A stretch of 50,147 nt of DNA from Gammaproteobacteria bacterium (GCA_004796365.1 QZLE01000064.1:1-50147), one strand, 5' to 3'. Numbered from the stretch's first letter, positions 1 through 50,147 are shown. Translations and numbers: made by a program. The notes: a model not told the origin generated them from the sequence alone.

Positions 1-40
1 CCATCCCTAGATTTTCGAACCAAATTACATTTTCTTGCAT
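1..40 (-). CDS. ppsA: Phosphoenolpyruvate synthase, N-terminal codons only (truncated by window edge)
   Basis: Reverse complement from the ATG at 40..38 reads MQENVIWFENLGM, matching the usual PpsA N-terminus; divergent from ppsR, a common arrangement. Confidence 0.7.
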   Translation of the reverse strand, partial: MQENVIWFENLGM

Positions 41-386
41 GCTTTGCACCCTCATAACTAAATCGGAGCTAAATAAAATGAATGCGAATAATACACTAAA
101 TTATTTTTGAATGCAGTTCTGAATGCGATTTATAAGCATTTTTGTGACGATATAAGGATTGCACAAGATTAGGCTGTTTTTAATATTTTATATAGTTATT
201 TATTTTTCAATATATTATACCAAGTATTTCAGATACTTTATTGATTTTGCTCTTCTTAAAATTGAAATATTACCCAATTGCTTTAGTGAGTTATTTTCAG
301 CGAATATCGCCGATTTTAGTCGAAAATATGATAATTACTTAGTTTTATGCTAAATATATAAACCTTAAAATTAATCTGGACTTACA

Positions 387-1217
387 ATGAGTAATTGCAT
401 ACGCACTGTTTTTTATATTTCTGATGGAACTGGTATTACTGCTGAAACCCTTGGTCAAACCCTTCTTACCCAGTTTCCAAATGTTGAATTTGAGCAGGTT
501 AATATGCCTTTTATCAACACTACTGAAAAGGCAATAAACGCTGTAAGAACCATTAATGAAAATGCAAAGAACAGCTGCGGTAAGCCTTTCGTTTTCTGCA
601 CGATTATTTCTGACCACCTTCGCGAAGTATTAAAAGAGTGCGATGCTTTATTTTTTGATTTTTTTGAAACCTTTATGACCCCTATGGAAAAAGAGCTTGA
701 ATCTGAATCTGCCCATACAGTTGGTCGTTCCCATGGTATGTCGGATTCTAAGAGATATCTCGACAGGATGAATGCAGTAAACTATGCGGTCGATAATGAC
801 GATGGCATTACTACCCGGCATTACGGAAATGCCGATGTAATTATTATTGGTGTTTCCAGATCTGGTAAAACCCCTGTAAGTCTGTACCTTGCACTTCAGC
901 ATGGCATCAGAGCCGCAAACTACCCTTTAACTGATGATGATCTGGAATCCAACATGCTTCCATCCGCTCTTGAACCATACAGAAATAAGATTTTTGGACT
1001 AGTTATTGACCCAATTCGACTGCAGAAAATCAGATTTGAAAGACGTCCGAACAGCAAATACTCGTCCATGGGCCAGTGTAAACATGAAGTTATGGCAATT
1101 AAGAAAATCTTCAAGCGCGAAAGAATCAACTTTGTCGATTCTACTGCAATGTCTATCGAAGAGATTTCAACAACCATTATTCAAAATGCCGGTTTAAAGA
1201 AATACATCCGAAAATAG
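387..1217 (+). CDS. ppsR: PEP synthase regulatory protein (bifunctional kinase/pyrophosphorylase, DUF299 family)
   Basis: ORF 276 aa; YISDGTGITAETLG N-terminus, P-loop GVSRSGKTPVSLYLA, ANYPL motif. Confidence 0.95.
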   Translation: MSNCIRTVFYISDGTGITAETLGQTLLTQFPNVEFEQVNMPFINTTEKAINAVRTINENAKNSCGKPFVFCTIISDHLREVLKECDALFFDFFETFMTPMEKELESESAHTVGRSHGMSDSKRYLDRMNAVNYAVDNDDGITTRHYGNADVIIIGVSRSGKTPVSLYLALQHGIRAANYPLTDDDLESNMLPSALEPYRNKIFGLVIDPIRLQKIRFERRPNSKYSSMGQCKHEVMAIKKIFKRERINFVDSTAMSIEEISTTIIQNAGLKKYIRK

Positions 1218-1368
1218 GCACGCTTCCATATCGCCATACAAAAACAATTATTTTGTCAAAACCATGATCTAATTCATATTTCTTAGTATATTGCAGTGCT
1301 TATAACAAGGTCAGGAGCTATATTTAACATATATTAATAGAGAACAAATTAGCTTTGTTATAAAAATA

Positions 1369-4300
1369 ATGCCTGAAACCAATAACAAACATATTCAAGT
1401 AAGTGAATACAGTATTGCCGGAGATGTTGATACTACTCTTCAGTCTTTCTTGCCATCTAAAGAGCAATATAAACAAAACTTTGAATTTGGTTTAAAGGCC
1501 GCAGAATCAAATAATATAGATGATTTTTTACAGCTCACACTTCAAGAATGCAAGGATAAATGGGATGTTGACTATCTGGGAGCTCAACTTATTGATGAAG
1601 AAACCAATTCAATAAAGTTTTCATCTATGATCACGCCGGTTAAATTGACTCAAACTGATAATGAGCTTTTAAATACTGAACTTCCTCTAAATGACAAAAT
1701 CTCCATCTCGATATATGCCGCAAATAATCAAAAATGGATGTATTTTGATATTGAAGCTACTGATTCTTCTGCTACAGCAAGTGTAAGTGAAGTTGATAGA
1801 AAGGTTCTTAGTGTATTTCAGTCTAAAGAGAGCATTATTATCCCAATAATTATTCAACAAAAAACTATCGCTATGTTCCACCTTGGAACAATTGAAAATA
1901 AGATAAAGCCTTCCCCAGAATCATTAGAGAATCTGGTCTATTTTTTAAATTCACTCTCCCCGTTTATAAGGATATTTAAAAACCAAAAGAAAATTGAAGA
2001 AAACAACAAAGAGCGGGAGGAGAATACAGCCCTTGTCAGTAAGATAAGTAAAATCATTAACTACGATGAAATATCCAACCTTTTTATCAGCACAATCAAA
2101 AAGAAAACAAACTGCGATGGAGTTATTTATTACAATTTTATCAACACTGAGAACTGCCTAGTCATAAAAGGTCTGAGCTTTCCGTCTAACCTGAAAACCC
2201 TTGAAAGCACCTTTATGAATATGGGCATTGGGCTTCATGAGGACGAGGTCACAGTAAAATGTTTCAAGAAAAATGAGTCAATCAAGATTGATCGAACCAA
2301 CTATAAAGAACACGGTGAAAAAAACGTAGGACAATTCAATGGCTGGAATATTAATGAGATGCTTTTAATGCCGGTAAGCATCCATAACCAATCTCCTGAA
2401 GGCATAATTGCTGTCTTTTATTGTGGCGGCAATAAGGCTTCTTTAGAAGCTCAATCTCATACAAAAAAAATTCTACTTCAATTTTATACCCCACTTAAAA
2501 ATGCATTTAAATACGAAATATTAAAAAACAGCGAAGCAGCTTTTATTTCTGCTCAGGAAGAGCGCAGTAACCTTATTAGGTTTATCAACCTTGTTAATAG
2601 TTTAACTTCAGCTGATACAGTTTATTCAACAATTTGCCAACAAATATTAAGCCTATTTGACTTTGATACCGCTCATATTTTGCTTGAAGAGAATTCAAAA
2701 CTTGTTCCTAAGGGCTGCGTATCTAAACATGGCCGATACAACAACATCTGCACCGAGTGGCAAATTGCAATGCGTGATGTTGAATATCGCACCGATAGCA
2801 TGAAGGGAGCATATCCATATACTTTTAATACAAAAAAAGCATATTTTTTCCCGGATATTCCTTCGGTTATGAATATTAAAATGAGCAAGGAAGACCGTTC
2901 TGTCCTTTCCAGACTAAGTAGTATTCATGAGGTTAAATCAACTCTTAACATACCAATTATAAACCTGGATGAATCAATCGGAGTCATCAGTCTGGTTAGT
3001 TTTGTTACATCGCCTAAACTCACCCAGGAAGACCTGTCATTTTTGGAGTTAATTGGAGAATTCTTTGGATCAGCAATCATAAACGCTGGACTATACACAA
3101 CTATTGCAAATCATAGAAGAGAGCTTGAAAAAACCGTTTACGAGCTTGATTCCACTCAGAAAAAGCTTATTGATACAGAAAGAAAAAGAGCTGAGGCGCT
3201 ACTAATAGCCAAAGAAGCCGCAGAAGCTTCTGCCAGCTCTAAAAGTCAGTTCCTAGCGAATATGAGTCATGAAATCAGGACTCCAATGAATGCCATTATT
3301 GGCATGACCAATCTTGCTTTGCGCCATGAAGTTTCCGAAAAGGTAAAAGACTATCTGCATAAGATCGACAACTCATCAAAAACATTACTACATCTAATCA
3401 ATGATATCCTCGACTTTTCAAAGATCGAATCTGGTAAATTCACCATTGACAGAACTGACTTTTCACTAAGTGAGGTGCTTGACAGTATTGCTGATATCTT
3501 CACCCCCAAGCTCGCTGAAAAACCAGATATAGATATCATTATCCAGATTGATAAATCTATATCTGACTCATTACACGGAGATCCTGCTCGTATCGGCCAG
3601 GTAGTGATAAATATCGTGAATAACGCTATTAAATTCACTACGAGCGGTGAAATTATCATCATCATAACCGAATCTTTAAATACTGAAAACAGTCAAATTT
3701 TAAAATTTTCAATACAAGATACCGGCATTGGAATTAAAGAGGATGTGCTACCCACCCTATTCAACTCATTCACGCAAGCCGATGGATCCATATCCCGCAA
3801 ATATGGCGGTACCGGATTGGGGTTATCTATATGCAAAAGCCTTGTTGAATTAATGGGTGGAAAAATTTGGGCAGAAAGCACCTATGGAGAAGGTAGTACT
3901 TTTTATTTTACGATCCGGTTGGATAAGGCTAAAAAAGACAAAACCAATATCATACATATACCAGATAAACTTAAAGGCAACAGAGTACTTATTGTTGATG
4001 ACAATAAAAGCGTAAGGTTGCAGCTGAAAGATATTCTCAATTCTTATGATTTTAATGCTGATGCTGTTGCATCCGGTAATGAAGCAATTAACAGACTAAA
4101 AGCAGCGCACAATAACCATCAAAACTATGATCTAATTTTCTTGGATTTAAATATGCCGGTTTTGGATGGGGTGCAAACCTCACAAAAAATCTATCTAGAT
4201 GATAGGTTTAACGCGATACCTATAGTCGCAATCGGAACTATGGGGCAGGAAGAGGCTATCAGCAATCTGCGCAATATCGACTCAATAATATATAAACCAT

Positions 4301-5235
4301 TAAAGACCTTAGAAGTTATTGAATCTGCACTGACTGCATTTGACCATAAAATTGACTTAGATACTCGGTCTGATGCTTTAACTACACATCCTGACAAAGG
4401 TCAGCATCCTAAAAAGGCTAATATTGAAAAGATTGCCAAAGAGCACCTATCAGGACATCGAGTTCTGGTTATTGATGACAACAATATCAACCTACAAGTT
4501 GCAAAAGAGCTAATAAATGTGGTTGATGTAAAGGCTGATCTTGCTGATAACGCTAAAGCCGGAATAGAAATGCTTCGGAAGAATAAATATGGCTTAGTTT
4601 TAATGGATATTCAGATGCCAGAGATCAATGGCTACGAAGCCACAAAGATAATCAGAGAAGATTCAGATATCAAGGACACTATTATTGTCGCAATAACTGC
4701 AAATGCTATGGATGGAGATAAAGGTGAATGCCTGAAAGCAGGTATGGATGACTATATATCAAAACCTATAAACCCAGACTCGTTATACCGCATGTTACTT
4801 AAATGGCTTGAGAAAAATGAGGTTGTTAAGGCAGATAGCCTGCATCAATTCTCTTTAGGAAGCAGTGGCCAGAAAACTGCTGCCACTAGCAAAAACAAAA
4901 TAGATTTCGAACTAGCGATCAAAAAGATTGGAAATAACAAGAACTTATACAATAAACTGGCCGGAGATTTTTGTAGAGACTTTGCAAATCACCCGAAACA
5001 AATTAGTGACGCAATAACCAATAAAGAAGTAGAACTTGCGCACAGGTTAACCCATACGGTTAAGGGAGTTGCAGGAACTTTTGGTGCGGATTTTTTATAT
5101 GAATCGGCACAGATGCTCGAGTCTCAGCTCAAGCGCAACGAAACTGACAATATTGAGCTATCTTTGTCAATGTTCGAAAAAGACTTTCAAGACTGCATTG
5201 CGCAATTAACTGCTTTTCTGCATGAAGAAGACTAA
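1369..5235 (+). CDS. Soluble hybrid sensor histidine kinase (GAF-like regions, HisKA, HATPase_c, two receivers, Hpt)
   Basis: FLANMSHEIRTPMN H-box, DTGIGI/GGTGLGL ATP lid, receivers RVLIVDDN..LDLNMP and RVLVIDDN..MDIQMP, C-terminal AHRLTHTVKGVAGTFG Hpt motif. Confidence 0.93.
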   Translation: MPETNNKHIQVSEYSIAGDVDTTLQSFLPSKEQYKQNFEFGLKAAESNNIDDFLQLTLQECKDKWDVDYLGAQLIDEETNSIKFSSMITPVKLTQTDNELLNTELPLNDKISISIYAANNQKWMYFDIEATDSSATASVSEVDRKVLSVFQSKESIIIPIIIQQKTIAMFHLGTIENKIKPSPESLENLVYFLNSLSPFIRIFKNQKKIEENNKEREENTALVSKISKIINYDEISNLFISTIKKKTNCDGVIYYNFINTENCLVIKGLSFPSNLKTLESTFMNMGIGLHEDEVTVKCFKKNESIKIDRTNYKEHGEKNVGQFNGWNINEMLLMPVSIHNQSPEGIIAVFYCGGNKASLEAQSHTKKILLQFYTPLKNAFKYEILKNSEAAFISAQEERSNLIRFINLVNSLTSADTVYSTICQQILSLFDFDTAHILLEENSKLVPKGCVSKHGRYNNICTEWQIAMRDVEYRTDSMKGAYPYTFNTKKAYFFPDIPSVMNIKMSKEDRSVLSRLSSIHEVKSTLNIPIINLDESIGVISLVSFVTSPKLTQEDLSFLELIGEFFGSAIINAGLYTTIANHRRELEKTVYELDSTQKKLIDTERKRAEALLIAKEAAEASASSKSQFLANMSHEIRTPMNAIIGMTNLALRHEVSEKVKDYLHKIDNSSKTLLHLINDILDFSKIESGKFTIDRTDFSLSEVLDSIADIFTPKLAEKPDIDIIIQIDKSISDSLHGDPARIGQVVINIVNNAIKFTTSGEIIIIITESLNTENSQILKFSIQDTGIGIKEDVLPTLFNSFTQADGSISRKYGGTGLGLSICKSLVELMGGKIWAESTYGEGSTFYFTIRLDKAKKDKTNIIHIPDKLKGNRVLIVDDNKSVRLQLKDILNSYDFNADAVASGNEAINRLKAAHNNHQNYDLIFLDLNMPVLDGVQTSQKIYLDDRFNAIPIVAIGTMGQEEAISNLRNIDSIIYKPLKTLEVIESALTAFDHKIDLDTRSDALTTHPDKGQHPKKANIEKIAKEHLSGHRVLVIDDNNINLQVAKELINVVDVKADLADNAKAGIEMLRKNKYGLVLMDIQMPEINGYEATKIIREDSDIKDTIIVAITANAMDGDKGECLKAGMDDYISKPINPDSLYRMLLKWLEKNEVVKADSLHQFSLGSSGQKTAATSKNKIDFELAIKKIGNNKNLYNKLAGDFCRDFANHPKQISDAITNKEVELAHRLTHTVKGVAGTFGADFLYESAQMLESQLKRNETDNIELSLSMFEKDFQDCIAQLTAFLHEED

Positions 5236-5259
5236 TCGTATAAGCAAATAAGCAGCTAG

Positions 5260-8106
5260 CTATTTTAGTTTTACTCCCTGCGTACCTTCCGACGCCAACA
5301 ACCAGCGATCAAGCGTGTCTTGAAGCTGTTCAAGCCTTACCGGTTTCGAAAGGTGGTCATTCATTCCTGCATTAAGGCACTTCTCCTTATAACCAGTTGC
5401 GGCATGCGCAGTAAGTGCAATAATTGGAACAGGTGGCTTGCCTTCAGACTCTTCTCTTTCTCTGATAATTTGCGTTGCCTGATACCCGCTCATTACCGGC
5501 ATCTCGCAGTCCATGATAATAGCATCATAATTAACTTTAGAAGACGCATTCACTGCTTCCTGGCCATTAGTTGATACATCGGCGTGATAACCAAGCTTAA
5601 GCAGAAGACCCAGAGCAACCTTTTGGTTAATGATATTATCTTCAACCAGCAGAATTCTTCTGGCCTTATAATCTTTTTCCTGAAGCGTATGACGAGTAAC
5701 CAGTACTTGATCTTGGTGCTGCTCATCAATTCCCATTACCGTTGCAATACAATCGTAAATCTGCGCCTGAGTAATCGGCTTTGTGAAATAGCCGTTAAAA
5801 CCTGATTCACGTGCAAGTTTTCCATCACCACGCACACTAACAGATGTAAGAAGCACCAACTTCATACTTGCAAGAACCGGATCCTCTCGGATGGTTTTTG
5901 CAAGCTCAATACCATCCATGCCCGGCATATTACGATCGATAATTGCAAGGTCATATGGTTTACCTTGCACAACAGCATGCCTGAGTTCTTTAAGCGCTTC
6001 CTCACCGCCCGGCTTGGTTGTACAAAGAATATCTTTAGTTTCAAGCACACGTTCAAGAATTTCCAAACTGGTTGGGTTGTCATCAACGCACATAACACGT
6101 AGCCCCTTGATATCATCAAGTGGCTTAAATTTAGGCATGTGTTCTTCAACGGATTTAGAGCGAATAGTAAACCAGAATGTACTACCTTTACCATCTTCAG
6201 ATTTAAGACCAATCTCTCCATCAAACATATTGACCAAACGGCGGCACACATTCAGCCCCAGTCCCATACCTTGAGATGACGCTTGAATTGCTGACTCATC
6301 GGATACAGGCTGTGAAAATCCTTGGCTAATAAGTTTTCTGCGCTCTTCAGACATGCCCTGACCAGTATCAGAAATCTGAATCTCAAGAATATTACCGTGC
6401 TCATCTTCCCCAACATGGTCAGCGCGCACAATAATCTCGCCACGTGGAGTGTATTTAACAGCATTACTTAGTAGATTATTCAGTATCTGCCTGAATCTGG
6501 TTGGGTCACCGCAAATGACTGCAGGAACTGCTGGCGATATCAGGCAAGAAATAGTAACCGGCTTATCAACAACAACACGCTCATATACGCGACAAAGCTC
6601 TTCAATAACTCTACGCATATCAAAATTGATATGCTCAAAATCAAGTTTACCGGATTCGATCCTTGAGAAATCAAGTACATCATTCATTACCGCCAGCAGG
6701 GCATTACCTGAACTTATTGCTGTATCAAGCAATTCGGTTTGCTTCTCGTTTAAGCTTTCTTGCTTTAAAAGAGTAAGCATGCCAAGAACACCATTCATTG
6801 GAGTTCTAATTTCATCACTGGTATTTGACAAGAACTCGGTTTTTGCTCTAGATGCAGCGCGAACATCTTCAAGAGCATGATCCAGCAGTACGTTTTTGGC
6901 CTCCAGTTCACTTGTATATTCAGCCAACTGCTGCTCCATCTGCGCACGTTTAGTTACATCACGGAACATACCAATATATTTTACCTTGTTGCCATGAATG
7001 AGGCGCGATATACCAAGTTCAAGGGAAAACTTTTTCCTCTCGATTGTAAAGCCTTCAATGGGAATTACAGGATGCGCGTTACCACCCAGCTGGGTATCTT
7101 CAACCGAATGGAAATCCCCACTATCGATTCTAGCCTTAATCCCAGGAATAAATGTTTCAATATTTTCACCAACACCCTGACCCTTTTCACAACCTAACAT
7201 GCGTTGAGCTGATGGGTTCAAAGTTTCAATAACACCGGTATGATCAGAAAGGAAGATACCATCAACAGCCCTGTCAAAGATGGACTGCATCCTTTCAGCT
7301 GTACCACTTTGCACTACCTCTCTTTTTTGAACAGAGTCACGCATCATTTTAAAGCTTGTGATCAATGACCCAATTTCATCATTCCTACCTCGCGGCAGCC
7401 TGACATTATAATCACCTGATGCTGAGGCCCAGATTGCACGGGCAATTTTTGATATAGGGCTGATTATCTGAGTTTCAAATATAATCGTTATTAGGATTAT
7501 TGCTCCCAGAAAGTTCCAGATTAGCAGCATTTCCCAATTGCGATGTATAGGCATACTGTCATAGCCCATATCGTATTCAAGCACAAAATAACCAAGCTTT
7601 TTGCCATTTTCCAGGATATCGCGTTGATATTTTTTTGTAAGTGTGAGCTGTTTGCCTAATGCTTTATTAACAGTCTTTGAAAGCGCAATAGGCTGGCTGT
7701 TTTCATTAGTCTGTTCAGCATTAGGCTCAGTTTTTGTTGAAAGCTGGTTTAAATTTTCATGTACAGAAGGTTTTTTACTACCCGGGGTTGTTTCTATACC
7801 ACGCCATTTATTAATTTCGTGTGTTAGCAGCTTATCATTATCATCGTAAACACTAATAGACAGCCAGTCATCTCTCATTGCAAAGGCCATATTCAACCTT
7901 TTAGTTAGCTCTGCTTTATCTTTTTGTTTTAAAGGCAAAACCAGTACAGCTGTCAAAACATCTGCCCGATCCGCAATGCGTTCCTGTTTCGCAGCATCTT
8001 CTTTCTTAGTTAAAGCATGAATCCAATACTGATCAAGGTAAATCAGCTCAATTAAACCTAGAGCTAAAAGCAAAAAGATCAATTTGGTACGAATACGCAA
8101 CGGCAT
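5260..8106 (-). CDS. Membrane hybrid sensor kinase-like protein (TM, HAMP, PAS, HisKA-like with H-to-D, HATPase_c, two receivers; BarA-like architecture)
   Basis: N-terminal TM, second TM plus HAMP region, PAS (MQSIFDRAVDGIFLSD), FLSNTSDEIRTPMNG, ISDTGQGM, GMGLGLNVC, receivers VMCVDDN..IIDRNMP and ILLVEDN..MDCEMP. Confidence 0.92.
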   Translation of the reverse strand: MPLRIRTKLIFLLLALGLIELIYLDQYWIHALTKKEDAAKQERIADRADVLTAVLVLPLKQKDKAELTKRLNMAFAMRDDWLSISVYDDNDKLLTHEINKWRGIETTPGSKKPSVHENLNQLSTKTEPNAEQTNENSQPIALSKTVNKALGKQLTLTKKYQRDILENGKKLGYFVLEYDMGYDSMPIHRNWEMLLIWNFLGAIILITIIFETQIISPISKIARAIWASASGDYNVRLPRGRNDEIGSLITSFKMMRDSVQKREVVQSGTAERMQSIFDRAVDGIFLSDHTGVIETLNPSAQRMLGCEKGQGVGENIETFIPGIKARIDSGDFHSVEDTQLGGNAHPVIPIEGFTIERKKFSLELGISRLIHGNKVKYIGMFRDVTKRAQMEQQLAEYTSELEAKNVLLDHALEDVRAASRAKTEFLSNTSDEIRTPMNGVLGMLTLLKQESLNEKQTELLDTAISSGNALLAVMNDVLDFSRIESGKLDFEHINFDMRRVIEELCRVYERVVVDKPVTISCLISPAVPAVICGDPTRFRQILNNLLSNAVKYTPRGEIIVRADHVGEDEHGNILEIQISDTGQGMSEERRKLISQGFSQPVSDESAIQASSQGMGLGLNVCRRLVNMFDGEIGLKSEDGKGSTFWFTIRSKSVEEHMPKFKPLDDIKGLRVMCVDDNPTSLEILERVLETKDILCTTKPGGEEALKELRHAVVQGKPYDLAIIDRNMPGMDGIELAKTIREDPVLASMKLVLLTSVSVRGDGKLARESGFNGYFTKPITQAQIYDCIATVMGIDEQHQDQVLVTRHTLQEKDYKARRILLVEDNIINQKVALGLLLKLGYHADVSTNGQEAVNASSKVNYDAIIMDCEMPVMSGYQATQIIREREESEGKPPVPIIALTAHAATGYKEKCLNAGMNDHLSKPVRLEQLQDTLDRWLLASEGTQGVKLK

Positions 8107-8200
8107 CTACTCCTAATATTTGACAGATAATTTCTGCCAACATAGCTATGACAAAACAAGCTACAAATAATCACAGTGATAAGATATAAATATAGGTCAT

Positions 8201-8377
8201 TTAACCTGCGATTTCATGGCTAATATTAAAATTCTGTAACAGACGATATACCCTTAGCTTACAAGTTTCAAGCGTCTCCGCAGAATATGGGTTTACAGTG
8301 TTTGCAAGTGAATTTTCCGCAGCAACTTTTAGCTTTGTACCTTTCGAATTTTTATATGAAAAATCAATCGATAACAT
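8201..8377 (-). CDS. Possible 58-aa small ORF downstream of the pcs-like gene
   Basis: Manual translation: MLSIDFSYKNSKGTKLKVAAENSLANTVNPYSAETLETCKLRVYRLLQNFNISHEIAG; 13 nt after the preceding stop; no clear Shine-Dalgarno. Confidence 0.3.
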   Translation of the reverse strand: MLSIDFSYKNSKGTKLKVAAENSLANTVNPYSAETLETCKLRVYRLLQNFNISHEIAG

Positions 8378-8390
8378 TAACGTTATAATT

Positions 8391-11300
8391 TTACTGTTCC
8401 TCTTTTTGCTTAGATTCGTTGAACCAGTTAAGCAAAAGCTCTTCTACAGTTGAAATATTCTTTGCAGGTAACGCATGATTTAATACAGTTTTTACTGCAT
8501 TTCGCACAGTTTTAGAAAGATTATTATCCATGATGGACTGATGCAATCCAGGTGCCTGCTCCCAGGGCGCTAAATAGACCTCAGGGAAATCAACCCAGCC
8601 AGCATCAATCATTCTATTTAGGGCATTTAACTCATTAACATTGCAAAGATTGGTACCTATTATAGTTGCAGAGGGCATAATAATTGTGCGCTGCTGGATT
8701 GATACTTGCGGTGCATAAAAGCTATAACGTTTCCCCCCCATATCGCCAAGATAGATAACCCTTCCTGTTAAGGGCTTGACCAACATTGACGAAACAGCAA
8801 GCGAATCCTTATGCGCTCTCTCAATAACCACATCCACCTTGAATTTTGAATCACCGAAAAATGAGCCAACCTTTTTTGCAACCGGCAAGTAGGTTTTAGA
8901 CGTAAACTGCCTGATGCCATCTCTAAATTTGTTAGCGTTTATCATCGGATCAGGTAATACCGGCATACCACTAAACCATTGGAAATCTTGGTTTTCTATA
9001 GCAAGGTTTTCAAGAGAAAAAATCCCTACTATCGATTCACCAAATCCCATGGAATTAACATAACTGCACTGCTCCCTGGTTTCGGTGATGACAACAACTC
9101 TCGCTCCTGATTCGCGTAAAATTTCAATTGTTTCCAGCCCAGTTATATCCTGAATCGTCTTACCATCACCGTAATAGACAACAACTGAATCCCCAGGAAT
9201 AATATCTGCCCTATTTAGCATTTCTAGCGCACTTACTCTTCCAGGCTTACCAACAAAAGTCATATTGTAACCAGTGGTTGCATTATGAAATGCTATGGTT
9301 CCACCGGGAACAAGGGCCTGGAAGCTTCTTGGAAATACCTCTTCGCCGGCATGGGAGATAACGTAATCCATAAGATTACCATCATTCTTATCTCTGATTT
9401 TTTCAAGGAATGACTCTCCCCAGTGCAGCCAACGTCTCCATTCTGCGGGATCTTCAGGAACTCGGGTAAAACAGTCCTGTGTTGTAAGATCATCACGACT
9501 GATAATTGGAATATTGTTCTTTTCACCAACTGCAACTCGCTCTTTAGTTGGAACCATACCGGTTACTTTCATTCGGTGCGCAGTAGCTAACTTTGCTGCC
9601 CATGAGCCCGAAGCAGATGATGCTCCTTCAATAAGGATCCGTTTACGCGGTTTAACCTTTAAGGCAGTAAATAATGTTCTATAAACTGTGCCAGCTGGTA
9701 AAAGATAACTACCTACTAGCTCAAACGGTACCTTCTGTGGTGGTTTGATACATTGTGGGCCATCAATCGTAATAAACTGTTGATGCGAACCGTCAGGTGA
9801 ATCCATGCCCTGGCTGTGAAAACCTGCTCCCATTGGCTCTGTAACAGCCTCTGGAGATAAAAAGTTGATCACACCTGGGTATATAGCCACAACATCACCG
9901 ATCTTAAGTCGACCAGTAAGCATAAGCTCTTCTCCAAGACCAACTACAAGCCCAACCCCACCAGACCCAGTGATATGAACATCTTTATCATGCATATTAA
10001 ATACTGATTCAGGAAAACCCGATAGGGCACTAATATCGTCTCTATTGATCTCCGAACCTAATACATAAAGTAGCGCCTGATGTGAGCGCGGTTCTGGCAC
10101 AGGTACAATGACCTGCTTTTCTGCCCGAATCGGTTCACCATGCAGCGCCTCGCCAGTTTCAAGGTCTTTTACGACGGCATATGCGTATTGCCATTCTGGA
10201 AGAGGAGTCTTTCCTGGATAAAAGGGTGCTCCAATCTTAAGCAGCCTCCCTTCCTTAACAAGATTATTTTGCTCATTATCACTAAACTGGGGACGATACT
10301 GTGTCGGCAAAGGTGGAGACTTCTTGCTAAAGAAAAGATCCAGCCCCTTCATTCCCCCGTGTTCCTGATCAATTACCGCAAGGGAGAATGCTTCAGCCTC
10401 AGCAGCCAATCCGACTTCAAAGCCTTGCTGAAAGCCTATCTGCACTAATTTAACTATAGCATTAGCAACCTTTCCACGGCCAACACTTACAGACTGCCTC
10501 AAACAACGCTGTATCTCTGCATGCTCCATAATAGCAGACCAGGGAACCGGAACTGGATGAGACCAAGAAGCCACATCCTCATGCCTTCTGATCATGGCAT
10601 CAGCTACAGTTGCATCTTCACCTTTAATAGCAGATATTGCCAAGGTATGAGCATGAGTTAAAGCATCATCAATACCGCCAGTCAAGCAGTCTACTAAACC
10701 AAGACTCTCAGCCCTGTCTGCATCTACCTGACGGCCTGATAACAATAAATACAAAGAATCATTTAGTGCTCTTTCTAGAGAGTTACTCTTAGTAACGATT
10801 ACCCTAGGTACCCTTTGTGTACCACCGAACCCAGGCGGAATAAACAGGTTAATCTCCGGCTGTGCAAATATTGCGCTTCTATCCGCAACTCTGAAATGAC
10901 AAGACATGGCCAGCTCACAGCCACCGCCTAACGCAAGCCCACTAATTGCTGCAATTACTGGCTTTTTCATCTGTTCAATTCTGGAAAAAAGCACATGACC
11001 TTTAGTAGCAAAAGCTCTAGCAGTATCACGGTCTTTGATCTGTTTAAAAATCTGTCGGATATCAGCCCCTGCTACAAAGCACTTTGGATTTTTGCTTCCG
11101 ATAACAATGGCCTTTACTTTTACATCTTGCTCCAAATCACCGACAATCTTAATCAGATCATCCAGCACCTCATTTGAAAGAGCATTAACAGGCTTGGCAT
11201 CAATAATAAGTGTTACTAAAAAAGCCTCTTTCCCCGATTTAGACGTTACAGAAAAATATTCTGCGCTAACGAAACGTTCCTTCCTAACCATCAGATTAGA

Positions 11301-14030
11301 AGATGATTTATGGGATTTAGATCTCCATTTACAGATCTTTTCATGCAGCTTATCAACAGATACCGGGTTAATAACACCTGATTTATCAAAGCCACTGTTG
11401 CCGTAAATAAGATCAATAAAAATCCTGCGCAGATATTTCCCATTTTGAGTTTCCGGAAATTGATCAACAACAATATAGGTGTCAGGAATTGCGAGCGTAC
11501 CCATTTCCGATTCAATAAAACTATTAATGCGGTCTACGTCTAGTTTAGATAGCCTTGTACCAGTTTTAATTTTGATAAAGGCAAGAGGGATGTTAACTTT
11601 ATGCGTATCCGGGGCAGCTATAACAATACAATCATCTACAGGAGAATCTGAGTTTATAAACTTATCGCGCCTTATTGCGTTTTCGATATCAGATGCGGCA
11701 AATACATTACCGCTGATGTTAATTGAATCATCATAATAATCATGAAACAAATAGGAATGGTCATCATTAATGCAAGCATAATCACCTAAAATAAAGGCTC
11801 CGTCCGGGTTATCGGATTGATCACAATATCTGGAATAATAGTGTGAATTTAAGGCATGTATATCTCCTGCCCAATTACTGTCAGTAACGTTGTCACCATC
11901 ACCCCAGATGGTTAGCATCATAGTGGGTAATGGTCGCTCTATTACTAACTCACCCCATTCGTTCGTCTCAGCAAGGCGGTATTTGAATCTGTTTTCGTTG
12001 TTTTTATTTATCGAAGGTATGCGAATCTGAGCTGACACCCATGGAAGAATAAAAGCTGCGCCATTTGACTTGAGCCTATAATCAGCATTCCCATAAAAAT
12101 GAGACCAAATAATTGTTCCTGACTCGCTACTAATATAGGAATTAATGAAGTTAGGAGTTAACAGTTCCATTGCAAACCTATGTATCTTTGGGTTAATAGG
12201 TTCTGCAGAAAACGAAGCTATTCGCAACGAAGACAGGTCATAGCTTTCAATAAGTCTTTGCTTCTCAGTATCCAGCATAAAGCTTTGAATTAGTGAGGCT
12301 TTGGTTATCAAAATAGTTACTTGCCTACGATATATAACAGAGGCAAATCTACCTGCATCAGGGTATATATGCGCCCCTTCAACCATTACCCCAGTAATAC
12401 GGTTAAGTAATGATGCTGATATGAGATATGACTGACCGACGATGCCACCAGGATCTGCAGTAACATAGATAACATCTCTTCCAGGTTTAGCATCAAAACA
12501 AACATTAACCGAGTTATTTACACCCATAGTTATACTGCTGTGAGTATGCACAATTGGTTTTGGCTTACCGGTCAAGCCTGAACTATAAGCAATAAACAGC
12601 GGGAATGAAGCTGGCAATGGTTCACAAGGACAAACATCCCAAAGAGCTGCAACAAGCTCTGGACCTGCCATTTTTTCGAGCTCTTGATACTGTTCCAACC
12701 CTAACTTATTACAAACCATGTTCATGGCCTGTTCTAGTAGCACAGCAGCAGAATAATCCCTGTTTTCACACTGGTTCCATTTCACAGCTTCGGTGCAGGC
12801 ATTATCAATAACGATCACACTTTGTGTAACAACAGATATCTCTCTAATCTTATTTAGTAAGGCTGTGCGAAAATTAATTGAGTTAATAGCATCAAGCCCT
12901 CCTTGCTCAATAAGAACGTCGCCAACCTCATGTAATACAACGCCAGGGGTTGTCGTTAACTCACCGCGCAAAGCATCAATTACCCGCATAATGATTTCAT
13001 TAGCTATTACAGAATCGCAATGCTCTTTAGCTAAATAGTCTACAATCTCAATTACTTTTTTACTGGAAACAAATTTATCCAGCGCCAGATCAACCACTGA
13101 ATCTTTTAGTTTTCTAATCTGGCCATTCTTAAGCGCCCCATTGGAGGTAATAACAATCTTTGCTCCAAGCTGCTCGATGCGATCGGCTAGAGTTTTTGCA
13201 GATAGCTCTGAATAAATAGATGTATATATAACACCGAGTCGCTTTGCCCCCTCTATCCAAATCACCTGATCAACAATATTAGGCAAAAATAGCGCAATTC
13301 TGTCGCCTACTTTTAGCCCCAACTCTTTCAGAGCGACAGCAGCCAATACGGACTGCATAAGAAGCTCTTTACGAGAAATTGTACCTTCATGAACCGGTCG
13401 ACCTAGTCCACCATAGGCAGATGCATCCCACTCCTCACCTTCAAAGATAAATGCAGCTTCATTACCCTGCCCTCCAAGCACATGGCGATCTACCTCATTA
13501 AAAGCTGAGTTAGTTAGCGCCCCTTTAAACCATTTAAAACAAGGAATGTGATCATGATCAAGAATTTGCTCCCATGGTGTCCACTGTTCAAGTGATATCG
13601 GACCAATATCGATGCATCGCCAGCCCTGCCACTTGCCTGATTGGGTCTGCTGTAACCATGATTTTTTATCACTGTTATACCAATGAAACGACTTTGCGGC
13701 TTGTTCGGCAAACGCCTGTTCAAAATCCTTATCGAACGCAGACCTCATCTCTTCACACTTCTGCATATTAATGACTGGATTGGCTTTTACATCAACAGGC
13801 AATTGCGGAATTAAATCGTCATCATTTTCAGCAACCTGACTCATGGATATATCAACAATATCTCCTGGATCAACAACTTCCTGTTCTTGCATTACAGCTC
13901 CTTGTGTACTTTTAGCGCCACTGTTGAATTTCAACCATCTTTCATGGGTAAAATCAAGTCTATTCTGGGGCATACCGATCATATCGAATAATAACCCGTA
14001 ATGCTTAGAATTATCCAGCATAAATGGCAA
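8391..14030 (-). CDS. Trifunctional propionyl-CoA synthase-like protein (acyl-CoA synthetase + enoyl-CoA hydratase + MDR enoyl-CoA reductase)
   Basis: AMP-binding FIAYSSGLTGKPKPIVHTHS and QNGKYLRRIF; crotonase FVAGADIRQIF..SGLALGGGCELAMSCHFRVA; reductase LIEGASSASGSWAAKLA; overall order and size as in Pcs. Confidence 0.88.
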   Translation of the reverse strand: MPFMLDNSKHYGLLFDMIGMPQNRLDFTHERWLKFNSGAKSTQGAVMQEQEVVDPGDIVDISMSQVAENDDDLIPQLPVDVKANPVINMQKCEEMRSAFDKDFEQAFAEQAAKSFHWYNSDKKSWLQQTQSGKWQGWRCIDIGPISLEQWTPWEQILDHDHIPCFKWFKGALTNSAFNEVDRHVLGGQGNEAAFIFEGEEWDASAYGGLGRPVHEGTISRKELLMQSVLAAVALKELGLKVGDRIALFLPNIVDQVIWIEGAKRLGVIYTSIYSELSAKTLADRIEQLGAKIVITSNGALKNGQIRKLKDSVVDLALDKFVSSKKVIEIVDYLAKEHCDSVIANEIIMRVIDALRGELTTTPGVVLHEVGDVLIEQGGLDAINSINFRTALLNKIREISVVTQSVIVIDNACTEAVKWNQCENRDYSAAVLLEQAMNMVCNKLGLEQYQELEKMAGPELVAALWDVCPCEPLPASFPLFIAYSSGLTGKPKPIVHTHSSITMGVNNSVNVCFDAKPGRDVIYVTADPGGIVGQSYLISASLLNRITGVMVEGAHIYPDAGRFASVIYRRQVTILITKASLIQSFMLDTEKQRLIESYDLSSLRIASFSAEPINPKIHRFAMELLTPNFINSYISSESGTIIWSHFYGNADYRLKSNGAAFILPWVSAQIRIPSINKNNENRFKYRLAETNEWGELVIERPLPTMMLTIWGDGDNVTDSNWAGDIHALNSHYYSRYCDQSDNPDGAFILGDYACINDDHSYLFHDYYDDSINISGNVFAASDIENAIRRDKFINSDSPVDDCIVIAAPDTHKVNIPLAFIKIKTGTRLSKLDVDRINSFIESEMGTLAIPDTYIVVDQFPETQNGKYLRRIFIDLIYGNSGFDKSGVINPVSVDKLHEKICKWRSKSHKSSSNLMVRKERFVSAEYFSVTSKSGKEAFLVTLIIDAKPVNALSNEVLDDLIKIVGDLEQDVKVKAIVIGSKNPKCFVAGADIRQIFKQIKDRDTARAFATKGHVLFSRIEQMKKPVIAAISGLALGGGCELAMSCHFRVADRSAIFAQPEINLFIPPGFGGTQRVPRVIVTKSNSLERALNDSLYLLLSGRQVDADRAESLGLVDCLTGGIDDALTHAHTLAISAIKGEDATVADAMIRRHEDVASWSHPVPVPWSAIMEHAEIQRCLRQSVSVGRGKVANAIVKLVQIGFQQGFEVGLAAEAEAFSLAVIDQEHGGMKGLDLFFSKKSPPLPTQYRPQFSDNEQNNLVKEGRLLKIGAPFYPGKTPLPEWQYAYAVVKDLETGEALHGEPIRAEKQVIVPVPEPRSHQALLYVLGSEINRDDISALSGFPESVFNMHDKDVHITGSGGVGLVVGLGEELMLTGRLKIGDVVAIYPGVINFLSPEAVTEPMGAGFHSQGMDSPDGSHQQFITIDGPQCIKPPQKVPFELVGSYLLPAGTVYRTLFTALKVKPRKRILIEGASSASGSWAAKLATAHRMKVTGMVPTKERVAVGEKNNIPIISRDDLTTQDCFTRVPEDPAEWRRWLHWGESFLEKIRDKNDGNLMDYVISHAGEEVFPRSFQALVPGGTIAFHNATTGYNMTFVGKPGRVSALEMLNRADIIPGDSVVVYYGDGKTIQDITGLETIEILRESGARVVVITETREQCSYVNSMGFGESIVGIFSLENLAIENQDFQWFSGMPVLPDPMINANKFRDGIRQFTSKTYLPVAKKVGSFFGDSKFKVDVVIERAHKDSLAVSSMLVKPLTGRVIYLGDMGGKRYSFYAPQVSIQQRTIIMPSATIIGTNLCNVNELNALNRMIDAGWVDFPEVYLAPWEQAPGLHQSIMDNNLSKTVRNAVKTVLNHALPAKNISTVEELLLNWFNESKQKEEQ

Positions 14031-14524
14031 TGATCACATCAAAAAAACAAATCAGGCATGACATGCCAAACAGTTATTCTGGCAAAGGAATATCTTTTTT
14101 ATCAAAACAATTATGGATGAAGCAAAAATGATCTTATAGAGTCATAATATTGTTGCAAAATTTTGTATGCCAAACTGCTTTAAAATAAAAAAAAATCTAA
14201 TCCAAATGAGCAGTAGGTGCAAAACTAACAAACGCAATAATTAAATATTTTTTCTGCCTCAGTGATATGACAGAAACTCCAGACACCAATATGCTCTTAT
14301 TTTACAGACACTTACAGAAAATGAAGAGTAATAACGAGGGGTTGCAAAGAAAATAAAGTATAGACCCCGAATTCTACAAAAAATGATAACCATTTCAAGA
14401 AATTAAATTTTAATAACTTTTTTTAATATTTATGAAACAAAAACCTTTAAATATTAGATTTTTGTATATCCTTAAATATATAAACACTTTGAATTTAAGG
14501 ATACATAACTAGAAGCTGGAGATT

Positions 14525-14743
14525 GTGATGGGTACTTTAATAGACGAATCAGACGAAATTGATATTGAAGCAGAATGGGCTGACCAGGTTGCCAAGTGTT
14601 CACTTAGCCCTGGAAAAAAGAAAGCCGTTGAAACAAGACGCGGAAACAGAAAACGCATTGAAGAACTAGAAGAACTTCGCCAACTGCGTGAATTAATTGA
14701 CGACTACGACAGTAACTTTGACTCAAACCTTGGTTATAATTAG
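14525..14743 (+). CDS. Small acidic protein, possibly PA3496-like
   Basis: 72 aa with RRGNRKRIEELEELRQLRELIDDYD C-terminal region; start preceded by purine-rich AAGCTGGAG. Confidence 0.55.
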   Translation: MMGTLIDESDEIDIEAEWADQVAKCSLSPGKKKAVETRRGNRKRIEELEELRQLRELIDDYDSNFDSNLGYN

Positions 14744-14832
14744 TCCATAAAAAGCCAAGCCTGTGGAATAATCTGGATGGCTGAAATCCCGGCTGAACAA
14801 TAGTCAGGCAAAATAATACTCAAACCTGGAAG

Positions 14833-15291
14833 CTATTGATCTGAATCTTGGTTAATTTCCAGATGGATTGAAGGATCTTGAGAAATACAGACCTTTATTC
14901 TATCTACAATATCTTGTAATGCCTGCGGCTGATAAGGATTGCCTGCATCTACTCCCCATACCGGTCCTGGCCAACCTGCATCGCCCTCCTTTCTTGCTAT
15001 AACATGAACATGAAGCTGTTTAACTATATTCCCCAGCGCTCCAATATTTATCTTGTCGCAACTTCCAAAAAAGTCCAATAATTTTGAGGCAGCATTGATC
15101 TCATCCATAAGATAATAACGATCAGTAACCGAAAGCTCTAAGATCTCAGTAACATTATTTCTCACTGGTACCAATAAAAACCAAAGCCAGGCATCTTTAT
15201 TAATTATTCGCAACTGACATAGCTCAAATCTACCAATATAAATTGAATCCTGTTCTAAAACACTATCCAGTACGAACTCAGAACTACACAT
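14833..15291 (-). CDS. HIT domain-containing protein
   Basis: QLHVHVIARKEGDAGWPGPVWG motif. Confidence 0.88.
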   Translation of the reverse strand: MCSSEFVLDSVLEQDSIYIGRFELCQLRIINKDAWLWFLLVPVRNNVTEILELSVTDRYYLMDEINAASKLLDFFGSCDKINIGALGNIVKQLHVHVIARKEGDAGWPGPVWGVDAGNPYQPQALQDIVDRIKVCISQDPSIHLEINQDSDQ

Positions 15292-15434
15292 ATTATGCCT
15301 CCGATTTATACAAATTCACACTCAGGCCAAACCAGTAAAAAATTCGCCCAAAAAGCCTTACTATCAAAAACAGCCAATAATCCGTATGATAAACATTGTG
15401 CAAATAAAAGCTAAAAACTAAGTGGGAATACGAT

Positions 15435-16439
15435 ATGAGCGACACGGATAATCAGCCGGTTGATTACAGCAACCTGACGCCAGATACAGTTCTTAGCGCT
15501 GCAGCATCAGTCGGATATGACGTTGACGCCTCAATCATTCCGCTAAATAGCTACGAAAACAGAGTTTATCAGATTGGAATTCATGATTCAGCACCAATCA
15601 TAACAAAATTCTATCGGCCAGAAAGATGGTCTAACGAAGCTATATTGGAAGAGCATGCTTTTAGTATAGAGCTGGCGGATCTGGAAGTCCCTGTTATACC
15701 GCCTTTACCTAATGCAAACAATCAAACTTTGCACACATACAACGGATATAGATTTGCCGTTTTTACCAAACAGGCAGGACGAAGTCCTGAAACTGATAAC
15801 ATGGACCATCTTTACAGAATTGGTCGATTTATTGGCAGAATTCATGCTGTTGGTGCAACAAGACAATTCATGCACAGATCAACTATTGAAATTCAAAACT
15901 ACGGGCAGGACTCTCTCAACTTCCTGCTAAACAATGATTTTATTCCTAATGAGCTTACTGAGTCATATATTTCAACTGCAGAAATTGTATTAGACAAAGT
16001 TAAATCAATATTCGACAACTATCATTACAATTTAGCCATAAAACAAAGAATCCATGGAGACTGCCACATAGGCAATATACTTTGGCGCGAAGAAGGACCT
16101 CACTTTGTTGACCTTGATGACTGTATCACCGGACCAGCAGTACAAGACATCTGGATGCTATTATCCGGTGACAGAGCTGAAATGACTACACAGCTTTCTG
16201 AAATACTCGATGGCTATAACGAGTTTAATAACTTTATTCCAACACAGCTGGTATTTATTGAGCCTCTACGGGCTCTGCGTTTACTGCACTATAGCGCCTG
16301 GCTAGCTAAAAGATGGAGTGACCCTGCATTCCCTCATAATTTCCCATGGTTTAATACAGTGAAATATTGGCAAGACCAAATTCTCATCTTAAGAGAACAA
16401 ATAGCACTATTAGACGAAGAACCACTTTTCTGGAGATAA
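15435..16439 (+). CDS. srkA: Stress response kinase SrkA/YihE (RdoA) family
   Basis: SYENRVYQIG, ITKFYRPERWSNEAILEEHAF, RIHGDCHIGNILWREEGPHFVDLDDC. Confidence 0.92.
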   Translation: MSDTDNQPVDYSNLTPDTVLSAAASVGYDVDASIIPLNSYENRVYQIGIHDSAPIITKFYRPERWSNEAILEEHAFSIELADLEVPVIPPLPNANNQTLHTYNGYRFAVFTKQAGRSPETDNMDHLYRIGRFIGRIHAVGATRQFMHRSTIEIQNYGQDSLNFLLNNDFIPNELTESYISTAEIVLDKVKSIFDNYHYNLAIKQRIHGDCHIGNILWREEGPHFVDLDDCITGPAVQDIWMLLSGDRAEMTTQLSEILDGYNEFNNFIPTQLVFIEPLRALRLLHYSAWLAKRWSDPAFPHNFPWFNTVKYWQDQILILREQIALLDEEPLFWR

Positions 16440-16549
16440 CTCTTGACTATCCATACAAAAAAAAATGAAAATAGGTGAAGATGGTTGAAAGAAGCACGAA
16501 GCTTCAAATGGAATTTTATAGCTGGCCACAGCTTAAGGGAGTATCAAAT

Positions 16550-17350
16550 ATGCTAAGAGTAGTTTTTAACCAAAAAGGCGGCGTTGGTAAATCCACAATT
16601 ACCTGTAATCTTGCAGCAATAAGCGCATCCAAAGGGTTAAAGACCCTGGTGATCGATCTTGATCCACAATGCAATTCATCTCAATACTTACTTGGTGATG
16701 AAGCTGACAACGTCGAAAAAACTGCAGCACACTTCTTTGAGCAAATGCTTAGCTTCCAGATTTTCAAACATGAAACCACCGACTTCATCCATGAAACACC
16801 TTTTGAAAATCTGTTCGTACTGCCTGCATCACAGGAGCTAGAATCACTTCAGGGCAAGCTTGAAGCACGTTACAAAATGTACAAGCTCAAAGAAGCTTTG
16901 GCCAAGTTAGGCGAATTTGATGAGATTTATATAGATACCCCACCAGCACTAAACTTTTACTCAAGATCAGCGCTGATCGCCGCAAATACCTGCCTTATTC
17001 CATTTGATTGTGATAATTTTTCCCGACGCGCTCTTTATAGTGTTATCGACCACATCCAGGAAATACAAATGGATCATAACCAGGAGCTTATAGTTGAAGG
17101 AATTGTGGTAAATCAATTTCAATCGCGAGCCAATCTACCACAAAAACTTGTGCAGGAATTGATTGATGAAGAGCTACCAATTCTAGATTCAAAAATCAGA
17201 TCTTCTGTCAAAATTAGAGAATCACACGAATGCGCAACTCCAATGGTATTTTTTGCTCCAAAGCATAAAGTTACTGAAGAGTTTCTGCAATTGCATGAAA
17301 CACTGCAAGAAACAGAGGTTTCTACTCCGCAAAATCTAAGACGCGCATAG
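16550..17350 (+). CDS. ParA-family ATPase
   Basis: Internal ATG chosen: [23 protein letters not shown] deviant Walker [28 protein letters not shown]. The ORF track starts upstream at a GTG (16475). Confidence 0.9.
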
Positions 17351-17593
17351 TATTCATCGCTGCGCTTATATATTCCCGCAAATCAATCGCGCTGTTGCAG
17401 GAGCAATTTCAACTACAACAGCGTCAGTCAGCTCGCATTCTATGTGCAAATCTTAAACAATTTTCCAACTTTACAATGAACCCTTTCTCATTATTTATGC
17501 AAATAGTAAAAAAAATCCCTTCATACCCTGAAAAATATAGGTTTTTGGTCGATAATTACTTTAATAGCGATTAAGCCATGGAGTGTTGTTTTT

Positions 17594-19585
17594 TTGAAAT
17601 CATTTAAGAGTCTGTATTCACTGCTATCGATTTTTATATTCTATTTTGCGTCATGCTCAGTGTACGCAGCTGATCCAATTGACTCCGTCAGAATACTAAT
17701 CGACATCTCAGGCAGCATGAAGCAGAACGACCCCAACAACCTTAGGGCGCCTGCGATGAGAATGCTGGTGAATCTGCTTCCACCTGGTAGTGAGGCCGGT
17801 GTTTGGACATTTGCTAAATGGACCAACGAATTTGTTCGTCACGGCAAGGTTACAAAAGACTGGCAAACAGCAGCAACAAACAAAGCATCTCAAATAAGAT
17901 CACCAGGCCAATTTACCGATATTGCGCTAGTACTCGAAGACTCAAGCAGGGACTGGGATCAGCCCGTACCCTACGAACGCAGAAGCGTTATTTTGCTGAC
18001 TGATGGTGTTGTTGATGTTTCTAAAGATCCTTTAAGGAACATCGAATCCAGAAAAAAATTACTTGAAGAGATTGTTCCTTACTACAAAAGATCTGGAATT
18101 AAAATACACACAATAGCGCTTTCAGAAAATGCAGATATTGAGTTATTAGAAAATCTGGCAGTACAAACCGACGGCGCTCACATTATGGTTAAAAGCGCGG
18201 ACCAACTGCAAAAAGCCTTCTTAAAACTATTTGAAAAATCAGTAAAACGCGAAACATTGCCACTAAAAGGAAATAAGTTCAGCGTTGATTCCTCTGTAAA
18301 CGAGTTGACTATTTTAGTATTTAACAGCCCAGATTCTCCAAGAACGGAACTTAAGGACCCGGAAGGTAATCAATTTAAAAAAAATAAGAAGCCACCAAAG
18401 ATTAAGTGGCACCATGACTCGGGTTATGACCTGATAACCATCTCTAAACCAAAAGTTGGCGAATGGGAAATAATAGCGGATATTGACCCTGACAATAGGG
18501 TAATGATAGTCAGTGATTTAAAACTTAAAAGCTCACAAGTACCAAATAATCTTATCAACGGCGAGTCATTTCTATATGAAACCTGGCTTGAAGAAGAAGG
18601 TGAAATAATCGACAAACCTGACTTCCATAAATTTGTGAAATTCAGCATAGAGCAAACGCCCCCGGAAGGTAAAACTAAATCTTTCACAATGAAAGATCAC
18701 GGGCTAGCTGGTGATAAAGCTCCGCGTGATGGGATCTATACCTATAAGTTTGCAAAATCTCTGCGTACAACCGGAGAGCATGAAATTATTACTCAGGTTA
18801 ATGGCGAAACATTTCAAAGAGAATTCAGGCATACAATTACAGTTCATGATGACCCTTTATCAATCGAGACTAAACAAGAGATAGTTGACGGCAAAGGCAA
18901 GGTCGATATTGAAATTATGTTAACAAAAGATTGGATAGATCCAGACAGTATTGAGATTGCTGCAGAAATCACCTATCCAGACGGATTGAGCGAGTTACTT
19001 GAGCCTGAGTTTGATTTTGACCTTTGGAAATTAGTAGTTGAAGACATCGAACTAGATAAAAAATATGCCATTAATATCCAGATGATTGCTCAAACTGGCA
19101 CAGGGCGCCCAGTTAACCTTCGTACACCAATAATTGATATCTTTATGAAATCACCTGAGGTTGAGAAACCACCAATAGTTGAAGAGCCTGTTATCGAAGA
19201 ACCAGCAGAAGAAGTTGAAACTGAAGAAGTTAGCCTTTTGCTAATCATATTGGTATTTGTAGGATTCAATCTTATTGTTTTAACAATTATCGGGGTTGTC
19301 TATTTCTTCAACAAAAAAGAAAAACCTATCCCAATGTTGGATGAAGATGAAGATGAAGATGAAGAAGGTGACGAAGAAGAAGAGCCACTTGAAGCCGAAG
19401 CAAATAATGCTGACGAGCAGGCTGAAGAAGCTATAGCAACAGAAGAAAACCTGGAGTCGGAAATTGAAGAAAAGGCTGCAGATAACTTAGGCGAAAGCGA
19501 GGTAAATGCTTCATCAGGCGACGAAGAACTAGATGCTGAATTAGAAGCAATTGCCAAAGAGAATCAGGATGAAAATAAAGATTAA
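17594..19585 (+). CDS. VWA domain-containing membrane protein with signal peptide, C-terminal TM and acidic cytoplasmic tail (TIGR03503-like by memory)
   Basis: TTG start; signal-peptide-like N-terminus; MIDAS RILIDISGSM; TM LLLIILVFVGFNLIVLTIIGVVYFF; DEDEDEDEEGDEEEE tail. Confidence 0.82.
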   Translation: MKSFKSLYSLLSIFIFYFASCSVYAADPIDSVRILIDISGSMKQNDPNNLRAPAMRMLVNLLPPGSEAGVWTFAKWTNEFVRHGKVTKDWQTAATNKASQIRSPGQFTDIALVLEDSSRDWDQPVPYERRSVILLTDGVVDVSKDPLRNIESRKKLLEEIVPYYKRSGIKIHTIALSENADIELLENLAVQTDGAHIMVKSADQLQKAFLKLFEKSVKRETLPLKGNKFSVDSSVNELTILVFNSPDSPRTELKDPEGNQFKKNKKPPKIKWHHDSGYDLITISKPKVGEWEIIADIDPDNRVMIVSDLKLKSSQVPNNLINGESFLYETWLEEEGEIIDKPDFHKFVKFSIEQTPPEGKTKSFTMKDHGLAGDKAPRDGIYTYKFAKSLRTTGEHEIITQVNGETFQREFRHTITVHDDPLSIETKQEIVDGKGKVDIEIMLTKDWIDPDSIEIAAEITYPDGLSELLEPEFDFDLWKLVVEDIELDKKYAINIQMIAQTGTGRPVNLRTPIIDIFMKSPEVEKPPIVEEPVIEEPAEEVETEEVSLLLIILVFVGFNLIVLTIIGVVYFFNKKEKPIPMLDEDEDEDEEGDEEEEPLEAEANNADEQAEEAIATEENLESEIEEKAADNLGESEVNASSGDEELDAELEAIAKENQDENKD

Positions 19586-19626
19586 TAAAATCTCTAAGAA
19601 TAAGGTGCAAACCATAAGGAGGTATA

Positions 19627-20754
19627 ATGGACGATAAGCTATCAACGGCAGATATCCTAATATTCCTTGCTGCAACTGAATTTTTAGTAATTATAATTAT
19701 CTGTATTGTTGTGTTTTTATTTGTAATGTCACGCCGCAAAAAAAGTGATGCGAATGCAACTACCAATCTTGTAAATAAAATTAAATCCAAAAAAGTTGAG
19801 CGCAAATCTGAACTCTCATCGATACTATCAGATACGTATAATATTGAAGGCGATAAGCTAAAAAAAGAAACAGAAAAGCTTATGAAGATGGAGAACCAAT
19901 TCTATCAACGCTTCATAAAAACTTACCTTACGCGCGATGCTAATGCAGTTGAAATGATAGATGAAGATCTTAAAGAGCTGCTAAAAAACTACAACAAACT
20001 TGTTCCTAAACATGACCAAAAAGATGAACGCGCTGAAGAAGCGCTGGCTGTAATTGACAACCTTAGTGAAGACGCTGCTGAAAACGAAGAACAAATTAAA
20101 CGCCTTAAAGAAACCATAAACAACCTTTCTGATGACCTTAAGCAGTACAAGAATACCATCAACCGCTTATTCTTTGAGTATTCTGCAATGTTTGGTGTTG
20201 ACGTAGATCCGCGAAATCAGCTGACTGCTACAGAAATTCTTTCACGACTTGAGACCGGCAAGCTTGGTGATGATGAACCATCACTGTCTGACATGGATGA
20301 AGATGAAAATGAAGATACACCAGTCGAATATTTTGATGACTCGGTCGATGTAGAATCAGCCGAAGAAGAGACTGTAGTGGAGAGTGATATTGAGTCACAG
20401 GCCACACCTACAGAAGATAAATCTGGTCAACAGGCTGCAGAGCCAGCCCCAGAAAAAATTTCTGAACAGAAACCCAAATCGCCACCACCAGCGCAACCAT
20501 TGCCAGATGAGTTAATAGCTGACTTGCTTGGCGAAGATTCTGCTCCAGCTGCTAAACCAGCACCTAAGCCAGAACCAAAACCAGAGCGTGCACCAGAACC
20601 AGCGCCTCAACAAGCTCCTGAGCCTAAGCCATCTCCTGATGAATCTGAAACTGCAGAAGAAGCCGAAGACAATGCTCCAAAATCCGAGTTAGAGCAGCAA
20701 GAGGATGATTTCGAAAAAGAGTTTGCAGCATTAGTTGGCAAAAAAGACGACTAA
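19627..20754 (+). CDS. Single-TM protein with coiled-coil and acidic/Pro-Ala-rich tail, function unknown
   Basis: 375 aa; N-terminal TM IFLAATEFLVIIIICIVVFLFVM; charged heptad-like region; AKPAPKPEPKPERAPEPAPQQAPEPKPSP; preceded by AAGGAGG-like RBS. Confidence 0.8.
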   Translation: MDDKLSTADILIFLAATEFLVIIIICIVVFLFVMSRRKKSDANATTNLVNKIKSKKVERKSELSSILSDTYNIEGDKLKKETEKLMKMENQFYQRFIKTYLTRDANAVEMIDEDLKELLKNYNKLVPKHDQKDERAEEALAVIDNLSEDAAENEEQIKRLKETINNLSDDLKQYKNTINRLFFEYSAMFGVDVDPRNQLTATEILSRLETGKLGDDEPSLSDMDEDENEDTPVEYFDDSVDVESAEEETVVESDIESQATPTEDKSGQQAAEPAPEKISEQKPKSPPPAQPLPDELIADLLGEDSAPAAKPAPKPEPKPERAPEPAPQQAPEPKPSPDESETAEEAEDNAPKSELEQQEDDFEKEFAALVGKKDD

Positions 20755-20758
20755 TAAA

Positions 20759-20782
20759 AGAGGCAATTCTTCAATTGCCTCT
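20759..20782. terminator. Perfect 10-bp stem hairpin between convergent genes
   Basis: AGAGGCAATT-CTTC-AATTGCCTCT; sits between stops of a + and a - gene. Confidence 0.65.
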
Positions 20783-20813
20783 AGTCATAATATCAATTAC
20801 AAAATTATAGAAA

Positions 20814-21563
20814 CTAAAAATGATATCTCAGGTTTCCATATACCCCTTCAACAGAGATATCACCTGAAAGACCGCCGATATCATCAATATCGATACCAAA
20901 CTGCCTCCAGCCAAGCTCAAATCCAAGACCATAATCAAACTCATAACCGGCGCACACCCTGAAATCTGTTATGCCTGAGCCGTCATATTCAATAGCGCTT
21001 CCTTCTCCGGAAAAATAAAAACCTGTCATTGGCAAATCGATTTGCGCCTTGGCATAAAGCATTGGCACAGGAACATCAAAATCACGAGTGCTCTTTTGAG
21101 TTGTAGTCTGAGAGTAAATTTCCACTTCTCCATTTAGAACTTTAATATCAAGGCCGATATCGAAATTTACCCAGTTATCAAGTATTTCGTAATACAAAAT
21201 CAGATCAGTATCATCAAGCTGGAATTTTGAATCAATTGATTCATTTACATTATAAGTAATATTGTCAAACACGAAGCTTTGATCAAGAACGTGTGATCCA
21301 GTTGTACTGATTTTTGAATGCTGAACCTTAACATTTGGAATCATTGGCACAAAATGTTCAACAGCCAAATAAAATGAAACGCCGCTGTTATTATCTAATT
21401 TAAGGTCATCTTCCAATCCTACATTTGAACCATTGTAATTTACAAAACCTTCAACATTTTGTGACCAAAAGCCAACGCCAGCATAAATACCAAGTATATT
21501 GTCTGCACACGCAAGTGATGGCATAAAGAATAAGAGTGGGAATAGCAGCCTAATTTTTTTCAT
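20814..21563 (-). CDS. TIGR04219-like outer membrane beta-barrel protein
   Basis: Signal peptide MKKIRLLFPLLFFMPSLACA; alternating amphipathic strands; C-terminal aromatic GNLRYHF. ORF track extends to 21599. Confidence 0.75.
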   Translation of the reverse strand: MKKIRLLFPLLFFMPSLACADNILGIYAGVGFWSQNVEGFVNYNGSNVGLEDDLKLDNNSGVSFYLAVEHFVPMIPNVKVQHSKISTTGSHVLDQSFVFDNITYNVNESIDSKFQLDDTDLILYYEILDNWVNFDIGLDIKVLNGEVEIYSQTTTQKSTRDFDVPVPMLYAKAQIDLPMTGFYFSGEGSAIEYDGSGITDFRVCAGYEFDYGLGFELGWRQFGIDIDDIGGLSGDISVEGVYGNLRYHF

Positions 21564-21638
21564 AATAACTCCATTTAATTTTATATTTGCTAACCTCATT
21601 CTAAGGCAAACACTTGAAAGAGCAACTAAAACATCATA

Positions 21639-22346
21639 TTAACTATCATGTTCAGAAAAGAAGCATATACCGTTATTTCTTAAAATGCAGCCGAGGCAGT
21701 TAGGTTTAACTTTACATGTACTTTTACAATGCTCGACCAGCAAAGCATGATACTGATTATATAGACTTACATCTTGCTCTATATGTCTTTGGGCATAATG
21801 GCGCAGAGCTTCGTACCCAGTTTGATTATCAATAATTCCTATCCGGGAAAATATACGTCGATAATACGAATCGATTACAAACACCGGGCGTTCAAAAGCA
21901 TAAAGAAGTATGTCGTCTGCAGTCTCATACCCAACACCGTTAACTCCAAGTAGCATCTTTCGCAATTTATCAGTTTCAATGCTTATAAGTTTGTTATATT
22001 CACCATTTTCAATGTACCAGCGATTAAAGTTTTTTATACGCTTGGCTTTAATATTAAAATATCCAGAAGGGCGAATATATTCCGCTAATTCATCGGATTG
22101 AATTGAATTAATTGCGCCAGGAGTAATGCATCCATTAAGCTTTAGGTTTTCTATAGCCTTTTCAACATTTTTCCAATTGGTATTTTGCGTAAGAATTGCT
22201 CCAAGCATGACCTCATATGGTGTATCAGCAGGCCACCAATCTAAATCGCCATATTCTTCTTCCAGCGAGGAATATACCTTATTAAAAACCGAACTAACGT
22301 CGCTTCTTGCTTTTTCCGCCACGGTCAAATGCCTTTCTTGGAGCAT
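21639..22346 (-). CDS. Endonuclease III-like HhH-GPD DNA glycosylase with Fe-S cluster
   Basis: VMLGAILTQNTNWKNVEKAI, LLGVNGVGYETADDILLYA, C-x6-C-x2-C-x5-C (CKSTCKVKPNCLGCILRNNGIC as read). Confidence 0.88.
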   Translation of the reverse strand: MLQERHLTVAEKARSDVSSVFNKVYSSLEEEYGDLDWWPADTPYEVMLGAILTQNTNWKNVEKAIENLKLNGCITPGAINSIQSDELAEYIRPSGYFNIKAKRIKNFNRWYIENGEYNKLISIETDKLRKMLLGVNGVGYETADDILLYAFERPVFVIDSYYRRIFSRIGIIDNQTGYEALRHYAQRHIEQDVSLYNQYHALLVEHCKSTCKVKPNCLGCILRNNGICFFSEHDS

Positions 22347-23133
22347 TTCTTTTTACAATATTCTTTTTTCGCCCTTCATCCTTGTTAAATTCCATCCCCA
22401 CAGAGCCCATCAAAGAAGCGACCTCTTTGTCTGAAAGAAATTTGCTTTTTCCAGGCAGGTGCGATTTTAAAAGTTTAATGCCAGCAAACCTGACCCTACT
22501 TAGCCTGGATACAGTCAAATCCAATGCTTCCCACATTCTTCTTACTTCACGATTACGGCCTTCCATTAAAACCACATGAAACCATTTATTAGCTCCTTCT
22601 CCACCACTTCGTTTGATGTCAGAAAATTTAGCCATGCCATCTTCAAGCATCACTCCATCACGAAGCTGTTGAAGCATTTGATCTGATACTTCACCCAAAA
22701 CACGAACGGCATATTCTCGATCAATCTGATAGGAAGGGTGCATCAATCGGTTTGCCAATTCACCATTATTGGTAAATAGCAATAATCCACTGGTATTAAT
22801 ATCCAACCTGCCAATAGAGACCCAGCGAGCACCATGTAGCTTAGGTAAATTCGAAAATACCGTACATCTGCCTTCAGGATCGCTGCGTGAACATACTTCA
22901 CCCTCAGGTTTGTGATAAACAATAACCTTGGTCTTAACCCCTGACAAAGCCCTTCTGTCCAGCACCTTATTATCTATCTCGATTGACTCTGTACCATCAA
23001 TAGTATCCCCCAGAGAAGCAACCTCACCATCAACCTTAATACGACCATCACGAAGCCATTGCTCAATCTCGCGGCGTGAACCAAAACCGGAATTTGCTAG
23101 TTTTTTCTGTATTCTTTCTTTAGTATCAGACAC
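22294..23133 (-). CDS. rluB: 23S rRNA pseudouridine synthase RluB
   Basis: S4 domain ERIQKKLANSGFGSRREIEQWL, GRLDINTSGLLLFTNNGELANRLMHP, EGRNREVRRMWEALDLTVSRLSRVRFAG. Confidence 0.93.
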   Translation of the reverse strand: MSDTKERIQKKLANSGFGSRREIEQWLRDGRIKVDGEVASLGDTIDGTESIEIDNKVLDRRALSGVKTKVIVYHKPEGEVCSRSDPEGRCTVFSNLPKLHGARWVSIGRLDINTSGLLLFTNNGELANRLMHPSYQIDREYAVRVLGEVSDQMLQQLRDGVMLEDGMAKFSDIKRSGGEGANKWFHVVLMEGRNREVRRMWEALDLTVSRLSRVRFAGIKLLKSHLPGKSKFLSDKEVASLMGSVGMEFNKDEGRKKNIVKRNAPRKAFDRGGKSKKRR

Positions 23134-23167
23134 TTTATTACCTGTATTTTAGTCGTCAGTCAGTTAC

Positions 23168-23860
23168 TTACTGATCATCACAATCAGAAACTATTTCAAG
23201 ATTCACCTGACTGGATTCATCGGTCACATCATCTGCGCTTTCTTCATCAGCAAACTTAAGATCAAGCTCTGCATTGATTTCTGTGATATCCCTTAACTCC
23301 ATCAAGCTTGGTAACTCATCCAGGCTTTGCATGTTGAAATAATTTAGAAATTCTTTTGTAGTGCCGTATAGCGATGGATGGCCAGGAACATCCCTGCGAC
23401 CAACTACCCTGATCCAGTTGCGCTCAATAAGGGTTTTCATTATTTGCGAACTAATACTAACCCCGCGAATCTCTTCAATCTCACCTCGAGTAATTGGTTG
23501 TCTGTATGCAATAATCGCAAGTGTTTCTAGAAATGCGCGAGAATATTTCGCTGGCTTTTCTTCCCACAGGCGCGAAACCCATGGCTGCATTTCCCGTTTA
23601 ACCTGTATTCTATAACCGCTTGCTACTTCAGTGAGTTCAAAGCCTCTGCCAACGTAATCTTGCTTAAGCAGTTCCAGAGCATCCCGCAATTCTGACTTGG
23701 TTGGAACCTCATCTTCAGTGAATATGGACTGTAACTTATCAAGCGACATCGGGACATTTGAGGACAAAATAACAGCTTCAAGTATAGTTTTTAGCTGCGG
23801 AGTAATATTCTCAGAATTATCACTTGAGGTTGAATTATCTTCCGATTTAACAAGTTCCAC
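23168..23860 (-). CDS. scpB: SMC-associated segregation and condensation protein ScpB
   Basis: SRAFLETLAIIAYRQPITRGEIEEIRGVSISSQIMKTLIERNWIRVVGRRDVPGHPSLYGTT. Confidence 0.95.
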   Translation of the reverse strand: MELVKSEDNSTSSDNSENITPQLKTILEAVILSSNVPMSLDKLQSIFTEDEVPTKSELRDALELLKQDYVGRGFELTEVASGYRIQVKREMQPWVSRLWEEKPAKYSRAFLETLAIIAYRQPITRGEIEEIRGVSISSQIMKTLIERNWIRVVGRRDVPGHPSLYGTTKEFLNYFNMQSLDELPSLMELRDITEINAELDLKFADEESADDVTDESSQVNLEIVSDCDDQ

Positions 23861-23875
23861 TAATCATCTCCAACC

Positions 23876-24751
23876 TTAATCCACTCCAATCCCAGCATCG
23901 CCTTCTCCATTCTCGACATCACTCTTGGCCTTGACATAAATCGGTGCAAACTGTTCTTGCTGCACTATCTCAACCAGCGAGCCTTTTACAAGTTCCAAAA
24001 TAGCTAGAAATGATACTACGACCCCGAGTTTCCCCTCTTCCAAAGTAAATAAAGAGCTAAATTCCACAAATTTATCATCTTCAATTCTAGCTAGCACCTG
24101 AGTCATACGTTCTCGTACCGATAAAGTCTCACGCTGAACCTGATGGCTAGTAAAAAGGTCGGCACGAGCAACCACTTCCATCATTGCAGCAAGCAATTCC
24201 TTAATATCCACATCTGGCAAAGACTTGGCAGACTTTAAGTGTTCTGTATCCAAATTTACCGGAACAATATCACGATCAACTCTTGGTATATCATCTAAGT
24301 CTTCAGCTGCGGTTTTATAACGCTCATATTCCTGCAAGCGTCGTATAAGTTCAGCACGTGGATCTTCTTCATCTTCCGCCTCAGCTGGACGTGGCAGCAA
24401 CATGCGTGACTTGATTTCCGCTAACATTGCAGCCATAACCAGGTACTCACCTGCAAGCTCAAGGCGCATCTCATCCATAAGCTCTATATATTGCATGTAT
24501 TGAGAGGTAATGGGCGCTATCGGAATATCAATTATGTCCAAGTTCTGGCGCTTAATAAGGTATAGGAGCAAATCCAGCGGCCCTTCGAATGCCTCTAAGA
24601 AGACCTCAAGTGCATCTGGGGGAATATAAAGGTCATTTGGAATTTGAGTTACAGCTTCACCGCGCACGACTGCAAACGGCATCTCTTCTTGCAACGCTCC
24701 CGGCTGCGAAGAATTTAAAATATCTTGTGTAACTCCAGCTGTTTCAGTCAT
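23876..24751 (-). CDS. scpA: SMC-associated segregation and condensation protein ScpA
   Basis: FEGPLDLLLYLIKRQNLDIIDIPIAPITSQYMQYIELM, EYLVMAAMLAEIKSRMLLPRP. Confidence 0.95.
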   Translation of the reverse strand: MTETAGVTQDILNSSQPGALQEEMPFAVVRGEAVTQIPNDLYIPPDALEVFLEAFEGPLDLLLYLIKRQNLDIIDIPIAPITSQYMQYIELMDEMRLELAGEYLVMAAMLAEIKSRMLLPRPAEAEDEEDPRAELIRRLQEYERYKTAAEDLDDIPRVDRDIVPVNLDTEHLKSAKSLPDVDIKELLAAMMEVVARADLFTSHQVQRETLSVRERMTQVLARIEDDKFVEFSSLFTLEEGKLGVVVSFLAILELVKGSLVEIVQQEQFAPIYVKAKSDVENGEGDAGIGVD

Positions 24752-24812
24752 GTAATCTCTACTGTCTGTATTGCCAAATCCGTGGCTAATTTTTGTGGGC
24801 TTAGACCCGGGC

Positions 24813-26030
24813 TTATCGATAAGATAACCCCATTACTCCCCTAACCTCTTCAAGGGTATCTTTTGCAATATCTCGCGCTGATTCACAGCCCTCAGCAACG
24901 ACATTCTTAATAATATCTGGTGTTTCAAGATATTCATTGGCTCGTTCCCTGATTGGCTCAAGCTCTTTATTGATTGCTTCAACTACAGGCATCTTACAAT
25001 CGATACAACCAATTCCTGCAGACTTACAACCATTTTGCACCCATTCCTTGGTACTATCATCGGAGTAAACCTCGTGCAACTGCCAAACTGGACATTTCGC
25101 AGGATCACCAGGATCTGTACGACGCACACGGTTGGTATCTGTAGGCATTGTCCTGATTTTTTTCTCAACAGACTCCGGGTCTTCTCTGAGTGCAATTGTA
25201 TTATTGTACGACTTAGACATTTTCTGCCCATCAATACCAGGCATTTTAGATGTCGGAGCCAATAGAGACTGAGGTTCAGGCAGTATCACGCGGCCACCAC
25301 CTTCAAGATAACCATATAGCCTTTCCTGGTCTGCAATAGTAATATTTTGCTGGCTTTTCAATAACTCGCGAGCAACCTCAAGGGCTTCATGATCCCCCTC
25401 TTCCTGAAATTTCTTGCGTAAGTTGTTGTAGTTTTTGGCATTTTTCTTACCCATTTTCTTAATAGCTTCTTCGGCCTTTTCTTCAAAGCCTGGTTCACGA
25501 CCATAAAGAAAATTAAATCTACGAGCTACTTCACGGGTAAGCTCTACATGAGCAACCTGATCTTCACCAACCGGAATCTGTCCAGCCTTGTAAATTAAGA
25601 TATCAGCACTTTGCAATAACGGATAACCCAGAAATCCATATGTATCAAGATCCTTTTCACGCAGCTTCTCCTGCATATCTTTATATGAAGGGACCCTTTC
25701 TAGCCAACCAAGCGGTGTCATCATTGATAGTAAAAGGTGTAATTCTGCGTGTTCAGGAACGCGGGACTGGAAAAAGATGGTGGCTTCATTAGGATTAATC
25801 CCTGCAGCCAGCCAGTCGATAACAACATCCCATGAGCTTTTAGAAATGATTGAAGGATCTTCGTAATGGGTAGTAAGTGCATGCCAGTCAGCAACGAAGA
25901 AAAAACACTTAAACTCGTGCTGAAGATTAAGCCAGTTCTTTAAAACTCCGTGATAGTGTCCAAGGTGAAGCTGACCTGTTGGTCTCATTCCTGAAAGTAC
26001 AGTGTTATTTTCAGCTGCTATCTTATTCAA
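24813..26030 (-). CDS. trpS: Tryptophan--tRNA ligase
   Basis: SGMRPTGQLHLGHYHG (HIGH-type), KMPGIDGQKMSKSYNN (KMSKS), 405 aa. Confidence 0.95.
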   Translation of the reverse strand: MNKIAAENNTVLSGMRPTGQLHLGHYHGVLKNWLNLQHEFKCFFFVADWHALTTHYEDPSIISKSSWDVVIDWLAAGINPNEATIFFQSRVPEHAELHLLLSMMTPLGWLERVPSYKDMQEKLREKDLDTYGFLGYPLLQSADILIYKAGQIPVGEDQVAHVELTREVARRFNFLYGREPGFEEKAEEAIKKMGKKNAKNYNNLRKKFQEEGDHEALEVARELLKSQQNITIADQERLYGYLEGGGRVILPEPQSLLAPTSKMPGIDGQKMSKSYNNTIALREDPESVEKKIRTMPTDTNRVRRTDPGDPAKCPVWQLHEVYSDDSTKEWVQNGCKSAGIGCIDCKMPVVEAINKELEPIRERANEYLETPDIIKNVVAEGCESARDIAKDTLEEVRGVMGLSYR

Positions 26031-26052
26031 TTTTATACCTATTTACTAAAAA

Positions 26053-26727
26053 TTACTTAAATAATACATGCTTTTGTGGGACGAATGCCACCAGGACGCC
26101 AAAAAATATTCCTGACAGAAGCCCAACTGTATGTGCAGTATTTGCCACCGGGCCAACCAGGCCGGTGAAGCATAGCACATACCAGGCAACAACCATAATA
26201 ATTACTTGTTTTTCCAAAAACAATCCGAATCTGGGGTTAAACTTTTGCTGCATCCAGATATAACCAAAAAAACCGTAAATTACACCTGACATGCCCCCAA
26301 ACCGGGGTCCGTCTACAAAGTATTGCAATATATTTGAAAAAACGGCAAGAACAAGGATTAACACGATATAAAACCACCGCTTTTGTTTAAACTCGATCAC
26401 CGCGCCGAGGAAATACATAGCGACCATATTAAATACTATGTGCATGACACTAAAATGAAGGAAAATAGGGGTAATCAGGCGATAAATTTGCCCTCTTTGC
26501 AATTCTGGTAACCCAGATTTATACAGTGATGCGGCAATTCTTAGCTGGTAATAGATAAAATCATAAACTAAAGGGATTTTTATCTTAAAACTTCCCTCTA
26601 GAATAATGGGAAGCGATATAAATATTGAAAGAACTATACAGGTAGATGAAACCGGAAATCGTCGTACAAAAAGCACGATACGATCTATTAATGGGGGGGG
26701 TTGATTAATATAAGGCGTCTGATTCAT
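26053..26727 (-). CDS. Rhomboid family intramembrane serine protease
   Basis: RLITPIFLHFSVMHIVFNMVAMYFLG, catalytic GMSGVIYG, AHTVGLLSG. Confidence 0.88.
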   Translation of the reverse strand: MNQTPYINQPPPLIDRIVLFVRRFPVSSTCIVLSIFISLPIILEGSFKIKIPLVYDFIYYQLRIAASLYKSGLPELQRGQIYRLITPIFLHFSVMHIVFNMVAMYFLGAVIEFKQKRWFYIVLILVLAVFSNILQYFVDGPRFGGMSGVIYGFFGYIWMQQKFNPRFGLFLEKQVIIMVVAWYVLCFTGLVGPVANTAHTVGLLSGIFFGVLVAFVPQKHVLFK

Positions 26728-26739
26728 AAGCGAATAATA

Positions 26740-27360
26740 TCAGGCATACTGATCAAAATCACCTTTACCCTGCCTGATCACATGTGGTTCACCATCAGTG
26801 CAATCTACAACGGTAGTTTCATCATATCCACCGTAGCCACCATCAATTACCAGATCAACTAGCTTGGCAAAATCATCAAATATATCCTCCGGGTCATGCT
26901 CTGGAAGGTCATTCCCAGGCTTAACAAGACTTGTGGTAAGCAGCGGTTCACCTACATGGGATAGTAACTCCTGGGCAATATTATGGTCGGGGACACGAAG
27001 ACCAATGGTTTTACGGCTTGAGTGCATTATGCGCCGCGGCACATTGCTTTTGGCTTTTAGCACAAATGTAAAACACCCCGGTGTTAGTACTTTAAGCATT
27101 CTATATACCGTATTATCAACCTTGGCATAATCAGATATTTCAGCCAAATCCTTGCACAGCAACGTAAACAAATGTTTATCATTTAACTGACGAATTCTAA
27201 TAATCCTATCAAGCGCCTTTTTATCACCTAAGTGACATGCAAGGGCATAGCACGAATCCGTTGGATATATTACAACTCCGCCACCATGTATGATATCAGC
27301 AGCCTGCTTAAGCAAACGAGCCTGTGGGTTATCCGGATGAACTCTGAAGATGTGTGTCAT
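26740..27360 (-). CDS. yciO: YciO-type Sua5/YrdC family protein
   Basis: GGGVVIYPTDSCYALACHLG, TPGCFTFVLKAK, KTIGLRVPDH, TTVVDCTDGEPHVIRQGKGD. Confidence 0.9.
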   Translation of the reverse strand: MTHIFRVHPDNPQARLLKQAADIIHGGGVVIYPTDSCYALACHLGDKKALDRIIRIRQLNDKHLFTLLCKDLAEISDYAKVDNTVYRMLKVLTPGCFTFVLKAKSNVPRRIMHSSRKTIGLRVPDHNIAQELLSHVGEPLLTTSLVKPGNDLPEHDPEDIFDDFAKLVDLVIDGGYGGYDETTVVDCTDGEPHVIRQGKGDFDQYA

Positions 27361-27593
27361 TAAAACAAACTCATTACAAACTACTTAAACAACTAATTAT
27401 TTGCGGATTATAGCACTGCTTTATATACGGGTATATTTAAAATATCTTGAACTTTATTTAAATCGTTTCATCAAACTAAAAATGTATAACCTTACCATTT
27501 TATGAATCAGGACATATCGGTTTTAAATATTTGCTGTTATGTTAGACTAGCTAAGCTAAATGTGGCCTACTTTTTTTGCGAGCTCTTACACTA

Positions 27594-28193
27594 ATGAACA
27601 AATTTCTTTTTGATTTTTTTCCTCTAATGATTTTTGGTGGGGTTTATTATTTCACCAGAGAAGCGCACGGGCTGACCTATGCCATAATTGCAATCATGAT
27701 TGCAACAGTCATCCAAACTGCACTGCACTATATACTACATAAGAAGATTGAAAAGATTCACTTGATCAACCTTCTGTTAATCGTTGGCCTCGGCGGCATT
27801 TCACTTTTATTCAACGATGAAAGCAACACCGTTTTTAAGTGGAAACCAACTATTCTCTACTGGGTCTTTTCTCTTGTATTACTTGCTACCAGATATATTG
27901 GCAGTAAAACTATTCCTGAAAGAATTCTCGGAGCAATGATCGAAGCCCCGCAGCCGATTTGGACAAAAGTTAATCTTTCCTGGGTGCTTTTCTTTGCAAT
28001 TTTCGGCGCCATTAATCTTATTGTTGCCTACAGCTTTGAAAATGACACCTGGGTGATGTTCAAGCTTATAGGTGGAACAGTACTATTATTATTGTTTATG
28101 GTTGTTCAGCTTGTAGCATTGCGCAGCTACATTAAACCTGAACATGAGCTTGAACAGATCAAAGAGAGTAAAAGTTCAGCAGAGCAGCAGTAA
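27594..28193 (+). CDS. yciB: Inner membrane septation protein YciB/IspZ
   Basis: MNKFLFDFFPLMIFGGVYYF, FKWKPTILYW, LSWVLFFAIFGAINLIVAY; start set at internal ATG 27594. Confidence 0.93.
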   Translation: MNKFLFDFFPLMIFGGVYYFTREAHGLTYAIIAIMIATVIQTALHYILHKKIEKIHLINLLLIVGLGGISLLFNDESNTVFKWKPTILYWVFSLVLLATRYIGSKTIPERILGAMIEAPQPIWTKVNLSWVLFFAIFGAINLIVAYSFENDTWVMFKLIGGTVLLLLFMVVQLVALRSYIKPEHELEQIKESKSSAEQQ

Positions 28194-28303
28194 ATTCTAA
28201 ATACATTTGCTGTCATAACCAAAGGTACCAAATATTAGTACAATTTTTGTGCTACCCTGAGAAATATATCAGAATGGATAATACAACATAAAAGGAGATT
28301 GTA

Positions 28304-28603
28304 TTGCTATACGCTATCATAAGCACAGATGTCGAAAACAGTCTGCCACTTCGAAAGCCTGTAAGAACTAAGCATCTTGACAGAATCCAACAACTACAGG
28401 ATCAAGGCCGTCTTTTTGTAGCCGGTCCCCATCCAGCTGTCGATAGCGAAGACCCCGGAGATAAAGGGTTTACAGGCAGCCTTATCATTGCTGAATTTGC
28501 ATCACTTGAAGATGCAAAGAATTGGGCTGATGGTGATCCCTATGTTGATGCTGGTGTCTATTCAAATGTTACGGTAAAACCTTTTAAAAAAGTAATGCCT
28601 TAA
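28304..28603 (+). CDS. yciI: YciI family protein
   Basis: [50 protein letters not shown] start with AAGGAG upstream. Confidence 0.92.
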
Positions 28604-28637
28604 ATTCAATTATCAATTAACTTAACAAGGAATAAAA

Positions 28638-29555
28638 ATGCACAATATTACAAAACTAGCTGCGATATCTCTTATTGCCTTACTTCCACTCACTGCCTGC
28701 AGCGGTGATGATGCTGAAAATAATACCGTAGCTGCTCCTAAACAGAACGCAACAGAACAAAAAGCACCTGATACAGCCAAGGATGCACCAAAACCAGATG
28801 CAAATGCGGATACAAATACACCTGCTCCAGAAAAAACAATTGTCGCAGTAGTAAATGGAACCCAGATCACACAGCTAATGCTTGATAAACACGTTGAATA
28901 CAGAACCCGCGGCAAGAAAGTAACGCTTACTGCTGAACAGCGCAAAGCAGTGATTGATGACATAATCAGCCTTGAGCTGCTAAAACAAGATGCGATCAAA
29001 AATAACCTTGATAAAGATGCTGGACTGGTAGCGGTTTTAGAAAATGTTAAGCGTGGAGAGCTTGCTCAAGTTAATGTCAATAAAATCAAAGAGCAAGGCA
29101 AAACTTCTGAAGAGTCAATAAAGAAACAATATGACGAGTATGTAAAAAATAATGCTTTGGATTTTAATGCGAGCCACATATTAGTTAAAACTGAAGAAGA
29201 AGCCAAAAATGTAATTAAAGAGATTGACGGTGGTGCTGTTTTCGCTGAAGCTGCAAAAAAATACTCAGTTGGACCAACTGGCGTAAAGGGTGGCGCGCTT
29301 GGCTGGTTTGGTGCTAACCAGATGGTTCCTGAATTTACCGCTGCCGTTAAAAAGCTTGCTGTTGGCGCTTATACCAAAGAGCCTGTTAAAACAAAATTTG
29401 GCTGGCATGTTATTCTTTTGCAGGAAACGAGGCCTGCAAATGTTCCTCCTTATGAGCAGATGAAAAAACAACTTCAAATGAAAGCTGAAACAGATCTTAT
29501 TCAAAATACAATTGCAGAGCTAAAAAAGAATGCAAAAATTGAAATTACTGAATAG
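28638..29555 (+). CDS. PpiC/PrsA-type peptidyl-prolyl isomerase lipoprotein
   Basis: Lipobox LLPLTAC; SurA-like N-domain; parvulin ASHILVKTEEEAKNV..KYSVGPTGVKGGALGWFGANQMVPEF. Confidence 0.9.
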   Translation: MHNITKLAAISLIALLPLTACSGDDAENNTVAAPKQNATEQKAPDTAKDAPKPDANADTNTPAPEKTIVAVVNGTQITQLMLDKHVEYRTRGKKVTLTAEQRKAVIDDIISLELLKQDAIKNNLDKDAGLVAVLENVKRGELAQVNVNKIKEQGKTSEESIKKQYDEYVKNNALDFNASHILVKTEEEAKNVIKEIDGGAVFAEAAKKYSVGPTGVKGGALGWFGANQMVPEFTAAVKKLAVGAYTKEPVKTKFGWHVILLQETRPANVPPYEQMKKQLQMKAETDLIQNTIAELKKNAKIEITE

Positions 29556-29586
29556 TATTAGTAATTACAAATTTAAATAAGTAATA

Positions 29587-29612
29587 AGGGCGCTATTGCA
29601 GTGCCCTTTTTT
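29587..29612 (+). terminator. Rho-independent terminator of the ppiC-type gene
   Basis: AGGGCGCT-ATTGC-AGTGCCCT (one G-T pair) followed by TTTTT. Confidence 0.8.
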
Positions 29613-29693
29613 ATCCTGTTTAATGCAGTAGTATTTTCAACTGATCCAGAATATAATTTATCCACAGATGTGTTAAGCGGAATAAAATTATTA

Positions 29694-32150
29694 ATGGATT
29701 TCAATCAATTTCAAAATATAACCAATTGCATACCAGCAGCAATCGCATATATCGACTGCGAACTAAAGGTTATCGACTTCAATACTACCTATGCTTATTG
29801 GTTTGGACTTGATCAAAAAAACTACAAACCAATCCATGTCAGAGAAATTCTTGGCCAAATAGACTTTGAAAAAATCCACAAAAAACTAGATGATGCAATT
29901 CTTGGCAAACTCCAAAGCTACCAACGTACTTCAACTGGTGCCAATGGCAAACAGCGAACAATCAACGTTGAATTAAATCCTCACAGGGATGAAAATGATA
30001 ATATTATTGGCGTATATGCAATTGCAATGGATATATCTGATAAGGTGTCATCCGACAAAAGGGCCCGAAATGTAGTCTCTCTTAATACAGGCATTCATGA
30101 GATTTCGCAACAAGCGCTAACAGGAATTAATTATCTAGAGCTAGCCCTTATCTCTGTAAATAAAATAGCATCATCATTTGGGGCTGATCTATGTGAAATC
30201 CTTCATTTTAAAGATGATTCAGATCAAATGCTTATGGATGCTTGTTATGGTTGGGAGCACCAATTTTCATCAGAAATAATAAGCCGTGCTGATCTTATCA
30301 CTGCAGCTGGTTTTGACGAGGAATATATAGAGGCAACTGAGTCTACTGGAACCTCAACATTTACACTCCAAGGTGTACTAAGCGGGATTAGCTGCCCTAT
30401 ATATATAAAAGGTCGAAGGTATGGGGTGCTTGGTGCCCATTTTAAATCGGATCATGTTTTCAGTGATCAAGATAAAAACTTTATTGAGACCATTGCCTTT
30501 CTTTTAACATATGCTCTTGAACGTGAAGCTAACGAAGCTAATCTAAAAGAGGCAGTTATTACTGCAGAAACAGCCAGCAGCGCCAAAAGTTCATATTTAG
30601 CTAATATGAGCCATGAGATACGAACACCAATGAACGGCGTTATTGGTATGCTTGAGTTACTGAAAGACACAAGCATGGATGCCCAGCAGGCCGAATATGT
30701 TGAGGTAGCACACCGCTCAACTGAAAACCTAATGCGAATTATTAATAATGTTCTCGACTTATCAAAAATTGAGGCAGGAAAACTTGAGCTTGAAGAGAAT
30801 AATTTCAACCTATTTAAGGCAATCAGAAATACTACTGATCTTTTTATGGGCAGAGCAAAGCAAAAAGATATCAATCTAGTTTGTCAGCTTGCTGATAATC
30901 TTCCAGTTAATGTAATTGGGGACTCAACAAGAATAGAACAAATAATCACCAACCTGCTTAGTAATGCCATGAAATTTACTGAATTTGGTGAAATTAAAGT
31001 CTCTTGCAAATGTGAAAAAATAGAAAGCATGGTTGCCAGCCTTTACTTCGAAATTAGTGATACTGGCATTGGCATTTCTGACGAAAGAAAAGAGAAAGTT
31101 TTCGATACCTTTACTCAGGAAGAAGCATCTACAACCAGAATGTATGGTGGAACTGGCTTAGGCCTCTCAATTGTCAAACAACTTGTAGAGCTTATGGGGG
31201 GCGAGATTGGCATCAAAGATAATGAGCCTCAAGGCACCTGTTTTTTCTATGCTATGCAGATAAAAGTTGAACCCAGGCAGGAACTCTCACAAGAAAACAA
31301 ACAGGAAGCCGTCCGTCGCCAAAATATAATGGTGGTTGGAGAGGAATTATTTCTTGGACCCATTATGGGCTGGATTAAAAACTGGGGAGCAGATATTGAA
31401 GTCGCATCTTCAGGACTAGAGGCGATGTCGATTATAATGGATAAACACACCTCTTCAAACCCAATTTCAGTAATTGTTTGTAATCACGAACTTCCTGGTA
31501 TGTCTTCTGCTCAATTCTTCAACCTATTGGAACGTAATCCTGCGCTCAACTCGATTCGCCGTATTGATATCACTCCTGAGAATTCAGAAAAGCCGTTATC
31601 TGCAAATACCTTTGAAAGTGCCGATAATTCCAAAGGAATTATCACTATTGAGCTTGATGAAAGCTCTATTTTTGACGCACTTGCAAACGCGCCTGTAGCT
31701 GTAAGCATTGACACCACAGTCAAGCAGCACCATGGCCATCTTGATGAACAGGACACAGTTAATAGAATACTTATTGCTGAAGATAATCCAGTAAATCAGA
31801 AAGTTACATCTGACACCCTTAAAAAACTAGGATATGAAGTAGCAGTTGCAAATAATGGTCGTGAGGCTTTTGATGCTTTTAAAGATACCAAGTTTGATCT
31901 AATTTTAATGGACTGCCAGATGCCTATTATGGATGGATATGAAGCAACTCAAGCAATTCGTGAATATGAGAGTGGGTCAGGCATACACACACCTATTATT
32001 GCTGCGACTGCTCATGCAATGCGCGGCGATAAAGAAAAATGTCTTGAATCCGGAATGGATGATTATCTATCAAAACCAATACGCATGATGGCACTTAAGG
32101 AAAAGGTAGAAGAGTGGCTGTCCAACGAAGATAAAACGCAGCTGTTGTAA
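29694..32150 (+). CDS. Soluble hybrid sensor histidine kinase (PAS, GAF-like, HisKA, HATPase_c, degenerate receiver, receiver)
   Basis: [35 protein letters not shown], last receiver [20 protein letters not shown]. Start moved from ORF-track 29601 (GTG inside terminator hairpin) to ATG 29694. Confidence 0.9.
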   Translation: MDFNQFQNITNCIPAAIAYIDCELKVIDFNTTYAYWFGLDQKNYKPIHVREILGQIDFEKIHKKLDDAILGKLQSYQRTSTGANGKQRTINVELNPHRDENDNIIGVYAIAMDISDKVSSDKRARNVVSLNTGIHEISQQALTGINYLELALISVNKIASSFGADLCEILHFKDDSDQMLMDACYGWEHQFSSEIISRADLITAAGFDEEYIEATESTGTSTFTLQGVLSGISCPIYIKGRRYGVLGAHFKSDHVFSDQDKNFIETIAFLLTYALEREANEANLKEAVITAETASSAKSSYLANMSHEIRTPMNGVIGMLELLKDTSMDAQQAEYVEVAHRSTENLMRIINNVLDLSKIEAGKLELEENNFNLFKAIRNTTDLFMGRAKQKDINLVCQLADNLPVNVIGDSTRIEQIITNLLSNAMKFTEFGEIKVSCKCEKIESMVASLYFEISDTGIGISDERKEKVFDTFTQEEASTTRMYGGTGLGLSIVKQLVELMGGEIGIKDNEPQGTCFFYAMQIKVEPRQELSQENKQEAVRRQNIMVVGEELFLGPIMGWIKNWGADIEVASSGLEAMSIIMDKHTSSNPISVIVCNHELPGMSSAQFFNLLERNPALNSIRRIDITPENSEKPLSANTFESADNSKGIITIELDESSIFDALANAPVAVSIDTTVKQHHGHLDEQDTVNRILIAEDNPVNQKVTSDTLKKLGYEVAVANNGREAFDAFKDTKFDLILMDCQMPIMDGYEATQAIREYESGSGIHTPIIAATAHAMRGDKEKCLESGMDDYLSKPIRMMALKEKVEEWLSNEDKTQLL

Positions 32151-32155
32151 TATTA

Positions 32156-34387
32156 TTAATACGTCCACTTATCTAAAAGATAGTCCAGCGACTTTTTCCG
32201 TATCGGCTTAGGTAGATGATCATCCATACCCGCCTCTAAACATTTTTGCTTATCTTCTTGCAGAACGCTCGCTGTTAAGGCAATTATAGGAGTCCGTTTT
32301 ATTTCACCGGAAAGTTCCAAATTGCGAATCTTTTTGGTCGCAGTATAACCATCCATTACAGGCATCTGACAGTCCATCAAAATAAGGTTATAACTATTAG
32401 TTATTATCTTATCTATAGCTTCTTTCCCGTTCCAAGCAATATCAACATCACATTTCGCCAAACCAAGCAAACCAACCGCGACCTGCTGATTAATGGCATT
32501 ATCTTCAACCAATAAAACTTTAACTACATTGATGCCTGCAGAACTATTTACCTCAGCTGAAATCGTTTGGGTGTTTTCTTCAATTAAATCTTCTGGCTTT
32601 GGACTTTGTTGGGCAAATAACTCATTAAGCAGCCTCAATATTATCTTGGGCGAGCTAACCGGAGGAGTAATAAACTTATCAGCACCAGCTCCCAAAATTG
32701 TCCCCTTGGTTTCAGCATCCTCCTCAGGACCAATATAGATAATTTTTGTTTTATCGATTGACCTTCTTTGTCTGATACCTGAGCACAAATCAATACCTTT
32801 ATTCAAACTATCCGGGTTATCAAGAATCAAAAGGTCAAATGGCTTATCTTCTTTTTCAGCAAGCAATAACTCACTTACACCGAGGTCTATGCTGCGCAAT
32901 ACAACACAATTAAGATCAAGATGAGCAAGCAAATGATCAACGCCAGGAGTAGTCTTAACGTTGTCTTCGATTATTAAGACTCTTATCTGTTGCGTATTGA
33001 CGCAAAGCTCTTCGATTTGTTCTACTTGCTCAGTATCATCCAGACAAATTGTGAACCAAAAAGTACTGCCTTCCCCAAGAACAGATCTAACCCCAATCTC
33101 CCCTTTAAACATATGAACAATCTGTCTACAAATTGAAAGTCCAAGCCCTGTGCCACCGTGGGTTCTTGTAGTTGATTCATCAGCCTGTGAAAATGAATCA
33201 AAAATGGTTCTTTGCGCTTCTTCTGAAATTCCTATGCCCGTATCTACAATCTCAAAAGACAAGGTATTGGAGTTTTCATTTTTGCTCTTACGCTTAACCT
33301 TTATCTTTACTTCCCCGGAAGATGTAAACTTAATAGCATTACCAACAAGGTTATTCAAAACCTGCCATAAGCGGGTTGGATCACCTAAAAGCTTGTGAGA
33401 TATATTCTCATCAACTTGGGCAGCAAGATGAATACCCTTTTGATTTGCCCCCTGAATATTAAGCTTGACGATATCATGAACAAGCCCTGGAAGGTCAAAA
33501 TCTACATATTCCAGCACTAACTTACCTGCTTCTATCTTTGAGAAGTCAAGTATATCGCTGATTAATGATAGTAATGCTTCACCAGAAGAGCTGGCAATTT
33601 TAAGGTATTCATCCTGCTCAATGCTGGTTTTGGTCTCTTTTAGAAGAGTAATCATCCCCAAAATACCGTTCAAAGGTGTACGTAACTCATGTGACATATT
33701 GGCGACAAATAAGCTCTTTGCCTGAGCAGCACTTTCGGCTATCTCTTTTGAAGCCTGCAGTTCATCCACTAGTTTCCGTAAATGCTCACCATGCCGGTTA
33801 AGCTCTTCGCGTTGAATCTCCCTTTGGATACTGCCAGATATTGAGTCGACAAACAAACATACTTCCTGAATTGAATCTTCATCAAGATCAAGACTTCTTG
33901 ACTGCGTCATCAGATGAATAACACCTATGGTCTCACCTTCCTGAATCACTGGTAATAACAGGTTATCCCTGAGTTTGAGATATTCACAAATATTTCGGTC
34001 AACCTCAGGCAGCAAAGTAAGGTCAGATGACATAACATTTTTAGCATAATGTGGGTGCTGAGTAATAGCAACCTTAGTAGAAATGGAGTTTTTGCGCTCT
34101 AACTTTATCTCGCTGGAAATCTCCCTAGCAGCAGATGCGCTTTTGTCATTAATTCCGTAATATTTATACACCCATAGTATTTTATTTTGCTTATCAACAA
34201 GTTGCACTCCCATCGCCTCAACTCCCCAGCGTTCCTGAAGGTATTCAGTAATATCAACCAGCATAGAATCTAAAGATGAGGAACTACCAACCTTCTGCAG
34301 CAATGCTGAAAGCCTTTGCTCAGTTGCAAGTCGCTGTTCTAATTTAGCGATTTGCAGGTCTAAATAAGTGGTGTCTGACTTTGCCAC
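32156..34387 (-). CDS. Soluble hybrid sensor histidine kinase (GAF, HisKA, HATPase_c, degenerate receiver, receiver)
   Basis: [35 protein letters not shown], receiver [23 protein letters not shown]. Confidence 0.92.
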
Positions 34388-34525
34388 AACAAAACATCTT
34401 CCATAATCAGAGAATCAACGAGGATAAAGCGGGGAACTTTATTTTTTGTTAATATTATATAAGTATAGACTACTGGTCTAATTATAATGAAATTATTAAG
34501 CAAAATCTTGTACCACTAGCATTTT

Positions 34526-35602
34526 TTACCCAAGAAAGTCCTGCATCAAATCCGCGATAGTATCGGCTTCACGCAAGCACCCAAGATGCCCCCACTCTGA
34601 TTTAATGATCTCTACCCTACACTGCCCTGGGTTTGCTTGATTGATGACATCTCCAAGCTCATGCGCCCATTGTGGTGCAAATTCACAATCAGTATCAATA
34701 TTTATCAGCATTACCGGGCACTTTATTCTTCTTGCACCTTCTTCATAACTTGCAGTTCCTATTCCAAGATCAAAGCCATTTACGGCTGTTGTAAGTGTTA
34801 TGTATGAGTTTGGATCTCTACCTGCGATATCATCATCTAGAGTGGAAAGAAGATAATTGGAGATATTTTTATTACGCTTTTGCTGCGATTCCTCCCCATC
34901 TTCGACACTATCCCAACAAAGTGTCTTAATACATTTTTCATGGGTATAGTAGAGTTTTGCAACCTGGTGAATAATCCGTAGTGAGTGCCGCGCCTCACCT
35001 TCTTCATACCAACCACCTTTATATTCAGGATCCATTCTTACAGCATTCATCATAAAGTGATGCATAGTCAGTCCAGATGGAGGCATCCTTCCCGCTGTTG
35101 CTACTGCTACAACATTTTCAACAAAATCAGGGAAAAGCGCTGCCATCTGCAAAGACTGCAGAGAACCCATTGATGGTCCCGCCATTAAATGCAGTTTTTC
35201 TACACCAAGTTGCTCAAGAAATAATTTAATAAAGCAAACCATGTCGATCAAAGATATTTCCGGGAATTGCGGACCATATTTCTTACCAGTTTCGGGGTTA
35301 ATTGAAATAGGGCCGGTTGTTCCAAACATACTTCCTAATGAATTAGCGCATATAACTCGGAATTTATCAGTGTCTATAACCTTTCCGGATCCGATAATTG
35401 GGTCCCACCAACCAGATTCAAGATCACATTGAGAATATTTACCTGCTGCATGAGCATTTGAAAGCCCTCCATGCGCAATATATATTACTGGTCCTTCTTG
35501 ATTGCCGTACTCTTCATAGCAAACTTCTGGGGATTCAATAACTTCACCAGACTGGGTAACAAACGGTTTTGTAAGAGTTATTTTTTTAGGGCTAATAATC
35601 AT
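34526..35602 (-). CDS. MetX-like alpha/beta-fold acyltransferase (homoserine O-acetyltransferase family, divergent)
   Basis: TGPISINPETGKKYGPQFPEISLIDMV; nucleophile elbow GPSMGSLQSLQMA; DPNSYITLTTAVNGFDLG. Confidence 0.75.
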   Translation of the reverse strand: MIISPKKITLTKPFVTQSGEVIESPEVCYEEYGNQEGPVIYIAHGGLSNAHAAGKYSQCDLESGWWDPIIGSGKVIDTDKFRVICANSLGSMFGTTGPISINPETGKKYGPQFPEISLIDMVCFIKLFLEQLGVEKLHLMAGPSMGSLQSLQMAALFPDFVENVVAVATAGRMPPSGLTMHHFMMNAVRMDPEYKGGWYEEGEARHSLRIIHQVAKLYYTHEKCIKTLCWDSVEDGEESQQKRNKNISNYLLSTLDDDIAGRDPNSYITLTTAVNGFDLGIGTASYEEGARRIKCPVMLINIDTDCEFAPQWAHELGDVINQANPGQCRVEIIKSEWGHLGCLREADTIADLMQDFLG

Positions 35603-35825
35603 AGAAATAGCTCACGCGAATACTGAATAACGAACATAATAATTGGGTTTAAAGATATACTATTTTTAATATAAAAATAGTAAAAAAGAGGTAACAATTT
35701 GTACTTTTTTAGTTAAAATATCACGACTTTGTAATGAATCAGTAATAATTTACTGAGACAAACATCACCACATAGACCAAAACAGCTATAAGATGATGTT
35801 TATACTATAAAATTAATACGGACAT

Positions 35826-38800
35826 ATGATGGAACATAAAGATACACAATCTATTTCGACACAAGGCAATGCTTCAGATTTAAAGCCAAAATCAATTTTA
35901 AAACAAACAAACTCTCTCGGAATTTGCGTCGGTGCATCTACAGTTTCGATTGTCCAGTTAAGTGCCGCAATAGATCCAAATACCGGCAAAATCACAAATA
36001 TAGTTATTGAGGAGTACGAATCACATCCGCATGAAGGTGATCCGAAACATACACTAGCAACCGTAGTTGAGAGATTATACCTCAGCTCCTTTGACGATAT
36101 AGCCTTAACCGGTAGAAAGTTTACCAATTTTGTTAATCTAACAACTATTTCTGAGCCAGAAGCTACTGAAAAGGCATATTCCTTTATCAAGCCGGAAGAT
36201 AAAAATTGCCCCGCCATTGTTTCCGCAGGCGGCGAAACATTTATGGTTTATGCACTGGACAAAAACGGAAAGATCTCCAACGTAATTACCGGCAACAAGT
36301 GCGCATCCGGAACCGGGGAATTCTTTCTACAGCAATTACGAAGAATGGATGTATCTTTAGACGATGCAGTTCAGTTTGCATCTGAGGCAGAACCACACCA
36401 TGTGTCCGGACGCTGCTCTGTATTTTGTAAATCCGACTGTACCCACGCAACCAATGCCGGAATTCCCAAATCACAAGTTACCGCTGGGCTATGCCATATG
36501 ATGGCAAATAAGGTGATCGAGCTTCTAAACAAAATCGAGATGAAAGATATTATGATTGTCGGCGGCGCATCCAAAAACAGAATGATGATGGATTACCTGC
36601 GTGAAGATATTCCTGGTCTAGAAGTACCCAAAGAGGCCCCATATTTTGAAGCATTAGGTGCCGCACTTTGGGCATTGGAAAACGAAACCATACCCTTCCC
36701 AGGGCATGCAGAGTTTCTTAAGGATGAAGTTTCATCATTTGCCACCCTACCGGCATTGAGCGACTTTGGAGACATGGTTGAATTTAAAGAGCTTAATCGC
36801 GGTAAAATCGATTCTGGTGATAAATGCATTCTTGGCCTTGATGTTGGATCAACCACCACAAAGGCGATTCTACTGCGCAAAGAAGATAGTGCCATGCTTG
36901 CATCCATCTATCTGCGCACCAATGGTGATCCTGTTGGCGCCTTCCGCAAATGTTACCAAGCTATACTGGACCAGATAAATGAGCAGCTTCCTGCAGAGCA
37001 AATCATAATCGTAGGTCTTGGTGTTAGTGGTTCCGGCAGGCAAATTGCAGGTCTGCACGCAATGACTGACGGTATAATAAATGAGATTATCGCCCACGCT
37101 ACCGCTGCGATACATTTTGACCCAGATGTAGATACCCTGTTTGAAATTGGTGGTCAGGACGCTAAATACACCTTCATCAGAAACTCAGTTCCATCGGATT
37201 ATGCAATGAATGAGGCATGCTCTGCTGGTACTGGCTCATTCCTTGAGGAGTCCGCTCTGGAAACACTTGGCATCGAGATGGAAGATATTGCCAGTGTCGC
37301 TCTAAGCGCCAAATCTGCACCAAACTTTAATGACCAGTGCGCGGCATTCATCTCCTCTGATATCAAGACAGCAATCCACGAAGGTATTGAACGCAAAGAG
37401 ATCGTTGCCGGACTGGTTTACTCAGTCTGCATCAACTACGCCAACCGCGTAAAAGGCAATCGCCCGGTTGGCAAAAAAGTGTTTATGCAGGGCGGTGTCT
37501 GCTATAACAAATCCGTACCTCTGGCCATGGCATCACTTGTCGGCAAACCAATTATTGTACCACCAGAACCAGGCCTTATGGGCGCCTTCGGTGTTGCACT
37601 TGAGGTGAAAAAGCGTATTGAATCCGGCCTTATGGACGAAAAGGTATTCAACCTTCCAGAGCTAATTGCTCGCGACGTTACCTATGGCAAGACATTTATC
37701 TGCGCAGGTGGAAAGGAAAAATGTGATCGCAAATGTGAGATCAATATGATCGAACTGGAGAAAAAGAAATATCCGTTCGGTGGCGCATGCAACCTTTACT
37801 ATAATATGCGCAAAAGTATCAGTTACGATGTTGCTAGTCTGGAGCTAGTTAAACTGCGTCAGGATCTGGTATTTAACAAATACGGCTCCCTTTTTGACCA
37901 GCAATCTGGAAAATCTGACAAACCACTAGTTGCCCTGAATCGCAGTTTTCTGGTTAACACGTACTTCCCGCTTTATTCAAAGTTCTTTAATGAATTAGGC
38001 TATAAAGTTGTTATGCCTGATGAACCAACTCAGGAAGGGATCGAAAAGAGAAGTGCTGCATTCTGTTATCCGGTAGAACTGGCGTACGGTTTTTTTGATA
38101 GTTTGCTTAAGGCAGAACAAAGACCAGACTATATCTTTCTGCCGCACTTTAAATCAGTACCAAATCTTGAAGGCTATAAATCATCACAAGTATGCCCGTT
38201 TGTGCAAGGTGAAACCTTCTATCTCCAATCCACATTCAAAGAAGAAATAGAGCAGTTGACCAAAAAGGGAACCAAACTTTTTGCACCACTACTTGACCTG
38301 ACCCATGGCGTAAAGGACTCTAAGTCGTCATTGATTGAAATAGGTATCGAAATGGGCGCATCCAAAGCAGATGCCGAAAAGGCTTTCGCTGTTGCATACA
38401 AAGCACAGTCCGACTGCCTAAACGAGATGCAGAAAATCGGCCGCAATACCCTTACAGAACTGGAAAAGACACCAGAAAAGATTGCAGTAACTATCTTCTC
38501 GCGCCCATATAACGGATTTGTCGAGGAAGCGCATATGGGAATCCCGCATAAAATCGCTTCGCGTGGTTATATGGTGATTCCATTTGATTTTCTGCCAATG
38601 CATAGCGAAACCAAAGCGGAAAACATGTTCTGGGGCATGGGGCAGCGCATTCTTGGAGCAGCAAAATATGTAAAATCTCATCCGCAATTATTTGGTACCT
38701 TTATCACCAATTTCTCCTGTGGCCCGGATTCATTCATCATCAGTTTTTTCCGTGACATTATGGAGCGCAAACCATCGCTCACACTCGAGTTGGACAGCCA

Positions 38801-40241
38801 CACCGCTGATGCTGGTCTCGAGACACGAATCGAGGCATTTCTGGATATCGTTGCCTCCTATCGTCAGCTACTGCAAAACAAAAATATCGAAGAACAGAAA
38901 CAAGAATTCGTTCCAGCAAAAACGATTCTGGAAAACAACACCCTAACAATTATCACCTCATCCGGTGAGCACGTGCCAATAACCGATAAAAGGATAACTG
39001 TCCTGATACCATCAATGGGGCAACTTTCCAGTGAATCTCTGGCCGAGGTTATGAAGTCACAAGGAATCAATGCCATTGTACAGCCGCCACCATGTGAAGA
39101 GATCCTTAAAGTGGGTAGATCAAATTCAACCTGCAAAGAGTGTCTGCCACTGATTATCACAACCGGAACTATGGTTTACTATATCCAGAGTCACCGTAAG
39201 AATGGCGAAATACTTGTGTACTTTATGCCATCTGCAGGCGGGCCCTGCCGTTTCGGGCAATACCATGTATTTATGAAAAGTCTCATAAAGAACAATAAGT
39301 TTAATGATGTAGCTGTTCTGTCCCTCACCTCTGAAAACTCATACGCAGGCCTTGGCAACAGCTTCCAGCTATTAACCTGGGCAGGTGCTGTCATTACAGA
39401 TGTTCTTGAGGATATAAGATCTATGCTGCTGGCAAATGCAGTGGATACCGATTCTGCCATCAAAATATTTATGGCCGAATGGGAAAAGATCAAAGTATCT
39501 ATACGCAATGGTAAATTTAAGGCTATTCGCAAGCAACTCAAGCGTACCGCAAAAAATCTGAAAGATATTCCAACCAAACACCACTACAAAGATGTGCCAA
39601 CAGTGTTGCTGGCAGGTGAGATCTTTGTACGTCGCGAAGCCTTATCGCGTCAATATATCACTGAGAAAATGGCTGAAAAAGGTTTCGCAACTGTATGTTC
39701 ACCTATTGCAGAGTGGATCATCTACTCTGATTATCTGGTGGAAAAAGGACTTACAGAAGAACCACTGCAAGGGATGGATAGATTTGGATTCCATATCAAA
39801 AAGCAGGTTATGCGCCATATCGAAAAAAAGATAAAATCGATCCTTTCTAAATCTGGCCTGGTGCATGCTGTACCATTGAATATCAAACCAATTATAGAAA
39901 AAGGCTCAAAGTACATCTCTCCTAATCTGGCGGGTGAAGCTATTCTAACTGTAGGCAGCGCAATGGACGAGATTGCTAATCATGTTAGCGGTGTTATCGC
40001 CATAGGCCCGTTCGGGTGTATGCCAAACCGACTTGCCGAATCAATTCTGAACGAGGCTATGACCAAAGAAGACAAGATATCCAGCGAACCGAGTAATGAA
40101 AAAATTAAGGCTATTCTGGGCGATATCGACAGCCTGCCATTCTTGGCGATTGAAAGCGATGGTTCACCGTTCCCTCAATTGATCAATGCTAAATTGGAGA
40201 CATTCCTGTTAAGGGCAAAACGATTACATGAGAAGATGTGA
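35826..40241 (+). CDS. Fused 2-hydroxyacyl-CoA dehydratase activase (two BadF/BadG/BcrA/BcrD ASKHA ATPase domains + DUF2229 + HgdB-like C-terminus)
   Basis: LGLDVGSTTTKAILLRKED, EIGGQDAKYTFIRN, ACSAGTGSFLEE; NKCASGTGEFF in the first copy; IGPFGCMPNRLAESIL and FLAIESDGSPFPQL at C-terminus. Confidence 0.92.
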   Translation: MMEHKDTQSISTQGNASDLKPKSILKQTNSLGICVGASTVSIVQLSAAIDPNTGKITNIVIEEYESHPHEGDPKHTLATVVERLYLSSFDDIALTGRKFTNFVNLTTISEPEATEKAYSFIKPEDKNCPAIVSAGGETFMVYALDKNGKISNVITGNKCASGTGEFFLQQLRRMDVSLDDAVQFASEAEPHHVSGRCSVFCKSDCTHATNAGIPKSQVTAGLCHMMANKVIELLNKIEMKDIMIVGGASKNRMMMDYLREDIPGLEVPKEAPYFEALGAALWALENETIPFPGHAEFLKDEVSSFATLPALSDFGDMVEFKELNRGKIDSGDKCILGLDVGSTTTKAILLRKEDSAMLASIYLRTNGDPVGAFRKCYQAILDQINEQLPAEQIIIVGLGVSGSGRQIAGLHAMTDGIINEIIAHATAAIHFDPDVDTLFEIGGQDAKYTFIRNSVPSDYAMNEACSAGTGSFLEESALETLGIEMEDIASVALSAKSAPNFNDQCAAFISSDIKTAIHEGIERKEIVAGLVYSVCINYANRVKGNRPVGKKVFMQGGVCYNKSVPLAMASLVGKPIIVPPEPGLMGAFGVALEVKKRIESGLMDEKVFNLPELIARDVTYGKTFICAGGKEKCDRKCEINMIELEKKKYPFGGACNLYYNMRKSISYDVASLELVKLRQDLVFNKYGSLFDQQSGKSDKPLVALNRSFLVNTYFPLYSKFFNELGYKVVMPDEPTQEGIEKRSAAFCYPVELAYGFFDSLLKAEQRPDYIFLPHFKSVPNLEGYKSSQVCPFVQGETFYLQSTFKEEIEQLTKKGTKLFAPLLDLTHGVKDSKSSLIEIGIEMGASKADAEKAFAVAYKAQSDCLNEMQKIGRNTLTELEKTPEKIAVTIFSRPYNGFVEEAHMGIPHKIASRGYMVIPFDFLPMHSETKAENMFWGMGQRILGAAKYVKSHPQLFGTFITNFSCGPDSFIISFFRDIMERKPSLTLELDSHTADAGLETRIEAFLDIVASYRQLLQNKNIEEQKQEFVPAKTILENNTLTIITSSGEHVPITDKRITVLIPSMGQLSSESLAEVMKSQGINAIVQPPPCEEILKVGRSNSTCKECLPLIITTGTMVYYIQSHRKNGEILVYFMPSAGGPCRFGQYHVFMKSLIKNNKFNDVAVLSLTSENSYAGLGNSFQLLTWAGAVITDVLEDIRSMLLANAVDTDSAIKIFMAEWEKIKVSIRNGKFKAIRKQLKRTAKNLKDIPTKHHYKDVPTVLLAGEIFVRREALSRQYITEKMAEKGFATVCSPIAEWIIYSDYLVEKGLTEEPLQGMDRFGFHIKKQVMRHIEKKIKSILSKSGLVHAVPLNIKPIIEKGSKYISPNLAGEAILTVGSAMDEIANHVSGVIAIGPFGCMPNRLAESILNEAMTKEDKISSEPSNEKIKAILGDIDSLPFLAIESDGSPFPQLINAKLETFLLRAKRLHEKM

Positions 40242-40244
40242 CCA

Positions 40245-40360
40245 GTATGCTGTCATCCCGGACTCTTCTTTTAAAGGATAGAAAGGGATCCAGCATACGA
40301 GGTGCCGCGCGAAGCGCGAAAAAAACAATGATTAGCTAATTGATTCCCACCTTCGGGTGG
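40245..40360. repeat. Intergenic cluster of inverted repeats/hairpins, dispersed-repeat-like
   Basis: GTATGCTG(TCATCCCGGA...GGGATC)CAGCATAC; CGCGC-GAA-GCGCG; palindrome ATTAGCTAAT; CCACC-TTCG-GGTGG. Confidence 0.55.
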
Positions 40361-40395
40361 TATGGCAGATATTATGACCTGGGCGGATATTACCG

Positions 40396-41271
40396 CTAAA
40401 CCTCTATACCTATCTTATTTTTCTTATCAGGCTTACTTGTGCTATCAGAATTAGAATCGCCAGAACCAGAATCTATAAATCCAGTCTCATCAATAAAGAT
40501 ATCTTTATAACTGGTATAGATTGAAGCAAACAACACAGGAACCATAATGACCATACCGATTCCAAATGGTATAACCGCAATAAGCATAGCTGCCAATCCA
40601 ACTAGACCATAAGATAAGAATGAAAGCATGTTCCTCAGGCAGGCAATAAAACTAAGTTTCATAGCTTCCAACGGTTGAACATTATTGATGATTACTAAGG
40701 CAGGTGCAAACCAGATGGCCATAAACAGAGGTATCGACAGCGCCAGAAACCCAAGCAGAATAATCATCATTACCTGAGCAAATCTAAGCATATCTTCAGG
40801 AGGTAATTCCATACGGAGGTAAGACTCAGACATTCTCTGCAAATTCTCCAGATCAAACCCAAAAGCCAAAAGAAGTCCGTGAAGTATAACACCTATAATC
40901 AAACTACTAATGATAAACGCCAGACCAACCATAGCCAGCCTAGTAAAATTACGCTTAAATCCATAGAAAAGACAAAGCGGATTAAAGGTTCCGGTTTTAT
41001 CCAGCTGATAGCTACCCCACATTACGCCGCCAAGAAAAACCGGTAGCAGCAAATTTATAAGCACAGACAAAGATGGTATTAACGAAGCAGGAACAGTTAC
41101 AAAAAACCAGATAAAAAAGAAAGCTACCCATCCAGCCGGACTTCTCATAAACAATTTAAAACCATCTAGAAACCAGTTTATCCCATCGGCAAAGGTTGCG
41201 ATCTTTGGTTCGTGGCGTAAAATAAATCTGCCACTTCGGTTTGCGTCACCAGTGTTTTTAGGTTCATTCAT
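40396..41271 (-). CDS. BPSS1780-like multi-pass inner membrane protein
   Basis: NWFLDGFKLFMRSPAGWVAFFFIWF, FLGGVMWGSYQLDKTG; several TM segments; start set at internal ATG (MNEPKNTGD). Confidence 0.72.
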   Translation of the reverse strand: MNEPKNTGDANRSGRFILRHEPKIATFADGINWFLDGFKLFMRSPAGWVAFFFIWFFVTVPASLIPSLSVLINLLLPVFLGGVMWGSYQLDKTGTFNPLCLFYGFKRNFTRLAMVGLAFIISSLIIGVILHGLLLAFGFDLENLQRMSESYLRMELPPEDMLRFAQVMMIILLGFLALSIPLFMAIWFAPALVIINNVQPLEAMKLSFIACLRNMLSFLSYGLVGLAAMLIAVIPFGIGMVIMVPVLFASIYTSYKDIFIDETGFIDSGSGDSNSDSTSKPDKKNKIGIEV

Positions 41272-41290
41272 AACAGTTTCTTTATAATAT

Positions 41291-42562
41291 CTAACGAATA
41301 TAGGCCACATTCTGCCCTAACATCTCCGCAGTTACCAGCACAACCCCCTTCGGAGAAACATAAAAATATTTGCTATCCTTTTCCAGATCTTCTCCAATCA
41401 CCGTATTTTCCGGAATGGTACAAGCCTCATCGATCACTGCATTCTTGATACGGCAGTTTTCTCCAACTGAAACACCAGGCAGGATTACTGACTTTTCAAT
41501 CAGTGATCTGGAATTAACCTCTACATTTGAGAAAAGCAGCGAATTTCTAACAATCGATCCGGAAATATAATCACCACCGGACACCATAGAATTAATCGCC
41601 ATGCCACGACGCCCATCCTCATTATAAATGAACTTTGCAGGAGGTAATTGTGCCTGATATGTCCAGATCGGCCATTCACTATCGTACAGATCCAACTCCG
41701 GACACTCGCGGATCAGTTCCTGATTAGCCTCATAAAAAGCATCCACAGTTCCAACATCACGAAAGTACGGCTGTTTCCCGGTGTTTGGATCTCTGAACGG
41801 ATGGGCAACAACCCTGTTGGTGGCTATGGCAAATGGGATGATATCCTTAGCAAAGTCGCGAGATGATCCTTCATTGGCAGCATCCATTGCCAGTTGTTCA
41901 AACAGAAATTCTTTGGTGAACACGTAAATTCCCATTGAGCATAATGCAACATCATCACGCCCGGGAATAGCATCTGGGTTATCTGGCTTTTCGGTAAACT
42001 TGGTCACCACGCCATCAGCGTCAACACTCATCACTCCAAAAGATTTAGCTTGATCTAAAGGGGTTTCAATGCAACCGACGGTCATATCTGCTCCACAGCT
42101 AACATGACGTGCAATCATGGTTCCATAATCCATCTTGTAGATATGATCACCGGCCAGAACAATCACATAGTCTGGGTGATGGCTGTTGATAATATCAATG
42201 TTTTGATAAACAGCATCTGCAGTCCCGGCATACCAGTCTTTTTGATTAATTCGCTGCTGCGCTGGAATGATCTCGATAAACTCACCGTGTTCACCACGTA
42301 AGAAGCTCCACCCTTTTTGCATATGTTGTATTAAAGAGTGCGCCTTATACTGAGTCAAAACCGCCATCTTGCGGATACCGGAGTTAATGCAGTTGGAAAG
42401 CGGAAAATCAATAATACGAAATTTACCACCAAATGGCACTGCAGGCTTGGTCCTCCAATCTGTCAGATTTGCTAATCGCCCCCCTCTTCCTCCGGCAAGT
42501 ATAACTGCAACAGTATTTTGAGTAAGTCGGCTAACAAATCTCTGATTGTGACCAAATTCCAT
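41291..42562 (-). CDS. glgC: Glucose-1-phosphate adenylyltransferase
   Basis: AVILAGGRGGRLANLTDWRTKPAVPFGGKFRIIDFPLSNCINSGI; GDHIYKMDYG; 423 aa. Confidence 0.96.
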   Translation of the reverse strand: MEFGHNQRFVSRLTQNTVAVILAGGRGGRLANLTDWRTKPAVPFGGKFRIIDFPLSNCINSGIRKMAVLTQYKAHSLIQHMQKGWSFLRGEHGEFIEIIPAQQRINQKDWYAGTADAVYQNIDIINSHHPDYVIVLAGDHIYKMDYGTMIARHVSCGADMTVGCIETPLDQAKSFGVMSVDADGVVTKFTEKPDNPDAIPGRDDVALCSMGIYVFTKEFLFEQLAMDAANEGSSRDFAKDIIPFAIATNRVVAHPFRDPNTGKQPYFRDVGTVDAFYEANQELIRECPELDLYDSEWPIWTYQAQLPPAKFIYNEDGRRGMAINSMVSGGDYISGSIVRNSLLFSNVEVNSRSLIEKSVILPGVSVGENCRIKNAVIDEACTIPENTVIGEDLEKDSKYFYVSPKGVVLVTAEMLGQNVAYIR

Positions 42563-42739
42563 CTATGACAATCCTTGTAATTATTCCCAAAAAAACATAC
42601 AACATAAAAAACATAGAAATTATTTTTTATACATTTATTATACGATATCCCCGTGGGAATGTTAGTTGGTAATGAAAAATTCATAACCAATATTGTCAAT
42701 CAATTATAAATCTAGTTTCTTAAAAGGAATTAACAGCCA

Positions 42740-45052
42740 GTGTTGAATATCACCAATCAGATCGCATCAGAATTAAGTGTTAAACCAAACCAGATTACTG
42801 CAGCAATATCCCTGCTTGATGAAGGCGCTACCGTACCATTCATCGCACGTTATAGAAAAGAAAAAACCCAGGGGCTTGATGACACACAACTTCGCAATCT
42901 AGAAGAGCGCCTAATCTATCTGCGCGAACTTGAAGAGCGCAAATCTACTGTACTCAAATCTATTGATGAACAAGGAAAACTAACTACAGAATTAAAGCAG
43001 TCAATTCAAGATGCGGATACTAAAACCAGGGTTGAAGACCTCTACCTACCATATAAAAAGAAAAGAGTTACCAAGGCGCAGCTCGCAAGAGAGGCAGGGC
43101 TGGCACCACTAGCGCAAACGCTGATGAAAGATAGAACACAAGTGCCTTCAGAGCTTGCCAAACAATATTTAAACTCAGGAAAGGGTATTAAAACTGAGCA
43201 AGATGCCCTTGATGGGGCCCGTCAGGTCATAATGGAAAATCTAGCGGAAGATGCAGACCTTATTCAAAAGCTAAGAAGATACCTTAATGATAATGGGGCT
43301 GTTAAATCAGTGGTTATTCAAGGCAAGGAAAATGAAGGTCAAAAGTATGCAGATTATTTTGACTATCGTGAAAAATTCAGTTCAGTTCCTTCTCACAGAG
43401 CACTGGCCCTGTTTCGCGGCAGAAACGAAGGGATATTAAACGTCACAATTGAATCATCTGAAACCGATACAGAAACTGAGCCGTGTATTGGCATAATCGC
43501 CAATTGGGTGGACTTTACCAATGAAGAAAAACCTGCCGATAAATGGGTTGCGGACACCATACGTTTTGCTTGGCGCGTAAAAATACAAACCAAACTCGAT
43601 ATGGATCTTAAATCAAGCTTAAAGTCAGATGCTGAAGAGGAAGCCATCAAGGTATTTGCCTCAAACTTCAAAGATTTAATTCTTGCATCACCAGCTGGTC
43701 ATAAATCTATTATTGGCTTGGATCCTGGAATCAGAACTGGTGTTAAGGTCGCAGTGATTAATGAAAACGGTAAACTGATCGATACCACAACAATATTTCC
43801 ACTACAGCCACAAAATAAATGGGATGAATCTATAGAAATTCTTAAGGGACTTTGCACTAAGCATGAAGCAAGACTAATAAGCATTGGCAATGGTACCGGT
43901 TCGCGTGAAACCGATAAGATGGTGAAGGAAATGATTAAAAGATATCCTAAAACCAAAGCCAGCGGGATAATCATATCTGAAGCTGGAGCTTCAGTTTATT
44001 CAGCCTCAGAATTTGCCTCAAAAGAATTTCCTGATCTTGATGTTTCCTTGCGAGGAGCTGTCTCAATAGCCAGAAGACTGCAAGACCCGCTTGCAGAGCT
44101 GGTCAAAATCGAACCAAAGGCAATTGGCGTAGGACAATATCAACACGATGTGAATCAAACAATACTATCCAGAACTCTTGATACAACTTGCGAAGATTGC
44201 GTTAACGCAGTTGGTGTTGATCTTAATACTGCCTCCCCTCCTCTACTGGCAAGGGTTTCCGGCCTAAACCAGACTATAGCTAGCAATATAGTGGAGTATC
44301 GAGACCAAAATGGTTCCTTCAGCAACCGTGAAGACCTTAAAAAAGTACCGCGCCTAGGTGCCAAAACGTTTGAACAGGCCGCTGGCTTTTTGCGAATATC
44401 CTACGGTTCCAACCCTCTTGATAAATCAGCAGTACACCCGGAATCATATACAGTCGTACAAAAGATCATTGACAGCACCGGAATCGATATTTCGAACCTT
44501 ATCGGCAATACAAAAGCCCTCAAGGCAATTGATCCTAAGCAATTTATTGACAACAAGACCGGCGAGTTAACTATAGCCGACATTATCAAAGAGCTTGAAA
44601 AGCCCGGCAGAGATCCACGCCCAGAATTCAAAACCGCAAACTTTAAAGAAGGCATAGAAGATATTAAAGACCTCAAGCAAGGGATGATACTTGAGGGAAT
44701 TATCTCCAATGTAACCAACTTCGGTGCCTTTGTTGATCTTGGCGTGCATCAGGATGGGCTGGTGCATATCTCACAGCTTGCAAATAAATTCGTCAAGGAT
44801 CCGAGGGATGTTGTAAAAGCCGGTGATATTGTAAAAGTTAAGGTTATGGAAGTGGATACACAACGCAAGCGCATTGGTCTTTCAATGCGCCTGGATGAGT
44901 CCGTTGAGAAATCCAGTGCTAATAAGCCTCAAACTAAACAATCTAACACAAGTAAAAAACAAGCGAAAAAGACCCAAAATATCAATCACAATAGCAGAAA
45001 ACCAGGGAATAACGCATTAGCTAATGCACTTTCGAAAGCTGGATTGACGTAA
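42740..45052 (+). CDS. tex: Tex family S1 RNA-binding transcription accessory protein
   Basis: GATVPFIARYRKEKTQGLDDTQLRNLEERL, IGLDPGIRTGVKVAVI, HhH region, S1 domain GMILEGIISNVTNFGAFVDLGVHQDGLVHISQL; GTG start. Confidence 0.96.
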   Translation: MLNITNQIASELSVKPNQITAAISLLDEGATVPFIARYRKEKTQGLDDTQLRNLEERLIYLRELEERKSTVLKSIDEQGKLTTELKQSIQDADTKTRVEDLYLPYKKKRVTKAQLAREAGLAPLAQTLMKDRTQVPSELAKQYLNSGKGIKTEQDALDGARQVIMENLAEDADLIQKLRRYLNDNGAVKSVVIQGKENEGQKYADYFDYREKFSSVPSHRALALFRGRNEGILNVTIESSETDTETEPCIGIIANWVDFTNEEKPADKWVADTIRFAWRVKIQTKLDMDLKSSLKSDAEEEAIKVFASNFKDLILASPAGHKSIIGLDPGIRTGVKVAVINENGKLIDTTTIFPLQPQNKWDESIEILKGLCTKHEARLISIGNGTGSRETDKMVKEMIKRYPKTKASGIIISEAGASVYSASEFASKEFPDLDVSLRGAVSIARRLQDPLAELVKIEPKAIGVGQYQHDVNQTILSRTLDTTCEDCVNAVGVDLNTASPPLLARVSGLNQTIASNIVEYRDQNGSFSNREDLKKVPRLGAKTFEQAAGFLRISYGSNPLDKSAVHPESYTVVQKIIDSTGIDISNLIGNTKALKAIDPKQFIDNKTGELTIADIIKELEKPGRDPRPEFKTANFKEGIEDIKDLKQGMILEGIISNVTNFGAFVDLGVHQDGLVHISQLANKFVKDPRDVVKAGDIVKVKVMEVDTQRKRIGLSMRLDESVEKSSANKPQTKQSNTSKKQAKKTQNINHNSRKPGNNALANALSKAGLT

Positions 45053-45061
45053 CTAAGATAT

Positions 45062-45096
45062 TGAAAGCTTGCCCGCATACTGCTGGCAAGCTTTCA
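45062..45096. terminator. 12-bp perfect stem hairpin between convergent tex and DUF805 genes
   Basis: TGAAAGCTTGCC-(11 nt)-GGCAAGCTTTCA. Confidence 0.7.
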
Positions 45097-45112
45097 GTTA
45101 AAGGCTGACGAC

Positions 45113-45715
45113 CTATTCCTCATGCATTTGCATCTGCTGCTGTACTCTCTGCGTATAATCATGATAAGCAGGTATGGCAATCGCTACAATAATTCCTAGC
45201 ATTAGGACAAAAGGGACAATCGCAAGAAGAATCATTCCAATACCATTTGGCGGTGTTTGTTTACCAAATCTATTTTCACCTTTTGTACCAGGAACAAATA
45301 ACAGAATTAATGCCATAACTACATTAATAATAGGAACAAAAATCAATAGCACAGTCCATCCGCTCCAATCTATATCATGCAGGCGTCTTATCCATAGCAA
45401 TATAAAGTAAATAAATATAGCTAAATAAAAACCAAGTGAAATCACCATCATTATGGCAAACCCAACTCCAATACCAGCTCCGACATCTGAAGAATTCCCA
45501 AATATTGAAGCAAAACCACCAAAGGCCGTTATACCGATTACAGAAACTATCGTAGCAGCAATATAAAACCCAAAGCACATTATCATCCCGTATGCTAAAT
45601 ATCTAATTCTGCCTATGCGCCCAGAGACTCCCCAAAATGGAACTTCGGAAAATTCAGTTAATTTGCTCTCATTTAATTCAGAATCTGGTGTATCGTATGG
45701 ATTTATATTATTCAT
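45113..45715 (-). CDS. DUF805 domain-containing membrane protein
   Basis: SGRIGRIRYLAYGM, WIRRLHDIDWSGWTVLLIFVPIINVVMALILLFVPGTKGENRFG. Confidence 0.88.
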   Translation of the reverse strand: MNNINPYDTPDSELNESKLTEFSEVPFWGVSGRIGRIRYLAYGMIMCFGFYIAATIVSVIGITAFGGFASIFGNSSDVGAGIGVGFAIMMVISLGFYLAIFIYFILLWIRRLHDIDWSGWTVLLIFVPIINVVMALILLFVPGTKGENRFGKQTPPNGIGMILLAIVPFVLMLGIIVAIAIPAYHDYTQRVQQQMQMHEE

Positions 45716-45890
45716 TTTTTACTCCTTTAAACCCCAATATTTGTAAATAGCAACTTCCTGCTTTATGCAAGTAATTTAACTGATAATAACCACCAATTAA
45801 AGGAGTATGTTATTACTCACCCCATAGCATTCATGAACAAGCGCGCATAATTTACGAGCAATAGTGCATTTACAGTATAAACATGCTATC

Positions 45891-45908
45891 GTGATGTATA
45901 TGCATCAC
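45891..45908. promoter_or_regulatory. Candidate operator of the Xre/RES operon
   Basis: Inverted repeat GTGATG-TATATG-CATCAC, about 30 bp upstream of the antitoxin start codon. Confidence 0.5.
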
Positions 45909-45937
45909 AAAAGATCAGCTTATAAAGGTAAATAGCA

Positions 45938-46312
45938 ATGGCATTACCAAATCATAAAACTGCTCCAGAGGCCAATAATGTGCTATTTAAGGCCTTCTTT
46001 AACTCATTAAAACAGCTAGGGCTTGATAACAACCATGCCGCCAAAATTCTTGGCGTTGATAGAACAACGATAACTCGCATCAAAAATAAAGGAATTATCA
46101 AAGCAAAATCAAAAAGCGGGGAAATAGCCCTTTTAGCTATACGTGTATATAGATCACTATATGCAATGGTTGGGGGAGATTGCGAAATGATGCACCATTG
46201 GATGCACACCAATAACAAACATCTTAACGGCATTCCTGCTGAACTAATTTGTACGATACCAGGACTTGTTCATGTAACAGAATACCTTGATGCAATGCGC
46301 GGTAAGGTATGA
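45938..46312 (+). CDS. Xre/MbcA/ParS-type antitoxin (DUF2384-like)
   Basis: HTH AAKILGVDRTTITRIKNKG followed by IRVYRSLYAMVGGDCEMMHHWMHTNNKHLNGIPAELI; ATGA overlap with the downstream gene. Confidence 0.85.
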   Translation: MALPNHKTAPEANNVLFKAFFNSLKQLGLDNNHAAKILGVDRTTITRIKNKGIIKAKSKSGEIALLAIRVYRSLYAMVGGDCEMMHHWMHTNNKHLNGIPAELICTIPGLVHVTEYLDAMRGKV

Positions 46313-47049
46313 ACATCTGGGCTGAATGCGAAGGCGACAAACAAATCACGCAAATTAATTGCAGCATAACAAGAGTTGTTGAATCCCAACAATTTGCAGC
46401 AACAATGTCGTTGGTGGATACGCATGATGAACAAGAACTTCTGGAACAACTTTTAGAGGAAAATAAACCTCAAATTGATCTTGAGCAAAAGCACTACCTT
46501 ATAACAACTCCGTTCCGCTACCCACCTTTAAAGTACGGATCTAGATTTGGCGAAAGGCATTTTCAGGGAATTTTTTATGCATCAGCTGATATTAAAACGT
46601 GTTTTTGCGAATGTGCATATTACCGTTTTCTATTCATGGAAGGCATGGATAGTTTTCCTGAAGCAAAAAAAATAAATACCCAACACATCACCTTTTGGGT
46701 AACTATAAATTCCAATAATGCCATTAAGCTTGATAAGTCTCCGTTTACTAATTATAAAGAGCTTATATCCCCCGATAATTACACCCACACTCAAAAACTT
46801 GGGAGTGAAATGAGAAACTCAGGGGTTGAAGCCTTCAGCTTTATTTCTGCACGAGATAATAGCGGAATTAATTACGGAGTCTTCGAACAAAAAGCCATTA
46901 TCAGCAGCGCCCCTTATAGAATAAATCACTGGCAATGCACAACATCAATTAATTCTGTTATTTTTTATAATCATATAGAAAACTCCTCACACCAATTCTT
47001 AAAAGATCGATTTATTATCAACGACATACTGCCAACGCCTGCCTCTTAA
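46309..47049 (+). CDS. RES domain toxin
   Basis: PFRYPPLKYGSRFG, FYASADIKTCFCECAYYRF, GVEAFSFISARD; coupled to Xre antitoxin. Confidence 0.85.
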   Translation: MNIWAECEGDKQITQINCSITRVVESQQFAATMSLVDTHDEQELLEQLLEENKPQIDLEQKHYLITTPFRYPPLKYGSRFGERHFQGIFYASADIKTCFCECAYYRFLFMEGMDSFPEAKKINTQHITFWVTINSNNAIKLDKSPFTNYKELISPDNYTHTQKLGSEMRNSGVEAFSFISARDNSGINYGVFEQKAIISSAPYRINHWQCTTSINSVIFYNHIENSSHQFLKDRFIINDILPTPAS

Positions 47050-47404
47050 AATTTCACTCAACAACCAGTCACTTTTTGCAGCGTTTCACATTCAATTATT
47101 CAATTAATTTATAATTATCTAAATTATAATCCAGAAAAATGTTTGTATACCAATCACTCCAAAACCCGCATTAAATAAGGGAACGCCAAAATTGCTGCAC
47201 AGCACCACTTTCTATATTTGCTGCAGCGCACAATTTAAATCATTGATTTTAAAGTAAAAAAGTTTGACTCAGTTCACATTTTTTTTAAAAATATGTCACA
47301 ACTTTAATGGAAAGTAATATGCACAGTAAACCAGATACCGTTTTTAGGTTTGAGCAGCATATCTACGCAGTATCACAGAATTATATAAACACATGAGGTG
47401 AGAC

Positions 47405-50147
47405 ATGAGGAAACTACTAACCATAGCGCTAGGGATTGTAACTGCAATATCTGCCACATCAGCTGTTGCTGGCGAGTGGAAAGAAGAACAGTTTGGCAGC
47501 TATGATACAAGCGTATACGTACCTGACACTACTCCTGCCATAAATGGCAAAAGGGCTCTTATGATCAACCTTAGGGGGTGTGCTCAAGGTAAAGACAAGC
47601 TAGTTAATCGCGGCAACTGGGAGCCTACAGCTGATGAGTTTGGAATGGTTGTAGCTGTACCTGGTAATGGAACTGGTTGTTTAGGATATGCTCCTAGACC
47701 TATGGGATCCTTAGCTCACACCGGTATTTTACAAGTAATAAATGGAATTAAAAACGATAGCGAATATAACATTGATGAAAAACAAGTGTATGTCAGCGGT
47801 CTTTCTGCCGGTGGTACCGTGGCTATGGAAATGGGCTGCCGTTACCCAGATATTATTGCCGGAGTTGGTGTTGCCTCAGCCCCTTCTACTGGTTCAAGCC
47901 AAACGTCAGCAATGTCTGCACCTTCAATTAATGCAGCTCAAGTAGTAAGTGCATGCGAAGGATATTCTCCTCAGAAAAATTCTTACTTTGAAACACAAAT
48001 TGCATCGCTGATCACCGGAAATAATGGAAGCGGAAGTGATGGGATTGTTTATTCTAATTGGACTCCAATTAGTGCTGATGCATATGCAACAATCTTTGGA
48101 ACACCAAAAGTTTCTGGAAATACCAAAATCACTGGCGTAAAAACCGGAGGAGATGGCACAGAAGCTCTAGCCTATGATAGTAATAACAACCTTCGTATTT
48201 CTCGAATTTTTGTACCATCTATGCAACATGCATGGGCATCAGGCAAAGGTGATGGCGGCCCAGGATCAATGTATGGTGGTGATTATGTAGATGGGGATAA
48301 AATCAACTATACTCAACACCTTACCGAATTCCTGTTTGATAATAACCTTAGAGTATCCAGAGAAGACCAAAACCAAAAACCTACTCTTTCAGGCATTACC
48401 GCTGTAGCCAATGGCAACAGCATCGTAGTAAACGGAACAGCGAAAGACGATGTAAAAATTGCATCAGTAACCATCAATCTTTCCGGTGCTGCAAGCGACT
48501 CAATCACAGTTCAAACCGATGGTAGCGCCACAACAACTATCACCAGCGAAACATTCACCAACCTTGAAAATGGAACCTATAGCATAGTAGTTACTGCAAC
48601 TGATGATGAAGGCGCCTCAACTTCAAGTGATCCTGTAGCTGTAACCATCGATGTTCAAGAAGAAAACATTCCACCTTCAGTAGATTCTTTCACAGCTTCT
48701 ATCGACGGTCAGAACTGCCTAAATGTTTCTGGTACAGCTTCTGACGAAGATGGCTCAGTAGTTTCTGTATCTATCTCAATTTCAGGCGCCTCCTACGATG
48801 CCCAACTTGCTGGCGCAAACTTCACTTACCAAAACTGCGATCTTGAAGCAGGCAGCTACAGCGTGTCAGCAATTGCAACCGATAATGATGGTGATACAGA
48901 TATTAGCACCAGCCAAACGGTAACTATCGAAGGCGGAGAAAACAACGCTCCAGAAATCACTTCATTCGAAGTTACTGCAAAGAATGACTGTCTGACTATC
49001 AACGCTACAGCGAAAGATACTGGTGGGATTATTGAAGGTATCGCTTACAAAGTTGATGATGATATGGAATTGAATATGATTAATCCTCAGCAGACATCCA
49101 TATTCTCTATGCCAACACAGACAGTATGTAACCTTCAGCCAGGTGAACACACAGTGAGAGTTAAGGCCAGTGACAATTCTGCTACCGACACATATGCAAC
49201 AAAAACTGTTGTAATCACTGATGATCAGGGTGAGAATACTGCTCCTGTATTTGGATCATTCATTGCAACTGCTGACAATGATCAATGTATCGTTGCAACC
49301 GGTTCTGTAACCGATCCTGACAACGACCCTCTAACTGTGAGCATCAACATTAGTGGTATTAGCTACCCTGTAGCACCAACTGCTGAAGGTGGTATTTCGC
49401 TTACAAAATGCGATCTACCTGCTGGTGAATACTCTGTAGTTGCTATAGCAAATGACGGCATTAACCCTGCTACTATTAGCGCTACCAGCTCCGTGACAAT
49501 TGAGGAGATCATAGAGCCCGAAAACAAGGCTCCGACTATTTCAGTTGCAAAAGCACAAGTCCAGAATGACTGCGTAATTGTAACTGGTATTGCGTCTGAC
49601 AGTGATGGAACAATAGTTTCTGCTGCAGTTTCAACAACAACAGGCATTGCACTTGATGTAGCACCTTTCGAACCATCGGCAAGCATAAACCTTGCTGCAC
49701 AAAAGTGTGGCCTTGAAGATGGTGACTACATTGCACAGATTTTAGTTACTGATAATGAAGGTGCTCCAAGTGGCGTTTCTTCTGTATCATTCAAAGTTGA
49801 TTCAACATGCGTAGATGCGAATGAGAATGGCATCTGCGATGATCAAGAGCCAATTGATACTGATAATGACGGCATAGAAGATCAGAAAGACAACTGCCCT
49901 GAAGTTCCAAATACCGATCAGGCAAACTTTGATAAAGATATGCTTGGTGATGCTTGTGATACAGACGATGACAATGACGGCACAGCAGACGAAGACGACG
50001 CATTCCCATTCGATTCTTCTGAATCAAAAGATTCAGATAATGACAGCATCGGTGATAATGCTGATAACTGCCCAATGAACCCTAATGCTGACCAGGTTGA
50101 TTCTGACCAGGACGGCAAGGGCGATGCATGTGACAATGATGAGCCGG
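47405..50147 (+). CDS. Secreted PHB-depolymerase-family esterase with tandem Ig-like repeats and thrombospondin type 3 repeats (3' end beyond window)
   Basis: Manual translation from ATG 47405: MRKLLTIALGIVTAISATSAVAGEWKEEQFG..LRGCAQ..VYVSGLSAGGTVAMEMGCRYPDIIAG; C-terminal DTDNDGIEDQKDNCPEVPNTDQANFDKDMLGDACDTDDDNDG. Absent from ORF track because no stop lies in the window. Confidence 0.85.
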   Translation, partial: MRKLLTIALGIVTAISATSAVAGEWKEEQFGSYDTSVYVPDTTPAINGKRALMINLRGCAQGKDKLVNRGNWEPTADEFGMVVAVPGNGTGCLGYAPRPMGSLAHTGILQVINGIKNDSEYNIDEKQVYVSGLSAGGTVAMEMGCRYPDIIAGVGVASAPSTGSSQTSAMSAPSINAAQVVSACEGYSPQKNSYFETQIASLITGNNGSGSDGIVYSNWTPISADAYATIFGTPKVSGNTKITGVKTGGDGTEALAYDSNNNLRISRIFVPSMQHAWASGKGDGGPGSMYGGDYVDGDKINYTQHLTEFLFDNNLRVSREDQNQKPTLSGITAVANGNSIVVNGTAKDDVKIASVTINLSGAASDSITVQTDGSATTTITSETFTNLENGTYSIVVTATDDEGASTSSDPVAVTIDVQEENIPPSVDSFTASIDGQNCLNVSGTASDEDGSVVSVSISISGASYDAQLAGANFTYQNCDLEAGSYSVSAIATDNDGDTDISTSQTVTIEGGENNAPEITSFEVTAKNDCLTINATAKDTGGIIEGIAYKVDDDMELNMINPQQTSIFSMPTQTVCNLQPGEHTVRVKASDNSATDTYATKTVVITDDQGENTAPVFGSFIATADNDQCIVATGSVTDPDNDPLTVSINISGISYPVAPTAEGGISLTKCDLPAGEYSVVAIANDGINPATISATSSVTIEEIIEPENKAPTISVAKAQVQNDCVIVTGIASDSDGTIVSAAVSTTTGIALDVAPFEPSASINLAAQKCGLEDGDYIAQILVTDNEGAPSGVSSVSFKVDSTCVDANENGICDDQEPIDTDNDGIEDQKDNCPEVPNTDQANFDKDMLGDACDTDDDNDGTADEDDAFPFDSSESKDSDNDSIGDNADNCPMNPNADQVDSDQDGKGDACDNDEP

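Follow-up and report, generated by a model that had tools for sequence, protein, structure and literature searches.

The window analysed here, a 50,147-nt stretch of gammaproteobacterial DNA, contains a conserved two-gene module in which the gene for a VWA-domain protein with an intact MIDAS, one C-terminal TM helix and an acidic tail is followed directly by the gene for a second membrane protein with an N-terminal TM helix and a coiled coil (TMcc). The TM helices of the two proteins carry an Asn and a Glu, respectively. Across the class the pair co-occurs with flagella, its flagellar link being probable, and the tails of some of its members are enriched in a motif that is also found at the N-terminus of FliM.

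The module is preceded by a ParA gene, so that the block consists of three consecutive genes in one direction, ParA, VWA and TMcc, with gaps of 243 nt (ParA–VWA) and 41 nt (VWA–TMcc), exactly the layout given in the first-pass annotation. Its features are:

16550..17350, plus strand: ParA gene, ATG start, RBS GGGAG just upstream; a neighbour only
17594..19585, plus strand: gene for the VWA protein (putative receptor), 663 aa, TTG start; PF00092 E 1.7e-7, TIGR03503 156 bits
17702..17716, plus strand: MIDAS DISGS, residues 37-41; D37, S39, S41, T108 and D137 conserved
19235..19318, plus strand: C-terminal TM helix of the VWA protein, residues 548-575, from hydropathy and the AF2 helix
19268..19270, plus strand: codon of Asn559, within the TM helix; identical throughout alignment A1 and in 96% of 104 homologues
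19319..19582, plus strand: predicted cytoplasmic acidic tail of the VWA protein, about 90 residues; 40 D/E vs 6 K/R after the TM helix
19627..20754, plus strand: TMcc (TM/coiled-coil) gene, 375 aa, ATG start; ORF directly 3' of VWA
19648..19728, plus strand: TM helix of TMcc, about residues 8-34, from hydropathy; RRKK next
19678..19680, plus strand: codon of Glu18, intramembrane; sole invariant column of the 21-member alignment A2, 96% of 104
20759..20782, minus strand: hairpin with a 10-bp stem between convergent genes, z about -5

The hairpin had been described as a clear end to the block. It is real, but it makes no clear terminator for these genes: the T-run (TTTTATTAG) lies on the minus strand, and the hairpin therefore best fits a terminator for the gene of an outer-membrane protein (20814-21599) that is convergent to the block.

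Conservation of the VWA–TMcc pair

A sample of 274 genomes that spans the class includes 77 with TIGR03503-type genes. The neighbourhood sample covered about 15 kb around most of these 77 genomes' genes together with 80 named loci among 84,980 species genomes, the latter from Thiotrichaceae, Methylophaga, Sedimenticola, Kangiella, Pleionea, Chromatiales, and tubeworm and clam symbionts. A TMcc gene lies directly 3' of the VWA gene in 107 of 123 distinct loci, with −4 nt (a 4-nt overlap) as the commonest spacing; six of these 107 partners were initially missed by gene calling, some of them masked by long antisense ORFs in the acidic regions. Among the loci surveyed the pair has no conserved third gene as a neighbour, apart from three lineages in which a receiver-TPR gene and a HATPase (histidine-kinase-like ATPase) gene lie downstream of it. 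The two genes are thus a real conserved module, and the distance matrices of their products correlate (r = 0.71), although shared ancestry alone would also yield a correlation.

The first-pass annotation had envisaged a membrane-tethered complex with cytoplasmic acidic tails, and as far as the VWA and TMcc proteins are concerned this is well supported by the conserved adjacency, the parallel divergence and the intramembrane Asn and Glu described below; the two proteins likely form one inner-membrane complex. A search of the literature returned nothing on TIGR03503, on a VWA flagellar protein or on the VWA–TMcc pair, and a search for viral relatives confirmed none. PADLOC, which was run as a check for defence systems, gave only weak coiled-coil or P-loop matches, and the reading of the block as a defence system was dropped on these grounds.

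Domain organization of the two proteins

The VWA protein comprises, in order, a signal peptide (about residues 1-26), the VWA domain (29-216), three putative beta-sandwich domains (about 225-517), a linker, the TM helix and the acidic tail. Its AF2 model (pLDDT 83.7) contains a signal peptide helix, the VWA domain, strands, a disordered linker and one TM helix, with the tail mostly at low confidence, and it is the strands after the VWA domain that are read as three beta-sandwich domains. Neither these domains nor the sub-threshold TIGR03503 match appeared in the first-pass annotation, which had correctly recognized the single C-terminal TM helix, the highly acidic tail and the intact MIDAS (DISGSM). 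The DxSxS...T...D pattern of a MIDAS-type VWA domain is present, with PF00092 above its cut-off, and each of D37, S39, S41, T108 and D137 is 97-99% conserved in 104 VWA homologues; the domain is accordingly annotated as a candidate metal-dependent ligand binder, which would be located in the periplasm. A fold search with the whole ectodomain gave domain-level matches to VWA and Ig-like adhesin domains only, with SpaC first and a TM-score of about 0.2, and a weak match to 4rck is confined to the VWA domain.

TMcc runs from its N-terminal TM helix through a helical/coiled-coil region to an acidic, Pro-rich tail, an architecture noted previously and borne out by hydropathy and by the RRKK after the helix, which by the positive-inside rule predicts the C-terminus to be inside. 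Its body contains 85 D/E vs 46 K/R. Profile searches assigned TMcc to no convincing Pfam or NCBIfam family, and the mean identity among TMcc proteins is 19%, with E18 as their most conserved residue. A general trade-off in acidic charge between the VWA and TMcc proteins was considered and rejected, there being no overall correlation (rho −0.10). In five of the seven loci with a strongly acidic VWA tail, the TMcc partner is near-neutral.

Polar residues within the membrane helices

The polar residues within both TM helices had gone unremarked in the first-pass annotation. The Asn of the VWA helix and the Glu of the TMcc helix are each present in 96% of 104 pairs, and in the VWA protein N559 is the sole position after R409 to be conserved in >85% of these. 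Their depths from the cytoplasmic end are similar, mostly 12 or 15 residues for the Asn and 15 or 18 for the Glu. A central Glu is found in 105 of the 107 TMcc partners vs 8 of 176 other N-terminal hydrophobic segments from the same loci. The VWA Asn is absent from 5 of the 11 loci that have no partner gene next to VWA, vs 6 of the 121 that do (p=5e-4). In two TMcc partners the Glu is missing or misplaced, and at both of these loci the VWA protein has no Asn either (p=0.002). The p values take no account of shared ancestry, and a few divergent helices were classed by eye. These observations lead us to propose a hydrogen bond between Asn559 and Glu18 that would be buried between the two helices. 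An AF2 model of the TM–TM contact, obtained from naturally in-frame gene pairs read through their stops, was too weak (pTM 0.42) to bear on this proposal, and MAFFT misaligned the Asn columns.

The same two residues could instead form an ion path, the pair then being a small ion-motive-force transducer comparable to the helices of ExbD/TolR or MotB, with which one near-invariant acidic residue in the N-terminal TM helix of TMcc would agree. In known ion-motive transducers the residue is an Asp, the partner is a multi-pass protein of the ExbB/MotA type, and the C-terminal domain is periplasmic. Here, there is one helix per protein, the bulk of TMcc is predicted to be cytoplasmic from its RRKK, and the pair has no conserved third gene next to it, even if an unlinked ExbB/MotA-type partner is conceivable. 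An ion path is very unlikely, and the contact between the helices is the preferred reading of the Asn and Glu.

The ParA gene as a neighbour

The product of the first gene is a ParA ATPase (AAA_31, E 1.7e-35) with a deviant Walker A and an intact KGGVGKST. Its earlier description as a solo ParA, without ParB or parS, holds: its neighbours in the window are srkA (PRK11768) and VWA, no gene is conserved beside its orthologues, and a single 3-mismatch parS site occurs in 50 kb vs 1.6 expected by chance. In its deviant Walker A, its AAA_31 domain and the lack of a ParB nearby it resembles the solo chromosomal ParA ATPases, from which it differs in belonging to a distinct orthologue family without conserved neighbours. 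This family, found in 30 of the 274 genomes, is sharply separated, with 46-80% identity for most members.

In the first-pass annotation ParA, VWA and TMcc were proposed to make up one ATPase-positioned envelope complex. All three genes indeed run in one direction, and the order ParA–VWA–TMcc recurs in G072, a genome of another family; such a recurrence would hardly arise by chance alone. These two loci are, however, the only ones in which ParA adjoins VWA. Its orthologues occur in 10 of 77 VWA genomes vs 20 of 197 others (p=0.52), and in the other VWA genomes they lie elsewhere, including the nearest relative, G104, in which ParA is on another contig than VWA. The gene-neighbourhood check on the co-occurrence of the three families thus went against the proposal, the trio being rarely together whereas VWA and TMcc nearly always are. 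Since the ParA family is separate, independent of VWA and adjacent to it in two loci only, ParA is not part of the module and is mostly a bystander, and a three-protein complex positioned by this ATPase is highly improbable.

Association with flagella

Of the 77 VWA genomes, 74 encode FliM or FlhF, vs 73 of the 197 others (p=2e-21, 274 genomes). Three controls were applied, namely sampling by family, a cut on genome size and a comparison with one unrelated trait: the association persists with one genome per family (171 families, median p 2e-15) and among genomes of at least 2.5 Mb (p=1e-8), and T6SS shows no such association with VWA (p=0.12). In the window's own genome, both fliM and flhF lie on contig C6. 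Three VWA genomes are without FliM or FlhF, of which G200 is 64% complete and G098 has a broken VWA reading frame, possibly an assembly error; G081, which is 99% complete and keeps an intact pair, is a true exception. About half of the flagellated genomes lack the module, which would therefore be accessory. Taken together, a flagellar or chemotaxis role of the pair is somewhat favoured.

An alternative is a general surface-adhesion or envelope-sensing complex without direct flagellar function, which motile free-living species would tend to carry and in which the IDALL-like peptides discussed below would be incidental amphipathic repeats in acidic linkers. It would sit well with the retention of the pair in G081, with the generic matches of the ectodomain to adhesin folds, and with the gene neighbourhoods, where no flagellar gene was recognized beside the module, most neighbours being without annotation. 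It is harder to reconcile with an association that survives both the family sampling and the size cut and is not seen with T6SS. The tail motif bears on it in both directions, and overall this alternative is somewhat unlikely.

A FliM-type motif in the tails

The pattern D[IL]D.[LI][LI] occurs at 36 sites in 19 of 99 tails vs 0.42 sites in shuffles, and a looser pattern at 59 sites in 28 of 99 tails vs 5.3. A codon scan for D[DE]IDALL in 12 whole genomes returned 19 sites, of which eight are FliM N-termini (e.g. ILSQDEIDALLHGV), nine are in TMcc tails and two are elsewhere, namely in a coiled-coil membrane protein on contig C7 of the window's own genome (G000) and in a protein resembling PurD; the reversed pattern gave 0 sites in the same genomes. 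As these genomes were mostly chosen for their motif-bearing tails, the result reflects the specificity of the motif and not its frequency. The C7 protein also has a Glu in its TM helix. The near confinement of D[DE]IDALL to FliM and TMcc tails in the 12 genomes, like the excess over shuffles, speaks against incidental repeats in an adhesion complex, whereas the lack of the motif in most tails speaks for them.

The EIDAL motif of FliM binds CheY (PMC6946799), and FlhG binds the FliM N-terminus (PMC12826062, PMC11236974). Several members of the family repeat the D[DE]IDALL sequence of this peptide in their tails; FliM, however, has one copy at its N-terminus, whereas such a tail holds between one and three exact copies, towards the C-terminal end of a membrane protein. 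The receiver-TPR and HATPase genes that follow the pair in three lineages also point to receiver signalling. FliM-type docking in the motif-bearing members is put forward tentatively, as a serious possibility. The window's copy has every core feature of the module but not the canonical motif: its VWA and TMcc tails are without D[DE]IDALL, which in the DNA of this genome is found in FliM and the C7 protein only. For this copy docking would accordingly apply by analogy only, and with even the looser pattern in only 28 of 99 tails and in neither of the window's, it cannot be generalized to the family.

Proposed mechanism

In the model that we propose, for which the chances appear evenly balanced, the VWA–TMcc complex would act in flagellated cells, either as a receptor or as an anchor. 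The VWA protein would project its MIDAS domain, carried on the three beta-sandwich domains, into the periplasm, and its helix would pair with that of TMcc via the buried Asn–Glu contact. TMcc would contribute a coiled coil on the cytoplasmic side, and at least one of the two proteins would have an acidic tail. Binding of a ligand or of a part of the envelope on the outside would be relayed through the helices to the tails, which would dock flagellar or chemotaxis regulators and thereby affect motility. We infer the physical complex, the ligand, the relay, the docking partner and the effect on motility from the computed features described above. In the branches with D[DE]IDALL repeats, the regulators docked would be the ones that bind the FliM N-terminus, either a receiver of the CheY type or FlhG, an ATPase of the MinD/ParA type. 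A more specific version, in which an Asn–Glu-assembled two-protein TM receptor uses FliM-mimicking tails to capture CheY-P or FlhG and so reports contact of the VWA domain to the motor or to a flagellum-counting switch, is unlikely in this full form.

It is not settled how bacteria pass contact with a surface or with their own envelope on to the flagellar motor, or how they place and count polar flagella. The VWA–TMcc pair, widespread, so far undescribed, associated with flagella and in some members equipped with copies of the FliM docking motif, is a concrete and testable candidate here. Asn559 and Glu18 provide two single-residue handles on its assembly.

Comparison with known systems

The closest family entry is TIGR03503, a hypothetical equivalog that carries no function, of which nearly the full profile (positions 2-372 of 374) aligns to residues 221-576 of the VWA protein, yet at about half the curated cut-off (156.1 vs 305.6 bits). 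One sampled genome has a protein above the cut-off (G139/L036), and this protein is 439 aa long, with no MIDAS and no adjacent TMcc. With integrin I-domain proteins and VWA adhesins such as SpaC the VWA protein shares a MIDAS-bearing VWA domain and putative beta-sandwich domains outside the membrane, but it differs from them in its pairing with a separate membrane protein whose TM helix has a buried Glu, and the structural likeness is at the level of domains only.

HubP recruits flagellar regulators such as FlhF (PMC11236974, PMC12918733). The HubP/FimV polar landmarks resemble the pair in having a periplasmic binding domain, one TM helix and a large acidic cytoplasmic region, and a long acidic region predicted to follow the TM helix on the cytoplasmic side is seen in both the VWA tail and the TMcc body. 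They differ in that two proteins are involved here instead of one and in that the VWA protein has VWA and beta-sandwich domains in place of LysM; Pfam matched one VWA and one beta-sandwich domain in this protein but no LysM-like domain, and no C-terminal FimV/TPR domain in either the VWA or the TMcc protein.

FipA has an N-terminal TM helix and a coiled coil, as does TMcc. It is defined by DUF2802, for which no match was found in TMcc or its 20 relatives (the 21 members of alignment A2), and we know of no VWA partner gene for it. FipA is a partner of FlhF, a membrane protein in polar flagellum formation in Gammaproteobacteria (PMC11620751, PMC12826062). The VWA–TMcc pair thus resembles HubP/FimV and FipA in its predicted layout and in lineage but is without their defining domains, and, as a member of none of the systems named, it is filed among the membrane-anchored landmark or receptor systems.

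Acidic segments and a FliM-like motif

A strongly acidic VWA tail is usually accompanied by a short, near-neutral TMcc, as seen at five of seven loci (L059, L065, L067, L070 and L075), and it appears as if the acidic segment could be placed on either VWA or TMcc; in the window both proteins bear one. Long antisense ORFs lie over the acidic regions, and in relatives such ORFs can mask the TMcc gene in simple gene calling.

Window 19300-19557, (-): long antisense ORF over an acidic region
Window 19431-19805, (-): long antisense ORF over an acidic region
L261:8559-10682 (contig G000:C7): coiled-coil protein of 707 aa whose N-terminal TM helix carries a Glu
L226 (contig G098:C71), 325-2126: VWA gene with a frameshift; TMcc frame also truncated

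In the window's genome, the FliM docking motif D[DE]IDALL is confined to FliM itself and the 707-aa protein, whose acidic part contains SPDDIDALLANAG and to which the VWA partner at locus L094 is weakly similar. Approximately 5 kb upstream of its gene lie a CheY-like gene and a CheC/CheX-like gene.

Gene neighborhood and family limits

The frameshifted VWA and truncated TMcc are carried by a genome (G098) encoding neither FliM nor FlhF; in its relative G218 both genes are intact.

The ParA-VWA-TMcc order is common to two different families (window 16475-17350 and L039:6573-7364), outside of which ParA is unlinked to the pair. Directly 3′ of TMcc, a receiver-TPR gene and a HATPase gene (+2 and +3 from VWA, same strand) occur in three lineages (L038/L210, L154 and L089). 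Elsewhere in the window, a 1879-aa ORF (8391-14030, (-)) appears to combine acyl-CoA synthetase, enoyl-CoA hydratase and reductase domains in a single fusion.

The sole sampled protein scoring above the TIGR03503 cutoff (L036, genome G139) lacks the MIDAS and an adjoining TMcc but retains a TM-helix Asn, so TIGR03503 itself is the profile of a divergent branch.
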